NCBI RefSeq assembly: GCF_014197855.1
Contig: NZ_JACIGJ010000011.1
Coordinates: 1-64,000 of the forward strand
Direction of reading: 5' to 3'
Length of the DNA: 64,000 nt
DNA from: Roseospira marina
GTDB taxonomy: Bacteria; Pseudomonadota; Alphaproteobacteria; Rhodospirillales; Rhodospirillaceae
The position numbers and the translations under genes were made by a program. The notes below the pieces were generated by a model. The model made no database searches, had not been told where the DNA came from, and saw nothing but the letters and a program-made list of their open reading frames with translations. Shown here piece after piece: positions 1-64,000 of this stretch (positions are counted from its first letter, which is position 1; the number at the start of each line of letters is the position of its first letter).

Positions 1-40
1 TTCCAAACCATGGCCGCACCTCCGCGACCATCTTGACGAC

Positions 41-84
41 CTGTTACCCATGTCTCCGGTCTGTTCTGTTACCTATGTATCCGG
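41..84. repeat. Pair of 19-bp direct repeats, possible IS-end remnant
   Basis: Two copies of a 19-bp sequence, CTGTTACCCATGTCTCCGG and CTGTTACCTATGTATCCGG (41-59 and 66-84), match at 17 of 19 positions and lie 25 bp apart. Paired repeats of this kind are common as transposase-binding sites inside the ends of insertion sequences, and the sequence looks like IS-flanking DNA. No transposase frame is visible in the short stretch to the left, so the assignment is an inference. Confidence 0.4.
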
Positions 85-101
85 ATTGGACCCCCTCCCG
101 G

Positions 102-126
102 CCTCCCCCCGCCGGGGGGGGGGAGG
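102..126. terminator. G/C-tract hairpin downstream of dcuB
   Basis: CCTCCCCCC (102-110) can pair with GGGGGGAGG (118-126) around a 7-nt loop. It lies about 60 bp past the dcuB stop and could stop transcription from that gene. There is no U-tract on either strand, so the call is weak. Confidence 0.3.
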
Positions 127-185
127 AGATGGGCCGTCGACGTTGCCCCGGGACGACCCTGGGGAGGCCCACGCGGGCTCCAACC

Positions 186-1517
186 TCACAGCAGCACGCT
201 CGCCAGCACCAGCCCGACCGTCACCGACACCCATGTGCAGATGAGACCCGGCAGCATGAAGCTGTGGTTCAGCAGGAACCGGCCGATCCGGGTGGTGCCG
301 GTGCGGTCGAAGTTCACCGTCGCCAGATCGCTCGGATAGTTGGGGATGAAGTAGTAGGCGTAGACCGACGGGTAGATGCCGATGAGCGTCGCCGGCGCCA
401 CACCAAGCTGGAACGCAAGCGGTCCCAGCATCCGGGCCGTCGCCGCCTGACTGTTCACGATGATCGAGACCAGGAAGAACGCGAAGGCGAACATCCACTG
501 GTTTTCCCGCACCATGCCCTCGACCGCCGGGCGGATGGTGTCCAGGTTGTTGGTCACGAACGTATCGGCCAACCATGCGATGCCGAAGATCGCCACCACG
601 GCGGACATGCCGGCGCGAAACACCGGCCCGGCCACCATGGTCTTGGCGTTGACGCGCGACACCAGCACAATCGCCGCCGCCGTGGTCAGCAACGCCATCT
701 GAATGATATCGCCCATGCCGACCGGCCGCCCGGTCTCCGGATCAGCCACCGGGCGCAACTCCGGGAACATGCCCAGGATCACGATGCAGACCAGCCCGAG
801 CAGAAAGATGACCACGGCGCGCTTGGCCGAGGCTGGCAGTTCGCGGCCCAGCAGCGAGGCGTCCCCACCCTCCATCTCGGCGCGCAAGGCCGGGTCCGCC
901 AGCCGGCGCTGGTATTCCGGGTCCTGGTCCAGCTCCTTGCCGACGAAGGTCTGCACCATTGCCGCCGTCAACAGGCCGACCAGGGTGGCCAGGATGGTCA
1001 CCATGAGCACGTCGCCCAGGGTGTAGGGCACGCCGCGCGACTCGAACTCGGTCACCAGCCAGGCGATGGCGGCGGACAGCGGGCTCGCCGTGATGCCGAG
1101 CTGCGAGCCCACCGACGCCACCGCCAGCGGGCGCTCCGGCCGGATCCCGGTCTTGCGGGCCACGTCGGCAATGATCGGCTGCACCACATAGACGGTGTGC
1201 CCGGTGCCCACACACAGCGTCATAGTGTAGGTCACAAGCGGCCCGAGGAAGGTGACCGCCTTGGGAAACTGCCGCAGCAGACGTTCCGAAAGCTGGACCA
1301 GCCACTCCATGCCGCGCGCCGCCTCCAGCGCCGACGCCGCCGTGACGGCGGCCAGGATGATGAGCATCACCGAAATCGGCGGATCGCCCGGCACCAGCCC
1401 GAACCCGAAACACAGGATGACGACACCCAGGCCGCCGGTGATGCCCATTCCAAGGCCGCCGATCCGTGCACCGATGTACAGCGCCAGCAGCGTGATCGCC
1501 AATTGAACCCAGATCAT
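186..1517 (-). CDS. dcuB: Anaerobic C4-dicarboxylate transporter, DcuB type
   Basis: This 443-residue polytopic membrane protein has the length of E. coli DcuA/DcuB and family hallmarks: an N-terminal GARIGGLGMGITGGLGV segment, then GTGHTVYVVQPI and RPERPLAVASVGSQLGI, and near the C-terminus NSQAATARMLGPLA and DRTGTTRIGRF. The middle motifs resemble DcuB more than DcuA. The family exchanges fumarate, malate or aspartate for succinate across the inner membrane during fumarate respiration or fermentation. The start was chosen because GAAGGAG lies about 8 nt upstream. No fumarate reductase or DcuSR regulator is adjacent. The family assignment is firm; DcuB versus DcuA is less certain. Confidence 0.88.
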   Translation of the reverse strand: MIWVQLAITLLALYIGARIGGLGMGITGGLGVVILCFGFGLVPGDPPISVMLIILAAVTAASALEAARGMEWLVQLSERLLRQFPKAVTFLGPLVTYTMTLCVGTGHTVYVVQPIIADVARKTGIRPERPLAVASVGSQLGITASPLSAAIAWLVTEFESRGVPYTLGDVLMVTILATLVGLLTAAMVQTFVGKELDQDPEYQRRLADPALRAEMEGGDASLLGRELPASAKRAVVIFLLGLVCIVILGMFPELRPVADPETGRPVGMGDIIQMALLTTAAAIVLVSRVNAKTMVAGPVFRAGMSAVVAIFGIAWLADTFVTNNLDTIRPAVEGMVRENQWMFAFAFFLVSIIVNSQAATARMLGPLAFQLGVAPATLIGIYPSVYAYYFIPNYPSDLATVNFDRTGTTRIGRFLLNHSFMLPGLICTWVSVTVGLVLASVLL

Positions 1518-1730
1518 GGCGTGCAAGCTCCTTCGTGGGTGTAACGCGGCGGGCGCACCCGCAAGCCACCGGACCGGCCCCACCGCAAGGGGTACGCACA
1601 TCCGGAGCGCCCCCAGGACGACGGCACGGCGCGCCACCTGACCCGCGCGGACCAACCCCACATGCGGCAGCCAGTGTCCGCAGGCATCCCACGGCGGTCA
1701 AGGACACGTGCCGAACCGGCGCGCACACAC

Positions 1731-1765
1731 GAAAAACGGCGCGTCGGGGGCCCCCGACGCGCCGT
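1731..1765 (-). terminator. Rho-independent terminator of the binding-protein gene
   Basis: A perfect 15-bp inverted repeat without spacer (arms 1736-1750 and 1751-1765, centre GGGGGCCCCC) is followed on the minus strand by TTTTC. It lies 40 bp after the stop of the solute-binding-protein gene and before dcuB, so the two minus-strand genes are probably transcribed separately. Confidence 0.8.
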
Positions 1766-1804
1766 CATTCCGTCCGCGTGGATCGTCCGACCCAACCCGC
1801 GGCA

Positions 1805-3028
1805 TTACATGGCCTTCGGCTCGAACACCTTTTCGCTGACGAACTTGCCGTCCTCGATCACCCACAGCTCGAAGGTGCCGGCCACATCGCCGTTGGAATC
1901 GAAGTTCTGGGACCCGGCCGCACCTTCGTAGTCGATATCCGTGCCGGCTTTCAGCAGCTCGACGGCCTTGGCGTACTCGCCCGGGTGGACGACCTCGCCG
2001 GGGGGATTGGCGACGTCGCGCAGGGCGTCGCGCACAGCCGCCGGATCGGTCGAGCCGGCCTTCACCGCGGCCAGCGACAGCAGATACACGGCGTCATAGG
2101 CGGTGTCGTGGTAGGGCTTGTCGGACTCGGCGCCGTATTCCGCCGCCCAGGCCTCGGCGAAGTGCTTGCCGCCCTCGCTCTCCAGGGACTTGGCGGTGGT
2201 GCCGAAGGTGCCGTTCAGGTACTGGGCACCCAGGGCGGAGACCAGCTCCGGCGCCTTCAGCCCGTCGGTGAAGATGAACTTGCTGAAGGTGCCGCCTTCC
2301 AGGGCCTGCCGCAGGATGGTCTGGCCGCTTTCCGGATAGGCGATCAGGACGAGATGCTCGGCCCCGCCATCGACGGCGTTCTGCAACTCGCCGCGATAAG
2401 CCGCCTGATTCTTCTCGAAACCAACCGACTGGGTCACCGTGCCACCCACGCTTTCAAACGCGCTCTGGAACGAGTCGGCCAGCCCTTTGCCGTAGTCGTT
2501 GTTGACGTACATGATGGCGACGGTGTCGATACCGCGCTCTTTGGTCACCTGCGCCAGCGCGACACCCTGCCCCGCATCCGACGGCACGGTGCGGAACAGG
2601 AAGTCGTTGTCCTCCAGCGTCGTGATGACCGGCGAAGTCGAGGCGCCGGAAATCTGAGGCACGCCGACGACGGCCGACACCGACTGGGCGATGGGGATCG
2701 TGACGCCGGACGACAGGGCGCCGACCATGCCGCTCACTTTCTCGATGGAGACGAGCTTCTGGGCCGCGTCCACGCCGGACTGGGGCGCGGTCTGCGTGTC
2801 ACCCACCACGATCTCGACAGCACCGCCGTCCGCATTAATCTCCTTCTGCGCCAAGCGGATGCCGTTCAGGGACGTCTCGCCATAGGCCTGAAGGTCACCG
2901 GTCATCGGCACGATGGCCCCGATCTTGATCTCCTGCGCCTGCGCGGCACCACCCAAACCGGTGGCGATGGCGGTGGCCGTGGCCAAGCCCGTAACGGCTA
3001 GGCGGGTCCTCAAGCTGCGCGTCGTCAT
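1805..3028 (-). CDS. Branched-chain amino-acid-type ABC transporter substrate-binding protein
   Basis: This is a 407-residue periplasmic binding protein of the LivJ/LivK (Peripla_BP_6) family. Residues 1-32 form a Sec signal peptide ending AQAQ, probably cut before QEIKIG. The mature protein opens with IGAIVPMTGDLQAYGE, typical of the family, and continues with LAQKEINADGG. The family delivers leucine, isoleucine, valine or related amides to an inner-membrane HAAT-type importer. GGGGA stands about 10 nt before the start codon. No livHMGF permease or ATPase genes are in the window, so it is an orphan component and its ligand cannot be inferred. Confidence 0.9.
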   Translation of the reverse strand: MTTRSLRTRLAVTGLATATAIATGLGGAAQAQEIKIGAIVPMTGDLQAYGETSLNGIRLAQKEINADGGAVEIVVGDTQTAPQSGVDAAQKLVSIEKVSGMVGALSSGVTIPIAQSVSAVVGVPQISGASTSPVITTLEDNDFLFRTVPSDAGQGVALAQVTKERGIDTVAIMYVNNDYGKGLADSFQSAFESVGGTVTQSVGFEKNQAAYRGELQNAVDGGAEHLVLIAYPESGQTILRQALEGGTFSKFIFTDGLKAPELVSALGAQYLNGTFGTTAKSLESEGGKHFAEAWAAEYGAESDKPYHDTAYDAVYLLSLAAVKAGSTDPAAVRDALRDVANPPGEVVHPGEYAKAVELLKAGTDIDYEGAAGSQNFDSNGDVAGTFELWVIEDGKFVSEKVFEPKAM

Positions 3029-3344
3029 CGTTCGTAATCCCCGTTCTATGATCGAGTGATGGTTTGTGGCGGCGCGGCGGCATAACGGTGAGGCGCGCGC
3101 CCGGCCCCATATGGTAAGCCCCCGAAGCATAGGAAAGGCCCGTATCACCTGGCAATCCCGCATCCGTGGATCTTCCTTTCGCACCGTGGGGAGAAACGGA
3201 CCGGATGAGACGGTCCCCCGCCTCCCGGGGGTTTCCCCGCGCGGGGCGGGCGGATAGAGTGCGGATCGAACGCGGCGCGGGCGCGCCCAAAGGTTCGAGA
3301 AACGCCAATACACATCTTTTTTGTCTGATTCCGGAGTGTCGCGC
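3029..3344. other. Divergent intergenic region between binding protein and ssb
   Basis: This 316-bp gap separates two divergently transcribed genes and must hold both promoters. The part next to ssb is AT-richer (around 3300-3330). GC-rich inverted repeats occur near 3210-3245. No convincing -35/-10 pair and no alphaproteobacterial LexA box (GTTC-N7-GTTC) was found. Confidence 0.5.
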
Positions 3345-3860
3345 ATGGCAGGCAGTGTCAATAAGGTCATTCTGATCGGCAACCTGGGCCGCGACCCGGA
3401 ATGCCGTACCTTCCAGAACGGGGGCAAGGTCGCGAACCTGCGCCTCGCCACCACGGACACCTGGAAGGACCGCCAGACCGGCGAGCGGCGCGAACGCACC
3501 GAATGGCACAGCGTGGCCGTCTTCGGCCCGTTGGCAGACATCGCCGAGCGCTATCTGCGCAAGGGCAGCAAGGTCTATCTGTGCGGCTCGCTCCAGACCC
3601 GGAAGTGGCAGGACCAGAGCGGTCAGGATCGCTACACCACCGAGGTCGTGCTCCAGGGACCGGGCGCGGAAATGACCATGCTCGACAGCCCCCGTGGCGG
3701 CGGCGGTGGGGGTGGCGGCTACGACGCCGGACCGTCCGACAGCGGCGGCGGATACGGCGGTGGTGGCGGGGGCGGCGGTGGTGCCGGCCGGGGCGGCGGC
3801 TGGGATTCCGCACCGGCGGGCCCCGGCCCGGGCGATCCGGACGACGATATCCCGTTCTGA
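3345..3860 (+). CDS. ssb: Single-stranded DNA-binding protein
   Basis: This 171-residue SSB has an N-terminal OB-fold of about 110 residues ([19 protein letters not shown] to the TTEVVLQ strand), then a glycine-rich disordered linker and the acidic tip DDDIPF. The tip is the conserved docking peptide for partners such as RecO, PriA and exonuclease I. The protein coats single-stranded DNA in replication, recombination and repair as a tetramer. The start preceded by CCGGAG was preferred over an upstream in-frame ATG because translation from it begins directly at the conserved MAGSVNK. The linker contains long Gly runs. The gene stands alone with its own terminator. Confidence 0.97.
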
Positions 3861-3879
3861 CGCCCTGCGACGGGTACGA

Positions 3880-3919
3880 GACGGGGCGGACCTTGCACCG
3901 GTCCGTCCCGTCCTGTTTT
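3880..3919 (+). terminator. Rho-independent terminator of ssb
   Basis: GACGGG-G-CGGACC (3880-3892) pairs with GGTCCG-T-CCCGTC (3900-3912) around a short loop and is followed by CTGTTTTC. It lies 20 bp after the ssb stop codon. Confidence 0.8.
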
Positions 3920-4046
3920 CCCCGGTCGAATGATCCCTCCCCCTAGACGTCCGGCCTGTTGAACACAGGGCGACCGGACCTTACCTTGGTCAAGACAGAG
4001 GCGGAACGACGCGGAGTTACCGTCCGGTGGGGTCGGGGCAGTCGGC

Positions 4047-4535
4047 ATGCGGAACGACGATGGTTTCGGGACATATCTGGATACGACGCGGGATCTGAAC
4101 GCGCACCGGAGCCAGATGGGCGACGCTGTGTCTCCCGGACGCCGCAAGAAGGGCGCCCCGGGCTCCGTCAGTGCGTTCCTACAATCCATCGGCCCCACCG
4201 GGGCAGACCCCGCTCCCGCGCTCGGAGCGGTGCCGACGGGGGCCGTGCCGACCACGCGGGGGCCGACCACGCGGGGACTGACCACGCCGTCTCCCTTCGC
4301 CACCCCGCAACGGGCGACCAATCCGGACTCCGTCACGGCCGTGCTGCGCGCCATCGACGCCGGCCATCAGGATCCGGCCGCCCTGGTCGCGGCGGCCGGG
4401 CTCTCGCCGGGCGCGCTGCTGGCGGTTTTGCAGGGTCAGGTGTTTCGGGGCACCGTGTTTGATACCACGGACGACGACGGCACCCGCCGGTTCCGCCTGA
4501 CCGAGGCGGGGCGTCGCGTCACCGCCGCGCCCTGA
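4047..4535 (+). CDS. Hypothetical protein with a winged-helix-like C-terminal half
   Basis: This 162-residue protein is not one I recognise. Residues 1-90 are low-complexity and rich in Pro, Thr, Ala and Gly, including PTTRGPTTRGLTTPSP, which is encoded by a short DNA repeat. Residues about 93-158 look like a compact helical domain followed by a beta-wing (SVTAVLRAIDAGHQDPAAL, then DTTDDDGTRRFRLTEAGRR), as in winged-helix DNA-binding proteins. That is a pattern judgement only. It has no signal peptide or membrane segment. It stands between ssb and a hemerythrin gene on the opposite strand. Start assigned to the first ATG; the ribosome-binding site (GGTCGGGGC) is weak. Confidence 0.6.
   Translation: MRNDDGFGTYLDTTRDLNAHRSQMGDAVSPGRRKKGAPGSVSAFLQSIGPTGADPAPALGAVPTGAVPTTRGPTTRGLTTPSPFATPQRATNPDSVTAVLRAIDAGHQDPAALVAAAGLSPGALLAVLQGQVFRGTVFDTTDDDGTRRFRLTEAGRRVTAAP
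4247..4291 (+). repeat. 15-bp tandem repeat, three copies, inside the hypothetical gene
   Basis: Two identical units GCCGACCACGCGGGG (4247-4261, 4262-4276) are followed by a degenerate third, ACTGACCACGCCGTC (4277-4291). The period is a multiple of three, so copy-number change would keep the frame and add or remove PTTRG pentapeptides in the disordered linker. Confidence 0.85.
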
Positions 4536-4650
4536 GCGGGGGTCCCTTCGCGGTGGCCAGTCGGTCCGTCGTGGCCGACGGCCTCACCGTGATCGATGCG
4601 GTCAACGCATCACCGGAAACGCCCGGTGTCGCGGCAACGGATCGCCGCGC

Positions 4651-5076
4651 TCAACGGTCTGCGGAGCAGGAGGCCGATTCGCGGCTCATGTAAGGCCGGT
4701 ACTTCATATCGTCGCCCAGGATATGGCCCGTCAGCCACTCCGACAGGAACTCGAACAGGTGCCGCGCGTTCTCCTCGTCCGGAGAGGCCTGGAACTTCTG
4801 CTCAAAGCTGACGATGCGCCGACGGATGTCCCGGTGGGTGCGGACGTGCGCATCCAGCTCCGGATAGCGCGTCAAGCGCATCAGGCGCTCCTCGCATTCG
4901 AAATGATATTCGGTGTACCGCACCAGTTCATGGACGATCGCCCTCAAGGACTCGCGCGACTCCCCGCCCACTATCACCTCATGGAGTTGGTTCAGAAGAG
5001 AAAACAAGCGCTGATGATCATGATCGAGGGCCTCGACCCCCACACTCATCTCCTCCGTCCATTCAATCACGGTCAT
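4651..5076 (-). CDS. Bacteriohemerythrin
   Basis: This 141-residue protein carries the full diiron ligand set of hemerythrins: His21 in DHDHQRLF, His58 and Glu62 in YHFECEE, His77 and His81 in HVRTH, and His118 with Asp123 in HILGDD. Such proteins bind O2 reversibly at a mu-oxo diiron centre and serve in oxygen storage, delivery or sensing, often in motile microaerophiles. It is a stand-alone domain without a fused chemoreceptor. The start was chosen at MTVIEWTEEM, the usual N-terminus of the family. It stands near a PilZ gene and fliN, but in a separate unit. Confidence 0.92.
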   Translation of the reverse strand: MTVIEWTEEMSVGVEALDHDHQRLFSLLNQLHEVIVGGESRESLRAIVHELVRYTEYHFECEERLMRLTRYPELDAHVRTHRDIRRRIVSFEQKFQASPDEENARHLFEFLSEWLTGHILGDDMKYRPYMSRESASCSADR

Positions 5077-5394
5077 GGCCTTCTCCGACCCATCATCATA
5101 ACGGGAGGCGCCCTGGATTCGCGCGCACAAGAAACAAAACCTGTCGCACCCCGGCAACGGTCCGGCGCGCAGCGCAGGCTGTCGAAGGGTCCGGCGTTGC
5201 GAAAGCGCAATGCGTCCGACCATAGTGTTACGGGCGTATACACGAAGACGGAGCATGATGGAAACGGCGCGTGGTCCTGTCGCCCCATCCCGCGCCGGGT
5301 CCCCCGACCCCAGTGCGCGTCATAGTCCGTCGGAAGACGAAACCACAGCGTGAACGTCATGAAAAGGCCGAGGGTGAAAACCGTCGGTGCCTAT

Positions 5395-5414
5395 ATTTTT
5401 TGCAGTGCAGCATA
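5395..5414. promoter_or_regulatory. Possible PhaR/AniA-like TGC-rich box upstream of the sRNA
   Basis: TGCAGTGCAGCA at 5401-5412, preceded by a run of T, contains the odd-centred palindrome TGCA-G-TGCA. TGC-rich boxes of this type are known binding sites of PhaR/AniA, the regulator of polyhydroxybutyrate granule genes. It sits about 35 bp upstream of the -35 element of the candidate sRNA. The match is partial and the role is an inference. Confidence 0.3.
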
Positions 5415-5448
5415 ATCCGAAGGCACTGTTATTTTTTGAATTTTTCGC

Positions 5449-5477
5449 TTTACACCGGGCGGACAATGCGTCATATT
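5449..5477 (+). promoter_or_regulatory. Sigma-70-type promoter of the candidate sRNA
   Basis: TTTACA (5449-5454, five of six consensus bases) is separated by exactly 17 bp from CATATT (5472-5477, four of six). It lies in an AT-rich stretch and would start transcription near G5485, just before the first stem-loop of the sRNA. Confidence 0.6.
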
Positions 5478-5484
5478 CCGCATT

Positions 5485-5581
5485 GCAGCACGGGGTCCCT
5501 TCGCCCCGCGAAGCCGTGTTGTGTATCTTGGACGTTTCCTCCCTAAACTTGGGCCGCGCGACAGCGCGGCCCCCTTTTTTT
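5485..5581 (+). ncRNA. Candidate trans-acting sRNA, alpha-r8/MmgR (suhB) type
   Basis: A predicted RNA of about 97 nt with three parts. First comes a 5' stem-loop: outer stem CAGCACGG/CCGUGUUG (5486-5493 with 5514-5521) and inner stem CUUCGC/GCGAAG (5499-5504 with 5508-5513). Next is an unpaired linker containing UUUCCUCCCU (5535-5544). Last is a strong terminator. As I recall, the 10-nt unpaired UUUCCUCCCU core is the hallmark of the alpha-r8 family that includes Sinorhizobium MmgR, which limits polyhydroxybutyrate accumulation. The CCUCCC segment is complementary to Shine-Dalgarno sequences, which fits translational repression of mRNAs. It lies alone in a 600-bp gap. The family call rests on memory of the motif. 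Confidence 0.75.
5551..5581 (+). terminator. Rho-independent terminator of the sRNA
   Basis: GGGCCGCGC (5551-5559) pairs over 9 bp with GCGCGGCCC (5564-5572), loop GACA, followed by seven T. No protein-coding gene on this strand ends nearby, which supports a separate small transcript. Confidence 0.92.
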
Positions 5582-5694
5582 GTGCCATCCTAGAACTTTG
5601 GGCACACTCGGCGCCGCCCCTTATCCACACACGGAACATCCCGCGACGCACCACGGACCAAACGCGACTCGTCCGAGTCCGAGCCGCGGGCCCG

Positions 5695-6069
5695 TCAATG
5701 GCGAACCGGATCGCGGACGCCGCCGTCTCGCGCCGCCTGATCGAACACGCGCTGTTCCAACCGCTCCAACAGCACGATCTGACGCTCGTCCTCGATCAGG
5801 AATCGCAACCCGACATGATCGCTGGCCACCCGAACGACCTCGGCACGGAACCGGCCCAGTGATCGGACATACACGATCGCATCGTCGCCGACCCTCGTGC
5901 GCAGAGCGGTGTCCGCCGCAAATCCAGACCCGGAAATATCCCGCAGGGGACACCGGACGTCGTATTGGGTGCTAAAAATCAGGGTGGCTGTTTCCTCGAG
6001 CTGCCAGCGTGGCAAACCGCGCCGATCCATCCGGCTCCGCGAAGCCCCCGGTCCACCATCGTCCTGCAT
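5695..6069 (-). CDS. PilZ-domain protein (cyclic di-GMP receptor candidate)
   Basis: This 124-residue single-domain PilZ protein has both c-di-GMP-binding motifs: RxxxR (Arg17 to Arg21 in RRGLPRW) and D-x-S-x-x-G (Asp44 to Gly49 in DISGSG). Strands such as RAEVVRVASDHVGLRFL complete the beta-barrel, and an alpha-helix ends the chain. PilZ proteins bind c-di-GMP and adjust motility, surface attachment or polysaccharide output. The start was chosen at MQDDGG, with GGGGAAGGG about 8 nt upstream. The gene lies 200 bp downstream of fliN on the same strand, which fits a link to flagellar control, but no shared transcript is proven. Confidence 0.88.
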   Translation of the reverse strand: MQDDGGPGASRSRMDRRGLPRWQLEETATLIFSTQYDVRCPLRDISGSGFAADTALRTRVGDDAIVYVRSLGRFRAEVVRVASDHVGLRFLIEDERQIVLLERLEQRVFDQAARDGGVRDPVRH

Positions 6070-6267
6070 GTCCGAACCCTTCCCCTGTCCGATCGGCCAC
6101 GCCGAGTCCTGGACATAGCTTGCGCTGTTCGAACCGACCGGGCAACGCCCTTGAGGTCGCAAAAAGACAACCGGTCATCTCGCTATCCAGGCAAGGCCGA
6201 CCGATGCGCGCTCACCCATGTGACCGGAGCCCCACAGCACGCGAAGCCGGGTCCCGGCGCAACCGAA

Positions 6268-6540
6268 CTAGCGAAGGGGATTGTAGCTCTTGACCAATTC
6301 GGTCAGCGTCACGCCGATCTTGTCGCCCTCGGTGATGACCACCTCGCCCCGGGCCACCAGGATGTCGTTGGCGTAGATCTCGACCGGTTCGCTGGTCTTC
6401 TGCTCCAGTTCGACCACGGCGCCCCGGCCCAGCTTGAGAAGCTGGTTGACCCGCAGGTTCGCCTTGCCGAGCACAACCGCGATCTCCACGGGAACGCTGT
6501 AGACCGCCTGCTTGCTTTCTCGGGTGGGCGCGTTGGCCAT
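6268..6540 (-). CDS. fliN: Flagellar motor switch protein FliN
   Basis: This 90-residue protein is essentially a single SpoA (surface presentation of antigens) domain, as in short FliN proteins. Residues about 10-88 match the family: VPVEIAVVLGKANLRVNQLLKLGRGAVVELEQ is its typical core, followed by VEIYANDILVARGEVV and a C-terminal GVTLTELV. FliN forms the lower C-ring of the flagellar switch with FliM and FliG and takes part in torque, rotation reversal and export docking. It is not within a fli operon here: its neighbours are a PilZ gene and an MFS transporter. The ribosome-binding site is weak. Confidence 0.9.
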   Translation of the reverse strand: MANAPTRESKQAVYSVPVEIAVVLGKANLRVNQLLKLGRGAVVELEQKTSEPVEIYANDILVARGEVVITEGDKIGVTLTELVKSYNPLR

Positions 6541-6743
6541 GGCACGGGTTCCGGTTGGAGCAACAGAGCACGGACAGCACATCACGCCGGGGTCGGGCGC
6601 GGCATCCGGTTCGGGCCCAGAATGCGACCGGACCGGTTAACGAGCCCTTAGCAGCGCGCGAGCCCCGCGCCCGGCCTTCATTCCGACGCACGCGACGACG
6701 AGGACCCGGCGCGGGCGCCGTTCTGCCGCCCCGACGCGCGGAC

Positions 6744-7964
6744 CTACAGAGACCGGGCCCGGGCGGCGGCGCCCCGCGCGTACACCATCGCCAGCCCCCA
6801 GAACAGCGCGCTGACCAGGGCGACCACGCCGGCCGTGACGCCGAAGGTGGCCGGCTGGCCCAACCAGCCAACGAGCGGCTGGCTGAACATCGGCGACACG
6901 AACTGGCCCAAGAAGATGCTCATCGTCGTGCCGCCCACCAGCCGGCCGCGCAGATGGGGCGGAGCCAAGGTCATCATCCAGTTGGTGATGTTCGGGAAGG
7001 TCGCGCCGACGCCGAAGCCGGCGAACAGCAGGGCGATCATGAACCCCACCTGCTCCTCGGCGGCCCAGACCCCGACGAAGCCGATCGCGATCATGCCGAA
7101 GGACAGCCCGAACAGGGCCGGCGGCGAGAAGACCGCGCGCAGCCGCCCGAACTGGAGCGAGGTCACGCCGCCCGCCACATTCATCGCCGCGATGGCGAAC
7201 CCGGCGGCGAAGGGGGCGACGATGCCCATCTCCCGCAGCAGAAAGGGCGCCTGCGTCGGCACGATGTAGAACGTCACGTTCAGCATGAAGGCCGCAAAAT
7301 AGACCAGCCCCACCAGCGACCAGCGCACATGAACCGGACCGTCCGGTGTCGGGGCCTCCGAGGCGCCCCCCGCGCGGCCCGCGCGCTCCGGGGTCGGCTC
7401 GTCCGGCTCCCACAGCACCAGCAACAGCGCCGGCAACAAGCCGAGGGCGATCATGTAGACCCCGAACGGACCGCGCCAGTGCAGCTCCGCCAGCGCGCCG
7501 CCGAGCAGCACGAACACCACCCCACCCCAGGACATGGAGGCCGCCATGTTGCCCATCATCCGACCACGGTCGGCCCCCCGATAGTAGTCCCCGATCAGCG
7601 TCACGGTGCCGGTCATGACGCAGGCCACCGCCAGGCCCAGCACCGCGCGGCCGATCAGAAGCGCGCTCAGGCTGTCGACGTACAGGCCCGTGGTGCCCCC
7701 CAGAACGTAGAGCAGCGCACCGCACACGATCACCGGCTTACGGCCCAGGCGGTCCACCGCAAACCCGGCCAGCGGCGACCCCAGGGCGATGAACAGCGCC
7801 GGCAGGGTCAGCACCATCCGGGCGAGCACCTCGACACCCTCGGTGTCCGCGAAGTGATCGTACAGCGCCGGCAGCGAGGGCGAGATGGTCGCCCCCGCCA
7901 TGACGGTCAGCGCGGCCGAGCACAGCACGGTGGCGCGCACGGCCAAACGGGCAGGATCACGCAT
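6744..7964 (-). CDS. Major facilitator superfamily transporter
   Basis: This 406-residue integral membrane protein has about 12 hydrophobic segments in two six-helix halves, joined by a charged central loop (EPDEPTPERAGRAGGASEAP, near residue 195). The loop between helices 2 and 3 has the MFS signature DRLGRKPV, and TGTVTLIGDYYRGADRGRMMG matches the helix 4/5 region. It probably exports or imports a small solute by proton coupling. Nothing in the neighbourhood indicates the substrate. The stop lies 200 bp from fliN and the start about 40 bp after the acyl-CoA synthetase, so it may be co-transcribed with the latter. Confidence 0.85.
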   Translation of the reverse strand: MRDPARLAVRATVLCSAALTVMAGATISPSLPALYDHFADTEGVEVLARMVLTLPALFIALGSPLAGFAVDRLGRKPVIVCGALLYVLGGTTGLYVDSLSALLIGRAVLGLAVACVMTGTVTLIGDYYRGADRGRMMGNMAASMSWGGVVFVLLGGALAELHWRGPFGVYMIALGLLPALLLVLWEPDEPTPERAGRAGGASEAPTPDGPVHVRWSLVGLVYFAAFMLNVTFYIVPTQAPFLLREMGIVAPFAAGFAIAAMNVAGGVTSLQFGRLRAVFSPPALFGLSFGMIAIGFVGVWAAEEQVGFMIALLFAGFGVGATFPNITNWMMTLAPPHLRGRLVGGTTMSIFLGQFVSPMFSQPLVGWLGQPATFGVTAGVVALVSALFWGLAMVYARGAAARARSL

Positions 7965-8003
7965 GCGGCAAACCCGTCGGGCCCCCGCTCACGTCACAGT
8001 CGG

Positions 8004-9656
8004 TCATGCGTCACCCTGTTCGATCAGCCGGCGCACATGCTCGCGCAACCGGAACTTCTGAATCTTGCCGGTCGAGGTCTTGGGCAGTTCGTCGAACACG
8101 ATGGAGCGCGGGCACTTGTAGTGCGTGAGGTTCTCTCGGCAGAAGGCGATCAACTCAGCCTCCGTCACCTTGGCACCGTCGCGCAGCTCCACCACCGCGA
8201 CCGGCGTCTCGCCCCATTTTTCGTCCGGGCGGGCGACGACCCCGCAGGACACCACGTCGGGGTGCCTGTACAGCACGCTCTCCACCTCAATCGACGAAAT
8301 GTTCTCGCCGCCCGAGATGATGATGTCCTTGGACCGGTCCTTTAGCTGGATGTAGCCGTCGGGATGGACTACTCCCAGGTCGCCACTGTGGAACCAGCCG
8401 CCGGCCAGGGCCGCGTCGGTGGCGTCGGGGTTCTTCAGATAGCCCCGCATGGTGATGTTGCCCCGGAAAAACACCTCGCCGATGGTCTCCCCATCACGGG
8501 GCACCGGCTCCAGGGTCTCCGGGTGCGCCACCATCAGGCCGTCCTGAACCACATAGCGCACCCCCTGGCGCGACTTCAGGCGGGCCTGCTCCTCCATGTC
8601 CAGGGCGTCCCACTCGGCGTGCCAGGCGCACACCGTGGCCGGGCCGTAGACCTCCGTCAGGCCGTAGGTGTGCGTGACATGGAAGCCCTCCGCCTGCATG
8701 CGCGCCAGCACGCTCGCTGGTGGCGGCGCGGCGGCCGTCATCACCTTCACCGTGTGGTCGAAGGGGCGCTTGTCCGCCTCACGAGCGTTGATGACGAAGC
8801 CCAGCACGATGGGCGCGCCGCAGAAGTGGGTCACGCCGTGCTCGGCGATGCCGTCATAGATCGCCTTGGCGCTGACCTTGCGGCAGCACACGCTGGTGCC
8901 GGCCAGGGCCGCCATGGTCCATGGGAAGCACCAGCCGTTGCAGTGGAACATCGGCAGAGTCCACAGATAGACCGACTCGTGCGGCATGGTCCAGGTGACG
9001 ATGTTGCCGAGGCCGTTCAGATAGGCGCCCCGGTGGTGGTAGACCACGCCCTTCGGGTTGCCGGTGGTGCCCGAGGTGTAGTTCAGCGCGATGGCGTCCC
9101 ACTCGTCGTCCGGCCCGCTCCAGGCGAACGCCGGATCGCCCTCGGCCAGAAGCTCCTCGTAGGTGATGTCGCCCAGGCGTTCGCCGACGCCCCCGGCCTC
9201 CGGATCGTCGATGTCGATCACGGGGATGGACCGGCCCAGCTTGGCCAGCGCCCCCTTCACGGTGGTCGAGAACTCGCGATCGGTCAGGAGGATTTCGGCC
9301 TCCCCATGATCGAGGATGAACGCGATCTCGTCGGCGCTGAGGCGCACGTTCAGGGCGTTCAGCACCGCCCCGATCATCGGCACACCGAAATGGGCCTCGT
9401 ACAGCTCCGGTGTGTTCGACCCCATGACCGCGACGGTAGCGCCCTTGCCGATGCCGCGCTGCGCGAGAGCGGAGGCCAGCCGGCGCGCTCGCGCGTCGGT
9501 CTCCGCCCAGGTGTAGCGGCGGGCGCCGTGGATAAGCGCCGTCTTGTCCGGATAGGCGAGCGCGGCCCGCTCCAGAAACTGCAACGGGCTCAAGGGCACG
9601 TAGTTGGCGGGGGTCTTGTCGAGGTGGGTCTCGTACTTGTTCGGCGTCTGGACCAT
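8004..9656 (-). CDS. Acyl-CoA synthetase (AMP-forming, fatty-acid type)
   Basis: This 550-residue member of the ANL superfamily has the P-loop-like YTSGTTGNPKGVVYHHRG, the adenine-binding THTYGLTEVYGP, the GWFHSGDLG ribose-binding motif, the hinge DRSKDIIISGGENIS, and the C-terminal catalytic lysine in LPKTSTGKIQKF. It activates a carboxylic acid to its acyl-AMP and then the acyl-CoA thioester in the cytosol. Overall pattern is that of medium- or long-chain fatty-acyl-CoA and methylmercaptopropionyl-CoA ligases; chain length cannot be set by eye. The start MVQTPNKYE was chosen because GGGAGAC lies upstream. It may form a unit with the MFS gene downstream. Confidence 0.9.
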   Translation of the reverse strand: MVQTPNKYETHLDKTPANYVPLSPLQFLERAALAYPDKTALIHGARRYTWAETDARARRLASALAQRGIGKGATVAVMGSNTPELYEAHFGVPMIGAVLNALNVRLSADEIAFILDHGEAEILLTDREFSTTVKGALAKLGRSIPVIDIDDPEAGGVGERLGDITYEELLAEGDPAFAWSGPDDEWDAIALNYTSGTTGNPKGVVYHHRGAYLNGLGNIVTWTMPHESVYLWTLPMFHCNGWCFPWTMAALAGTSVCCRKVSAKAIYDGIAEHGVTHFCGAPIVLGFVINAREADKRPFDHTVKVMTAAAPPPASVLARMQAEGFHVTHTYGLTEVYGPATVCAWHAEWDALDMEEQARLKSRQGVRYVVQDGLMVAHPETLEPVPRDGETIGEVFFRGNITMRGYLKNPDATDAALAGGWFHSGDLGVVHPDGYIQLKDRSKDIIISGGENISSIEVESVLYRHPDVVSCGVVARPDEKWGETPVAVVELRDGAKVTEAELIAFCRENLTHYKCPRSIVFDELPKTSTGKIQKFRLREHVRRLIEQGDA

Positions 9657-9912
9657 GGTTTTTTGTGTCTCCCTGTGCCGCACGGGCGGTCTCTCCCTGA
9701 TAGGGCAAACATAGATGGCACGAAAGAGGTGCACCCGATTCACCACGCCGCGAACGGCCCGCGAGACGCCTCCGCCACACGCCTGAACCGCGCCCGGCGC
9801 CGAGAGCGACGAGCGTGACATCTGGATCCGGGACGGTGCTCTAGCGTCTGAAACCGACGCAAATCGCCCCCAGCTTTTTTGGGGGTTGAGTCCGGATCGC
9901 CTGGAAGTGACG

Positions 9913-10635
9913 TCAGACGCCCGCCGTCTTCTCCGGCCAGCCGCACAGATCCGCGATGGAACAGGCCGGGCAGTCCGGCTTGCGTGCCTTGCAGACATAG
10001 CGGCCATGCAGAATCAGCCAGTGGTGGGCATGGCGGCGGTACGCCTCGGGCGTGCGCGCCTCCAGCCCGTCCTCGACCGCGCGCACCGTCTTGCCCGGGG
10101 CCAGCCCGGTCCGGTTCGCGACCCGGAAAATGTGGGTATCCACCGCGATGGTCGGCAGTCCGAACGCAATGTTGAGCACCACGTTGGCGGTCTTACGGCC
10201 GACACCGGCCAAGGCTTCCAGCGCGTCACGGTCCTGCGGGACCACGCCGCCATGCACGTCCAGCAGATCCCGAGACAGGGCGATGACGTTCTTCGCCTTG
10301 CTGTTGAACAGGCCGATGGTCTTGATGTGCTCTTTCAGGCCGTCCTCGCCCAACGCCAGCATCTTCTCCGGCGTATCGGCCACCGCGAACAGGCCCCGCG
10401 TCGCCTTGTTCACGCCCTTATCCGTTGCCTGCGCCGACAGCACCACCGCCACCAGCAGGGTGTACGGGTTGACGTACTCCAGTTCCCCTTTCGGCTCCGG
10501 CAGGGCGGCGGCGAGACGGGCGTACAACGCCTCCACGCGCGCGGACGGCAGCAGGGGCGCCACGGCGCCGGGGTCGGCGGCCTTCGGCGTGGTCGTGCGG
10601 GCGGGTTTCGGCGTCGCGGGCGTGTCGGTGGTCAT
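9913..10635 (-). CDS. nth: Endonuclease III (DNA glycosylase/AP lyase)
   Basis: This 240-residue protein has the helix-hairpin-helix motif LAGVGRKTA with catalytic Lys148, the catalytic Asp166 in VDTHIFRV, and a C-terminal [4Fe-4S] loop with cysteines 215, 222, 225 and 231 (C-x6-C-x2-C-x5-C). It removes oxidised pyrimidines and cleaves the abasic site in base-excision repair. The N-terminal 25 residues are a Thr/Pro/Ala-rich extension beyond the E. coli enzyme (211 residues); an internal start is possible but none has a better ribosome-binding site. It appears monocistronic. Confidence 0.95.
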   Translation of the reverse strand: MTTDTPATPKPARTTTPKAADPGAVAPLLPSARVEALYARLAAALPEPKGELEYVNPYTLLVAVVLSAQATDKGVNKATRGLFAVADTPEKMLALGEDGLKEHIKTIGLFNSKAKNVIALSRDLLDVHGGVVPQDRDALEALAGVGRKTANVVLNIAFGLPTIAVDTHIFRVANRTGLAPGKTVRAVEDGLEARTPEAYRRHAHHWLILHGRYVCKARKPDCPACSIADLCGWPEKTAGV

Positions 10636-10803
10636 GGCCGGCAGCCTACACCGACCGCCGCGTCCCGGGAAGCCGGGCGCGGGAGCCGTTGACGGGACCC
10701 CGTCCGCAACCCATCCTTTTGCCGTTCAGGGTCACCCGGAGGCGCATGGTCCCCGTCGGCGCCCGGTCCGATCCCGAACGCGGCCCCTTCCCCGGAGATC
10801 CTC

Positions 10804-11220
10804 ATGAGACACCAGACCGACAATCCTGTTTTTGACCCCGCCTATCTGGGAACATCGGGCCGTTATCCGGCCCGGCACGTGGAAATCTGCTGGAACCGGT
10901 CGGAAAACTTCCTGGTCAAGGACGTCGAGGTGGTCCTGGTCCCAGCCGACGCCGACAAAGAGTCGACGCAGTGGGCGCGCTTCATCAGTTGGCGCAAGAA
11001 GTGGGGCGGCCATCTCGGCAATCATTCCTGCGACGAGTGGATGGAGCCCACCGGGGTCTCCCCGGCCGAGGTATTCGGCGTTCTGCTCAGCAGCGGTTTC
11101 GTCGACACGCTGGAGCTCCAGGTCGCCCTACGGGAGTTCTCCGCCATCGAGGAATGCGACTGGGCGCGCGAGATGCTCAACGGCTTCCCGGTCGAGGAAG
11201 ATGCCCCCGATTGGGCGTAG
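10804..11220 (+). CDS. Hypothetical protein, 138 residues
   Basis: I do not recognise this protein. It is acidic and soluble, with no signal peptide or membrane segment. Distinct features are the stretch FISWRKKWGGHLGNHSCDEW near the middle, rich in Trp, His and Lys, and an acidic C-terminus (VEEDAPDWA). Secondary structure looks mixed alpha/beta. CCGGAG lies 8 nt before the ATG, and codon use resembles the neighbours, so it is probably a real gene. It precedes the M16 peptidase gene by 107 bp on the same strand and may be co-transcribed with it. Confidence 0.65.
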   Translation: MRHQTDNPVFDPAYLGTSGRYPARHVEICWNRSENFLVKDVEVVLVPADADKESTQWARFISWRKKWGGHLGNHSCDEWMEPTGVSPAEVFGVLLSSGFVDTLELQVALREFSAIEECDWAREMLNGFPVEEDAPDWA

Positions 11221-11327
11221 CCCCTCCGTCCGCGCCGTTGACGGCTCTGCGGGACCGTGGCAAGGGACGCGCGCGGCTGGTATCGGAACAGCCCCCACGC
11301 AGACAGGATGGGCGGAAAGGAGAGGTC

Positions 11328-12590
11328 ATGCCAACCACGGCGATTCGGGAAACCCGTCTGCCCAGCGGCCTTCGGGTGCTCACCGATCCCATGGACACGG
11401 TGGAGACGGTGTCGGTCGGGGTGTGGGCCGACGTGGGCGCGCGCCACGAGCCCGCGCCCCTCAACGGCGTCTGCCACATGCTGGAGCACATGGCCTTCAA
11501 GGGCACGCGGCGGCGCTCCGCCCTCGATATCGCGGTCGAGATGGAGGACGTGGGCGGCAACATGAACGCCTACACCTCACGCGAGCACACCGCGTTCTAC
11601 GCCAAGATGCTAAAGGATGACCTGCCCCTGGCCGTCGATATCCTGGCCGATATCCTTCAGCACTCGGTGTTCGACCCGGAGGAGCTGGCGCGCGAACAGG
11701 GCGTGGTGGTGCAGGAAATCGCCCAGTCCATCGACACGCCCGACGACATCGTGTTCGACCACTTCCAGGCGACGGCTTACGGTGACCAGCCGCTGGGACG
11801 GCCGGTTCTGGGCACGGTGGAGACGGTCGAGGGGCTGAATTCGGACACCATCGGCGGCTTCCAGCACACCCATTACAGCCCGGACCGGCTGGTGGTCGCC
11901 GCCGCCGGCCGGGTCGATCACGACGCGCTGGTCGATCTGGTCGGGCGCCAGTTCACCGCCCTGAACCCACGCCCGGCCAAGGGCGATCTGCACGCCCACT
12001 ACACCGGCGGCGAGTACCGCGAGTCGCGGGACGTGGAGCAAACCCAGGTCGTACTGGGATTCGAGGGTGTGGCCTACGACGACCCGGACTATTACGCCAC
12101 CGTGATGCTGGCGACCCTGCTGGGCGGCGGTATGTCGTCGCGCCTGTTCCAGGAGGTTCGGGAAAAGCGCGGCCTCGCCTACACCGTCAACGCCTTCGCC
12201 AGCTCCTACATCGACGGCGGGCTGTTCACGCTCTACGCCGGAACGGGGCCGGAGGACGTCGCCGCCCTCACCCCGGTGCTGTGCGAGGAGATCGGCAAGG
12301 TGCGAACGCGCGTCGCGGCCGACGAGGTGGCCCGCGCCCGCGCCCAGCTTCGCGCCGGAATCCTGATGGGCCAGGAAAGCACCACCGGCCGCTGCGAACA
12401 GCTCGCCCGGCAGATCCTGGTCTATGGCCGGCCGATCTCCAACGAGGAGGTTCTGGCGGAGCTGAACACCATCGACGAGGCGGCCATCGTGCGCGTCGCC
12501 AACCGGGTGTTCAGCACCGCCCCCACCCTGGCCGCACTGGGATCCATCGACGGCATGGTCTCTTTGGAGCGCCTGAAGGGCTGGATTTAG
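11328..12590 (+). CDS. M16 family zinc metallopeptidase (processing-peptidase-like)
   Basis: This 420-residue M16B peptidase has the inverted zinc motif HxxEH (His50, Glu53, His54 in HMLEH) and the third ligand Glu130 in VVVQEI, 76 residues later, the spacing of mitochondrial processing peptidase beta. The C-terminal half has the substrate-binding GGGMSSRLFQEVREKRGLAY signature. Alphaproteobacterial homologues are considered the ancestors of the mitochondrial enzyme and act on short or unfolded peptides. There is no signal peptide, so it is probably cytosolic. GGAAAGGAGAGG precedes the start. It converges with the GT39 gene 16 bp away. Confidence 0.93.
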   Translation: MPTTAIRETRLPSGLRVLTDPMDTVETVSVGVWADVGARHEPAPLNGVCHMLEHMAFKGTRRRSALDIAVEMEDVGGNMNAYTSREHTAFYAKMLKDDLPLAVDILADILQHSVFDPEELAREQGVVVQEIAQSIDTPDDIVFDHFQATAYGDQPLGRPVLGTVETVEGLNSDTIGGFQHTHYSPDRLVVAAAGRVDHDALVDLVGRQFTALNPRPAKGDLHAHYTGGEYRESRDVEQTQVVLGFEGVAYDDPDYYATVMLATLLGGGMSSRLFQEVREKRGLAYTVNAFASSYIDGGLFTLYAGTGPEDVAALTPVLCEEIGKVRTRVAADEVARARAQLRAGILMGQESTTGRCEQLARQILVYGRPISNEEVLAELNTIDEAAIVRVANRVFSTAPTLAALGSIDGMVSLERLKGWI

Positions 12591-12606
12591 CCCCAGACGC
12601 CTTCCC

Positions 12607-14193
12607 TTAACGGCAGTCGCCCACACCGTCCCGCACCAGCACGAACCCGAACGGGATCGTGCGGTCGGGCGCGCCGGTCAGCGGCAGGTCGCGGACCACG
12701 AGTCCCTCCAGCCAATCCGCCGGCATCGCGGCCCCGACCATGGCCGACACCGCGTCGGTCAGCGGCCCCGGCTCCAACGTGCCCGCACGCGCGTCCTCCA
12801 ACTCACGCGGGGACAGCAGGATCAGGCAAGCGCCCGTACCGGGCGGCGTCGACGGCCGCCAGTCCGGGTAATGCCGCGCAATCAGCCGGACCTCGGGAAA
12901 CGCCGGGCGCAGGTTGGCGCCCCAGTCCAGCGGGCCGGCAACGATGGTGCCCTGCGTGAATCCGGCGTCCCGTACAGCCGCAGCCGCCGCCTCCGACGGC
13001 AGCAGGGGCAGACACCGGCCGCAGGTGGCGGGCTCGATCCACAGGCGGTTCACGCCGGAGCCCAGAACGAACAGCGTCGCCAGGCCGGCCAGCCCCCAAC
13101 CCAATGCCCGACGGCGACCTGCGGCCAGGGCGGCGCCCCGTCGGCCCCACCACAGCAGAGGAATCGCCGGCATCACCAGCGCGGCCGGCATCAGGTAGTG
13201 ATAGCGCAGCCGGTCCCCCCCGCTGGCCAGCACGACGGCCAGGGTGAGCGCCATGGCGGCGACCACGAAGACCAGCAGCACCCGGTCCCAGCGGCCGCCC
13301 GGCGTCTCGGCAGGCGGCGCGGCCGCGCGCGCGCCCTTGCGCCACCAGGGCAGCAGCACGAGGATCAGCACCAGCGGCGGCGCCATGCCTGCCAGCGGAT
13401 CGGCCACCACATTTCGGGCCAGTCCCGCCAGAGCCGCCAGAGCATCACCCGTGCCGCCGTCGGTGATGGTCGCCACCCGGTCGGCGAGACTGCCGCTTTG
13501 CCCCAGACGCCAGAGCAGATGGCCCGGCAGCGCCAGCAGCGGCACCACGGCGGCCCACAGGATGCGGCGGTCGAACAGCCGCGCCCGCGTCACCGGATCG
13601 GCCAGCACGCCAAGCCCCAAGGCCACCGCAAACAGTGCCAGGGTGTACTTCGACAGCAGCGCGGCCGTCAGGGCGAGGCCCAACAGGACATAGCGCGGGG
13701 CGGAAGGCCGCTCCACCACCCTTACGGCGGCCCAGAGCAGGCCGGCGGTCGCCGTCAACGCCAGTGTGGTGTGGGTGAAGTGCCGCGCGCCCTCGAACCC
13801 GAACAGCGCGGTCCCCGCCATGCCAGCGACGGCCCCGGCGGCCAGTGCGGCGTCGCCGCCCGCCATGCGCCGGATCGCGTCGTACAGCGCCAGCAGGCCG
13901 GCGGCGATGATCCCCCAGCGCAGCAGGATGGAGCCCGCGAGGCTCGGCCCGACGGCCTCCGTCACCGCCATCTGAAGCCAGTTGTACAGCGGCGGCTGTT
14001 CGAAGTCGTAGCCCCAGGCCCAGCCCTGGGCGAACAGCATGCTTTCCAGTTCGTCGCGCGCCAGTCCGGTGGACAGGCCGAGCGTCAGCGCCCCGTGGGC
14101 CAGCAGCAGCGCGACGGCGAGCCCCCAGCGGCCGGCTCCGGTCTCGAAGGGACCGCCCACGGGACCGGCGGCAGAACCGTGCAGAGCTGTCAT
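12607..14193 (-). CDS. GT39-type (ArnT/PMT-like) membrane glycosyltransferase, paralogue A
   Basis: This 528-residue protein has about 10-12 membrane helices followed by a C-terminal periplasmic part (residues about 410-528). The first periplasmic loop carries the acidic pair expected for the polyprenyl-phosphate-sugar-dependent GT-C fold (ARDELESMLFAQGW, then YDFEQPPLYNW). Such enzymes transfer a sugar from an undecaprenyl-linked donor to lipid A, glycan or protein on the periplasmic face. A clear paralogue lies at 42017-43591; both end with a matching GVGxCR tail. The start overlaps the meaB stop by 4 bp (ATGA), so it is translationally coupled to an unrelated metabolic gene. Acceptor unknown. 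Confidence 0.82.
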   Translation of the reverse strand: MTALHGSAAGPVGGPFETGAGRWGLAVALLLAHGALTLGLSTGLARDELESMLFAQGWAWGYDFEQPPLYNWLQMAVTEAVGPSLAGSILLRWGIIAAGLLALYDAIRRMAGGDAALAAGAVAGMAGTALFGFEGARHFTHTTLALTATAGLLWAAVRVVERPSAPRYVLLGLALTAALLSKYTLALFAVALGLGVLADPVTRARLFDRRILWAAVVPLLALPGHLLWRLGQSGSLADRVATITDGGTGDALAALAGLARNVVADPLAGMAPPLVLILVLLPWWRKGARAAAPPAETPGGRWDRVLLVFVVAAMALTLAVVLASGGDRLRYHYLMPAALVMPAIPLLWWGRRGAALAAGRRRALGWGLAGLATLFVLGSGVNRLWIEPATCGRCLPLLPSEAAAAAVRDAGFTQGTIVAGPLDWGANLRPAFPEVRLIARHYPDWRPSTPPGTGACLILLSPRELEDARAGTLEPGPLTDAVSAMVGAAMPADWLEGLVVRDLPLTGAPDRTIPFGFVLVRDGVGDCR

Positions 14194-15140
14194 CCGGCCG
14201 CGCTCAGATCCGCCGCCACGCTCCCCAGGCGCGCGAACGGGCTTTCGCCCGGCGCCAGACGCAGGTCCCCAGCGCGGCGCAGGCCCTCGCGCCCGAACCG
14301 CTCGCGGACGAATTCGACCAGCCAGGACTCGGCCTGCGCATGGCGCGCTTGGGCGCGGCGGTCGCCGCTGTCCAGGTGGGCGGCATGGGCGTCGATCGCC
14401 GCCACCAGCTCATCAATGCCCTGGCGGCGGCTGGCGGACAGCTTCAGCACCGGCACCGGCCAGTCCGGCCCATGCTCCGCTAGGCTGAGCGCGCCGACGA
14501 CATCCGCCCGCGCGCGCTCGGCCGCCACGGCCATGTCACCCTTGGTCACGGCGATGATATGGGGAATCTCGGCGATGCCGGCCTTCATGAACTGGAGGCT
14601 GTCGCCCGAGCCCGGCTGAACGCAGAACAGCACGGTGTCGGCGACGCCGACGATCTCGGTTTCCGACTGCCCGACCCCGACCGATTCGATCAACACAACG
14701 TCATACAGCGCCCGCATCAGCACCATGGCGGCGGTGGTCAGCCCCGCCAGCCCCCCCAGGTGGTCGCGCGCGGCCATGGACCGCACGAACACGCCCTGGT
14801 CCTCCGGGTTGTTCTTCAGCCGGGTGCGGTCCCCCAGCAGCGCCCCTCCCGAGCGTCGCGACGACGGATCCACCGCGATCACCCCCACGGTCTGGCCCCG
14901 CGCCCGCCACAGATCGATCAGCGCGCTGACCAGCGTGGACTTGCCGACCCCGGGCGGCCCAGTGATACCGAGCACGTGGGCGCGCGGCGCGGCATAAGCG
15001 GTGCTGAGCAGATCGGCGGTGTGGCCGTCGTCCGGGTGGCTTTCCAGCGTCGCCAGCGCGCGGGCCAGCGCGGCCTTGCCCCCGGATGTGATGATCTCCA
15101 GGGTCAGGGCGTCGAGAGCGGCGGAGGGCGTATCGGGCAT
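14190..15140 (-). CDS. meaB: Methylmalonyl-CoA mutase-associated G3E GTPase MeaB
   Basis: This 316-residue G3E-family GTPase has the P-loop GPPGVGKST, the switch region [18 protein letters not shown], the ESVGVGQSE Walker-B/switch segment and the base-recognition TKGD. MeaB protects and reactivates the adenosylcobalamin-dependent methylmalonyl-CoA or ethylmalonyl-CoA mutase. The mutase genes are not in the window, but malyl-CoA lyase at 25173 belongs to the same ethylmalonyl-CoA route. The start MPDTPSAAL was chosen because upstream in-frame residues are Arg/Pro-rich and unlike the family. It is followed with a 4-bp overlap by the GT39 gene. Confidence 0.93.
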   Translation of the reverse strand: MPDTPSAALDALTLEIITSGGKAALARALATLESHPDDGHTADLLSTAYAAPRAHVLGITGPPGVGKSTLVSALIDLWRARGQTVGVIAVDPSSRRSGGALLGDRTRLKNNPEDQGVFVRSMAARDHLGGLAGLTTAAMVLMRALYDVVLIESVGVGQSETEIVGVADTVLFCVQPGSGDSLQFMKAGIAEIPHIIAVTKGDMAVAAERARADVVGALSLAEHGPDWPVPVLKLSASRRQGIDELVAAIDAHAAHLDSGDRRAQARHAQAESWLVEFVRERFGREGLRRAGDLRLAPGESPFARLGSVAADLSAAG

Positions 15141-15374
15141 GGCGCGGCGTCTCTCCGGGTTCGGGCCGTAAGGCCGGGGGGCTTCGGGGCGGACACGCCT
15201 GCGTGTGTAGGCGCCCCACGCCCGTGCGTCAACGTGACCGCCGGCTCGGGATCGCCGCACCGCGGGCCCGACCGGGCACGCCGTTGGCCCGGTTTTGATT
15301 TGCGGTGCCTCGGCCAACCGACTAAACAGCGGGGGTCACCCTGCCGCCCCGCCTCCAACCGGGCCGATCCCATC

Positions 15375-16532
15375 ATGATTCACGCGCCGCACCCTGCCCT
15401 GCTCCCCAACGGCCTGAACGACGGCCTGCCCCCGCGCGCCGAGCGCGAGGCCGACGTGGTGGATGGCCTGATGGCCTTTGTCCGCGGCCACGGCTACCGG
15501 CGGGTCAAGCCACCGCTGATCGAGTTCGAGGACGGCCTGCTGGCCGGGGCCGGGGCCGCCCTGGCGCGCGACACCTTCCGCGTCATGGACCCGGTATCCC
15601 AGCGCATGATGGGCGTACGGCCCGACTTCACCGTCCAGATCGGCCGCATCGCCACGACGCGGCTGCGCCATGATCCCCGGCCGTTGCGTCTGTGCTACGC
15701 CGGCCAGGTGCTGCGGGTGCGCGGCACGCAGCTTCGGCCGGAGCGGCAGTTCACTCAGGTGGGCGCGGAACTGATCGGCGCCGACACCCCGGCGGCCGAG
15801 GCCGAAATCGTCGTGCTGGCGGCCGAGGCGCTGGAGGCCGAAGGGGTCGTCAACGCCACCATCGACCTGAACCTGCCGACCCTGCTCGGCGTATTGTGCG
15901 AGGCGCACGCTGCGCCCGAGGCCCTGCGCGAGGCGTTGCGCGTGCCGGTCGATCACAAAGACGTGGCATCCGTGCAGGACGCCGCCCGGTCGCTGCCGGA
16001 CTTGGGTGCCGCCCTGGTCGCGCTAATCCAGGCGACCGGCCCCGCCCGAGAAGCGTTGGCGGAGATCGCGGCCCTAGGCCTGCCGCCGGCGGCGGCGGAG
16101 CGGGTCGCGGCGCTGCACCAGCTTGTGGACCACATCGAAGCCGCGCATCCCGGCCTCACCCTGACCGTGGACGCCCTGGAAAGCCGGGGCTTCGAGTACT
16201 ACACGGGCTTTGGGTTCTCGATCTTCGCACGCGGCGCACGCGGCGAACTGGCGCGCGGCGGACGCTATATCGCCGGGCCCGAGGGCCGCGGCCAGCCCGC
16301 CACCGGCTTCACGCTGATGATGGATGCCGTCCTCGATGCCATGCCGGAGGCGCCCTTGCCGCGCCGCGTGTTGGCGCCGGTGGGCCATGACCGGGGGGCG
16401 GCCGCCCGGTTGCGCCGTGACGGCTGGACCGTGCTGCAGGCGCTGGAAGCGGATATCGACCTCACGGCCGAGGCCCGCCGGCTCGACTGTGGGTTTGTGC
16501 TGGGCGCCGACGGGCCCGAAGCCCTGACCTGA
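15375..16532 (+). CDS. hisZ: ATP phosphoribosyltransferase regulatory subunit HisZ
   Basis: This 385-residue protein resembles the catalytic core of histidyl-tRNA synthetase (motif 1 region PPLIEFEDGLL; motif 2-like RVMDPVSQRMMGVRPDFT; SRGFEYYTGFGFSIFARG) but lacks the tRNA anticodon-binding domain, as HisZ proteins do. HisZ forms a hetero-octamer with the short HisG and gives it histidine feedback control in the first step of histidine synthesis. hisG is not adjacent. The ATG at 15375 was chosen because the family begins about 20 residues before DGLPPRAE. It ends near the hairpin at 16573. Confidence 0.93.
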   Translation: MIHAPHPALLPNGLNDGLPPRAEREADVVDGLMAFVRGHGYRRVKPPLIEFEDGLLAGAGAALARDTFRVMDPVSQRMMGVRPDFTVQIGRIATTRLRHDPRPLRLCYAGQVLRVRGTQLRPERQFTQVGAELIGADTPAAEAEIVVLAAEALEAEGVVNATIDLNLPTLLGVLCEAHAAPEALREALRVPVDHKDVASVQDAARSLPDLGAALVALIQATGPAREALAEIAALGLPPAAAERVAALHQLVDHIEAAHPGLTLTVDALESRGFEYYTGFGFSIFARGARGELARGGRYIAGPEGRGQPATGFTLMMDAVLDAMPEAPLPRRVLAPVGHDRGAAARLRRDGWTVLQALEADIDLTAEARRLDCGFVLGADGPEALT

Positions 16533-16572
16533 CCCCGTCTCTTTGAACCGTCGTTGATGGTGACGAACGTCG

Positions 16573-16594
16573 CGCCCCGCCACCACGCGGGGCG
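16573..16594. terminator. GC hairpin between hisZ and a convergent gene
   Basis: CGCCCCGC (16573-16580) pairs perfectly with GCGGGGCG (16587-16594). It lies between the stops of two convergent genes and may act as a shared bidirectional terminator, but neither side has a U-tract. Confidence 0.45.
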
Positions 16595-16620
16595 GGACGC
16601 GACGCCGCGTCGCCGCGTTG

Positions 16621-16962
16621 CTACTTGCACGCGGCCAGCATGTCGGCGGTCTTCGTACAGACCGGGTTATCCAGGCTGCTGGGGTCGGAAAGCTCCCCGG
16701 TCGTCACGTTGACGGTGATCTTGTAGTTGCAGCCTTTCGGCACGGAGCCGGCGGCGGAGCCGACCCATGTGCAGGTCTTACCCGCCACCTTGAAGCGGAT
16801 CTCCTCGGTCCCGACAAAGGCGACATGACCCGAGGATGTGATGGTCTGGGAGGGCTCCATCAGGTCGGTCACCGTGGTGACCGCCACGGTGTCGGCCAGG
16901 GCCGGGCCGGCCAGAAGGGTCGCGAGGCCAGCGGTTGCGGCCATCATCGTCAGCGTACGCAT
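16621..16962 (-). CDS. Small secreted protein of unknown function
   Basis: This 113-residue protein has a signal peptide (residues 1-23, hydrophobic core MMAATAGLATLLAG, cleavage after ALA). The mature part is about 90 residues and predicted mostly beta (VAVTTVTDLMEPSQTITSSG, EEIRFKVAGKTCTWVG). It has four cysteines, three clustered around TCTW, GCNY and VCTKT and one near the C-terminus, which could form two disulfides in the periplasm. I know no family for it. AAAGGAG about 8 nt before the ATG strongly supports this start. It is monocistronic and converges with hisZ. Confidence 0.72.
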   Translation of the reverse strand: MRTLTMMAATAGLATLLAGPALADTVAVTTVTDLMEPSQTITSSGHVAFVGTEEIRFKVAGKTCTWVGSAAGSVPKGCNYKITVNVTTGELSDPSSLDNPVCTKTADMLAACK

Positions 16963-17560
16963 CACAGACTCCTTTGTTCCGTCAAACATGGATTGAGTAC
17001 GGCCGGAGCAGCCACCGGATCGCCTCGCGAGCGGCGCGAAGGTTTCCCGTGGACAAACGCATGCGGAACGGTCCGCCGCGCCTGTTGGCAGCGCAACGGG
17101 GACAGGTCGGAGGCCGGCCGGTGACGGCGACATGGCCGCCCATGCAACTCGGCTTTACAACCCCCTTTTGCGTCCTGCGCTGGTTGCTATCCTTGCCGCG
17201 AACTCGTTACGGTGTCAAATAGAAAAACGTAGAGGCCGACATAATTATGCGGCCGGTAAAAATATACATGTCATAGCACGTAGAGTTATAAGGCATGTGA
17301 AGACATTATTGACCCATACACCTTTCTTCATTCGTTTACCAACGAAGTCATTTCAGTCCGATCACCAGACGACAGGCATGCCAGCGCCCCCAGGCTCTTG
17401 ATACGGGCCGGCACTTGAACGGGCTCGGCTGTCCATACAGCCGCCGCAGATTTAAGACGCCGATGTGATCACACCGGCCGAACGATGCGTGACGTCTGTT
17501 CAGGCGTCGGCCGCCCTGACCGCTCCCCCGCGTCGCGCAGGACGGCGCGACGCGCGCCGC
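16963..17560. other. Gene-poor, AT-rich intergenic stretch
   Basis: No convincing gene was found in about 600 bp. The part from roughly 17205 to 17370 is much richer in A and T than the rest of the window and contains a nested inverted repeat, GGCCG-A-CATAATTATG-CGGCC (17234-17254). The short frames across it have no ribosome-binding sites or family resemblance. It may hold regulatory DNA, an unrecognised small RNA or decayed acquired DNA. Confidence 0.6.
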
Positions 17561-17595
17561 AAAAAAGAAGGGCCGCTCACCGAAGTGAGCGGCCC
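17561..17595 (-). terminator. Rho-independent terminator of petABC
   Basis: Read on the minus strand, GGGCCGCTCAC pairs over 11 bp with GTGAGCGGCCC, closed by a TTCG tetraloop, and is followed by TTCTTTTTT. It lies 36 bp after the petC stop codon. Confidence 0.95.
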
Positions 17596-17631
17596 AGGCC
17601 GATCTGACGATCGAAAGAGGTTGCCCCAGGA

Positions 17632-18438
17632 TCAGTGCGCGTCTTTCCAGATCTCACGCTTGTAGGCGTACAGCAGCCCGGTCAGCACGATCAGGAACAA
17701 CAGCGTGTAACGCCCCAGCGCCTTGCGGTCTTCCAGCTCGGGCTCGGCGGCCCACTGCAGGAAGCTCGTGACATCGAGCGCCATCTGCTCGGCCGACGGC
17801 GTGGAGCCGTCCGAGTACTCCAGGATGCCCTCGAACAGCTGCTGGGGCATGGAGATCGCATGACCCGGGAAGTAGTGGTTGAAGCTCTTGCCCGGCGGCA
17901 GGGAGAAGTTCGGATCCGCTTCAAGAACGTATTCCGGCACCTCATCCGCGTAGCCAAGCAGCAGGCTGTAGATGTAGTCCGCGCCGCCGTCACGAGCCCG
18001 CGCCATCACCGACAGGTTCGGCGGCACGACGCCCCCGTTGGCCAGCTTCGCAATGGCGTCGTTCTCGTAGGGGTGGGCGATCGGGTCCATCGGAGTGGCC
18101 GGGCGGGTGTACATCTCGCCCCACTCGTCCGGACCATCGGGCACATCGAACGAGGCGGCGATTTCCTTCACCTCGTCCGCCGTGTAGCCGATCTGCTCCA
18201 GGTTCCGGTAGTGCATGTAGTCCAGCGGATGGCAGGACTTGCAAACGCCGGAATAGACTTCCCAGCCACGGCGAAGCTGGGCTTCGTCATAGCCACCGAA
18301 CAGGCCGTTGAAGCTCCAGTTCGGCTGTTTCAGGTGCGGTCCATCCCCGCTGGAGGCGAGAGCACCGGTGGCGCCCGCCCCGAGCGAGAGGCCGGCGGCC
18401 ATCATGGCCGCAGTGGCGAGTCGGGTCAGGGTGCTCAT
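17632..18438 (-). CDS. petC: Ubiquinol-cytochrome c reductase, cytochrome c1
   Basis: This 268-residue subunit has a signal peptide (residues 1-29, ending GALAS), the covalent haem site CKSCH near residue 67, the axial-methionine region HAISMPQQL, and a single C-terminal membrane anchor ([20 protein letters not shown]). Other family landmarks are [13 protein letters not shown] and [12 protein letters not shown]. It passes electrons from the Rieske centre to soluble cytochrome c on the periplasmic side. Its start overlaps the petB stop by 4 bp, and a strong terminator follows, so it is the last gene of petABC. Confidence 0.97.
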
Positions 18439-19676
18439 GCTGCGGCCTCCTTCTCATGACCGTCGGTCACGGCCGCGCTGATGCTCTCGGGCACGGGCAA
18501 CGGTTTCTCGATCCAGCCCAGCAGGGGCAGGAAGACCAGGAAGTGAACGAAATAGTACGCGGTGGCCCACTGACCCAGGGTGATGTACACGCCCTCGGCC
18601 GGCATCGCGCCCAGGTAGCCCAGCAGCACGAAGTCGATGAACAGCAGCCAGAAGAACCACTTGAAGATCGGGCGGAAGCGACCGCTCCGCGTCTTCGAGG
18701 TGTCCAGGAGCGGCAGGAACAGCCAGATGGCGATCGCCGCAAACATCAGCAGCACACCGCCGAGCTTGTCCGGCACCGCACGCAGGATGGCGTAGAACGG
18801 CAGGAAGTACCATTCCGGCACGATGTGCTCCGGCGTGACCATCGGGTCCGCCTGCACATAGTTGATCGCGTGGTTGAAGTAGTTCGGATAGAAGAACACG
18901 AAGAAGCACAGGATGATCAGGGCGATGCCGAGACCAAAGGCGTCCTTCAGCGTGTAGTACGGGTGGAACGGCAGGGTATCGGCCGGCTTCTTCACATCCA
19001 CGCCCAGCGGGTTACCCGACTTCGTGGTGTGCAGCGCCCACAGGTGCATGAACACCAGCGCGAAGATCACGAACGGCAGCAGGTAGTGCAGCGAGAAGAA
19101 GCGCTTCAGCGTGTCGTTGTCCACCGAGAAACCGCCCCATAGCCACACGGCGATGTCGTCGCCGACCACCGGAATGGCGGTCACCAAGCTGGTGATCACG
19201 GTCGCGGCCCAGAACGACATCTGACCCCACGGCAGCACGTAGCCCAGGAAGGCGGTGCCGACCATCACGAGGTAGATGATGACGCCGATGGCCCACAGCA
19301 GTTCGCGCGGCGCCTTATAGGAGCCGTAGTACATGCCGCGGAAGATGTGGATGTAGACGGCGGCGAAGAACAGGCTGACCGTATTCATATGAATAAAGCG
19401 GATCAGCCAGCCGTAGTTCACCTCGCGCATCAAGCGCTCGATCGAGGCGAAGGCCATGTCTTCATGCGGCGTGTAGAACATCGCCAGGAAGATACCGGAG
19501 AGAATCAGGATCACCAGCGCGAGGCCGGCAATGAACCCGAAGTTCCACCAGTAGTTCAGGTTGCGAGGGGTGGGGTAGACGATGCCTTCCCGGTACAGCA
19601 GGGAAAAGATCGGCAGGCGGCGGTCCACCCACTTGATGGTGCGGTTGCTCCAGACGGGATCCGGTGTGCTGCTCAT
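18435..19676 (-). CDS. petB: Ubiquinol-cytochrome c reductase, cytochrome b
   Basis: This 413-residue cytochrome b has eight membrane helices. Histidine pairs for haems bL and bH are in helices 2 and 4 ([21 protein letters not shown] and [22 protein letters not shown], each split here by other residues), and the Qo-site PEWY motif is present in [16 protein letters not shown]. It holds the quinol-oxidising and quinone-reducing sites of the bc1 complex. The ATG at MSSTPDPVW, four bases after the Rieske gene stop, was preferred over an upstream in-frame start inside that gene. Middle gene of petABC. Confidence 0.97.
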
Positions 19677-19680
19677 GAAC

Positions 19681-20238
19681 CTAGCCCTCCTCACCAATCC
19701 GGATGGTCGTGTCATCCAGGAAGGCGTATTCCGGGACGGGCAGGTTCAACGGCGCCGGCCCCTTGCGGATACGGCCGGCCGTGTCGTACTGCGAGCCGTG
19801 GCAGACACAGAACCAGCCGTTCCACTCACCCTTCGGATCGCTCGGCTTCTGCCCCTTGGGCACGCAGCCCAGATGCGTGCAGATGCCGACCATGACCAGC
19901 CACTCCGGCTTGATCGTCCGCTCTTCATCGGTTTCGGGGTCACGCAGGGTGCTGACATCGACGGCCTTGGCCTGTTCGATGTCTTCCGGCGTACGATGGC
20001 GCACGAACACGGGCTTGCCGCGCCAGACGACGGTGATGGCCTGACCGACCGCGACCGGCGACAGGTCCACCTCGACGGTGGCGAGCGCAAGCACGTCCTT
20101 GGCCGGATTCATGGAGTCGATGAAAGGCCAGACCGCCAGCGCGGTCCCCACCGCACCCACGGCGCCCGTGGCGTACAGCAGGAAATCGCGACGGCTCTCG
20201 CCGTCGGCGGTCCCCGCCGAATCAACCGCTTGAGACAT
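19681..20238 (-). CDS. petA: Ubiquinol-cytochrome c reductase, Rieske iron-sulfur protein
   Basis: This 185-residue protein has a twin-arginine-type anchor ([25 protein letters not shown]) that stays as a membrane helix. The soluble domain has the two [2Fe-2S] cluster boxes [10 protein letters not shown] and CVCHGSQYD, with two Cys and two His ligands plus a stabilising disulfide. The mobile head carries electrons from quinol to cytochrome c1. It is the first gene of the operon; petB starts 4 bp after its stop. The promoter must lie in the 320-bp gap shared with trmL. Confidence 0.97.
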
Positions 20239-20561
20239 GTTGAAGCAACCTCTTCATTGCGTTTGCGGAGCGCAAAAGGAGATGACCCACGCTCCCTCCC
20301 CCTCGGATCGGCGTGCGTCAGACAAACACGGTCATGATGTTCCGCCCGCGCCGGCTCGCCGGGATCCTTGAGCCAGGCATTTCGACCCAGAAGCGGACAA
20401 TACCCGCCTTGACAGCCCCACATCAGCACCCGACGAACGGGTGGACGCGGCCCATGGGCAGCGGCGGTTTTGGGGGTGTATAATCGAAATCCATAGCCAT
20501 GAAAAGGATAAAAAATCCTCGGCCTTTTCGCATAACCCTTTCGCCATCCAGGCTTTTTTGC
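20239..20561. promoter_or_regulatory. Divergent promoter region of petABC and trmL
   Basis: This 323-bp gap separates divergent genes. A perfect TATAAT at 20479-20484 on the plus strand is a likely -10 for trmL, although no good -35 is placed 17 bp before it. A TTGACA is present at 20409-20414 without a partner. A small stem-loop TTTGCG-GAG-CGCAAA lies just upstream of petA. No binding site for a known redox regulator was recognised. Confidence 0.45.
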
Positions 20562-21020
20562 ATGCGCATCGCCCTTTATCAACCCGATATGCCCCAGAAC
20601 ACAGCGGCAACAATCCGGCTCGCGGCGTGTCTGGAACTGCCCCTCGACGTCATCGAGCCATGCGGATTCGTCTGGGATGACAAGCGGCTGCGGCGGGTCG
20701 CCATGGACTATCTCGACGGCGCCAACCTGCGCCGACACTCGGGTTGGGCGACGTTCCGAGCCGCCGAGGGAATCGCCGGGGCCCGCCTCGTCGTTCTCAG
20801 CACGCAGGCCCCGGCGCGGCACGTCGACGTCCGGTATCGCCCGACCGATATTCTGCTGCTGGGCCGGGAAAGCGCCGGCCTGCCAGCGGCGATCCACGCC
20901 GAGGCGGACGTCAGCGTGCGCATCCCGCTCGCCCCCGGGGCGCGGTCGTTCAATGTCGCGATGGCGGCCGCGATGGTCGCGGGCGAGGCTTTGCGGCAGA
21001 CGGACGGCTGGCCCGGATAA
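20562..21020 (+). CDS. trmL: tRNA (cytidine/uridine-34-2'-O)-methyltransferase TrmL
   Basis: This 152-residue SPOUT methyltransferase has the family opening MRIALYQPDMPQNTAATIRL, the central LLLGRESAGLP loop and the knotted SAM-binding end IPLAPGARSFNVAMAAAMVAGEAL (split here). TrmL methylates the wobble 2'-OH of tRNA-Leu isoacceptors as a homodimer. The start was set at the conserved MRIALYQP although no clear Shine-Dalgarno precedes it; an in-frame ATG 63 bp upstream would add a basic extension unlike the family. A TATAAT -10 lies about 80 bp upstream. Confidence 0.9.
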   Translation: MRIALYQPDMPQNTAATIRLAACLELPLDVIEPCGFVWDDKRLRRVAMDYLDGANLRRHSGWATFRAAEGIAGARLVVLSTQAPARHVDVRYRPTDILLLGRESAGLPAAIHAEADVSVRIPLAPGARSFNVAMAAAMVAGEALRQTDGWPG

Positions 21021-21077
21021 CCGCCGTGATGATCACCGGAACCGACCCGCGACGCGCCACCTCCCGCGACGCACTGT

Positions 21078-21857
21078 CTAAAGATCCATCGTGCCGTCCG
21101 GGTTTTCGGTGCCCAAGGCTGGCGGGGAGGCGGGCGGTGGCGCGGGACGGGAGGGCGGCGGCGCCGGAGCGTCCTCCTCCAGGAGGCCGTCGAAGAAGTC
21201 GCGCAGCCGATCGGCCTCCCGCTTGATGAACGGCTTGGCAGACTCGACACCGGCGTTCGCCTCGCAGGTCGCCCGGTCGAGGGCACAGACGCTCGTGCAG
21301 CCGGCCTGCGCGTAGTCATCGCCCGGGTGGCGCCGTTCGCACCGGTCCACACAGGCGTCATGCTCGGTTTCGCAGGTCGCGACGGCAGCGCTGTCGCTCC
21401 CGGGGTCTGATGGGGGGACCGGCGTCGCCTGAGGCGCGGCGGGATCGTTCTCCTCGTCGTCGTGGTGCAGGTTGGGCTCCTCGACATAGCGGTCGCCGCC
21501 GTTGCCCTGAAACCCCTCCACGAAGCTGTCCATCTTATCGGCCTGATCGTCCAGCCAGGGCTTGACCTGCGACAGGCTGTCGCGCGCCTCGCACGCGCTC
21601 CGCTCCACGGCGCAGCGCGCCTGACAGGAGGCCGCGTCGGCGCTGCCCGGCTCCGTCGTCTCCACGCAGGTTTCGCCGCAGTGCCGCGCCACCGCGCCGC
21701 AATAGGCCGTGCCGGGCGCATCGGGCGAGTCGCCGTCCACCGCGGCCTCGGCCCGCACAGCGGAGGGGACGGCCATCGTGACCAGGACGGCCAGGGCCAA
21801 ACCGGCCAGGGTGGCCACGGCACGAGACGGGGCTCGAACGGGGCTGAGCGCATGCAT
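21078..21857 (-). CDS. Secreted protein with two six-cysteine helical modules
   Basis: This 259-residue protein has a signal peptide (residues 1-36, ending AVRA). It carries two copies of a module with cysteines spaced C-x6-C-x3-C-x13-C-x3-C-x6-C: residues 53, 60, 64, 78, 82, 89 and 162, 169, 173, 187, 191, 198, exactly 109 residues apart. Each is followed at the same distance by an amphipathic helix (VKPWLDDQADKMDSFVEGF and AKPFIKREADRLRDFFDGL). An acidic linker joins them and the tail is Pro-rich. The symmetric spacing suggests a disulfide-stapled helical hairpin in the periplasm. I know no named family. GGAGAGGAG precedes the start. Function unknown. Confidence 0.75.
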   Translation of the reverse strand: MHALSPVRAPSRAVATLAGLALAVLVTMAVPSAVRAEAAVDGDSPDAPGTAYCGAVARHCGETCVETTEPGSADAASCQARCAVERSACEARDSLSQVKPWLDDQADKMDSFVEGFQGNGGDRYVEEPNLHHDDEENDPAAPQATPVPPSDPGSDSAAVATCETEHDACVDRCERRHPGDDYAQAGCTSVCALDRATCEANAGVESAKPFIKREADRLRDFFDGLLEEDAPAPPPSRPAPPPASPPALGTENPDGTMDL

Positions 21858-21913
21858 GATCCGCGATCTCCTCTCCCAAAGGGATGGGCCGACGACACAA
21901 AGCCGCGCTCTTT

Positions 21914-22942
21914 TTAGCGCGGGATTGTGCCCTCTTCGGGGCGGGACAGCCGGGGCCACCCGCCCAACAGCGCCACGCCCCCCATCGCCACCGACCCGGC
22001 CAGCCCGCCAACGTGGAACAGGATGCCGGTCGCCAGCGCCTCGGCCTGCGACAGCCCGGCCGGGATCAGGGCCAGCATCCACGCCGCCTCGAACGTGCCG
22101 GCGTTGGCGAAGGTGCTCACCGGCAGCACGGACGCCAGCGCCGTGGCGGCGCCTCCAGCCACCCCGCCCGCCAGACCGATGGCGGGCGCCGTCGCGTTGG
22201 CGCACAGCCACGCCATGGCATAGATGAGCCCCCAGACCAGCGCGGTCCACCCGATCTGCACCAGCACGCGCGTCGGGGTCTGCGCCGCCAGCGCGCCCAT
22301 CAGGGTCTGCCACAACCGGCCCAGCCGCCCGCCCCCGAATGGCGTCAGGACCCGCAACCGGCGGGCGATCCAGGGTGCCACGGCCAGTCCGGCCATCAGG
22401 GCCGCCACGGCGCCCGCGGCGATCGGCGCGGCGCCCGGCACGGCGGCGCGCGCGGCCGGCAGCAGCGCCAGCGCGACCAGACCGCTCGACAGCACCACGA
22501 CCAGATCGATCAGCCGCAGCACCACGAGCAGCGCGGACCCAACCGCCAACGGCGTGCCCACCATACGGTGGAGCAGCGGCACCAGCGACAGCTCCCCCAG
22601 GCGCATGGGCGCCAGCGACGCCAGCACGGAGTGAAAGGCCGCCACGCGCACCAGCGGCCACAGCGGCGCGGCCGGCACCGCAGCGCCACCATCGGCCATC
22701 AGCCGCAGACCAACCTGGAACCGGACCGCCCGCGCCACCGTGATAAACGGATAGATCGCCACCGCCAGCAGCACCGGCCCCGGGTCCGCCTCCACCAACG
22801 CCGTGACGAAAGCCCCGGTCGCCCCCTCGGCCAGCAGCCAGCCCGCCAGCCCCGCCAGAACGAGCGCCGCCAGGCCGATGCGCCACAACACGGCGCGGCG
22901 GGAGGAGGCCGGGCGGGCAGAAACGCGGGCATCGGTAGGCAT
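21914..22942 (-). CDS. Lysylphosphatidylglycerol synthase TM-region/UPF0104-like membrane protein
   Basis: This 342-residue protein has about seven or eight membrane helices and matches the pattern of the flippase-like LPG_synthase_TM/UPF0104 family: an early ARAVRFQVGLR, the conserved arginine-glutamate segment ASLAPMRLGELSLVPLL, and VLPVSTFANAGTFEAAW near residue 275. Members are found alone or fused to transferases and are thought to move lipids or lipid-linked intermediates across the inner membrane. There is no synthetase domain here. It lies 56 bp upstream of the six-cysteine protein on the same strand and is probably co-transcribed with it. Confidence 0.78.
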   Translation of the reverse strand: MPTDARVSARPASSRRAVLWRIGLAALVLAGLAGWLLAEGATGAFVTALVEADPGPVLLAVAIYPFITVARAVRFQVGLRLMADGGAAVPAAPLWPLVRVAAFHSVLASLAPMRLGELSLVPLLHRMVGTPLAVGSALLVVLRLIDLVVVLSSGLVALALLPAARAAVPGAAPIAAGAVAALMAGLAVAPWIARRLRVLTPFGGGRLGRLWQTLMGALAAQTPTRVLVQIGWTALVWGLIYAMAWLCANATAPAIGLAGGVAGGAATALASVLPVSTFANAGTFEAAWMLALIPAGLSQAEALATGILFHVGGLAGSVAMGGVALLGGWPRLSRPEEGTIPR

Positions 22943-23219
22943 GGGCCGAACAGGCTCCCGAGGGCGCGGTCACGGTCGCAGCGCGCAAAGGCAGGGTCGA
23001 CTCTCCGTGTAGCGCAGGACGCCCGACCGCGAAAGCCCGGCGAGACCGATCCGCACACCGCGAGCGCCGCGCGAAAAATCGGACGGGTAGAGTGGACGCC
23101 CACCGCGGGCCGGCCTAATCTAGCCACACTGTCGGATCAGTGTATGGACCGACGCGAAACCGCTCGGGGGGACAGACTCCCGCTCGGGATGGCGTGTTCG
23201 GAACGGACCACGAGCGACG

Positions 23220-24023
23220 ATGAAGGTGGAGGGCGAGGTGCGGTCGCAGCCGTCAAACACACAAGGCGGACGCAGACGCCGGCCACCCCGGGGTTTCCTC
23301 CGCTGTCTGGCCACCCTGTGTGCGGTTCTGGTCCCCCTCGCCGTGGCCGCCTTCGCCATGCACGCGCCGAGCCCGGTAATGGCCGCCGATGGACCGGCGA
23401 GTCAGGCGCTCGTCGTCGACGGCGACACGATCCAGACGGCGGACGGGGTGTACCACCTCTATGGAATCGACGCCCCGGAGCTGGGCCAACGGTGCCGCCG
23501 CGCCGGCCGCTGGACCGCGTGCGGCAAGGACGCCGCCTTCGCCCTGCACCGACTGCTCGGGCTGGCCCTGAGCGCCCCCCAGTGCACGGTCCAAGACAGC
23601 ACGGGGCCGGACACCACACAAAGCCCGCTCGCCGTCTGCGCCCTGGATGACAAAAAGGATCTGGCGCTGGTGCTGTTGTCCCAGGGACTCGCCGTGACCC
23701 TATCCGACGCCCCGGCGCGCTACCGCGAAGCGGAGGAGAGTGCACGCGCCGGCCGCCTGGGCGTGTGGAGCACGGATTTCGTGCACCCCCGGGGTTGGCG
23801 CAACGGGGAGCGCAACGGCGACGACACCAGCGGTCCGGACCCGGCGTGCCCCATCAAGGCGCTGACCGATGAGACGGGCCATCCGATCTATCTGGTGCCG
23901 CTCGACCCCGGGTACGCGGATGTGCCCGACAGCGCCGTCTCGGCGTTGTATTGCAGCGATGAAGCGGCCGAGGCCGACGGCTGGCACCGGCCGCCGCTCG
24001 CGTGGCTGCTCGGCACGGACTGA
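23220..24023 (+). CDS. Secreted SNase-like protein, probably catalytically impaired
   Basis: This 267-residue protein has an N-terminal membrane/signal segment (residues about 26-55, ending VMAA) and a staphylococcal-nuclease-type OB domain (about 62-190). The metal-binding acids are kept: Asp69 in DGDT, Asp84 and Glu87 in GIDAPE. The position of catalytic Arg35 of the prototype is His79 (YHLYGIDAPE), and the segment that should carry Arg87 reads SPLAVCALDDK without arginine. Paired cysteines (92, 101, 122, 140) resemble the rhizobial thermonuclease-like subgroup. About 75 extra C-terminal residues are unclassified. It may bind nucleic acid or a nucleotide without cutting. Confidence 0.75.
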   Translation: MKVEGEVRSQPSNTQGGRRRRPPRGFLRCLATLCAVLVPLAVAAFAMHAPSPVMAADGPASQALVVDGDTIQTADGVYHLYGIDAPELGQRCRRAGRWTACGKDAAFALHRLLGLALSAPQCTVQDSTGPDTTQSPLAVCALDDKKDLALVLLSQGLAVTLSDAPARYREAEESARAGRLGVWSTDFVHPRGWRNGERNGDDTSGPDPACPIKALTDETGHPIYLVPLDPGYADVPDSAVSALYCSDEAAEADGWHRPPLAWLLGTD

Positions 24024-24028
24024 TCCCG

Positions 24029-24054
24029 GAGCCCGGCGCGGCACGCCCCGGCTC
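24029..24054. terminator. GC hairpin between convergent SNase and iclR genes
   Basis: GAGCC (24029-24033) pairs with GGCTC (24050-24054), and GGCG (24035-24038) pairs with CGCC (24044-24047) inside. It fills the 29-bp gap and reaches into the iclR stop codon. Possible bidirectional terminator without U-tract. Confidence 0.4.
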
Positions 24055-24895
24055 AGGTCGGCGTCCCGCCTGGTGCCGGGTCCCCGACACGCCCCCCCAT
24101 CCGGCCGGTAATCGCCCGCGCGGAGCGCATCACGAGGTCGCCCAGCATCGGCACCCGCGCATCCGTAATCCGGGCCATCGGCCCCGACAGCGAGACCGCC
24201 GCCATTGGGCCGCCGTGCTCGTCCCGGATGACGGCCGCCACGCACCGCAGCCCGATGGCCTGTTCCTGGTCGTCGATGGCGTAGCCGCGCGCCCGCGTCG
24301 CCTCCAGATCGGTCATGAGCTGAGAGGCACTGGCCAGCGTGCGCTGCGTCGCCCGCACCGGGGGCCGCTCCTCCAGCATCCGCTGCACGGCTACCGGCTC
24401 CATGGCCGCCAGCAGGGCCTTGCCCACGCCCGAGCAATGCAAGGGCACCCGCGCGCCCGGCTTGGCGAAGGCCCGCATCATCTCCCGGCATTCGACCTGG
24501 GCAAGGTAGGTGGCCTGCCCCTCGTCCTCGACGGCCAGATTCACGGTCTCGCCGCTGTCGTACATGAGCTGGCGCATCTCGGAGCGCGCCATGGAGACCA
24601 GATCGCGCGCCCTCAGGAAACCGTTGCCGACGCTGAACGCCTCCACCCCCACCGACCAGAGCCCCGTTGCCGGATCCACACGCGCAAACCGCTCATCCTG
24701 AAGCGTCGTCAGCAACCGGTGCGCCGTAGAGGGCGCCAGACCCACCGTCTGGCAGACCTCGGTCAGGGTCAGCCCCTCGTCGGTGGTGGTCAGCGCCTTC
24801 AGAACCGCAATGGCGCGGCGGACCGACTGCACGCCGCCGGGCTCGACCTTCCCGGTCGCGGACCCGGCCGCCTTGCGGCGCGGCGGCGGGCTCAT
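24053..24895 (-). CDS. IclR family transcriptional regulator
   Basis: This 280-residue regulator has an N-terminal winged helix-turn-helix (residues about 22-80, VQSVRRAIAVLKALTTTDEG, then GLAPSTAHRLLTTLQDE) and a C-terminal GAF-like effector domain (about 95-265) with HCSGVGKALLAA and GYAIDDQEQAIGLRCVAAVI. IclR proteins bind palindromes near their own and divergent promoters and respond to small acids. It is divergent from malyl-CoA lyase, and the gap holds a TTTCCATA-T-TATGGAAA palindrome, so control of that gene and of itself is likely. The start MSPPPRRK was preferred; the upstream frame is low-complexity. Confidence 0.9.
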   Translation of the reverse strand: MSPPPRRKAAGSATGKVEPGGVQSVRRAIAVLKALTTTDEGLTLTEVCQTVGLAPSTAHRLLTTLQDERFARVDPATGLWSVGVEAFSVGNGFLRARDLVSMARSEMRQLMYDSGETVNLAVEDEGQATYLAQVECREMMRAFAKPGARVPLHCSGVGKALLAAMEPVAVQRMLEERPPVRATQRTLASASQLMTDLEATRARGYAIDDQEQAIGLRCVAAVIRDEHGGPMAAVSLSGPMARITDARVPMLGDLVMRSARAITGRMGGRVGDPAPGGTPT

Positions 24896-25067
24896 GGCGA
24901 GATCACCCCGAAAGGCTGCGCCGACACCCCGTCCGCCAGGATACTTTCGACGGCGTCGGAATCGTGGTACCCAGGGCTTCTGCGGCAATGCAACATAAGC
25001 GGTAACCCCCTTGCCTCGCGGTAAGCGGGCCAGCATAGGCGGTTTCGGTGCCGGACCGAACCCGCCA

Positions 25068-25103
25068 TTTCCATATTATGGAAACTGCTTTCATTGGATT
25101 CCA
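25068..25103. promoter_or_regulatory. Probable IclR operator(s) in the iclR/malyl-CoA lyase gap
   Basis: TTTCCATA-T-TATGGAAA (25068-25084) is a perfect 17-bp palindrome with 8-bp arms, of the TGGAA-type bound by IclR-family dimers. A weaker palindrome TGGATTCCA follows at 25095-25103, 27 bp downstream of the first. Both lie 70-105 bp before the lyase start and about 170-210 bp before the iclR start. Confidence 0.7.
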
Positions 25104-25172
25104 GTCTCGGACGTGCCCCGGCCGCGTCCCAACCAGACCCAAAACCCGCCCAATAACTCGGAGGTGACACCC

Positions 25173-26150
25173 ATGAGCTTTACCGTCTTCGAACAGGCCC
25201 CCGCGCGGCTGAACCGGTCCGAACTGGCGGTGCCCGGCTCCAGCGCCCGCTTCCTGGAAAAGGCCGCGCAGAGCAACGCCGACATCGTGTTCCTGGACCT
25301 GGAGGACGCCGTTGCCCCGGATGAAAAGCCCAAGGCCCGCAAGAACATCATCGAGGCGCTGAACGATCTGGACTGGAGCCGCAAGACCGTGTCCGTGCGC
25401 ATCAACGGCCTGGACACGCCGTTCATGTACCGCGACGTGGTCGAGGTTCTGGAGGGCGCGCCGGACAAGCTCGACCTCATCATGATCCCCAAGGTCGGCA
25501 CCGCCGCCGACGTCTATATGGTCGATTGCCTCGTCTCACAGATCGAGGCCGCCACCGGCGCCAAGAAGCGCATCGGCCTGGAGATGATCATTGAGTCCGC
25601 CCTCGGCATGGCGAACATCGACGCCATCGCGGCCGCGTCCAAACGCAACGAGAGCCTGCACTTCGGCGTGGCCGACTACGCGGCCTCGACCAAGGCGGCG
25701 ACCGTGGGCATCGGCGGGCCGAACCCGAACTATGGCGTGTTGACCGACACGCTGGAGGACGGCTCCCGCGCCTACCACTGGGGCGACATGTGGCACTACG
25801 CCATCGCGCGCATGGTGGTCGCGGCCCGCGCGCACGGCCTGCGCCCCGTCGACGGCCCCTTCGGAGACATCAAGGACGGCGAGGGCTATTCCGCCCAGGC
25901 GCGCCGCGCGATGGTGCTGGGCTGCGAAGGCAAATGGGCCATCCACCCCTCGCAGATCGATCTCGCCAACACCATTTTCTCTCCGTCTGAAAACGAGGTG
26001 GCGAAGGCCCGCGCCATCCTCGACGCCATGGAGCAGGCCAAGGCCGAGGGACGCGGCGCGGTGACGCTGGACGGCAAGCTGATCGACCTCGCCTCCATCA
26101 AGCAGGCCGAGGTTCTGGTCAACAAGGCCGCGCAGATCACCGGCGGCTGA
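25173..26150 (+). CDS. mcl1: L-malyl-CoA/beta-methylmalyl-CoA lyase
   Basis: This 325-residue enzyme of the CitE/HpcH lyase family has the N-terminal NRSELAVPGSSARFLEKA, the acidic FLDLEDAVAPDEKPKAR with Mg2+ and CoA contacts, SVRINGLDT with the conserved arginine, GLEMIIESALGM with the metal-binding glutamate, and GKWAIHPSQID. It cleaves beta-methylmalyl-CoA to glyoxylate and propionyl-CoA, and makes or cleaves malyl-CoA, in the ethylmalonyl-CoA pathway of acetate assimilation. GGAGGTGA precedes the start. It is divergent from iclR and followed after 98 bp by an AEC transporter gene. meaB at 14190 serves the same pathway. Confidence 0.93.
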   Translation: MSFTVFEQAPARLNRSELAVPGSSARFLEKAAQSNADIVFLDLEDAVAPDEKPKARKNIIEALNDLDWSRKTVSVRINGLDTPFMYRDVVEVLEGAPDKLDLIMIPKVGTAADVYMVDCLVSQIEAATGAKKRIGLEMIIESALGMANIDAIAAASKRNESLHFGVADYAASTKAATVGIGGPNPNYGVLTDTLEDGSRAYHWGDMWHYAIARMVVAARAHGLRPVDGPFGDIKDGEGYSAQARRAMVLGCEGKWAIHPSQIDLANTIFSPSENEVAKARAILDAMEQAKAEGRGAVTLDGKLIDLASIKQAEVLVNKAAQITGG

Positions 26151-26248
26151 CCCTGGATACGGGCGGCGGATGACGGGTATCCAGCCGCCCGCGATCTCCG
26201 GCGGGCGCGGCGTCTCGGGGCCGCGCCGGAACCCGACACGAGTGCGCC

Positions 26249-27187
26249 ATGAGCCAGACCCTCGCGGCCGTCCTGCCGGTCTTCCTCGTCATCCTGCTCG
26301 GCTTCGGCCTGCGCAAGAGCCGATGGGTGCCGGACGCCTTCTGGGGGCCGGCCGAGCACCTGACCTACACCGTCACCTTCCCCGCCCTGCTGACCGCCAA
26401 TCTGGCGCGCGCGGACATGACGACGGTGCCCTGGGCGCCGATGATGGTCATTCTGGGCACCACGGTGCTGGTGGTGGCCGGACTCACACTGGCACTGCGC
26501 CGTCCGCTGTTGGCCGGACGCCTGGGCGCGGACGACGCTGCGTTCACCAGTGTGTTTCAGGGTGCCATCCGCCCCAACACCTATGTTGGGCTCGCCGTGG
26601 CGGCGGCCCTGTACGGCGACCTCGGCGTGACACTGACCGCCATCGGCGTGGCCCTGGTCGTGCCGCTGGTCAACGTGCTGTCGGTGGCCTGCCTCACGGT
26701 GTACGGCACCGGCCAATCCGCGTCGATCACGGGTGTGATCCGGGGTGTCGTGACCAATCCCCTGATCCTGGCCTGCGCGCTCGGCATCGTGCTGAACATC
26801 ACCGGCATCGGCCTACCGCCGGTCCTCGGTCCGATGCTCGACATTCTCGGCCGCGCCGCCCTGCCGATCGCCTTGCTGGCGGTCGGAGCCGGCCTGTCGT
26901 TCGCGCACCTGAAACGGGCCGGCGGCCCGGTTGCGGTCTCCACGGGCCTCAAGCTCATCGTGCTCCCTTTGCTCGTGTGGGGCGGCTGCCAACTGGCCGG
27001 GCTCGAGGCCGTGACGACCACCGTGACCGTCCTTTACGGAGCCCTGCCCTGCTCGGCCTCGTCTTACGTGCTGGCCCGGCGCATGGGCGGAGACGCCCCC
27101 TTGGTCGCCGGGATCATCACGGCCCAGACGCTGGCGTCCGTTCTCACCATAACCCTGCTAATTGGTTGGGTACGCGCCATCGCCTAG
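26249..27187 (+). CDS. AEC (auxin efflux carrier) family transporter
   Basis: This 312-residue membrane protein has about ten helices in two inverted halves typical of AEC/BART transporters. It opens with LPVFLVILLGFGLRKSRW, has FQGAIRPNTYVGLAVAAAL in the first crossover region and ALPIALLAVGAGLSFAHLKR before the second half, and ends with the GALPCSASSYVLARRMGGD signature. Relatives include malonate and malate permeases. Lying just downstream of malyl-CoA lyase, it may move a dicarboxylate or related acid, but that is inferred from position only. Confidence 0.85.
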   Translation: MSQTLAAVLPVFLVILLGFGLRKSRWVPDAFWGPAEHLTYTVTFPALLTANLARADMTTVPWAPMMVILGTTVLVVAGLTLALRRPLLAGRLGADDAAFTSVFQGAIRPNTYVGLAVAAALYGDLGVTLTAIGVALVVPLVNVLSVACLTVYGTGQSASITGVIRGVVTNPLILACALGIVLNITGIGLPPVLGPMLDILGRAALPIALLAVGAGLSFAHLKRAGGPVAVSTGLKLIVLPLLVWGGCQLAGLEAVTTTVTVLYGALPCSASSYVLARRMGGDAPLVAGIITAQTLASVLTITLLIGWVRAIA

Positions 27188-27295
27188 ACAGATTTCGGCT
27201 GCTAGACTGCCGGAACACATGCGGGGTCACCCCGCGTCGATATCCGTTCGGCCCGCTCTGATTGGGCCGACCGGCCCCGTGAGATGGAGAGTGCC

Positions 27296-28381
27296 ATGGT
27301 CCGACTGCCCGCCACCCCCCGGCCCTGCCCGGGTCCCCGGTTCCTCGCTGGCGTGCTGGCGCCCGTCGCCGTCGTTCTTGCCACAGCCACCCCCGCCTAT
27401 GCCGGCCTGGAGGTCTGCAACCAGACCAACGTGAGCCGCTGGGTCGCGGTCGGGTACAGCAAGGACGATATGTGGACATCCGAAGGGTGGTGGCAGGTCG
27501 ACCCCGGCAACTGCGCCCTTGTGCAGGACGGCGACCTCACCCAGCAATACTACTATTACCGGGCCGAGGATCCCGAGGAGAACTTCGAGGGCGACGGCTA
27601 CATGTTCTGTGGGGTGGACGACGCTTTCACGATCGTCGGGGACCAGGACTGCGACGAGCGCGGGTACAAAACGCTCGATTTTCGCGAGGTCGACACGGGC
27701 CAGAACACGACCACCTTCACGCTGGTGCTGAGCCCGACCACGGTGCCCGGCGCGGCCCCGATTGGAACGCCCGCCCCGACATCCGATGACCGCAGCGGCG
27801 GGGACACCGGCCTGCGAATTTGCAACGAGACCAATGTGTCGCGCTGGCTGGCCGTCGGCTACACCAAGGACGACCAGTGGACGTCCGAGGGCTGGTGGAA
27901 CGTCGACCCAGGCCAGTGCGCCAATGTGATCAGCTGGGCACTGGACAATCGTTACTATTACTATCGGGCCGAGGATCCGGACGAGAACTTCGAAGGCGAC
28001 GGCTACATGTTCTGCGCAGTTGATGATGCGTTCACCATCGTCGGCGATACGGACTGCGAGTCCCGCGGCTACAACGAAGTCGGCTTCCGCGAGGTCGACA
28101 CCGGCGGCGACGCGCCATCCTTCACCCTGGTGCTGGACCCGTCCAACGTGCCGGGCGCACAACCGAACGGGACCATCGCACCCGAGGGCGGCCGCTCCCT
28201 GATGCCGGGCGCGCCGACCCCGCAGAACCAGATGGCGCCCGGGCTCGCCCCGCCGGCCGTGGACGAGCGCAGCGCGGAGGGCCTGATGCCCGAGCATCCG
28301 GACGGCACCGCGACGGTCGGTGTCCCCGCCGCCGCATCCACCGCGGCGCCCGCCGGCCTCGGAGCACGCGCGCCGCAATGA
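27296..28381 (+). CDS. Secreted protein with two tandem DUF1036 domains
   Basis: This 361-residue protein has a signal peptide (residues 1-36, ending TPAYA) and two homologous domains at about 38-146 and 172-281. Both contain CNQTNVSRW-like, then VAVGY, DDxWTSEGWW and YYYYRAEDPxENFEGDGY segments and paired cysteines, matching DUF1036 (COG5480). The tail (about 285-361) is Pro/Ala/Gly-rich and probably disordered. The function of the family is unknown; the aromatic residues suggest a surface-exposed binding fold. The ATG at 27296 was chosen because ATGGAGAG, including a codon four residues upstream, serves as its Shine-Dalgarno. Confidence 0.85.
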   Translation: MVRLPATPRPCPGPRFLAGVLAPVAVVLATATPAYAGLEVCNQTNVSRWVAVGYSKDDMWTSEGWWQVDPGNCALVQDGDLTQQYYYYRAEDPEENFEGDGYMFCGVDDAFTIVGDQDCDERGYKTLDFREVDTGQNTTTFTLVLSPTTVPGAAPIGTPAPTSDDRSGGDTGLRICNETNVSRWLAVGYTKDDQWTSEGWWNVDPGQCANVISWALDNRYYYYRAEDPDENFEGDGYMFCAVDDAFTIVGDTDCESRGYNEVGFREVDTGGDAPSFTLVLDPSNVPGAQPNGTIAPEGGRSLMPGAPTPQNQMAPGLAPPAVDERSAEGLMPEHPDGTATVGVPAAASTAAPAGLGARAPQ

Positions 28382-28615
28382 CCGCGCACGGGTCGGTCGC
28401 TGGATCATCCGGCGACCGCCCGCGGCCAGGCCCCCACCACCGAACCACAGAGACGTGGCGTCCTGTCCGTGGACGACCGTTCCCGTGAGGGGATCGCCCG
28501 GACAGGCGGGGTCCCGAGGCGGAATCGGGCCGTCGCCCCGCCTTGATCCCGGCCCGCCCCTCCCCAGCTTTTCACTTGCGTCGCGGCCGCGCCTGCCGCA
28601 GAAACGCTGTGCACG

Positions 28616-28654
28616 GCGCCGCTTCGACCCGTCCCGAGGGACGGGGAGCGGCGC
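28616..28654 (+). terminator. Long stem-loop between the DUF1036 gene and speD
   Basis: GCGCCGCT (28616-28623) pairs with AGCGGCGC (28647-28654), enclosing CCCGTCC/GGACGGG with a CGAG tetraloop. It is followed by TTCTCT, a poor U-tract. It may end the upstream transcript or be part of the speD leader. Confidence 0.5.
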
Positions 28655-28695
28655 TTCTCTATGGGTGCGGAGACGATCCGTCCGGCCCGTTCATC

Positions 28696-28750
28696 CCGGA
28701 CGGGTTATCCCCGGACGGGTCTTCCCCGGACTGTTCTTCCAAGGAGGCCC
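28696..28750 (+). promoter_or_regulatory. 15-nt tandem repeats and SD-pairing element in the speD leader
   Basis: Three consecutive 15-nt units, CCGGACGGGTTATCC, CCGGACGGGTCTTCC and CCGGACTGTTCTTCC (28696-28740), end directly at the Shine-Dalgarno AAGGAGG. GGGUCUUC in the second unit (28717-28724) can form eight continuous pairs, two of them G-U, with GGAGGCCC (28743-28750), which would hide the ribosome-binding site. The repeats are seen directly; the translational role is inferred. Confidence 0.5.
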
Positions 28751-28753
28751 ACG

Positions 28754-29155
28754 ATGGCGACGACGACCCCGCCGCCCCAACCGCTCGACCACTTCATCGA
28801 GCGCGATGGCGTGCGGTTCGCCGGAATCCACCTGCTGGTCGACATCTGGGGGGCCCATGGGCTCGACGACATCGACCTGACCGAGCGCGCGTTGACCGAC
28901 GCCGTCCGCGCCGCCGGGGCCACGCTCCTCCACACCCATCTGCACCACTTCACCCCGAACGGCGGCATTTCCGGCGTGCTGGTGCTCGCCGAGAGCCATC
29001 TGACCATTCACACATGGCCGGAACGCGACTACGCCGCCCTCGACATCTTCATGTGCGGCGATGCCGACCCCTACAAGGCCATCCCCGTACTGCGCGCCGC
29101 GTTCCGCCCGGACGCCATCACCCTGACCGAGAACAAGCGAGGACTGATCCCGTGA
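28754..29155 (+). CDS. speD: S-adenosylmethionine decarboxylase proenzyme
   Basis: This 133-residue protein is of the short bacterial/archaeal type. It has the conserved GGISGVLVLAESHLTIHTWPE; self-cleavage at the Glu-Ser bond of AESH gives the pyruvoyl cofactor on the alpha chain. The proton-donating Cys is in DIFMCGDAD. The enzyme makes decarboxylated SAM, the aminopropyl donor for spermidine. AAGGAGG is 6 nt before the ATG. The stop overlaps the GTG start of speE, so the two are coupled. The leader has tandem repeats that may mask the ribosome-binding site. Confidence 0.95.
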   Translation: MATTTPPPQPLDHFIERDGVRFAGIHLLVDIWGAHGLDDIDLTERALTDAVRAAGATLLHTHLHHFTPNGGISGVLVLAESHLTIHTWPERDYAALDIFMCGDADPYKAIPVLRAAFRPDAITLTENKRGLIP

Positions 29156-30024
29156 CCACGCCCTCCGTGCCCACCGCCCAGGACCGGTTCGAGGAAACCC
29201 TGTACCCCGGCTGGCGCCAGGTGTTCGCCGTTGATCGCGTCGTGCATCGCGAGCAGACGGAGCACCAGGACCTCGTGATCTTTGAAAGCCCGGTGTTCGG
29301 GCGGGTGCTGGCGCTGGATGGCGTCATTCAGATCACCGAAGGCGACGAGTTCATGTACCAGGAAATGATGGTGCATGTGCCCATCGTCGGACACGGGTCG
29401 GCCCAGCGGGTGTGCATCGTCGGCGGCGGCGACGGCGGCTGCTTGCGCGAGGCGCTGAAGCATCCGGGAGTCGCGCCGACGCTGGTCGAGATCGACGCCG
29501 GGGTGGTGGAGTTCTCCAAGCAGTGGATGCCCGCCATCGGCAAGACCGCGCTGGAGGACCCGCGCGCTCGGATCGTCATCGCCGACGGTGTCGACTTCAT
29601 GAAGACGTCGGGCGAGACGTTCGATGTCATCATCGTGGACAGCACCGATCCACACGGCCCCGGCGAGGTCCTGTTCACCCAAGACTTCTATGCCGACTGC
29701 CACGCCCGCCTGTCGGAGCGCGGCATCCTGGTCACCCAGAACGGCGTGCCGTTCACCCAGGGGGACGAATTGACGACCTCGTGGAACCGCCTGCGTGGGG
29801 CCGGCTTCGCCGACGTCTCGTTCTATGTCGTGCCGGTGCCCAGCTATGTCGGCGGCTTCATGACCCTGGGTTGGGCCAGCAAGGATCCCGCCAACCGGGG
29901 TCTCGACGCCGCCACGATCGAAAGCCGGGTCGCCGGCCTGGACCTCGCCACGCGCTACTGGACCCCGGACATCCAGCGCGCGTGCTTCGCCCTGCCGAAG
30001 TACATCCAAGATTTGATGCGCTGA
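29152..30024 (+). CDS. speE: Spermidine synthase
   Basis: This 290-residue aminopropyltransferase has a short N-terminal beta-domain (LYPGWRQVFAVDRVV) and a Rossmann-fold core with the GGGDGGCLREALKH dcSAM site, VEIDAGVVEFSKQW, and the catalytic DSTDPHGPGEVLFT loop. It transfers the aminopropyl group from decarboxylated SAM to putrescine. Translation starts at a GTG that overlaps the speD stop by 4 bp (GTGA). No terminator with a U-tract was seen after the stop. Confidence 0.95.
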   Translation: MTTPSVPTAQDRFEETLYPGWRQVFAVDRVVHREQTEHQDLVIFESPVFGRVLALDGVIQITEGDEFMYQEMMVHVPIVGHGSAQRVCIVGGGDGGCLREALKHPGVAPTLVEIDAGVVEFSKQWMPAIGKTALEDPRARIVIADGVDFMKTSGETFDVIIVDSTDPHGPGEVLFTQDFYADCHARLSERGILVTQNGVPFTQGDELTTSWNRLRGAGFADVSFYVVPVPSYVGGFMTLGWASKDPANRGLDAATIESRVAGLDLATRYWTPDIQRACFALPKYIQDLMR

Positions 30025-30709
30025 GCCGGGACGCCCGCCCCGACCGGAATCACGACCCTCGGAGAGGGGGCCGAGTGGGGAATGACGGTGGAGAGAGGCG
30101 TTTGGGGTTGGGGCGCTCCCGAATCTGCGGGGTGCCCCACCGTCCATCCAGTGGCCTCGCACCGTCCGGTCACCGCAATACCGATTCCCCGTTGTGACAC
30201 CACCGGCACCGGGATCCTATCAAGAGAACATGATTTTCATCAAATATACCATAAATCATAGTCGGACCACCTACTCCACACTTACGAGACGCTGACGCTC
30301 CCTACACAGGCCAGGTCCCCCTCCATACTGGAGGGCATACAGCCATGATACTTGGCGATATCTGATCTGCGATTTTTCGGACCCGGACCTATCACCACGT
30401 CTGGTATGCGGTCGTGCTCGGCATGGGCGTATCGTGCTCGTGTCATACCCTGATCGGGGGGCACAGGTCGGGCGATCATGGGTTGAAGGCGGCACGTCCT
30501 GGCGCCCCCCTTTCTCATTCACATCTGCCGGACGCATGCCTCCCGGCAGCCTGCCCGACGCGGCCAGACAGGCCACGGAGCGGGACACGATGGCGTGCCG
30601 TCCATGGGCCCTCGCGCCCGTCCTCCGAAGACACCCGGAACGGGGCGCATCGGAGGGCCAACGGACGTCGCGGTACCGCCCGCGCGGACACGAACCAGAA
30701 GGACGTTCG
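30025..30709. other. Intergenic region between speE and the chemoreceptor gene
   Basis: About 685 bp without a supported gene. It contains an AT-rich patch at roughly 30220-30260, a 7-bp stem-loop CCCTCCA-TAC-TGGAGGG (30319-30335) without U-tract, and another AT-rich patch near 30370. Short frames here have no ribosome-binding sites or known motifs. The chemoreceptor promoter should be in the right-hand part. Confidence 0.55.
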
Positions 30710-32773
30710 ATGAAGAATCTCTCACTGTCCTGGCGCATCGCGTTGCAGGTCACGGCCGTGACCATCGTCGGCTTTGCCGTCTTCCTTTCGATCATCACCG
30801 CGCACCAACGCTCGTATTCGGAATCCGTGGGACGCCAGATCCTCGAGGAACGGGGCACCCGAATTGCAACCATGGTTCAGACCGTCATCGGGGATGCCCT
30901 CGCGACGTCCAGCACGATGGCCTCCGCCCTGACCGGCCTGCGCGCGGCAGGCGTCAGCGATCGGACGAGCTACGCCGAAGTCGTGCACAAGACCATCGGC
31001 GCCCATCCGCAGTTCGTCGGCGGCGGGCTGGGCATCGAACCCGACGTTCTGGGGGCGGACGCGGCCGCCGCCGGTCAGGGGTACAGCACCGAGGCCGGCC
31101 GCCTGGCGCCGTACTTCTACTGGGAGGGGAACACGGTGGCGTGGGAACCGCTCCTGATGGGCGAGGGCAGCGGCGCGGATGAGTGGTATGATCTGCCGAT
31201 CCGGCTGCGCCGCCCCGTGCTCACCGACTCCTATTCCTATGAGATCGCGGGCCAGGCGGTCCTGATGACGACCGCGTCGGCCCCGATCATGGACGACGGC
31301 CGCGCCATCGGCGTCGCCACGGTTGATCTCGCGCTGACCGACCTGCAAGCGCAAATTGCCGCCGTCACGGTGTTCAAAACCGGATTCGGCGGCCTGTTGA
31401 GCGGCACCGGCCATTGGGTCTCCCATGCCGACAGCCGCCGCCTGCATGCGAATGTCGCCGATCCCGCCATCCAAGCCGCCCACCGCGCGGCCCTGCGCGG
31501 AACCGCGACCGTGAGCACGACGGACATCGGCGGGCGCCCCTTCATGTTCGCCACCCTGCCGGTCCGGTTCGAGGCCGCCGACGCGACCTGGGTGGCGTTC
31601 GCCGCCGCCCCCATCGCCGAGATCTTCGCCGCCTCCAACAGGCTGCAATGGAACATGATCCTGATCGGGTTGGGCTTCGTCGCCGCCACGATCATGGTTC
31701 TGCTGGTCATCGGCCGCTCCATCGCCCGGCCGATCACCCGCCTGACCGACGTCACGACCCAGATCGCCCAGGGGGACCACGGCCAGATCGTCAGCGGTAT
31801 CGACCGGGGCGATGAGATCGGCGCCCTCGCCCGCTCGGTCGAGGTGTTCCGCAAGAACGTGATCCAGATGGAGGCGATGGAGGCGGAACAGGCCCAGGTC
31901 AAGGCGCAGGCCGACGCCGACAAGCGCGCCGCCATCCGCTCGCTCGCCGCACAGTTCGAAGCCAGCGTGGGCGCCCTGATCGCCACCGTGATGGACTCCG
32001 CGCACGCCATGCGCGCGTCGGCAGAATCCATGACCCAGATCGCCGAGCAGACACGTGGGCAGGCCCGCGATGTGGCCACGGGCGCCGATGACGCCTCGGC
32101 CAACGCTCAGACCGTCGCGGCGGCGGCGGAGCAGCTCGGCCATTCGGTCAGCGAGATCAGCCGCCAGATGGCGCACCAGTCCGGCGCCGCCGAGGAAGCC
32201 GTGCAGGCCTCGTCCAGCAGCAATCAGGCCATCCAGGGGCTTGCCGACAAGGTCGATGCCATCGGCAACGTCGTCAACCTGATCACCACCATCGCCGAAC
32301 AGACCAATCTGCTGGCGCTGAACGCCACCATCGAAGCGGCACGCGCCGGGGATGCCGGCAAAGGCTTCGCGGTCGTGGCTAACGAGGTCAAATCGCTGGC
32401 CAACCAAACCGGCAAGGCGACCGATGAGATCGCGGCGCAGATCACCAGTGTGCAGGACCACTCCGGAACCGCCGTCACCTCCATCGCGGATATCAACGCG
32501 CGCATCGAGCGGATCAAGGAGATCTCGTCCTCGGTCGCCGCTGCGGTCGAGGAGCAGGACGCGGCGACGGCGGAAATCAACCGCAACACCCAGCAGGCGG
32601 TGACCGGCATTCTCGCCGTGTCGTCGGGCATTGCCGATGTGGCGAACGCGCTGGCACAGGTGGGCGACACGGCGGGCTCGGTCCTGTCGACCGCCGAGGA
32701 GGTCTCGCGCCAGACGGAAACGCTGTCGGACCGCGTCAAGGCGTTCATGGCGGACCTCAGCGCCCAATCGTAA
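30710..32773 (+). CDS. Methyl-accepting chemotaxis protein with dCache-type sensor
   Basis: This 687-residue chemoreceptor has a first membrane helix (about 8-30) and a periplasmic sensor of about 280 residues with Cache features ([42 protein letters not shown]). A second membrane helix (about 313-335) leads to a HAMP domain ([21 protein letters not shown]) and a long coiled-coil signalling domain. The hairpin tip [19 protein letters not shown] (about 528-546) contacts CheA and CheW. There is no C-terminal CheR-binding pentapeptide. dCache receptors usually bind amino acids, amines or organic acids; the position after speDE is suggestive only. Confidence 0.94.
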
Positions 32774-32775
32774 CG

Positions 32776-32807
32776 AAAACGCCTCCCCCGGACCGTCGGG
32801 GGAGGCG
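32776..32807 (-). terminator. Rho-independent terminator, minus strand (hslU side)
   Basis: CGCCTCCCCCG (32780-32790) pairs over 11 bp with CGGGGGAGGCG (32797-32807). On the minus strand the stem is followed by TTTTCG, so it suits termination of hslVU transcripts that read past the hslU stop. Confidence 0.7.
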
Positions 32808-32841
32808 CTTCGTAACGGAGTATACCCGCCGTACCCGTGCA

Positions 32842-32885
32842 CGGCCCTTGAACGGAGACATCCGCTCAAGGGCCGGTCTGTTTTT
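32842..32885 (+). terminator. Rho-independent terminator, plus strand (chemoreceptor side)
   Basis: CGGCCCTTGA (32842-32851) pairs with TCAAGGGCCG (32866-32875), with an inner CGGA-GACA-TCCG hairpin, followed by GTCTGTTTTT. It ends chemoreceptor transcription and overlaps the hslU stop codon on the other strand. Confidence 0.85.
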
Positions 32886-34197
32886 ACAGGATGAACTTCG
32901 ACAGGTCGGCGGACTTGGCCAGCGGGCTCACCCGCTCGCGCACCATGGCCGCATCGACCACGATGGTCTCGCCGCCCCGGTCCGAGGCCGTGAACGAGAT
33001 CTCCTCCAGCAGCCGCTCCAGCACCGTGTGCAGGCGCCGGGCGCCGATGTTCTCGACCGTGGCGTTGATCTCGGCGGCCAGATCGGCGATGGCCAGGATG
33101 GCGTCGTCCTCGAACGCCAGGGTGACGTCCTCGGTCCCCATCAGCGCCTTGTACTGCTTGATGAGGCTGGCCTCGGGCTCGGTCAGGATGCGCACGAAGT
33201 CGTCCTTGTCGAGCGCCTTCAGCTCCACGCGGATCGGCAGGCGGCCCTGAAGTTCGGGCAGCAGGTCGGCCGGCTTGGCGAGGTGGAACGCGCCCGAGGC
33301 GATGAACAGAATATGGTCGGTGCGTACCGCCCCGTGCTTGGTGGCGACGGTGGTGCCCTCGATCAGCGGCAGCAGGTCGCGCTGCACGCCCTCGCGCGAC
33401 ACATCGCCACCGCCGCGCGCGTCGGTGCGCGCGGTGATCTTGTCCACCTCGTCCAGGAAGACGATGCCGTTGTCCTCGACGGCCGCGATGGCCTCCTTGA
33501 CGACCTGATCCTCGTCGAGCAGTTTATCCGCCTCCTCGCGCACCAGGACCTCGTAGCTTTCCTCGACCGTCATGCGCTTGCGCTTGGTGCGCCCGCCCAT
33601 GGCCTTGCCAAAGATATCGCCGAGATTGAGCATGCCCATCTGCTGACCCGGCATCCCAGGGATATCCAGCGTCGGCATGTTCAGGCCGCCGCTGTCGCGG
33701 ACGTCGATATCGACCTCCTTGTCAGCCAACCGGCCCTCGCGCAGCATCTTGCGGAAGTTCTGGCGCGTGGCGTCCTTGGCGGTCTCGCCGACCAGCGCGT
33801 CAAGCACACGCTCCTCGGCCGCCGTCTCCGCCTTGGCATGGACGCGGCGGCGCATCCGCTCCCGGGTTTCGGTAATGGCGATCTCGACCAGATCGCGGAC
33901 GATGCTCTCAACGTCGCGGCCGACATAGCCGACCTCGGTGAACTTGGTCGCCTCGACCTTCAGGAACGGCGCCTGGGCCAACCGGGCCAACCGCCGGGCG
34001 ATCTCGGTCTTACCGACACCGGTGGGACCGATCATCAGAATGTTCTTGGGCAGCACCTCCTCGCGGAGGCCATCCGGGAGCTGCTGGCGGCGCCAGCGGT
34101 TGCGCAGCGCGATGGCCACGGCGCGCTTGGCATCGGACTGGCCGACAATATAGCGGTCCAGTTCGGAGACGATTTCGCGGGGACTGAAGGCAGACAT
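32884..34197 (-). CDS. hslU: ATP-dependent protease ATPase subunit HslU
   Basis: This 437-residue AAA+ unfoldase of the HslUV (ClpYQ) protease has the Walker A motif GPTGVGKTE, the pore loop GYVGRD, an intermediate I-domain (about 110-240), the Walker B motif [12 protein letters not shown], and sensor motifs in the C-terminal half. The chain ends SKFIL, the hydrophobic tail that inserts into HslV. Hexamers unfold substrates and feed them to HslV. It follows hslV after 65 bp on the same strand. Confidence 0.97.
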
Positions 34198-34262
34198 GGC
34201 AGCGAGGTTCTTCCTGGCGAGCGGGTCGGTCGGGGGTGGTGCGTCGCGGCGGCCGGCCGGGG

Positions 34263-34832
34263 TCAGGCGGCGCCGTCCAGAGTCTCCACCACGAGTGAAT
34301 GGTTGGTGTAGACGCAGATGTCGGCGGCGATCGCCATGGCCTTGCGGGCGATCGCCTCGGCGTCCATGTCGTCGCGGTCCGCCAGCGCCCGGGCGGCGGA
34401 CAGCGCGAACGCGCCGCCGGAGCCAATGCCGATCAGACCGTCCTCCGGCTCCAACACATCGCCGTTGCCGGTCAGAACCAGCGACACGGACCGGTCCACC
34501 ACCACCATCATGGCCTCCAGACGCCGCAGGTAGCGGTCGGTGCGCCAGTCCTTCGCCATCTCGACGCAGGCGCGCATGAGCTGGCCCGGGTGCTTCTCAA
34601 GCTGGCCTTCCAGGCGCTCGAACAGGGCGAAGGCATCGGCGGTCGCGCCCGCGAACCCGGTCAGCACCGCCCCTTCGGAGAGGGTGCGGACCTTCCGTGC
34701 GTTGGACTTCATGACGGTCTGCCCGAACGACACCTGACCATCGCCGGCCACCACCACCCGGCCGTTCTTGCGGACCGACAAAATCGTGGTGCCATGCCAC
34801 TGAATGGGATCGTGCGCGGGCGCCGAGCTCAT
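34263..34832 (-). CDS. hslV: ATP-dependent protease peptidase subunit HslV
   Basis: This 189-residue threonine protease is proteasome-beta-like. The mature N-terminal nucleophile is expected at Thr15 after removal of [14 protein letters not shown], giving [19 protein letters not shown]. Catalytic Lys is in the downstream MKSNARKVR segment, and [15 protein letters not shown] is conserved. It forms a double hexamer capped by HslU. The start MSSAPAHD was chosen because upstream in-frame sequence is not family-like. It is the first gene of hslVU, about 135 bp from the cyclase gene. Confidence 0.97.
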
Positions 34833-34968
34833 GGACGGGGGTCCTCCGGATCGAAAACTAGGGGTATTGAGTGCCGGCAAGACATGGGGCACACGACAGG
34901 GGCGGGCAAGGATAAACATCCCCCCAACCGCCGGCACGCGATCACCCCCCGCGCCCGCCGCCGCGCGG

Positions 34969-36213
34969 TCAGGCGGGCGCGTCCTCCGGCGCGTACACCT
35001 GCACCGGCGTGTCCACACCCCGCACCATGTGCGTGCCGAGGTCCCGCCACGGGCCGGGGTGGCGACTGCGGAAGGTGTCGCTGACGACAATGGTCTCGTC
35101 GAGGGTCCGGCACAGCCCCTCCACCCGCGCGGCCAGATTGGCGGCGGCGCCGATCACAGTGAACTCCAGGCGGGTTTGCGCCCCGATGTTGCCGTAGGTG
35201 ACCCGCCCGACATGCAGGCCGATCCCGTAGCCGAGTGCCGGCTTGTCGATGGCCGCCCGCTCGGCGTTGAGGGCGATCATGCGCTGTCCGGCGTCGCGGG
35301 CCGCCGCCAGGGCCGCCTGGGGCGGGCGGGGATCGGCGGCGGCGGTATCCGCGGTTTCGAAGGGAAAGATCGCGAGCGCCGCGTCACCGATGTAACGCAG
35401 CACTTCCCCGCCATGGTCGAGCACGGCGCCGGCCATGGCGTCGAAATAGCCGTTCAGCGTCTCCAGGAAGCACGCCGCCTCCATGTTCTCGGCCAGGGGC
35501 GTGGAGCCGCGCAGGTCGCAGAACCACAGCACGGCCTGGATCGTCTCCCCATCGCCGCGCCGCACCAGCCCATCCAGCACGCGCGCCCCGGTCTGGCGGC
35601 CCAGGTAGGTCTGCATGAGCGTCAGCGCGGTGTGGCGCAGCGCCATGATCTCGACGAGTCGCGCCAAGGCGGGGGTCGCATCCTCAATGATCGCGAGTTG
35701 GTTCGGCGTGAACCCGTCCGGCGCCCGCGTGGACAGCGTGATGGCGCTGTTCCGACCATCGCCGCAGGGCAACGCCAGGGCGACGTAATCCGTGAAGCCC
35801 TGTTCCGCCAGATCGGTAAGGATCGGGTAGTCGCTCCGGGCCGCCGAGCCGGCCAGGCGGGCGCGAATCACGCTGCCCGGATTCGTGTTCAGGTCGTGGA
35901 ACGGGCTGCGCAGATAGGTCTCGCGCTCCAACAGCGAATAGGCCCCCTCCCGCCGGTCTACGGGCGACCCGGGTTGCCAGATGAAGGCTACGCTGAACAC
36001 CTGGGGATGCAGCACCCGCACGGCGAGGTTGATCCGGTCGACCGGCACCCCCATTTCCAACAACAACGGCCCAAGGCCGTTCAGCAGCCCCTCGGCAGAG
36101 TCGACCCGCCAGCCATCTTCCAGCAGCCAGCGGACCACCGCGTTGCGCCGCCATGATTCATCCCACACCGGCGCCGGAACCGCCGCCGGAGCCAGCATGT
36201 CACCTTCCAACAT
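34969..36213 (-). CDS. Class III adenylate/guanylate cyclase with N-terminal regulatory domain
   Basis: This 414-residue protein has an N-terminal region of about 215 residues of the type found in many rhizobial cyclases ([20 protein letters not shown], then [15 protein letters not shown]) and a C-terminal class III catalytic domain (about 222-400). Both metal-binding aspartates are present (FCDLRGST and [10 protein letters not shown]), as are Asn and Arg in ANLAARVE. The substrate-specifying positions are less usual: Arg replaces the common Lys before IGD, and [10 protein letters not shown] has Glu where Asp is common. It probably makes cAMP, but specificity is uncertain. GGAG precedes the start. 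Confidence 0.87.
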
Positions 36214-36546
36214 CGTAAATTCTCCGCGGCGTCCGGCCCCCGGTCCTATGCCGTTCTTTTGTGTCCTCGGGGTATGTTCGGGGGGTGGATTGTTCGGGGG
36301 ACGCCCCCGTCTGGCGCCCCCGACGCCGATCCGACCCGGCTCTAAGGTAGGACGCCCACCGGCCATTGCCCAGGGGCCTTCATCACGATGGCGTGCACCA
36401 GCCTCGCGATCATCGTCCGACACACGACACGCGGGTTCCTGGACAGGCGGGGCGATGACGGGCTAAACAGGGCCGAACCGCTGGTCAACCGGCCAGAGGC
36501 GCGGTCCCGACCGACCGTTTCCCATAACTCGAGAGGATCAGGCCGT
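36214..36546. other. Divergent intergenic region, cyclase/dehydrogenase
   Basis: This 333-bp gap holds the promoters of two divergent genes. G- and C-run inverted repeats occur near 36285-36320. No clear -35/-10 pair, CRP-like palindrome or gene was found. Confidence 0.45.
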
Positions 36547-37533
36547 ATGCCGACGACCAAGCCCCTCGTCGTGGTGACGCGCAAGCTTCCGGATCCCATC
36601 GAAACCCGCATGGCGGAGCTGTTTCGCGTCGAACTGAACCTCGAAGACCGGCCGTTCAGCCGCGAGGATCTGGCCACCGCCATGGGGCGCGCCGATATCC
36701 TGGTGCCAACGGTCACCGATCGGATCGATGCCGGCGTGCTGTCCCAGGCCGGGCCGAACCTGCGCCTGATCGCCAACTTCGGCACCGGGGTCGACCACAT
36801 CGACGTGGCCACGGCCCACCAGCGCGGCATCACGGTCACCAACACCCCGGACGTGCTGACCGAAGACACCGCCGACATGACGATGGCGCTGATCCTGGCC
36901 GTGCCGCGCCGGCTGGTGGAGGGGGAACGCCTGCTGCACTCCGGCAACTGGGCGGGCTGGTCGCCCACGCACATGCTGGGGCACCGCATCTGGGGCAAGC
37001 GGCTCGGCATCGTGGGCATGGGGCGTATCGGGCAGGCCGTAGCGCGGCGCGCGCGCGGCTTCGGCATGGCGATCCACTACCACAACCGCCGGCCGCTCCA
37101 TGCGGACATCGAGACAGAGCTGGAAGCCACCTACTGGGACAGTCTCGACCAGATGCTGGCGCGCATGGACGTGATCTCGGTGCACTGCCCGCACACGCCG
37201 GCCACGTATCACCTTCTGTCGGCGCGGCGGCTGAAGCTGCTCAACGGCTCCGCCTACATCGTCAACACCGCGCGCGGCGAAGTGATCGACGAGGCCGCCC
37301 TGGTGCGCATGCTGTCGTCCGGTGATCTGGCGGGCGCCGGCCTCGACGTGTACGAGCGCGCCCCGGCCGTGAACCCCAAGCTGCTGTCGCTCGACAACGT
37401 GGTCGCCATCCCGCACATGGGCTCGGCCACCATCGAGGGCCGCATCGACATGGGCGAGAAGGTCATTATCAACATCAAGACCTTTAGCGACGGGCACCGC
37501 CCGCCCGACCGCGTGCTGCCGAACCTGCTGTAA
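36547..37533 (+). CDS. D-2-hydroxyacid dehydrogenase (glyoxylate/hydroxypyruvate reductase type)
   Basis: This 328-residue NAD(P)-dependent enzyme has a Rossmann nucleotide-binding motif GMGRIGQAVARRARGFGM (about 159-176), with NRRP after beta-2, where arginine favours NADPH. The catalytic residues lie in NTARGEVIDE (Arg) and IPHMGSAT (His), with the Glu in between. The pattern NFGTGVDHIDVATAHQRGI and NTPDVLTEDTADM is that of GyaR-like reductases that convert glyoxylate to glycolate or hydroxypyruvate to glycerate. Malyl-CoA lyase elsewhere in the window produces glyoxylate, a plausible link. AGAGGATC precedes the start. Confidence 0.88.
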   Translation: MPTTKPLVVVTRKLPDPIETRMAELFRVELNLEDRPFSREDLATAMGRADILVPTVTDRIDAGVLSQAGPNLRLIANFGTGVDHIDVATAHQRGITVTNTPDVLTEDTADMTMALILAVPRRLVEGERLLHSGNWAGWSPTHMLGHRIWGKRLGIVGMGRIGQAVARRARGFGMAIHYHNRRPLHADIETELEATYWDSLDQMLARMDVISVHCPHTPATYHLLSARRLKLLNGSAYIVNTARGEVIDEAALVRMLSSGDLAGAGLDVYERAPAVNPKLLSLDNVVAIPHMGSATIEGRIDMGEKVIINIKTFSDGHRPPDRVLPNLL

Positions 37534-37571
37534 CGGACAGACGCGGCCCGGACCGGTCCGAAAGAACACCG

Positions 37572-38414
37572 ATGGCCCCCAACGACACCGACGACGACAC
37601 CGTGCCGGGCGCGGACCTGTCCGCGACCCTGGACGCACTCGCGCCCGCGCCGCCGTGCGGGCATGGGCCGCGGCTGTTCGTCGCCGACCCCACGCTGGAC
37701 GACGGCGCCGTGGTCACGCTGGAGGCGCCGCAGGCCCACTATCTCCGCAGCGTCATGCGCCGGGGGCCGGGCGATTCGGTGGTGCTGTTCAATGGCCGCG
37801 ACGGTGAGTGGCAGGCCACCCTTGAGACGATGGCAAAGGCCTTCGCGACCGCCCGCTGCGCGATCCGGCTGCGGCCGCAATCCGCCGAGGGGACCGAAAA
37901 CGGTGGGGTGGACGGCCCCTGGCTTTTGTTCGCCCCGCTGAAGCGCGGGCCGGTGGACCTACTGGCGGAAAAGGCGACGGAACTGGGGGTGGCCCGGCTT
38001 CAGCCCGTGATGACCCGGTTCACCACGGCCGCGCGGGTCAACGCCACCCGCCTGCGCGCCAACGCCATTGAGGCCGCGGAGCAGTGCCGGCGCCTCAGTG
38101 TACCGGAGGTAGCGGAGCCGATCACCCTGGCGCGCATCCCCGAGGGCTGGCCGGAGGACCGCCATCTGTTCGTGCTGGCGGAGCATGGCCATGCCGTGAC
38201 CGCCGCCTCCGCCTTCGCCGCCGCCCGCGATGCGGGCACGCCCGCCGCCCTGCTGGTCGGGCCGGAAGGGGGCTTCGCGGACTCGGAACTTGACGCCCTG
38301 TGCCAACTGCCGTTTGTTACGCCCGTGCGCCTGGGACCCCGCGTTTTGCGGGCCGAAACGGCCGCCATCGCGGGGCTTACGCTCTGGCAGGCCCTCGCCG
38401 GCGACTGGCGCTGA
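37572..38414 (+). CDS. rsmE: 16S rRNA (uracil-1498-N3)-methyltransferase RsmE
   Basis: This 280-residue SPOUT methyltransferase has an N-terminal PUA-like domain (RLFVADPTLDDG, HYLRSVMRRGPGDSV) and a knotted C-terminal domain with LLVGPEGGFADSELDAL and VRLGPRVLRAETAAI, the SAM-binding signature. It methylates U1498 in the decoding region of the 30S subunit. The first 30 residues are an acidic, Ala/Pro-rich extension not found in E. coli RsmE; an internal start near residue 30 lacks a suitable codon. It follows the dehydrogenase by 38 bp and precedes gshA, so the three may be co-transcribed. Confidence 0.94.
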   Translation: MAPNDTDDDTVPGADLSATLDALAPAPPCGHGPRLFVADPTLDDGAVVTLEAPQAHYLRSVMRRGPGDSVVLFNGRDGEWQATLETMAKAFATARCAIRLRPQSAEGTENGGVDGPWLLFAPLKRGPVDLLAEKATELGVARLQPVMTRFTTAARVNATRLRANAIEAAEQCRRLSVPEVAEPITLARIPEGWPEDRHLFVLAEHGHAVTAASAFAAARDAGTPAALLVGPEGGFADSELDALCQLPFVTPVRLGPRVLRAETAAIAGLTLWQALAGDWR

Positions 38415-38522
38415 CCCCGTCTCCTCCCCAGATTGGGCCCAGATTGGTCCCCGACCCGCCCCAGAGTCAGGGGCACCCCCTCCCCGCGCTGTCCGATCGC
38501 GCCCTCCCGGAGTCTCGCCCGC

Positions 38523-39899
38523 ATGTCCGCCCCCGCCCAAGCCAACGCCCAGCCCATCGAGGGCAAGGCCGACCTCGTTGCCTGGTTCGAATCCGGTTGC
38601 AAGCCGGCGGAGCGGTGGCGCATTGGCACCGAACACGAGAAACTCGCCTTTTCCGCGCGGGACTTCCGCCCGCTGCCTTATGAGCGGGACGCGCAGGGGC
38701 CGGGCATCCGGGACCTTCTGGAGCGTCTGGAGGCGTTCGGCTGGGCGCCGGTCGAGGAAGCCGGCAAGCTGATCGCGCTGTCCTGCCCCACCGGCGGCAG
38801 CGTAACGCTGGAGCCGGGCGGTCAGCTCGAACTGTCCGGCGCGCCCCTGACCACCATTCACGAAACCTGCGCCGAGACGACCGGACACCACCTGAACCTG
38901 AAGGCGGTGTGCGCGGAGCTGGGAATCGGCTTGATCGGGCTCGGCTTCAATCCGAAGTGGCCGCGCGAGACGGTATCCTGGATGCCCAAGGGCCGCTACG
39001 ACATCATGCGGCGCTACATGCCGACCAAGGGTTCGCTGGGCCTCGACATGATGCTGCGAACCTGCACCGTGCAGGTGAACCTCGATTTTTCCAGCGAGGC
39101 CGACATGGTGCGCAAGTTCCGCGCCGGCATCGCCTTGCAGCCTCTGGCCACGGCCCTATGGGCCAACAGCCCGTTCACCGAGGGCAAACCCAACGGCTTC
39201 CTCAGCTACCGCAGCCACATCTGGACCGACACCGACCCTGACCGCTGCGGCATTCCGGCGTTCGTGTTCGAGCCGGGGATGGGCTTCGAGCGCTACGTCG
39301 ACTACATGCTCGACGTGCCGATGTACTTCGTCTACCGCGACGGCCGCTATATCGACGTCGCCGGCCAGTCATTCCGGGATTTTATGGACGGCCGCCTGCC
39401 GGGCCGGCCCGGCGAGAGGCCGACGCTGGGCGACTGGGCCGACCACGTCACCACGGCCTTCCCCGAGGTGCGGCTGAAAACCTTCCTGGAAATGCGCGGC
39501 GCCGACGGCGGCCCCTGGAGCCGGATCTGCGCCCTGCCGGCCTTCTGGGTCGGCCTGCTGTACGACGGGCAGGCCCTGGACGCGGTGAGCCAGTTGATCC
39601 GCGACTGGACACCGGAAGACATCGCCGCGCTGCGCGATCAGGTTCCGGCGCACGGGCTGCGCACGCCGTTCAAGGGCCGCACCCTGGGGAACCTGGCCCT
39701 GGAGGTGCTGACCATCGCGCGGGGCGGCCTGGCCCGCCGTGCCCGTCTGAACACCCTGGGCCGGGACGAGACCTGCTTCCTCGACGTGCTGTTCACGATT
39801 GCCGAGTCCGGCCGCAGCCCGGCGGAGGACCACCTGGAGGCCTTTCATGGCCGCTGGAACGGCAGTGTCGATCCGATCTTCATCGAGTGCGCCTACTGA
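38523..39899 (+). CDS. gshA: Glutamate-cysteine ligase, alphaproteobacterial/plant class
   Basis: This 458-residue enzyme belongs to the GCS2-related class shared by alphaproteobacteria and plants. Landmarks are [10 protein letters not shown] (glutamate/metal site), [48 protein letters not shown], and [18 protein letters not shown]. It joins glutamate and cysteine with ATP in the first step of glutathione synthesis. CCCGGAG lies upstream of the ATG. The 108-bp gap to rsmE and same orientation suggest an operon. A terminator oriented on the opposite strand follows. Confidence 0.95.
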
Positions 39900-39919
39900 T
39901 CCCCTCGCCGCGCTCCCCC

Positions 39920-39956
39920 AAAAAAAGGCCCGGGCCGCCATGTGGCAGACCCGGGC
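39920..39956 (-). terminator. Orphan minus-strand Rho-independent terminator
   Basis: On the minus strand GCCCGGG (39956-39950) pairs with CCCGGGC (39934-39928), enclosing a GCCA/TGGC hairpin, and is followed by CC and seven T (39926-39920). The polarity is opposite to gshA, and no minus-strand gene ends here, so it may terminate an unannotated small transcript. Confidence 0.7.
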
Positions 39957-40310
39957 AAGGGGGGTATTGTGGAGAGAGAGAAGAAAAGTCGCCGTCGTCG
40001 CGCAAGAAAACGCGCCGACCGGGTCCCTTTCGGAACGACGGCCGACGTCCGCAGCCTTCGTTCCAGCGGCGATCATCTCGCCGCGCCATGGTGTGGCCGT
40101 GACCAAACCATGGAACGATCATGGCACAGTCACACCGTCTGACCACGGACCACGATCACACGTCGTCGCAACCATACCCAGGTGCGCGGCACAGGCTTTC
40201 CAGAACCCCCCGCCTGTGTCACAAGACGGGATGCGTGCCCCGCGCACCCCGCTGGTCGGTGCGCCGTTGGTCCTCTATCCGACCAGGGGACCGTCGCCTT
40301 AGGAGAACGC
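39957..40310. other. Intergenic region gshA-kdsB, possible minus-strand small RNA
   Basis: No protein gene is supported in these 354 bp. On the minus strand, directly before the terminator, runs a pyrimidine-rich segment (TTTTCTTCTCTCTCTCC), and further upstream a small GCGCG/CGCGC hairpin. This layout resembles bacterial sRNAs. No clear promoter was identified. The right end holds the kdsB ribosome-binding site AGGAGAA. Confidence 0.4.
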
Positions 40311-41078
40311 ATGTCCCCACCGCTTCGTTCCGCCGCGCCGCCGCTGATCGTGCTGCCCGCGCGCATGGCCTCGACCCGCCTGCCGGGCAAGCCGCTCGCC
40401 GACATCGCCGGCCAGCCCATGATCGCCCACGTGGTCGCCCGCGCGCTCGATGCCCATGTCGGACCGGTCGTGGTGGCCTGCTGCGAGGACGAGGTGGCCC
40501 GCGCCGTCACCCGCGCGGGCGCGCGTGCCGTGATGACCGATCCGGACCTGCCCTCCGGCTCCGACCGCGTCTGGGCCGCCGTGCAGAGCGTCGATCCCGA
40601 GGGACGGCACGACCTCATCATCAACGTCCAGGCCGATCTGCCAACGCTCGACCCGGTGCTGATCCGCGATGTGCTCGGCCCCATGAGCGACCCGGCGGTG
40701 GACATCGCCACCCCGGTCGCGGTCATCAGCGATCCGGCGGAGATCACGGATCCGTCGGTGGTCAAGGCGGTGATGGCGCAGCGACGGGGCCACCGCGCCG
40801 GGCGGGCGCTCTACTTCAGCCGGCAGCCGGTGCCGCACGGCGACGGGCCGTTCCTGCATCACATCGGCCTGTACGCCTACCGGCGGGACGCATTGCGGCG
40901 GTTCGTCGCCTTGCCGCCTTCGCCACTGGAGACGCGGGAGCGGCTGGAGCAGCTTCGGGCGCTGGAAGACGGCATGCGCATCGATGCCGTGGTGGTGGAC
41001 ACCATTCCGCTCGGCGTCGATACCGAAGCCGACCTGGACCGGGCGCGTCGCATGCTTGGCGGCGCCGTGTCGGCATGA
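40311..41078 (+). CDS. kdsB: 3-deoxy-manno-octulosonate cytidylyltransferase
   Basis: This 255-residue nucleotidyltransferase has the N-terminal CTP-binding [18 protein letters not shown], the metal-binding NVQADLP, SRQPVP and [13 protein letters not shown]. It activates Kdo to CMP-Kdo for the inner core of lipopolysaccharide. AGGAGAACGC precedes the ATG. The stop overlaps the start of the aldo/keto reductase gene (ATGA), a tight coupling. No kdsA or waaA is in the window. Confidence 0.95.
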
Positions 41079-42007
41079 GCCCGAACGTCGGGCGCGCGCT
41101 GGGTCGGACCGGCTGGACCATCTCACCGCTGGGGCTCGGCTGCGCCAGCTACTGGGCCAAGCCGCGCTTTTCCGAGACCCGCGCCCGCGCCGTGCTGACG
41201 GCGGCGCTGGAGGCCGGGATCACCGTGCTCGACACCGGCGCGTCGTACGCCCACGGCCACGCGGAGCGGCGGCTGGGCCGCCTGCTGCGCGAGGTGGGGG
41301 CCGACCCGCACAGCCTGCTGATCGGCACCAAGGCCGGCACGGTCCCCGATGCGCGCGGCCGACTGGTGAAGGACTTCCGCCCCGCCACCGTCGTTGCCCA
41401 GGTGCGGGCCAGCCAGACGGCACTGGGGCTGGAACGCCTGCCGCTGTTGCAATTGCATGGTCCCGCGCCCGAGGACCTGACGGACGAGCTGCTGCGCGCG
41501 CTGGAGGACCTGCGGACCCAGGGGGACGTCGCCCTCCTTGGCATCAACGGCTTCGTCGACATCACCCGCCATGCCACCGGGATGGCCCCGTTCGATGTGC
41601 TGATGCCGTTCCTGAGCGTGATGGAACCGGACAACCGCGCGCTGGTCGCCGGCGCGGCCGCCACCGGACAGGGCGTGATGGTGGCCGGCCCCCTCGCCCG
41701 CATGGCCTTCGCCCCGCCCCTGGGGCGCTGGCTGACGCGGCCGAGCGGGCTGTGGTACCTCGCCCGCGCGCTACGCCACGGTCCCGGTCCACTGCTGCGG
41801 GCACGCGCTTTGCGGCCGGCGCTGACGGCGCCCGACTGGACACCCGCGCAACTCGCCCTGGCCTGGGTGCTGGAACAGCCCGGCGTGGCCTGCGCCGTGT
41901 TCGGCACCACCACGCCCGCGCATGTCACCGAACTGGCCGCCGCCGCGCGCCGCCCGCTGCCCGAGACGGTGCGGGACGCGATCGCGCGGGTTCATGGGGA
42001 CCGGTAG
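41075..42007 (+). CDS. Aldo/keto reductase family protein
   Basis: This 310-residue TIM-barrel protein belongs to the aldo/keto reductase superfamily. Residues of the catalytic tetrad are visible as Asp and Tyr in [19 protein letters not shown] and Lys in IGTKAGTV. The usual His is replaced in [12 protein letters not shown] by a nearby HG motif typical of the subgroup. The C-terminal [24 protein letters not shown] is the NADPH-binding end. Coupled to kdsB by a 4-bp overlap, it may act on a sugar or sugar nucleotide, but its substrate is unknown. It shares a hairpin spanning its stop with the convergent GT39 gene. Confidence 0.88.
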
Positions 42008-42023
42008 CGGGCCCCGCTACCGG
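42001..42023. terminator. Inverted repeat spanning both convergent stop codons (AKR/GT39)
   Basis: CCGGTAGCGGG (42001-42011) and CCCGCTACCGG (42013-42023) form an 11-bp perfect inverted repeat with a 1-nt centre. It contains the TAG of the aldo/keto reductase gene and, on the other strand, the TAG of the GT39 gene; both proteins end in arginine. Likely a bidirectional stop signal, without U-tract. Confidence 0.6.
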
Positions 42024-43591
42024 CACGCCCCCACACCCCCCTTGATCAGCGCATAGCCCAAGGGATGGGCGGCGGGACGCCCGGACAGCGCCAGCGCTCC
42101 GGTCGAGACGCCCACGATGGCCGAGTCCGGCAAGGCCGCGCCCTGGCCGGGAATGTCCTCCCGCAAGCGGTCGAGGCGATCCGGATCGTGCGCCGCCTCC
42201 CACAGCACCAGACAATCCCCCGGCTCCGACCGGGGCGGCGGCGCGAACGCGGCCTTCTGGGAGTCCAGCGGCTTGACGTAACGGGCCGGCGGCAGGTGCG
42301 GACGCAGGAAGATCATGGGGAAGCGGTGGACGCTCGACACCATCACCACCGTCCCGCCCGTGAAGCCGGCGTCCGTCAGGTCGGCGGAATAGGCCCCGTA
42401 GGGCAGCGCGGTGTTGCACTTGCCCTCGCAGGTGGCGGCGGTCTCGACGATCATGCGGGTCAGGAACACCGGCACCACCAGCGTCAGAACGACCGCCACC
42501 AGCGCGAACAGCCCCCGGGAGCGCGGCCCGGGCTCGCCGCGCGCGATCCAGGCGAACAGCGGCACGACGACCACAAGCAGCCCATACACATGGTGCGCGC
42601 CGATATCGGTCACCCCCGCGCCCACCACCAAACCGGCCAGGATGAGCAGCAGCAACACCGGCACCAGGGCGGCGAACACCAGCCGGTCACGCCGCACCGG
42701 CGCGACGCGCGCAGGGCGAACCAGCGCCCGCCAAACCGCCGGCGCGAACAGCAGCAACGCCAGTGCCACGGACGGCAACAGCACCATCAGGCTATGCTCG
42801 CCCAGCAGCGCCAGACCGCCCTTGATGCCCTCCAACGCCCCCGCGACCGGCGCGTCGCGGCCCATCTTGGCGTCGAACAGCTCCTGGAACGCGGACCAGT
42901 GCAGCAGCAGCCACGCATAGTGCGGCGCCGCGATCACGAAGGTCACCGCCGCGCCCAGGACCGCCCGTCCGGACAGCAGCACGCGCCGCGTGGTCGGCGT
43001 CAGCAGGCCGGCGAGGACGACCGCCGCCAGCAGCAGGGCGAAGTTGTACTTGGTCAGCAGCCCCAGGCCCGCGACCAGACCGGCGAGCCCCCAGTTGAGC
43101 CACGTCGGCCGGTCCAGCAGGCGCAGGGTCACCCACAGCAGGGCGAAGCCCGCCGCCGTCATCGCCACGGTGTGCGACAGGTTCAGGTGCGGCGCCCAGT
43201 TCCAGGCCACCAGCGCGGCCAGCGCCAGGCCGGCGAAGGTCGCCATGCCACGATCCGGCGTCAGGCGACGCGCCGCCGCCGTGGCCAAGGGATAGGCGGC
43301 GAACAGCAGCACGGCCACCACCAGCCGGGCCGACAGCAGCGTCGGCCCCACCGCCTGCACCACGAGCCAATGCAGCCAGATCACCAAGGGCGGGTTGAGC
43401 GCGTCGTACCCCAGCGCCAACGTCTGCGAGAACAGCAGCAGCTCCGCATCGTCGTTGCGGCCACCGGTCTGCAGGCCGACCTGGAGCGCCACCGCGACGC
43501 CGAGCATCAGCGCCATGAATCCGAACGCCGCGCCCGGCCGGCCGAACGCCCGGCCGAGGGCGGCGATCCCCCGCCATACCCTGTTCATCAT
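42017..43591 (-). CDS. GT39-type (ArnT/PMT-like) membrane glycosyltransferase, paralogue B
   Basis: This 524-residue protein has about 11 membrane helices and a periplasmic C-terminal part. The first periplasmic loop has an acidic cluster, GRNDDAELLLFSQTLALGYD, then NPPLVIWLHW, equivalent to paralogue A at 12607. The protein ends HPLGYALIKGGVGACR, parallel to the PFGFVLVRDGVGDCR tail of paralogue A. It presumably transfers a sugar from a polyprenyl-phosphate donor to an envelope acceptor. It is the last gene of an overlapping three-gene unit with yciA and a class I amidotransferase; the start overlaps the latter's stop by 4 bp (ATGA). Confidence 0.82.
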   Translation of the reverse strand: MMNRVWRGIAALGRAFGRPGAAFGFMALMLGVAVALQVGLQTGGRNDDAELLLFSQTLALGYDALNPPLVIWLHWLVVQAVGPTLLSARLVVAVLLFAAYPLATAAARRLTPDRGMATFAGLALAALVAWNWAPHLNLSHTVAMTAAGFALLWVTLRLLDRPTWLNWGLAGLVAGLGLLTKYNFALLLAAVVLAGLLTPTTRRVLLSGRAVLGAAVTFVIAAPHYAWLLLHWSAFQELFDAKMGRDAPVAGALEGIKGGLALLGEHSLMVLLPSVALALLLFAPAVWRALVRPARVAPVRRDRLVFAALVPVLLLLILAGLVVGAGVTDIGAHHVYGLLVVVVPLFAWIARGEPGPRSRGLFALVAVVLTLVVPVFLTRMIVETAATCEGKCNTALPYGAYSADLTDAGFTGGTVVMVSSVHRFPMIFLRPHLPPARYVKPLDSQKAAFAPPPRSEPGDCLVLWEAAHDPDRLDRLREDIPGQGAALPDSAIVGVSTGALALSGRPAAHPLGYALIKGGVGACR

Positions 43592-44286
43592 ACCATCCAG
43601 TGATCCAAGAATCGCCCCAGCCAGCGCCCCAAAGCCGCATCGTGCCGCAGTCGCCCAGCGCGATGGGCGGACGCATCGGTCGCCCCCGGCCATGTCAGCA
43701 TGTCCGACGCCAGCCGCATCCAGCGTTCCATCATCTCGTGCGTGACCTCGGGATGGAACTGGATGCCGTACGCTTGGGGACCGGCCGCAAACGCCTGATT
43801 CGGAAACATGTCGCCGCGCGCCAGAAGCCGCGTGCCCGCCGGCAGGTCAAAGCCTTCCTTGTGCCACTGGTAGACGCCCATCGGGCCGTCGAACAACCCG
43901 AGCCGGTGGCCCTCCTCCGTCCCGGTCACCGTGTAGTAGCCGATCTCGACATGCTCCGACGGCGGGCGCGCAACCCGGGCGCCCATCACGCGGGCCATCA
44001 TCTGCGCCCCCAGGCAGATGCCGAGGGTCGGCACCTCCGCCGTCATGGCGCGCTCGATCAAACCCAGTTCGGCCCGGATACCCTCCAGGTGGTCGTCGTT
44101 GGCGCTCATCGGCCCACCGAACACGACGACGCCGGCGTAGGCGCTCACGTCCTCGGGCAGCGAATCGCCGTGCAGGGGACAGCGCCGATCGAGCGCATGG
44201 CCGCGCGACCGGATCATGGCGCCGACCCGCCCGGGGTTGGAGTGGCGCTGGTGCACAACCAGCAAGACCGGGCGGCCCTCCGTCAC
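43588..44286 (-). CDS. Class I glutamine amidotransferase-like protein
   Basis: This 232-residue stand-alone GATase1 domain has the nucleophile Cys in the elbow LGICLGAQMMARVMGA and the His-Glu pair in YGIQFHPEVTHEMM. FGGPMSANDD forms the oxyanion region. It resembles GMP-synthase glutaminase domains and YfeJ-like proteins with no known synthetase partner. It may hydrolyse glutamine or a gamma-glutamyl compound. It starts with GTG overlapping the yciA stop (GTGA) and overlaps the GT39 gene start, so translation of all three is coupled. Confidence 0.88.
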   Translation of the reverse strand: MTEGRPVLLVVHQRHSNPGRVGAMIRSRGHALDRRCPLHGDSLPEDVSAYAGVVVFGGPMSANDDHLEGIRAELGLIERAMTAEVPTLGICLGAQMMARVMGARVARPPSEHVEIGYYTVTGTEEGHRLGLFDGPMGVYQWHKEGFDLPAGTRLLARGDMFPNQAFAAGPQAYGIQFHPEVTHEMMERWMRLASDMLTWPGATDASAHRAGRLRHDAALGRWLGRFLDHWMV

Positions 44287-44705
44287 GGGCCGGCCTGCAT
44301 CGCGGTTTCGCGGTCCTCAACCCCCTCCGGCACCGGACGCGGCCGCCCGTCGTCGTCCAGCGCGACGAAGGTGAACGTGCCCTCGGTCACCTTCACGCAG
44401 GCGCCCACGGCACCCCGGCGTGCCCAGGCCGCTACGGTCAGCGTCAGCGAGGTGCGGCCGACGCGGATCAGCCGCGTGTAGCAGGTCACCTGATCGCCCA
44501 CATTCACAGGGCGATGAAAGGAAAAGCCGTCCACGGCGATGGTCGCCACCCGCCCCTGCGCCAGGGTGCGGGCATGGGTGCCGCCGGCCAGATCCATCTG
44601 GCTCATCAGCCAGCCGCCGAAGATATCGCCCGCCGGATTGGTGTCCGCCGGCATGGCCAGAGCGCGGATCGACACCGCGCCCTCGGGGTACTCCTGTTCG
44701 GTCAC
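44283..44705 (-). CDS. yciA: YciA-type acyl-CoA thioesterase
   Basis: This hotdog-fold protein of about 140 residues is very like E. coli YciA: RALAMPADTNPAGDIFGGWLMSQMD (catalytic Asp in the PADTN/GDIFGG region, split here), then VDGFSFHRPVNVGDQVTCY, and FTFVALDDDGRPRPVPEG at the end. It hydrolyses acyl-CoA thioesters in the cytosol. The start was set at a GTG (VTEQEYPEG) with GCGAGG upstream, giving the family length; an ATG further up would overlap the divergent gene at 44857. First gene of the yciA-amidotransferase-GT39 unit. Confidence 0.88.
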   Translation of the reverse strand: MTEQEYPEGAVSIRALAMPADTNPAGDIFGGWLMSQMDLAGGTHARTLAQGRVATIAVDGFSFHRPVNVGDQVTCYTRLIRVGRTSLTLTVAAWARRGAVGACVKVTEGTFTFVALDDDGRPRPVPEGVEDRETAMQAGP

Positions 44706-44856
44706 GTGCAGCCTCGCGCTTGGGGGAACCGGTTCGCCCTTGTATGCCGCAGGTGCGCGCGCGGGTCCAGCCGGGTCGCCCGTCAACCCGCTGGACGCGC
44801 CGCACCCGCCGTGCCTACTCTCGCCCGCGTTCCCTGTTCCCGAGGCCCGATCCGCC

Positions 44857-45822
44857 ATGAACGAATTTCTCCGGCTGCTGGACCGCCTGATCGTGCGGCC
44901 GCAGGGCCATCGCATCCTGCGCTCCGGTCAGGTCAACCTGCGGCCGGTCAAGGACCTGGACCGCATCGACGCCGACGACAGCCTTGCCGCCGCGCAAGCC
45001 CTGTTCGCGGGCACGGGCGATGGCACGGACCGTGCGTTCCCCCTCACCGTCATGCTGCGCACCTGCCTGCGGGACCCGCGCCGCACGCGCCGGCACCCGG
45101 TCATCGACGGCCCGCTGGAGTCGGCGATCCTGGCCTGCGTGGGGTCCCTGGTCGCCAGCATCACGCACGCCGTGGAATCTGGCGCCGTGACCGACGTGAC
45201 GGTGGAGGTGGACGACGACCGCTCCGACCCCGACGCCCGCGCCGCGATCGAGGCGATCCTGGGCCGCCTGACGGTGCCCTGGACCCTGCGCACGCCGGAG
45301 GAGACGCTCGCCGGGCCGATCCTGCACGCCCAGTTCCGCCGCGCTGCCGCCCTCGACCGCCTCGTTTATGTGGTCGAGGACGACTACCTGCACCAGCCGG
45401 AGGCCATCGCGTCCCTGGTCGGCTTCTACCGGCAGGTCCACGCGGCCACCGGCGGCCCCATGATGCTGCACCCGCAGGAACCGCGCGTGCTCTACAACCG
45501 GCATTATCCCAGCTATCTGGTGCTCGGCCCGGATCGCCGCTGGCGCACCACCCGCCACATGAGCCACACCCTGTTCACCCACGGCCATGTGGTGCGGGAC
45601 CACTGGGACGACGTCGAGAACACGCGCTACGTCGGCCATCCGACGAAGCGGCAGGCCCACAAGGGCGCGGAGCGCAACACGACCAACCGCGTGCTGCGCG
45701 TGCTGCCCGGGTTCTGCCCCATCCCCGCGCTCGCCGCGCACTTCCAGGCGCCGGAGCTGCTGCCGCCGTTTTTCGACTGGACCGCGCTGTTCGCGGCGCA
45801 CCGCCCAGAGGCCGCACCCTAG
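44857..45822 (+). CDS. Possible glycosyltransferase with an EDD motif
   Basis: This 321-residue soluble protein was not assigned to a named family. RLVYVVEDDYLHQPEAIASL near residue 170 looks like the DxD-type metal/nucleotide-sugar site of GT-A glycosyltransferases, preceded by alternating strands and helices. The second half has conserved-looking aromatic and histidine motifs (YNRHYPSYLVLGPDRRWR, TRHMSHTLFTHGHVV). It is divergent from yciA, with a 151-bp gap, and 84 bp before parE. A role in envelope glycan assembly would fit the region, but this is inference. Confidence 0.55.
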   Translation: MNEFLRLLDRLIVRPQGHRILRSGQVNLRPVKDLDRIDADDSLAAAQALFAGTGDGTDRAFPLTVMLRTCLRDPRRTRRHPVIDGPLESAILACVGSLVASITHAVESGAVTDVTVEVDDDRSDPDARAAIEAILGRLTVPWTLRTPEETLAGPILHAQFRRAAALDRLVYVVEDDYLHQPEAIASLVGFYRQVHAATGGPMMLHPQEPRVLYNRHYPSYLVLGPDRRWRTTRHMSHTLFTHGHVVRDHWDDVENTRYVGHPTKRQAHKGAERNTTNRVLRVLPGFCPIPALAAHFQAPELLPPFFDWTALFAAHRPEAAP

Positions 45823-45906
45823 ACACCACGAGATAAGGTAGTGCCCCCGCGTGGCGCCACCAGATCGCCTTGTTCCGCTCCCCCCTCGTCCCTATACTCC
45901 GCCGCC

Positions 45907-47946
<2,040 letters not shown>

Positions 47947-47955
47947 GTGACCTGG

Positions 47956-47986
47956 TGTGCCGGCCGCTCAACTGAGCGGTCGCACA
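47956..47986. terminator. Hairpin between convergent parE and rfbD
   Basis: TGTGC (47956-47960) pairs with GCACA (47982-47986), and CCGCTC with GAGCGG inside around an AACT loop. It fills the 46-bp gap and can act on both strands. No U-tract. Confidence 0.5.
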
Positions 47987-47992
47987 GACACC

Positions 47993-48889
47993 CTACCCCG
48001 CCAGCTCCGCCAGAACGTCGGCCAGGGTGTCGGGCCACGGGCGCGGGGTGAGGCCGAACGTCCGGGTCAGCTTGCCGCAGTCCAGCACGGAGTTCGCCGG
48101 CCGCTGCGCGGGCGTGGGGAACTCCGCCGTCGTAATCGGATGCACCGGCGGGCGCTTGCCGGTCCGCGCCGCTTGCGCCGCCACGATGGCCTCGGCGAAG
48201 CCATGCCACGTCGTGGCCCCCGCCCCAGCCATGTGATACGTGCCCCAGGCGTCGTCCCGGCCGTCGAGCACGATCTGGCGGGCGATCTCGACCACCACGC
48301 GGGCGATGTCGTGCGCCGCCGTCGGGCAACCGTGCTGGTCGGCCACCACACGAAGCTCCGGCTTTTCGGCCGCCAACCGCAGCATGGTCTTGACGAAGTT
48401 CTTGCCGTGGGCGCTGAACACCCAGGCGGTGCGCAGAATGACATGGCGCGGACATTCCGCCCGCACGGCGACCTCGCCCGCCAGCTTGGAGCGACCATAG
48501 GCCCCCAGCGGCGCCACGGGGTCGTCCTCGACGTACGGGCCGGCCTTGGTGCCGTCGAACACGTAGTCGGTCGAAATCTGGATCAGCGGAATCCCGGCGG
48601 TCGCACAGGCCATCGCCAGGGCGCGCGGCCCCTCGCCGTTGACACGCTCGGCCAGGGCCTCGTCGGTCTCGGCGGCGTCCACGGCGGTGTAGGCGGCCGG
48701 ATTCACGACCAGCGAAAAGGCGCCGTCCCGCACCACGGTAGCGGCGGCCTCGGGAGCCGACAGGTCCAGGGTTTCGCGGCCGGCCATGACCGGGGTCAGC
48801 CCCGCCGGCCACGCCGCGCGGGCCAGTTCCGTTCCGACCTGCCCGGTCGCCCCGGTGACCAGAACGCGCGCGGTTTCTTCCCCGGTCAT
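47993..48889 (-). CDS. rfbD: dTDP-4-dehydrorhamnose reductase
   Basis: This 298-residue short-chain-dehydrogenase-type enzyme has the N-terminal NAD(P)-binding [32 protein letters not shown], and the catalytic Tyr-x3-Lys in [10 protein letters not shown]. It reduces dTDP-4-keto-L-rhamnose to dTDP-L-rhamnose. Its ATG overlaps the rfbB stop (ATGA), so it is translated after rfbB. rfbC lies divergently beyond rfbB. rfbA is absent from the window. Confidence 0.95.
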
Positions 48890-49935
48890 GCTTTCACCCC
48901 GAGCCGCTGCCCACCATAGACGCCAGCGCGCAGGGGCGCCCACCAATCCTCGTTGTCCAGATACCACGCCACGGTCTGGCGGATGCCGCTGGCGAAGTCA
49001 TGCACCGGGGCCCAGCCCAGCTCCCGCTTGATCTTGCTGGCATCGATGGCGTAGCGGAAATCGTGCCCCGGGCGGTCCGTCACATAGGTGATGAGGTCGC
49101 GGCGTGGGCGTTCGGCCGGACGCAGGGTGTCCAGCGTATCGCAGATGGTGTGCACGACATCGAGGTTCTTCCGCTCGCTGTCGCCGCCGACGTTGTAGCT
49201 CTCGCCGACGCGCCCGGTGGTCAGGATGGTCCACAGCGCGCGGGCGTGGTCCTCCACATGCAGCCAGTCGCGCACATTCTCGCCCTTGCCGTAGACCGGC
49301 AGCGGTTTGCCGTCGAGCCCGTTCAGGATCATCAGCGGGATCAGCTTCTCCGGGAACTGGCGCGGCCCGTAGTTGTTGGAGCAGTTGGACGCCACGACAG
49401 GCATTCCGTAGGTGTGGTGCCACGCCCGCACCAGATGGTCCGACCCGGCCTTGGAGGCTGAATAGGGGCTGTTCGGGGCGTAGGGCGTCTCCTCGGTGAA
49501 GAAGCCGGTGGCGCCCAAGGTCCCGAACACCTCGTCGGTGGAGACGTGGTGGAACCGGAACGCCGCGCGCCGATCGTCGGGCAGCGCCTTCCAGTGCGCG
49601 CGGGCCGCCTCCAGCATCTGGTAGGTGCCGACCACATTGGTGTCGATGAAATCCGCCGGCCCGTCGATGGAGCGGTCCACGTGGCTCTCAGCGGCCAGAT
49701 GCATCACCGCGTCGGGGTCATGGTCGCGGAACACCTGCGCCAGCGCGGCGCCGTCGCGGATGTCCACCCGCTCGAAGGCGTAGCGCGGATCGGCGGCCCA
49801 GTCCGCCAGGGAGGCCGGATTGGCCGCGTAGGTCAGCGCGTCGACGTTGACGACCTGGGCGTCGGTCGTCTCCAGGACATGGCGGATAACGGCCGAACCA
49901 ATGAACCCACAGCCGCCGGTGACAAGAACCTTCAC
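48886..49935 (-). CDS. rfbB: dTDP-glucose 4,6-dehydratase
   Basis: This 349-residue extended SDR enzyme has [47 protein letters not shown] and the catalytic Tyr-x3-Lys in [11 protein letters not shown], followed by [17 protein letters not shown]. It converts dTDP-glucose to dTDP-4-keto-6-deoxyglucose, the second step to dTDP-rhamnose. Translation begins at GTG, with AAGGAG 8 nt upstream. It overlaps rfbD by 4 bp and is divergent from rfbC across about 200 bp. Confidence 0.96.
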
Positions 49936-50137
49936 GGGATCCGCTCCTTATTTCAAGACGACGCGCCAGTATGGCACACGCGAGTCACGCGCGCGCCCGC
50001 GCGGGTCCCGTATAGTGAATTTGAGGCGACCCTGTCACGCGTTCTCCGGACGAGCCGCGTTTTCTGGGTTGTCGCGGCGGATCGCCCGCCGTACACCCGG
50101 GCGCATCCTTCGCCCCCGTTTGACACGAGAGACCGCC

Positions 50138-50698
50138 ATGCAGATCGAAGCCCTGGCCATCCCCGAGGTGCGCGTCCTGCGCCCGCGCAAGTTCGGCGAC
50201 CATCGAGGCTTCTTCTCGGAGACGTACAACAAGAAGGCCCTGGCGGAGGCCGGCATCGCCCTGGACTTCGTGCAGGACAACCACTCTCTCTCCGCCACGC
50301 CGGGCACGCTGCGCGGCCTGCACTTCCAGATCCCGCCCATGGCGCAGGACAAGCTGGTGCGGGTGGTGAAGGGCGCGGTGTTCGACGTCGCCGTGGACCT
50401 GCGCGCCAGTTCGCCCACGTACCGCCAGTGGGTGGGCGTAACCTTGAGCGCCGAGGAATGGAACCAGATCCTGGTGCCCATCGGCTTCGCCCACGGCTTC
50501 CTCACGCTGGAGCCGGATACCGAGGTCGAATACAAGGTCACGAACTACTACGCGCCGGACTGCGATCGGGGCATCCTCTGGAACGACCCCGATCTGGCGA
50601 TCGACTGGCCGCTGCCGGCGGGTCTGGACGCCCCGGTGCTGTCGGACAAGGACGGCAAGGCGCCCCGGCTGAGCGCCTGCGATCCGTTTTTCCCGTAA
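50138..50698 (+). CDS. rfbC: dTDP-4-dehydrorhamnose 3,5-epimerase
   Basis: This 186-residue cupin-fold enzyme has HRGFFSETYNKKAL, FVQDNHSLSATPGTLRGLHFQ with the catalytic His, and PIGFAHGFLTLEPDTEVEYKV with the active-site aromatic. It epimerises C3 and C5 of dTDP-4-keto-6-deoxyglucose. It is transcribed away from rfbBD. The last codon and stop lie within a 12-bp inverted repeat shared with the convergent cytochrome gene. Confidence 0.95.
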   Translation: MQIEALAIPEVRVLRPRKFGDHRGFFSETYNKKALAEAGIALDFVQDNHSLSATPGTLRGLHFQIPPMAQDKLVRVVKGAVFDVAVDLRASSPTYRQWVGVTLSAEEWNQILVPIGFAHGFLTLEPDTEVEYKVTNYYAPDCDRGILWNDPDLAIDWPLPAGLDAPVLSDKDGKAPRLSACDPFFP

Positions 50699-50725
50699 GG
50701 CCCCGGATGGAACGGGCCTTACGGG
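50692..50725. terminator. Inverted repeat spanning both convergent stop codons (rfbC/cytochrome c)
   Basis: CCCGTAAGGCCC (50692-50703) and GGGCCTTACGGG (50714-50725) form a 12-bp perfect inverted repeat with a 10-nt loop. It includes the TAA of rfbC and, on the other strand, the TAA of the cytochrome gene. There is no U-tract on either side. Confidence 0.6.
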
Positions 50726-52368
50726 CTCTCTGGTGCCGCGTCCTCCGGCACCGCCAGCCGACCGACGCGGGCGGAGAACGTAACGGTGTGGGCAAAGACC
50801 GCGCCCGTCGTCAGATCGTTCAGCCCGGCAATCCGCGTGCAATACACGCCGCGCAGGGCCGTGACCCGCTCGCCGACCGACAATCCCGGAACCCGCTCGA
50901 GATAGCCGTCCCACAGGCCACGCAGGCCGGCCTCATCGGGCAGGTGACCCGGGTTAGACTGGACGATGCGACCGATCTCGGCCCGGGTCCGGGTGTCCAC
51001 CCAGTCGGCGGGGACGGGCGGGCAGGTTGCGGCCCGCTCGACCTCCGGCGAGGGCGGTCCCACCTCGGCCCGCAAATCGGCCACATCGCCACGGGTGGCG
51101 TTCGCCGGCGCATCGTTGCCCCAGGCGGTGCGGACATAGTTCGCCACGGCCGCGATCTCGGCATCCGAAAGACTCTCGGCAAAGCTGGGCATGACGCCGT
51201 ACACGTCCTTCGGCGGCAGACCGGCCAGAAGCGCGGTCAAGACGTTGGTCGGTTCCTCGGCCACCACGCCGCCGTTGTCCGGCAGACGGGCCGCCACGCC
51301 CCGGGCCCCCAGCCCGTCCGCACCGTGACAGCCCTCGCAATTCCGCGCGTACAGCCGGGCTCCAGCCGAATCGTCGTCCGGCCCGGTATCCGCCGGGTCC
51401 GCTGCGGTCTCACCGGCGGTGTCGGGCGTGGTCTCGGACTCCGGCAGTTGCGACATCAGATAGGCGGCCATGGCGCTCACATCCTCGCGGGGCACCTCTG
51501 ACAGCGTTTCTGTGACATGCGCCATCTCGCCGAACGCCGGCACGTTGCGACCGGTGTGTTCCCGCATCAGGAAGTCCGTCAGGCTGTCCTCGGTCCAATT
51601 GCGGAGAACCGAGTCCGCCCCGCCGCTGATGTCCGGGGCATACCAGCGGCCCAGGCTGGCGCCGGTCAGGTATGCGCCACTGTCGGAGCCGCCCAGGGCG
51701 TCGCGCGGGGTGTGACAGGCGCCGCAGTGCGCCACACCCTCGACCAGATACCGACCGCGCTGCACGCGGTCCGGGACGTCCGGATCGGGCTCGAAGCGGC
51801 CCGGATCGTAGTACAGCGTGCGCCAGAACCACAGACTGGCCCGCACATCGAAGGGAAACGGCAGCTGGTTGACCTCCACCGCGTTGTGCACCGGCGGGAC
51901 CGTCTGCATGTAGGCCCACAACGCCTCCAGGTCGGCGTCGGTCATCCGTGTGAAGGACGTATACGGCATGGCAGGATACAGCGGCGCACCATCCGGCCGG
52001 ATGCCGTCCCGCACGGCGGCATCGAACGCCTCCAGAGTCCAGTCGCCGATCCCCGTCTCCGGATCGGAGGTGATGTTGGGACCGATCAGATTGCCGAACG
52101 GCGTGGTCACCACGAAGCCACCCGCGTAAGGCTCTCCGTCCTCCGCCGTGTGACAGGATTCGCAGTTGCCCTCGGCCGCCAGGATGCGGCCCCGCTCAAT
52201 GCGGGCCGCATCGGACTCGGCCCCGGAGTCGGTGGCGGCCAGGGCCGCCCCACCCCAGCCCCCCGATCCGAACGCCGCCATCCCGCACAGCACGATCATG
52301 GCGGTCCCTGGGGGGATGATTGAGCGCGCGGGGTTCAACGCTCCCCAGAGCGATGGACGTAGGGCCAT
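50719..52368 (-). CDS. Triheme c-type cytochrome (dehydrogenase-subunit type)
   Basis: This 549-residue periplasmic protein has a signal peptide (to about residue 45, GGAALAA) and three cytochrome c domains with CESCH, CGACH and CEGCH. The order and spacing resemble the triheme subunits of membrane-bound gluconate, sorbitol or alcohol dehydrogenases of acetic acid bacteria. A further domain of about 100 residues with two cysteines follows the third haem domain (ATCPPVPADWVD to VYCTRIAGL) and is unusual. No dehydrogenase large subunit is adjacent. GAGGAGG precedes the start. It probably passes electrons from a periplasmic dehydrogenase to quinone or the oxidase. Confidence 0.87.
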   Translation of the reverse strand: MALRPSLWGALNPARSIIPPGTAMIVLCGMAAFGSGGWGGAALAATDSGAESDAARIERGRILAAEGNCESCHTAEDGEPYAGGFVVTTPFGNLIGPNITSDPETGIGDWTLEAFDAAVRDGIRPDGAPLYPAMPYTSFTRMTDADLEALWAYMQTVPPVHNAVEVNQLPFPFDVRASLWFWRTLYYDPGRFEPDPDVPDRVQRGRYLVEGVAHCGACHTPRDALGGSDSGAYLTGASLGRWYAPDISGGADSVLRNWTEDSLTDFLMREHTGRNVPAFGEMAHVTETLSEVPREDVSAMAAYLMSQLPESETTPDTAGETAADPADTGPDDDSAGARLYARNCEGCHGADGLGARGVAARLPDNGGVVAEEPTNVLTALLAGLPPKDVYGVMPSFAESLSDAEIAAVANYVRTAWGNDAPANATRGDVADLRAEVGPPSPEVERAATCPPVPADWVDTRTRAEIGRIVQSNPGHLPDEAGLRGLWDGYLERVPGLSVGERVTALRGVYCTRIAGLNDLTTGAVFAHTVTFSARVGRLAVPEDAAPESP

Positions 52369-52640
52369 GGTAGACGCCTCCTCGGAACCGAAAATGGAAA
52401 AGCCGTCGGCGCCACCGATTGGCCGCCGGCACACACAGAAGCCACAGCCACGACGACAGCCCCGCCGATCACACGCATGCGCAGGAGTGCGGCACCCGGG
52501 ACCTGGGGTTTGGTGTGCAGGGTAAGCGAACGGGCCGCGGCGCAGAACCCCCCCATGTTTTCAAGGGCGCCTGTGTTTTCGAGACCACACGACGGTTCGA
52601 TGCGGTCCGCCACGCGGCGCGCCATAGCGCGTACGCCCTG

Positions 52641-54665
52641 TCAGGATTCGGGCGGGCCGTCGACCGCAAAAGCCTCCACCGCGACGCGGCGGGCCGCATC
52701 GTCCAGACCCACCGAACGCAAGCCCCGGATCACGCCGCGCAGGGTCTCCAGCGACGCCCCGGCCGGGCCATCGGGGCCGAGCGCGTTGAGCACGAGCGCC
52801 ACCGTCTCGCCCAGTCGGCCGGCGGCGGAGGCCTGTTCCAGCGCCGCCAGATCGTCCGGCGCCGTGTGCCCGCCGGTAACGGTCAGCGCCTCGACGAACA
52901 CGCGGTTGGTTCGCACCGGCAGCCAGTGGGCCTCCCCGATATCCGCGCCCAGCGCCTCCAGCAGCGACAGCAGCACGACGTGGTCGCGATCGAGCGTCTC
53001 GCGGCTGTGCGACGCGCCTCCCAGACGGGCGGCCCGCGCCTGTCGCCAGTAGGCCAGCCGGTCCGTCGGCACCGCGTCCCCCACCGCCGGATCAGCCAGC
53101 CGCGCCAGCGGCCAGACCAGGGCCGCCGCGTCCTCGGCGTCTGTATCCCCGGCGCGGCCCTGCGCCTCCAGCCGGTGCAGCCACGCGCGCCCGGCTTCCA
53201 GGGCACCGGCGGTGTAGAGCGCCCGGCCGGCGGCCTCCCCCAGGAGAGAGGGCACGCGCGGCTCCACCGGGATGTCGCGGATCAGGGGCGCATACAGCCG
53301 GGCGTGGGTGGGGTAGAGCCCGGGGGTGCGGGCGCGGCTGGTCTCCAGGGGATACAGCAGCCCCTCGGCGAGTTTGGTCGGATTCGTCTCACGGAACAGA
53401 ATGGCGTAGGCCAGAGCGCGGGCGCGCGCGGTGCCGCCCTGCACGACCTGGGACACCGGCGTCTCCAGGTCCCGGGAATCGATCGCCAAACCGGCCCAGA
53501 CCGCCCCCAGGGTCTCCAGCGACACGGCCCCGGCAGCGGCGGCGGTCTCGGCGGCGGCGGCGCGCACCGTCGGCGGCCCGCCCTGCTCCGCCAGGGCCAG
53601 GGCGCGGGCGGTCCAGGGCGCGGACGGATCCACGGCGTCCGGCGGCGCCTTCACGTCAGGCAGGCGCCGCAGCAGCCGCCACGCCACCGGGGTGGCGCCG
53701 GCCATGCGGTCGGGCGCCGGACTGTTCAAGCCGGCCAGCCGCTCGACCAGCAGGCTGAAGGCCCGTCCGCCACTCGCATCCGTGTCCGCGCCCATCTCGC
53801 GCAGCAGGCTCAGGCCCAGAAGAGCCGCGTCGCGGCGCCCGTCCAGCAGATCGCAGTGGATGGTGGCTTTTTCCCAGATCGGGTCCGGGTAACGCGCGCG
53901 CACCGACCGCGCCAGCGCGCAGGCGCGCCGGTCGTCGGCGTCCACCAGCAGCGCGCGCAGCCGCAGCCGGTCCACCCGGGCGTCCCGCCCGACCGGAGCG
54001 GCCAGGGCCATGATGTCATCCGCCGACGCGCCAGCGGCCGCCAGCAGATCGAGCCGCGTGCGCAGCAGGTCGAGCGTATCCAGACCCACGGGCGCCCGCT
54101 GCACGCTGAGCAGCAGGCGGCGGCGCAAGTCGGCCATCACGGGCGAGGTGGTGCCCACCGGAAGGACGGCCAGCAGATCGGCCACCCGCGCGCCCGGCGT
54201 TCCCTCCCACAGCGTGTCCGGAAACCCGCCGACGCGCGGGGTCAGGAGGCCGATGGTGTGCGGCAGGGGTCCGCCGGAGACCTCGGCGTCGGATGCAGCC
54301 GGTCCGGTGTCGCCGGGACTCGTGCGCTCGCTGTCCGTAACACCACCGGGCGGCGGTGCAATTTCGCGCGGCGCGGCCAGAGGGGGCGGCGCGTCGGACG
54401 GACGTGTCGGGTCAAGCATCGGGTCGGAGGGCGCCCCGGGAGCAACCCGCCACTCCGGCTCCGGGGGTGGGGCACCAGGCCCTGGGGCGGGAGCCGGGGC
54501 GGGCGATGGCGCCCGCATCTCCGGCGGCAGCAGTTGCAACGGTGCCTGTTGCGCCAGGGCCGCGCCGGTCATCACGCTCACGAGAGTCGGTATCAGCGCC
54601 AGGGCGCGGACGAAACCGGACCGCGCACGCCAAGCGGCCGCCGATGGCCCGCTAGAACCGGTCAT
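52641..54665 (-). CDS. Large secreted helical protein of unknown function
   Basis: This 674-residue protein has a signal peptide (residues 1-39, ending GAALAQ), a Pro/Ala-rich region (about 45-125), and then a long Ala/Leu/Arg-rich part that looks like stacked helices (LADLRRR, TLDLLRTRLDLLAAAGAS, RLRLRALLVDADDRRACALARSV), suggesting an all-helical repeat fold like TPR or HEAT. I know no named family. Its start overlaps the end of the small membrane-protein gene by 14 bp, so both are probably one unit, divergent from aroK-aroB. It may act in the periplasm. Confidence 0.7.
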   Translation of the reverse strand: MTGSSGPSAAAWRARSGFVRALALIPTLVSVMTGAALAQQAPLQLLPPEMRAPSPAPAPAPGPGAPPPEPEWRVAPGAPSDPMLDPTRPSDAPPPLAAPREIAPPPGGVTDSERTSPGDTGPAASDAEVSGGPLPHTIGLLTPRVGGFPDTLWEGTPGARVADLLAVLPVGTTSPVMADLRRRLLLSVQRAPVGLDTLDLLRTRLDLLAAAGASADDIMALAAPVGRDARVDRLRLRALLVDADDRRACALARSVRARYPDPIWEKATIHCDLLDGRRDAALLGLSLLREMGADTDASGGRAFSLLVERLAGLNSPAPDRMAGATPVAWRLLRRLPDVKAPPDAVDPSAPWTARALALAEQGGPPTVRAAAAETAAAAGAVSLETLGAVWAGLAIDSRDLETPVSQVVQGGTARARALAYAILFRETNPTKLAEGLLYPLETSRARTPGLYPTHARLYAPLIRDIPVEPRVPSLLGEAAGRALYTAGALEAGRAWLHRLEAQGRAGDTDAEDAAALVWPLARLADPAVGDAVPTDRLAYWRQARAARLGGASHSRETLDRDHVVLLSLLEALGADIGEAHWLPVRTNRVFVEALTVTGGHTAPDDLAALEQASAAGRLGETVALVLNALGPDGPAGASLETLRGVIRGLRSVGLDDAARRVAVEAFAVDGPPES

Positions 54666-54825
54666 TAGGGATGACCTCCTCGACCGCCCGGGTCGGAGGT
54701 TTCATGTCCCAGGTGGCCAGCAACGCGCCCCCCGCCACCACCAGACCCAGCAGCAGAAGCGCCAGGGCCTTAAGCAGGACCCCAGACGAGTCATCTCCCG
54801 TAAACCGACCGCGCCGTCGTGCCAC
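54652..54825 (-). CDS. Small single-pass membrane protein
   Basis: This 57-residue protein starts at a GTG with AGGGAG about 6 nt upstream. It has a basic N-terminus (ARRRGRF), one membrane helix (VLLKALALLLLGLVVAGGALLATW) and a periplasmic tail, MKPPTRAVEEVIPNDRF. The WD-x-PPT-x-x-VEKVIP-x-DRF-like tail is one I recall from short hypothetical proteins beside aroK in Rhodospirillales. Function unknown. It overlaps the large secreted protein by 14 bp; a longer form from an ATG 14 codons upstream has no good ribosome-binding site. Confidence 0.7.
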   Translation of the reverse strand: MARRRGRFTGDDSSGVLLKALALLLLGLVVAGGALLATWDMKPPTRAVEEVIPNDRF

Positions 54826-54983
54826 GCCTGTCTCCCTCTGCCTTGCCGTGCCGATGCGCCCATCCACCCGGTTAAGGCCCGTCCCACCCTGGACAGACCC
54901 CCGTTGGCGGTCTAAACAGCACGGATACCCTGGGCTCGACCCGAGCCCGCAACCTTCTCAAGCCGGATGATCAGACTTGAACC

Positions 54984-55574
54984 ATGGCGACCGCGAGGCA
55001 GTGTAAAGACCCCCCGGCCCCGACGCAACGCATCGCCATGACGCGCACCGTGGTCCTGGTCGGGCTGATGGGCGCGGGCAAAAGCTGCGTGGGCCGGCGC
55101 TTGGCCGGGCGCCTTGGGTGCGCGTTCCTGGACGCCGACGACGAAATTGTCAAGGCCGCCGGCCTGAGCGTCGCGGACATCTTCCGCCTGTACGGGGAGG
55201 CCGCGTTCCGGGATTGCGAACGCAAGGTGATGGAGCGGCTGCTGACCGGAACGCCCTGTGTGCTGGCCACCGGTGGCGGCGCCTTCATGGATGCCGAGAC
55301 CCGCGCGCTGATCCAGGATCAGGCGATCTCGGTCTGGCTGCGCGCCGACCTGGACACGCTCGTCTCGCGCACCGCCGGTCGCACCCACCGGCCGTTGCTG
55401 AACAGCGGCGATCCGCGCGCCAAGCTTCAGGCGCTGATGACCGAACGCTATCCCGTCTATGCCGAGGCCACCGTGACCGTGGACACCGGCCCGGACAGCG
55501 CCGACCACACCACACAGAAGGTTCTGGACGCGCTCGCCGCGCACGGACACGCGGAGGGAAAGGCCACCCCATGA
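54984..55574 (+). CDS. aroK: Shikimate kinase
   Basis: This 196-residue P-loop kinase has Walker A GLMGAGKS, the shikimate-binding FLDADDEI, FRDCERKV and TGGGAF, and the lid R-x-x-H-RPLL region. It phosphorylates shikimate in the chorismate pathway. The core starts at MTRTVVLVG (55038); the 18 residues before it give the extension often seen in this order, so the upstream ATG is kept with reserve. It overlaps aroB by 4 bp (ATGA). Confidence 0.94.
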   Translation: MATARQCKDPPAPTQRIAMTRTVVLVGLMGAGKSCVGRRLAGRLGCAFLDADDEIVKAAGLSVADIFRLYGEAAFRDCERKVMERLLTGTPCVLATGGGAFMDAETRALIQDQAISVWLRADLDTLVSRTAGRTHRPLLNSGDPRAKLQALMTERYPVYAEATVTVDTGPDSADHTTQKVLDALAAHGHAEGKATP

Positions 55575-56692
55575 CCATGATGACCGCCGGCACCACCCGG
55601 GTGGACGTCGCCCTCGGGGCGCGCGGCTATCCCATCCTGATCGGGCCGGGCCTGCGCGCCCGCGTCGGCACCCTGATCCGCGAGGCCCTCCCCAAGGCGC
55701 GCCGCGCCTTCGTGGTCACCGACACCCGCGTCGCCGCTCTGTACCAGAATGACCTGACCACCGGGCTGGAGCGCGCGGATGTGGCGTGGACGCTCCACGC
55801 CGTTCCGGCCGGCGAGGCCAGCAAGAGCTTCGCCCATCTGGAGGCTCTGCTGGAGGCCATGCTCGGCTTCGGGATCGAGCGCGGCACCCCGGTGATCGCG
55901 CTGGGCGGCGGGGTCGTGGGCGATCTGGCGGGCTTCGCCGCCGCCGTGGCGCTGCGCGGCGTGCCCCTGGTGCAAATCCCGACCACCCTGCTGTCGCAGG
56001 TGGACAGCAGCGTGGGCGGCAAGACCGCCATCAACAGCCGCCACGGCAAGAACCTGATCGGCGCCTTCCACCAGCCCCAGCTGGTGCTGGCGGATACCGA
56101 AACGCTGAACACCCTGCCCCGCCGGGAGCTTCTGGCCGGCTACGCCGAGACCGCCAAATACGGCCTGATCGGTGACGCCCCGTTCTGGGACTGGCTGGAA
56201 GCGCACGGGGCGGCCCTGCTCGACGGGGATCCGGCCCTGCGCGCCGAGGCCATCGCGATCAGTTGCCGCGCCAAGGCGGCCGTGGTCGCCGCCGACGAGC
56301 GCGAGGCCGGCCAGCGCGCGCTGCTCAACCTGGGCCACACCTTTGGCCACGCCCTGGAAGCCGAGACGGGCTATGGTCCCGACCTGCTGCACGGCGAGGG
56401 TGTCAGCATCGGCATGGTGATGGCGTTCGACCTGTCGCACCGGCTGGGCCTGTGCGCCGGTCCCGACGTGGAGCGGGTGCGCCGCCATTTCGAGGCCGTC
56501 GGCCTGCCGGTGCGCCCCGACCCAAGCCGGGCGTGGAATATCGACCGGTTGCTGGCGCATATGGCCAAGGACAAGAAGGTCGAGGACGGCCGCGTCACCT
56601 TCGTGGTGGCGGACGGCATCGGTCACGCCCATGTGAAGCGCGACGTTCCCATGGAGACGGTGCGGAACACCCTGGCGGCGGTCGTGGGGTAA
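55571..56692 (+). CDS. aroB: 3-dehydroquinate synthase
   Basis: This 373-residue NAD- and Zn/Co-dependent enzyme has GGGVVGDLAGFAAAVALRGV, QIPTTLLSQVDSSVGGKTAIN, the AETAKYGLIGD segment, and the metal ligands in NLGHTFGHALE and LLHGEGVSIGMVMA (Glu and two His). It converts DAHP to dehydroquinate, the second step of the shikimate pathway. Its start lies inside the aroK stop. corC follows after 135 bp. Confidence 0.97.
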   Translation: MTMMTAGTTRVDVALGARGYPILIGPGLRARVGTLIREALPKARRAFVVTDTRVAALYQNDLTTGLERADVAWTLHAVPAGEASKSFAHLEALLEAMLGFGIERGTPVIALGGGVVGDLAGFAAAVALRGVPLVQIPTTLLSQVDSSVGGKTAINSRHGKNLIGAFHQPQLVLADTETLNTLPRRELLAGYAETAKYGLIGDAPFWDWLEAHGAALLDGDPALRAEAIAISCRAKAAVVAADEREAGQRALLNLGHTFGHALEAETGYGPDLLHGEGVSIGMVMAFDLSHRLGLCAGPDVERVRRHFEAVGLPVRPDPSRAWNIDRLLAHMAKDKKVEDGRVTFVVADGIGHAHVKRDVPMETVRNTLAAVVG

Positions 56693-56827
56693 AACAGCGC
56701 CCCGCGCCGCCGGATCGCACCGGCACACACCGCACGGCTCCCCATCCCCCCGCCACCGGCCCGCGCCGGGACGGCATCGCGGGGGCTTACCGTTCCACCA
56801 GCCCCGGCCACCAGAAGCCCCGGACCC

Positions 56828-58117
56828 ATGATCGAATCCATCCTCGCCATCGTGCTGCTGCTCGTACTGTCGGGCCTGTTCTCGGGCTCGGAAACCGCGC
56901 TCACGGCCGCCTCGCGTCCGTTGATGATGGAGCTGGAAAAGGGCGGAAACCGTCGCGCCAGCCTCGTCAACCAGCTTCTGAAAACCCGCGAGCAGCTTAT
57001 CGGCACCATTCTTCTCGGCAACAACCTGGTCAACATCCTGGCCTCGTCGCTGGCCACCAGCGTGATGATCGCCGCGTTCGGCGAGACGGGCGTGGTCTAC
57101 GCCACCGCCGCCATGACGGTGCTGGTGCTGATCTTTGCGGAGATCCTACCCAAGACCTACGCCCTGACGCACACCAACACGGCGGCGCTGGCGGTGGCCC
57201 CGATCATGCGGGTGCTGACCTGGGTGTTCTGGCCCGTGACCCGGGTCATCCAGGGGCTGGTCCAGGTGATGCTGAAGATGTTCAAGGCCGACGCCGGGCA
57301 GGAGAAGACCGCCCCCCACGCGCTGGCGGAACTGCGCGGCGCCATTGAGCTGCACACCGCCGAGGCCGACGGCGACGGGCCGGCCGGCCGCACGGTGCGC
57401 CGCGAGCGGGCCATGCTGAAAAGCGTGCTGGACCTCGCCGACGTCGAGGTCGGGGAGATCATGGTGCACCGCTCCAAGCTGGTGATGATCGACGCCGACC
57501 TGCCGGCCTCTGAAATCGTCGAGCAGGTGCTGAACAGCCCCTATACGCGCATCCCGCTGTGGCGCGACCGCATGGACAACATCGTCGGCGTGCTGCACGT
57601 CAAGGCGCTGCTGCGCGCGGTGCAAGCCTACACCGGCAATCTGGATGAAATGGACGTGGTGGGTCTGGCCTCGCCCACGTGGTTCATCCCGGACACCACG
57701 ACGCTGCTGCACCAGCTCCAAGCCTTCCGCGAGCGGCGGGAGCACTTCGCCATGGTCGTCGACGAGTACGGGACCATCATGGGCGTGGTGACGCTGGAGG
57801 ACATCCTGGAAGAGATCGTCGGCGACATCACCGACGAGCACGACGTGCAGGTCGCCGGCGTGCGGCCGCAGGCGGACGGGTCCTATCTGGTCAACGGCGA
57901 CGTCACGATCCGCGACCTGAACCGGGAATTCGAGTGGGACCTGCCGGACGACGTGGCCAACACCCTCGCCGGCTTGGTGCTGCACGAGGCCCGGCGCATC
58001 CCCGACCCCGGCCAGACCTTCCTGTTTCACGGCTTTCGGTTTGAGGTGCTGAAGCGCATGCGCAACCGCATCACCTCGATCAAGGTCATTCCGAAGGCCC
58101 CGGATCCGTCGGAGTAA
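56828..58117 (+). CDS. HlyC/CorC (CNNM) family ion transporter
   Basis: This 429-residue membrane protein has an N-terminal DUF21/CNNM domain with about four helices (LSGLFSGSETALTAASR, LLGNNLVNILASSLATSVM, FAEILPKTYAL) to about residue 180. A CBS-domain pair follows (about 205-335, including DEYGTIMGVVTLEDILEEIVG), and a C-terminal CorC_HlyC domain is at about 345-429. The family is linked to Mg2+ or Co2+ efflux. It follows aroK-aroB on the same strand, an order often seen in alphaproteobacteria. A GC hairpin follows the stop. Confidence 0.92.
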   Translation: MIESILAIVLLLVLSGLFSGSETALTAASRPLMMELEKGGNRRASLVNQLLKTREQLIGTILLGNNLVNILASSLATSVMIAAFGETGVVYATAAMTVLVLIFAEILPKTYALTHTNTAALAVAPIMRVLTWVFWPVTRVIQGLVQVMLKMFKADAGQEKTAPHALAELRGAIELHTAEADGDGPAGRTVRRERAMLKSVLDLADVEVGEIMVHRSKLVMIDADLPASEIVEQVLNSPYTRIPLWRDRMDNIVGVLHVKALLRAVQAYTGNLDEMDVVGLASPTWFIPDTTTLLHQLQAFRERREHFAMVVDEYGTIMGVVTLEDILEEIVGDITDEHDVQVAGVRPQADGSYLVNGDVTIRDLNREFEWDLPDDVANTLAGLVLHEARRIPDPGQTFLFHGFRFEVLKRMRNRITSIKVIPKAPDPSE

Positions 58118-58125
58118 GGGCGTTT

Positions 58126-58151
58126 GGCGGGCGGGCGCACCCCCGCCCGCC
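58126..58151. terminator. GC hairpin between convergent corC and cytochrome b561 genes
   Basis: GGCGGGCGGG (58126-58135) pairs perfectly over 10 bp with CCCGCCCGCC (58142-58151), 6-nt loop. It lies in the 42-bp gap between two convergent stops. No U-tract. Confidence 0.5.
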
Positions 58152-58159
58152 GCGTTACC

Positions 58160-58708
58160 TCAGGCGCCGCGGCCCAGCATGCGGGTCAGGGTTTCGTCCT
58201 TGTTAAGCACATGATGCTTCACGCCGACGGCGGCGTGCAGGCCGACCGCGATGACCATCGCCCAGCCGACGTATTCATGGACCATGTGGGGCAGTGCAGC
58301 CTGAGCCGGGTCGTCACCGATCGCGGGGATGGTGAACAGCCCGAGGACATTGACCTCGTGGCCGCTCAGGACCGACATCATCACGCCGGACACGGCCAGC
58401 ACGGCCGCACCGACCAGAAGCAGGAGATGCATACCAGCGCGCGCCAGGGCTTCGGGCGCGGACGTGCCGGCGATCGGACCGGGGCGCGTGGCCTGCATCC
58501 ACCGCCAGATCACCATCCAGACCAAAAGGACGGCGGCGACGATTCCGACCTGCTTGTGCAGCGGAATCAAGTAGGGCCGTGCCGACTCCGGCAGCACCTC
58601 GGCCAACAAAAGGCCGGTGATCAGGAGCCCCAGCACAACGGCAACCAGGGTCCAGTGATTGAAGATGGAGATGGCGCCGAAGCGCTCCTTGCTGTCGCGA
58701 ATGGACAT
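58160..58708 (-). CDS. Cytochrome b561 family protein
   Basis: This 182-residue protein has four membrane helices. Histidines that can ligate two b haems are at IFNHW (helix 1), PLHKQ (helix 2), and in PHMVHEYVGW and VGLHAAVGVKHHV (helices 3 and 4). The family moves electrons between quinones and periplasmic partners or superoxide. The start MSIRDSKERFG was chosen. It is divergent from mntP across a 450-bp gap with a 17-bp palindrome, so the two may share control. Confidence 0.9.
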   Translation of the reverse strand: MSIRDSKERFGAISIFNHWTLVAVVLGLLITGLLLAEVLPESARPYLIPLHKQVGIVAAVLLVWMVIWRWMQATRPGPIAGTSAPEALARAGMHLLLLVGAAVLAVSGVMMSVLSGHEVNVLGLFTIPAIGDDPAQAALPHMVHEYVGWAMVIAVGLHAAVGVKHHVLNKDETLTRMLGRGA

Positions 58709-58906
58709 GGCGTGACTCCCGTCCCGAGTTAGCGCCGGATGGCGTGTGTCCGCAGAGGTACGCCCTTCCGCTGCGCACTGCATTGACGAGAATCAGATCG
58801 CGCCCTGCCAAAACAAACGCGTAATGAACGTTTCCAGCGCAAGCCTGCGCATCCCCCATAGATCTCAACGGGCTCGCACGATTTTGATATCGCTTCTTAA
58901 AATCAT

Positions 58907-58923
58907 AACGATTTATAATCGTT
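58907..58923. promoter_or_regulatory. 17-bp palindrome, possible operator
   Basis: AACGATT-TAT-AATCGTT is a perfect inverted repeat with 7-bp arms, in the AT-rich centre of the b561-mntP gap. Its end overlaps the -35-like TTGACT (58922-58927) that would serve the mntP transcript. A regulator bound here could block that promoter. The protein is not known; Mur- or Fur-type consensus boxes do not match well. Confidence 0.55.
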
Positions 58924-58959
58924 GACTTTTCGACCTAGGCTCGGCATTGGGTAGTCCGA

Positions 58960-59084
58960 ACGGGGAGTAGCGACCGCCCATTGGCGGGAGCGTGTCAACA
59001 TACTCGCGGCACATCCGCGTGGCACGCTCGGCCTTCGCGAAGTCGGCCCCTTGGGGACGACTACGCGTGGTTTCGCGAGACCGT
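58960..59084 (+). ncRNA. yybP-ykoY Mn2+ riboswitch
   Basis: Conserved elements occur in order: GGGGAGUAGC at 58962-58971, GUCAACAUACUCG near 58993, GUGGCACG near 59019, and GCGAGACC at 59075-59082. These are the hallmark internal loops of the yybP-ykoY aptamer and are laid out as in the E. coli mntP leader. It senses Mn2+. The following 73 nt to the mntP start contain competing stems and the ribosome-binding site AAAGGA, so control at translation or termination is likely. Confidence 0.93.
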
Positions 59085-59157
59085 GGCACAAGCACACGGC
59101 CGCCAACACAGGCTGTGTGTTGCTTGGTGTGGCCACGCGTCGTAAAGGACCATCCCC

Positions 59158-59742
59158 ATGTCCCCTCTCGCCATCGGTATTCTCGCGCTCGGCATGTCCA
59201 TTGACGCCCTGGTTGCGGCGATCGGACGTGGCGCCTGCGGGTCGCGTCCGGGGTTCCTGGCGGCGTTGCGCACCGGCTTGGTGTTCGGGCTGGTGGAAGC
59301 CGTCAGCCCGCTCATCGGATGGGCCATCGGCATCGGCGCCAGCGCGTATGTCGCCCGCGTCGATCACTGGATCGCCTTCGTGCTGCTGGGCATCGTGGGG
59401 GGCCGCATGGTCGCGAGCGGCCTGCGGCGCGCCGACACGGACTGTGGCGACGCCGACCAGCCCAGCCGCGCCCCCCTGCACGCCGGCCTGCTGATGCTGG
59501 TCGTGACCGCCGTCGGCACCTCGATCGACTCGATGGCCGTCGGGGTCTCGCTGGCCTTCCTAAACGTCAACATCCTGCTCATCGCCGTGGCCATCGGCTG
59601 CTCGACGACCGTCATGGCGACGACCGGCATGCTGACCGGCCGCCTGTTGGGCACCCGGTTCGGGCGCAAGGCCGAAATCCTCGGCGGTGTCGTGCTGATC
59701 GGCCTGGGCAGCCACATCCTGGCCTCGCACATTCTGGAGTAA
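59158..59742 (+). CDS. mntP: Mn2+ efflux pump MntP
   Basis: This 194-residue protein has six membrane helices in two repeats. Acidic ion-site motifs are ALGMSIDALVAAIGRG (first half) and TAVGTSIDSMAVGVSLAF (second half), the paired Asp motifs of the MntP/YebN family. It exports Mn2+ to prevent toxicity. AAAGGA lies 8 nt before the ATG. The leader holds a Mn2+ riboswitch, which confirms the substrate independently. Confidence 0.96.
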   Translation: MSPLAIGILALGMSIDALVAAIGRGACGSRPGFLAALRTGLVFGLVEAVSPLIGWAIGIGASAYVARVDHWIAFVLLGIVGGRMVASGLRRADTDCGDADQPSRAPLHAGLLMLVVTAVGTSIDSMAVGVSLAFLNVNILLIAVAIGCSTTVMATTGMLTGRLLGTRFGRKAEILGGVVLIGLGSHILASHILE

Positions 59743-59827
59743 GGTCCCTCCCCGTCTCTGCGTTGTGCACACGCCGCCGCCGGGGTATGCCGGCCGGCAT
59801 CCCCCGCGAACACCGGAGAGAAAGACC

Positions 59828-60391
59828 ATGGCGCCCCAGCCCCCCGATACACGCGACACCCTGGTGGTCAACGTGTTCGGCGGGCCCGGAGTCGGCAAAT
59901 CCACCTTCGCCGCCACCCTGTTCGCGGCCCTGAAACGCCACCACGTCTGCGTCGAACTGGTCACCGAGGTGCCGAAGGACCGCATTTGGGAGGGCCGCCC
60001 GCACGCCATCCATAACAAGGTCACCATCCTGGGCGACCAGTGGGGCCGGATCGAGATCCGGCTGGGCAAAGTGGATGTGGTGGTCTGCGACGGGCCGGTG
60101 CTGCTGGCGAGCGTGTATGCGTCGCCCGACGACCCGCCGTGTTTCCACGAGCTGGTGCGGTGGTGCCACGCGCGGCCGCGCCGCCTCGACCTGCGACTGG
60201 AGCGGCCGCCGGTCGCCTACGACACCTATGGCCGCCTCGAATCGTGGGAGGAGGCGCAGGCCGCCGACCAGCGGGTCCAGGCTCTCCTGGCCGAGGTCAG
60301 CGGCGATGCCGTGTGGACGGTGACCGACCGCGACGGCGACCTGCCCCGGATCGTCGAGGCGGTTCTGGCGCGGCTCCCCGCCCCGGCCTGA
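59828..60391 (+). CDS. P-loop ATP-binding protein, possible kinase or AAA-type
   Basis: This 187-residue protein has a Walker A motif GGPGVGKST near residue 20 and an Asp-rich Walker B-like VDVVVCDGP near residue 83. TEVPKDRIWEGRPHAI and YGRLESWEEAQAADQRVQALL follow. The layout resembles small kinase-like AAA proteins (NadR or dNMP-kinase type) found in phages and bacteria; the substrate is not known. GGAGAG precedes the start. It is 85 bp after mntP on the same strand and could be co-transcribed. Confidence 0.65.
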   Translation: MAPQPPDTRDTLVVNVFGGPGVGKSTFAATLFAALKRHHVCVELVTEVPKDRIWEGRPHAIHNKVTILGDQWGRIEIRLGKVDVVVCDGPVLLASVYASPDDPPCFHELVRWCHARPRRLDLRLERPPVAYDTYGRLESWEEAQAADQRVQALLAEVSGDAVWTVTDRDGDLPRIVEAVLARLPAPA

Positions 60392-60416
60392 GGGCGGCCG
60401 AAAGCGCCGCGCCCCG

Positions 60417-61226
60417 TCAGTGCTTCAGGATCTGGCTCAGGAACAGCCGGGTGCGGTCGCTCTTCGGGTTGCTGAAGAACTCCGATGGGGCCGCCTGCTC
60501 GACCACCTGCCCGCTGTCCATGAACACGACCCGGTCCGCCACCGTCTTGGCGAAGCCCATTTCGTGGGTAACGCAGACCATGGTCATGCCGGACTCGGCC
60601 AACTGCACCATGACGTCCAGCACCTCCTTGATCATCTCGGGATCGAGGGCGGAGGTCGGCTCATCGAACAGCATCAGCTTCGGGTTCATGCACAGCGCCC
60701 GGGCAATGGCCACGCGCTGCTGCTGACCGCCCGACAACTGGCCGGGATATTTCTTGGCCTGCTCGGGGATCTTCACCCGCTCCAGCAGGGACATGGCGCG
60801 CTCCTCGGCCTGCCGACGCGGCTCCTTGCGCACCCAGATCGGCGACAGCACGCAGTTCTCCAGCACCGTCAGATGCGGGAACAGATTGAAGTGCTGGAAC
60901 ACCATCCCGACCTCGCGGCGGATCGCGTCGATCTTCTTGATATCCTCGGTCAGTTCGATGCCGTCCACGACGACGGTGCCGGTCTGGTGCTCCTCCAGCC
61001 GGTTGACGCAGCGGATCATGGTGGACTTGCCGGACCCCGACGGGCCGCACACAACGATGCGCTCGCCCTTGTGGACGGTCAGGTTGATGTCCCTCAGGAC
61101 ATGGAAACTGCCGTACCACTTGTTCATGTCGGTGATCTGGATCATCGCTTCGGCGCCGACCTCGTGGCCGATGCGTTGGCCGTCCGTCCGCCCACTCGGG
61201 TCCTGCTTATCGATGCTGATGCTCAT
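60417..61226 (-). CDS. aapP: General L-amino acid ABC transporter, ATP-binding protein
   Basis: This 269-residue ABC ATPase of the polar-amino-acid (GlnQ) class has Walker [11 protein letters not shown]-loop, signature [15 protein letters not shown], Walker [13 protein letters not shown] and the H-loop VTHEMGF. The N-terminal 28 residues before [12 protein letters not shown] are an extension. It drives uptake of a broad range of L-amino acids with AapQ, AapM and AapJ. AAGGAC precedes the start. Last gene of aapJQMP. Confidence 0.93.
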
Positions 61227-61299
61227 GGGTGTCCGTCCTTGCGGGTCAACGGAAGAAACGAGGTCGGAAAGGCGGGAGGACGCGGGTTCGGGCGGGGCG

Positions 61300-62424
61300 T
61301 CATCGCTTGTGTCCCGTGTGCAGCTTGCGCTCCAGGCCCTGGCTGTACTGGGACATGCCGAAGCAGAACACCCAGAAGCACAGGGCCGCGAACACATAGC
61401 CCTCGATCGCCACATGGCCCCAGGCCGGGTCCACGATGGCCGACTGCACCGCGCCCAGGATGTCGAACAGGCCGATGATCAGCACCAGCGTGGTGTCCTT
61501 GAACAGCGCGATGAAGGTGTTGACGATGCCCGGGATCACCAGCTTGAGCGCCTGCGGCAGGGTCACGAGCAGGGTCGCCTTCCAGTATCCCAACCCCAGG
61601 GCGGCGGCGGCCTCGTACTGGCCCTTGGGAATGCCTTGCAGGCCGCCCCGGACGACCTCCGCCATATAGGCCGACCAAAACATCGAAATCCCGATCAAGG
61701 CGCGCAGCAGCTTGTCGAAGTTCACCCCATCGGGCAGGAACAGCGGCAGCATCACCGAGGCCATGAACAGCACGGAAATCAGCGGCACGCCGCGCCACAG
61801 CTCGATGAACAGCACGCAGATGGTGCGGATGATCGGCATGCCGGAGCGCCGGCCCAGCGCCAACAGGGTGCCCACCGGCAGGGACACGACGATGCCCACG
61901 TAGGACAGCACCAGGGTCAGCATCAGGCCGCCCCACTTGCTGGTTTCGATGAACGGCAGGCCGAACAGCCCCCCCATCAGCAGCACCGCCGCGAGGACCG
62001 GATACAGGGTCAGGGCGAAGACTCCCAGCCAAGTCCGCACCTTCGCCGGGACCATCGGAAAGAACTGCGGCACCAGCGCGAGGGCCAACAGGATGAAAAC
62101 CGTGTTGACCCGCCAGCGTTCCGGGTCCGGGTAGAAGCCGTAGATGAAGAAGTTCAGCCGCTGCCCGATGAACACCCAGCACGCGCCCTCGCCGGTGCAG
62201 GCGTCGTTGGAGTCCCCGAAGAAGTTCGCGCTGAGAATGGCCCAGTCGATCACCGGCGGAACCAGCACCCACACCAGATACGCCGATAGCAGCGTCAACA
62301 GGGTGTTCGGGATCGAGGAGAACAGGTTCTGGCGCGCCCAGCCGGCCAGGCCGACCGTCCGGGGCGGTGGCGGCAGCGCCGGCCGGGGGGTGAACACCTG
62401 CGATTCGGAGTCGCGAGAGCTCAT
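61300..62424 (-). CDS. aapM: General L-amino acid ABC transporter, permease AapM
   Basis: This 374-residue permease has about eight membrane helices and a long periplasmic region ([21 protein letters not shown] near residue 75). The EAA-type coupling loop is in [20 protein letters not shown]. It pairs with AapQ in the membrane channel. It starts 4 bp after the AapQ gene stop. Confidence 0.93.
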
Positions 62425-62427
62425 GGC

Positions 62428-63606
62428 CTACCGCTCCTTCAGGGCCACGGCCCGGTTGTACAGATTCATGAGCAGCGAGATGATCAGGCTGATGGACAGA
62501 TAGACCGCCATGGTCATCGCGACGATCTCCACGGCCTGCCCCGTCTGGTTCAGGGTCGTCCCCATGAACACCGCCACCAGATCGGGATAGCCGATGGCCG
62601 TCGCCAGCGAGGAGTTCTTGGTGAGGTTCAGGTACTCACTGGTCAGCGGCGGGATGATGACCCGCATCGCCTGCGGAATGATGATCAGTCGCAGCGTTTT
62701 GCCCCGGCTCAGCCCCAGGGCCTGGGACGCTTCCGTCTGGCCGTGGCTGACCGACTCGATACCGGAGCGGACGATCTCACCGATGAACGCGGCCGTATAG
62801 ATGGTCAGCGCCAGCCACAGCGAGATCAGCTCAGGGATCAACTGCACACCGCCCCGGAAGTTGAAGCCCTTCAGCTCCGGCCGGTCCAAGGTGACCGGCG
62901 ACCCCATCAGCAGGAATACGAGGGTCGGCAGCCCGATCACCAGCAGCACAGACACCGGCCACGCCGGGAAGCGGACCCCGGTCTCGTCCTGGCGTTTCTT
63001 GGACCAGCGCAGCAGCAGCGCCGCGCCCACGAGCACCGCGATGAGCGTCACCCCAACAACCCAGAACCCCGGCTCGGGATGCGGCCAGGGGATGTACAGA
63101 CCCCGGTTGTTCAGGAACATCGCGCCGGGAAATTCCAGGCTACCGCGCGGGCTGGGCAGCGTGCGCAGCACCGCGAAGTACCAGAAGAAGATCATCAGCA
63201 GCGGCGGGATGTTGCGCGTGATCTCGATATAGACCAACGCGATTTTGGCGATCAGCCAGTTGTTCGACAGTCGCGCCACGCCCAGCACGAACCCGATCAC
63301 GGTGGCGAAGACGATCCCCAGGCCCGAGACCAGCAGGGTGTTCAGAATGCCGACGATGAAGGTGCGGCCGTAGGTGTCGGCCTCGTCATAGGGGATCAGC
63401 GAGAACAGAATCCCGAACCCGGCCGTGTTGTCCAGGAACCCGAATCCGGTCGTGATCCCCCGGCTTTCCATATTGGTGAGTGTGTTCTGAAAGATGGTCC
63501 AGAAGAACCACAGCACCAGCACCAAGGCGAGCCCCTGAAACACCAGCGCGCGGATGCGTGGGTTGTTCCAGGGTGCGGGAGTTCGGGGCGCGGCCGGTTC
63601 GGCCAT
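62428..63606 (-). CDS. aapQ: General L-amino acid ABC transporter, permease AapQ
   Basis: This 392-residue permease has an N-terminal helix (about 20-40), ESRGITTGFGFLDNTAGFGI, a long loop and the coupling loop EASQALGLSRGKTLRLIIIP near residue 310. The ATG at MAEPAAP was chosen because AGGAGG lies 8 nt upstream; a GTG three codons earlier would have almost no spacing. It pairs with AapM. Confidence 0.92.
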   Translation of the reverse strand: MAEPAAPRTPAPWNNPRIRALVFQGLALVLVLWFFWTIFQNTLTNMESRGITTGFGFLDNTAGFGILFSLIPYDEADTYGRTFIVGILNTLLVSGLGIVFATVIGFVLGVARLSNNWLIAKIALVYIEITRNIPPLLMIFFWYFAVLRTLPSPRGSLEFPGAMFLNNRGLYIPWPHPEPGFWVVGVTLIAVLVGAALLLRWSKKRQDETGVRFPAWPVSVLLVIGLPTLVFLLMGSPVTLDRPELKGFNFRGGVQLIPELISLWLALTIYTAAFIGEIVRSGIESVSHGQTEASQALGLSRGKTLRLIIIPQAMRVIIPPLTSEYLNLTKNSSLATAIGYPDLVAVFMGTTLNQTGQAVEIVAMTMAVYLSISLIISLLMNLYNRAVALKER

Positions 63607-63760
63607 GGACGACACCTCCTGACGAGGGAAACAGGGGAGGGAAACGATGACGGGGAGAGGAGAGACGGCAGGAAGGGGCGCACGAGACAGGGCGAGCGCC
63701 GGGGTGGCGCCCGAATCCGGGCCGGCCCCATGAAGAGGGCGGCCCGGTCGGTGGCCGGGT

Positions 63761-64000
63761 TTAGCGGATCGGCGGGGCGTACTGGATGCCGCCGGCGGTC
63801 CACAGCGCGTTCAGCCCGCGCGCGATCTCCAGCGGCGTGTCCATGCCGACGTTGCGCTCGAACATCTCGCCGTAGTTGCCGACCTGCGCCACGACGTTGG
63901 CCGCCCAGTCCGCGGACAGACCCAGCTTCTCGCCCATGTCGCCGTCGGTGCCGACCAGACGCTTGATGGACGGGTTGTCGGCGTTCTTCATGTCTTCGAC
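63761..64000 (-). CDS. aapJ: General L-amino acid ABC transporter, substrate-binding protein (C-terminal part)
   Basis: Only the last 80 residues are inside the window; the gene continues past the right edge. VGTDGDMGEKLGLSADWA and QVGNYGEMFERNVGMDTPL, then ARGLNALWTAGGIQYAPPIR at the end, match the AapJ C-terminus. AapJ is the periplasmic receptor that binds several L-amino acids. 154 bp separate it from aapQ, a gap in which many organisms have a partial terminator to keep binding protein in excess. Confidence 0.92.
   Translation of the reverse strand, partial: VEDMKNADNPSIKRLVGTDGDMGEKLGLSADWAANVVAQVGNYGEMFERNVGMDTPLEIARGLNALWTAGGIQYAPPIR

Follow-up and report, generated by a model that had tools for sequence, protein, structure and literature searches.

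We analysed a window of 64,000 nucleotides from Roseospira marina, by which we mean the whole stretch of DNA at its full length, and focused on a gap between a hemerythrin-domain gene and a PilZ-domain gene. The gap holds a predicted small RNA (sRNA) gene of the alpha-r8/MmgR family together with its promoter, its terminator and two palindromic boxes that resemble binding sites of PhaR (Table 1). The usual neighbour of alpha-r8 genes, a gene for N-formylglutamate amidohydrolase (FGase), is absent from the flanks, which are formed by the hemerythrin and PilZ genes; according to PMC12559287, the FGase linkage of alphaR8 is usual in most species and is not a defining feature. A hemerythrin-domain match is found upstream of the sRNA in all five congeners and at seven of the eight other loci tested in family f1 (together L018, L019, L021, L022, L024, L002, L006, L008, L010, L012, L016 and L017), and at the f1 locus L004 no hemerythrin gene was found upstream of alpha-r8. 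Elsewhere in the window, a Mn2+ riboswitch (RF00080, 50.3 bits, 58956–59151) is located directly upstream of a gene for an MntP-type manganese efflux pump (59158–59742).

Table 1. Genes and sequence elements at the sRNA locus (positions in the window)
Feature	Position	Strand	Details and basis
Hemerythrin-domain gene	4651..5076	-	PF01814, 66.2 bits; divergent; start inferred (MTVIEW...)
Distal PhaR-like operator ATTTTTTGCAGTGCAGCATAA	5395..5415	.	9-mer core 5401–5409; matrix score 31.6
Promoter TTTACA-17-CATATT	5449..5477	+	-35 at 5449–5454, 17-nt spacer, -10 at 5472–5477
Proximal PhaR-like operator ATATTCCGCATTGCAGCACGG	5473..5493	.	core CGCATTGCA 5479–5487; matrix score 15.5
Alpha-r8/MmgR-family sRNA	5485..5581	+	~97 nt, ends predicted; RF00519, fold, covariation
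5' hairpin	5485..5522	+	precedes the first Rfam-model hairpin; fold and covariation
Anti-Shine–Dalgarno core TTTCCTCCCT	5535..5544	+	sequence; alphaR8 core of 10 nt as given in PMC12559287; invariant in alignment A1
Intrinsic terminator	5551..5581	+	9 G-C pairs (5551–5572), 4-nt loop, 7 T
PilZ-domain gene	5695..6162	-	PF07238, 30.9 bits; convergent; start codon uncertain

The covariance model of RF00519 (suhB, described as mmgR RNA) matches the plus strand of the window at 5514–5587 with 52.3 bits (E = 6.9e-08), the gathering cut-off being 41 bits, and a genome-wide covariance search found this one match in the genome. All five congeners carry a match over the cut-off. Among 60 genomes (this one and 59 relatives), 53 have a match with E ≤ 0.001 and 28 one over the cut-off, and a sample of the class with 387 genomes, including the present one, yields 175 genomes with a match over the cut-off.

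The predicted RNA folds with an energy of -43.6 kcal/mol (z = -3.47), and one of 200 shuffled sequences was as low. In the fold, a 5' hairpin is followed by a linker that is mostly open and then by the terminator hairpin. Terminator-like sites occur in the shuffled region with a mean of 0.8, and the terminator is therefore not unusual by itself. The first stem of the Rfam model, a weak hairpin that precedes the core, has one non-standard pair out of four (two positions) in the cmscan alignment and is absent from the minimum free energy (MFE) structure of the predicted RNA, which has a longer hairpin further 5'. Since the score of the whole model passes, we keep the RNA in RF00519 as a structural variant. 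The 10-nt core UUUCCUCCCU lies in a single-stranded stretch, as alpha-r8 requires; in the MFE structure, seven of its 10 nucleotides are unpaired, and nucleotides 3–5 are engaged in a GGA-UCC helix of three base pairs.

We aligned 20 of 27 sRNA loci (alignment A1), the other seven being excluded for a divergent 5' end or because they belong to more distant families. In the consensus structure, 96.0% of cells are paired, compared with 60% at most in slid controls. Changes on both sides affect nine of 20 pairs (6.1 in shuffles) and 38 cells (11.8 in shuffles), and the covariation score is 0.362 (shuffles, 0.196; slid controls, 0.148 or less). Helix 1, the 5' hairpin, comprises eight pairs, of which five show both-side changes, and 91.9% of its cells are paired across the 20 sequences; helix 3, the terminator, is paired in 98.3% of cells, with both-side changes in four pairs. 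Covariation in these aligned loci thus supports both the 5' hairpin and the terminator as predicted elements.

A first-pass annotation of this DNA had proposed an alpha-r8/MmgR sRNA behind a TTTACA-17-CATATT promoter, with a nested 5' stem-loop, an unpaired linker bearing an anti-Shine–Dalgarno core and a 9-bp GC terminator followed by seven T, and had pointed to a covariance-model search and to the conservation of stem pairs in related genomes as ways of checking it. The search bears out the family assignment, the stem pairs covary, and the promoter, the 5' hairpin and the terminator were all recovered. The description of the linker holds in part: the core is present and the linker is mostly open, but the short helix described above covers part of the core. 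Judged by its sequence, the stretch encodes an alpha-r8/MmgR-type sRNA that is real in the evolutionary sense, and its predicted start at 5485 is plausible.

TTTACA-17-CATATT is the sole promoter-like match between 5200 and 5800 (mean of shuffles, 0.1), and the heptamer CTTTACA is invariant in an alignment of the six genus members. For the PhaR-like boxes, we scored positions with a symmetric matrix derived from 16 sites in S. meliloti promoters that are marked Efficient in EMSA, without the mmgR site. The 16 reference sites score 19.6–31.9, and the excluded site of S. meliloti mmgR itself scores 22.4. The distal box ranks first among 63,980 positions in the window and fits the S. meliloti motif WNWD2NYGCRNYGCRNH2WNW, as given in PMC12542648, completely. 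It ends approximately 35 bp upstream of the -35 element, where the first-pass annotation had placed a PhaR-type palindrome, and the claim is strengthened by conservation of the box in the genus and by its occurrence at phasin genes (see below). The proximal box, which had gone unnoticed before, overlaps the -10 and start region, with its core directly after the -10 element. It ranks third of 63,980, yet its score is lower than that of every reference S. meliloti site; it fits the published 21-mer save for the last two W positions, and the strict pattern does not match it.

The second-ranked site in the window (24978–24998, score 22.1) is situated between divergent genes for an IclR-type regulator and an HpcH/HpaI-family lyase. 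The best NCBIfam match of the former is BhcR, under the cut-off, and the latter is citrate-lyase-beta- or malyl-CoA-lyase-like. This PhaR-like site suggests a possible control of carbon assimilation by PhaR.

Both boxes of the sRNA gene are retained at six of six genus loci, at a spacing of 77–78 bp. In the genus alignment, the distal box, the -35 element, the proximal box and the sRNA form invariant islands, and the DNA around the boxes diverges. Beyond the genus, the promoter box and the upstream box are approximately 50 to 177 bp apart, depending on the locus, and for this reason we claim no fixed looping distance.

The gene for PhaR (PF07879) is present in this genome and in all five congeners, and in 54 of the 60 genomes overall. 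Both phasin genes of the genome have PhaR-like boxes. One of them has a pair of boxes 57 bp apart, the proximal one (ATATACCGCAGTGCAGCAAAG) following a -10-like ATATAC, as in the sRNA promoter. Upstream boxes are found at 10 of the 12 phasin loci of the six genomes, and the other two, in the fragmented assembly G005, are cut by contig ends. In the 4.6-Mb genome, the strict box pattern is matched 27 times, counted by strand, at 18 places, compared with 12 times for the reversed pattern, so that part of the matches must be due to chance. The distal box of the sRNA has the top score among these 18 places, three of which are found at the two phasin genes. We infer that PhaR controls the phasins of this genome.

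To see how widely the promoter box occurs, we surveyed 180 sRNA loci from the class for a YGCRNYGCR box 36–100 nt before the core. Five loci without a recognised core (L188, L208, L211, L229 and L237) and four whose register was wrong or duplicated (L250, L251, L254 and L255) were excluded, which leaves 171. The survey takes in class matches down to E ~1.2e-9 and a subset of the relatives' loci, and it leans to strong matches for that reason. The box is present at 119 of the 171 loci, in 112 of 150 genomes and in 47 of 60 family-level groups, whereas in dinucleotide shuffles it turns up at 12.2 loci and in 10.8 families on average, and at 20 loci and in 18 families at most. Boxes near the core are clipped by the promoter window, and a wider window raises the count to 48 of 60 families. 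Two flanking windows also exceed the shuffles (31 and 41 loci versus 7 and 11), an excess in keeping with further putative boxes upstream; 27 families have both a promoter box and an upstream box. By a coarse call with loose regular expressions, the box is placed right after the -10 element in 33 families and between -35 and -10 in 27. In family f1, all 20 loci examined have a box in the promoter window. Three genomes of family f52 carry three tandem alpha-r8 genes within ~600 bp, each with a PhaR-like box (L142, L143 and L172 in G275; L132, L171 and L176 in G085; L135, L151 and L182 in G194).

Weaker-scoring sRNA loci have the box less often (seven of 22 usable). This set came from 30 hand-picked genomes, and eight of the 30 loci, four of them from phaR-negative genomes, were dropped with a core that the script did not recognise. 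A box is present in 117 of 158 phaR-positive genomes (41 of the 158 are without one) and in six of 14 phaR-negative genomes, an association that is weak, with Fisher's p = 0.026 uncorrected for phylogeny and the 30 genomes hand-picked. Three of the box-less phaR-negative genomes (G045, G154 and G317) are also without a phasin match.

Families f57 and f121 had no box in the sRNA promoter window of the class survey. In these two families and in f38, f80 and f92 (nine genomes altogether), a box with the 1-nt spacer is found near the start at 17 of 21 phasin loci. The sRNA promoters of f38, f80 and f92, which are without the usual box, have a palindrome CGCA-NN-TGCG/A with a 2-nt spacer in a similar place (f38: L191, L184, L226 and L224; f80: L204, L196, L175, L173 and L174; f92: L163, L134 and L128).

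Phasin mRNAs were considered as direct targets of the sRNA, but we do not claim them as such, as the linker duplex energies of nine phasin leaders, with 300 shuffles each, revealed no consistent complementarity. The leader L042 of this genome stood out, with one of 300 shuffles as low; for the other eight, the count was 129 of 300 for the second leader of this genome (L050) and 42–150 of 300 for the seven congener leaders. Duplex energies for the whole sRNA are uninformative because they ignore internal folding. A genome search with TAGGGAGGAAA, allowing one mismatch at most, returned 17 places, one of which is the sRNA itself on the opposite strand. Among the 16 others, genes of the PfkB-kinase and DctP types (L335 and L336) are plausible candidate targets. 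Their matches are located just before the start codon, with 10–11 nt of complementarity; an equally low duplex energy was reached by 16 and 12 of 300 shuffles, respectively. At the long frames L338 and L339, the mismatch falls inside the core. For the PfkB and DctP genes, the congeners gave distant matches alone (20–44% identity). The matches to TAGGGAGGAAA in this genome (G000) divide into one forward and 16 reverse, an asymmetry that may be an effect of the tool.

Alpha-r8 sRNAs studied elsewhere are described as Hfq-dependent, limiting polyhydroxybutyrate (PHB) in S. meliloti or repressing transporters in Caulobacter. Our model starts from the family membership, structure, motif identity and conservation that we observe at this locus, and from the phaR gene and the phasin boxes of the same genome. 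In the reading that we favour, to which we assign a probability of about 0.84, a single-copy alpha-r8 gene with its own promoter and terminator is repressed by PhaR through two operators, and granules release the sRNA, which acts as a brake. Transcription of the trans-acting sRNA (MmgR/SisA family) would begin at a sigma-70-type promoter belonging to the gene itself and stop at the intrinsic terminator. The repressor PhaR, which PHB granules titrate, most likely occupies both the operator that overlaps the -10 and start region and the second operator, ~78 bp upstream; co-operation or looping between the two is something we can only infer. At low PHB, PhaR would keep the sRNA gene off, and as granules sequester PhaR, the sRNA would rise along with the phasins. 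Pairing of the UUUCCUCCCU linker with the Shine–Dalgarno regions of its target mRNAs, in which Hfq probably takes part, would let the sRNA slow down any further uptake or storage of carbon. Four points of this model are carried over by analogy from S. meliloti and Caulobacter: that PhaR represses the gene, that the sRNA depends on Hfq, that it pairs with targets and that it affects PHB. The reading in the first-pass annotation, a possibly PhaR-controlled alpha-r8 sRNA, is supported at the level of sequence.

Three other explanations have to be weighed against this model. Because the intergenic region also faces the divergent hemerythrin gene, the distal box could belong to that gene, the sRNA being regulated through the proximal box only, and the frequency of hemerythrin as a divergent neighbour in f1 fits this idea. 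We nevertheless consider it unlikely: the distal box is approximately 320 bp away from the inferred hemerythrin start, whereas its distance from the sRNA box is constant at all six genus loci, and second boxes precede alpha-r8 in 27 families (in a comparison that covered the boxes themselves).

Also improbable, and ranked behind the hemerythrin explanation, is that the alpha-r8 sRNA is genuine but a factor different from PhaR binds its boxes, or that the proximal box has been retained solely because the RNA needs it at its 5' end. The 5' strand of the RNA hairpin does include the right half of this box, but the left half is upstream of the predicted start; the families with a box between -35 and -10 (by the coarse call) have it outside the RNA, and the distal box is situated 78 bp upstream. 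A different factor would agree with the six phaR-negative genomes that keep a box and with the 2-nt-spacer palindromes of f38, f80 and f92, where most phasin loci tested have the 1-nt form. Against it, the same motif precedes the phasin genes here, and for S. meliloti, PMC12542648 describes it as the motif through which PhaR binds the promoter of mmgR. Finally, a chance hairpin with a chance motif resemblance and no sRNA at all, for which the GC-rich, terminator-like hairpins common in this region might speak, is highly improbable and is contradicted by the Rfam E-value, the covariation and the matches over the cut-off, which all congeners have and, in total, 28 of the 60 genomes.

The model of a PhaR-controlled alpha-r8 gene agrees with what is reported for S. 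meliloti. There, PhaR is described as binding PHB and being titrated by it, and EMSA places PhaR on the mmgR promoter (PMC12542648). According to PMC8401924, mmgR is under repression by AniA, and the levels of PHB and of phasin protein go up when the mmgR core is deleted. The PhaR–mmgR loop is therefore not new, since it has been published for that species (PMC12542648; PMC8401924). MmgR of Sinorhizobium meliloti (RF00519) and the sRNA described here share the 10-nt core, the terminator and a promoter-embedded PhaR (AniA) site, which is predicted in our case. They differ in length (PMC8401924 gives 77 nt for MmgR; our prediction is ~97 nt and includes a longer 5' hairpin) and in the position of the motif, which PMC8401924 places between -35 and -10 of mmgR, whereas here it follows the -10 element and a second, strong box is found upstream.

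The account in PMC12559287 names MmgR as the only alphaR8 member characterised before SisA and reports alphaR8 in all Alphaproteobacteria except Rickettsiales. Caulobacter crescentus SisA–D (alphaR8, PMC12559287) likewise have the core and the terminator; they pair with mRNA leaders and are sponged by CrfA, and SisA represses its target mRNAs through the 10-mer. The sisA gene adjoins the FGase gene (PMC12559287), whereas the sRNA gene here adjoins the hemerythrin gene; for sisA–D, the main text of PMC12559287 reports no common promoter motif and does not mention PhaR, in contrast to the PhaR-like boxes at our locus. PhaR/AniA phasin promoters are similar in their YGCRNYGCR boxes, which occur at both phasin genes here, with one box right after the -10 element, but those promoters drive protein genes and not an sRNA gene. 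What our analysis appears to add to the known circuit is how deeply the sequence elements are conserved, the second operator, the hemerythrin neighbour and a promoter-occluding box position that also occurs at a phasin promoter.

An abstract by Ceizel Borella (2018) is said to describe a TGC-N3-GCA dyad in other alphaproteobacteria, and the class-wide conservation may in part have been anticipated there. Our literature search recognised no paper on a promoter of this kind outside S. meliloti, and part of what we add may already be covered by Ceizel Borella 2018, Lagares 2016 and Lagares 2017. The main texts of a transcriptome paper on Magnetospirillum (PMC9549626) and an sRNA paper on Azospirillum (PMC7685610) leave suhB/mmgR unmentioned.

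On the sequence comparisons presented here, the Sinorhizobium circuit would extend to a purple bacterium and many of its relatives. We give slightly better than even odds to the broader proposal that control of alpha-r8 by PhaR is an ancestral alphaproteobacterial circuit and not a rhizobial peculiarity, with an operator that occludes the promoter and often a second one upstream. Since the promoter boxes are conserved over many families, we predict that the alpha-r8 switch is the state of the PHB granules. This prediction covers organisms for which we found no study, and a simple test is possible in any of them. If the circuit is ancestral, the PHB state would set the level of a global anti-Shine–Dalgarno sRNA across much of the class.
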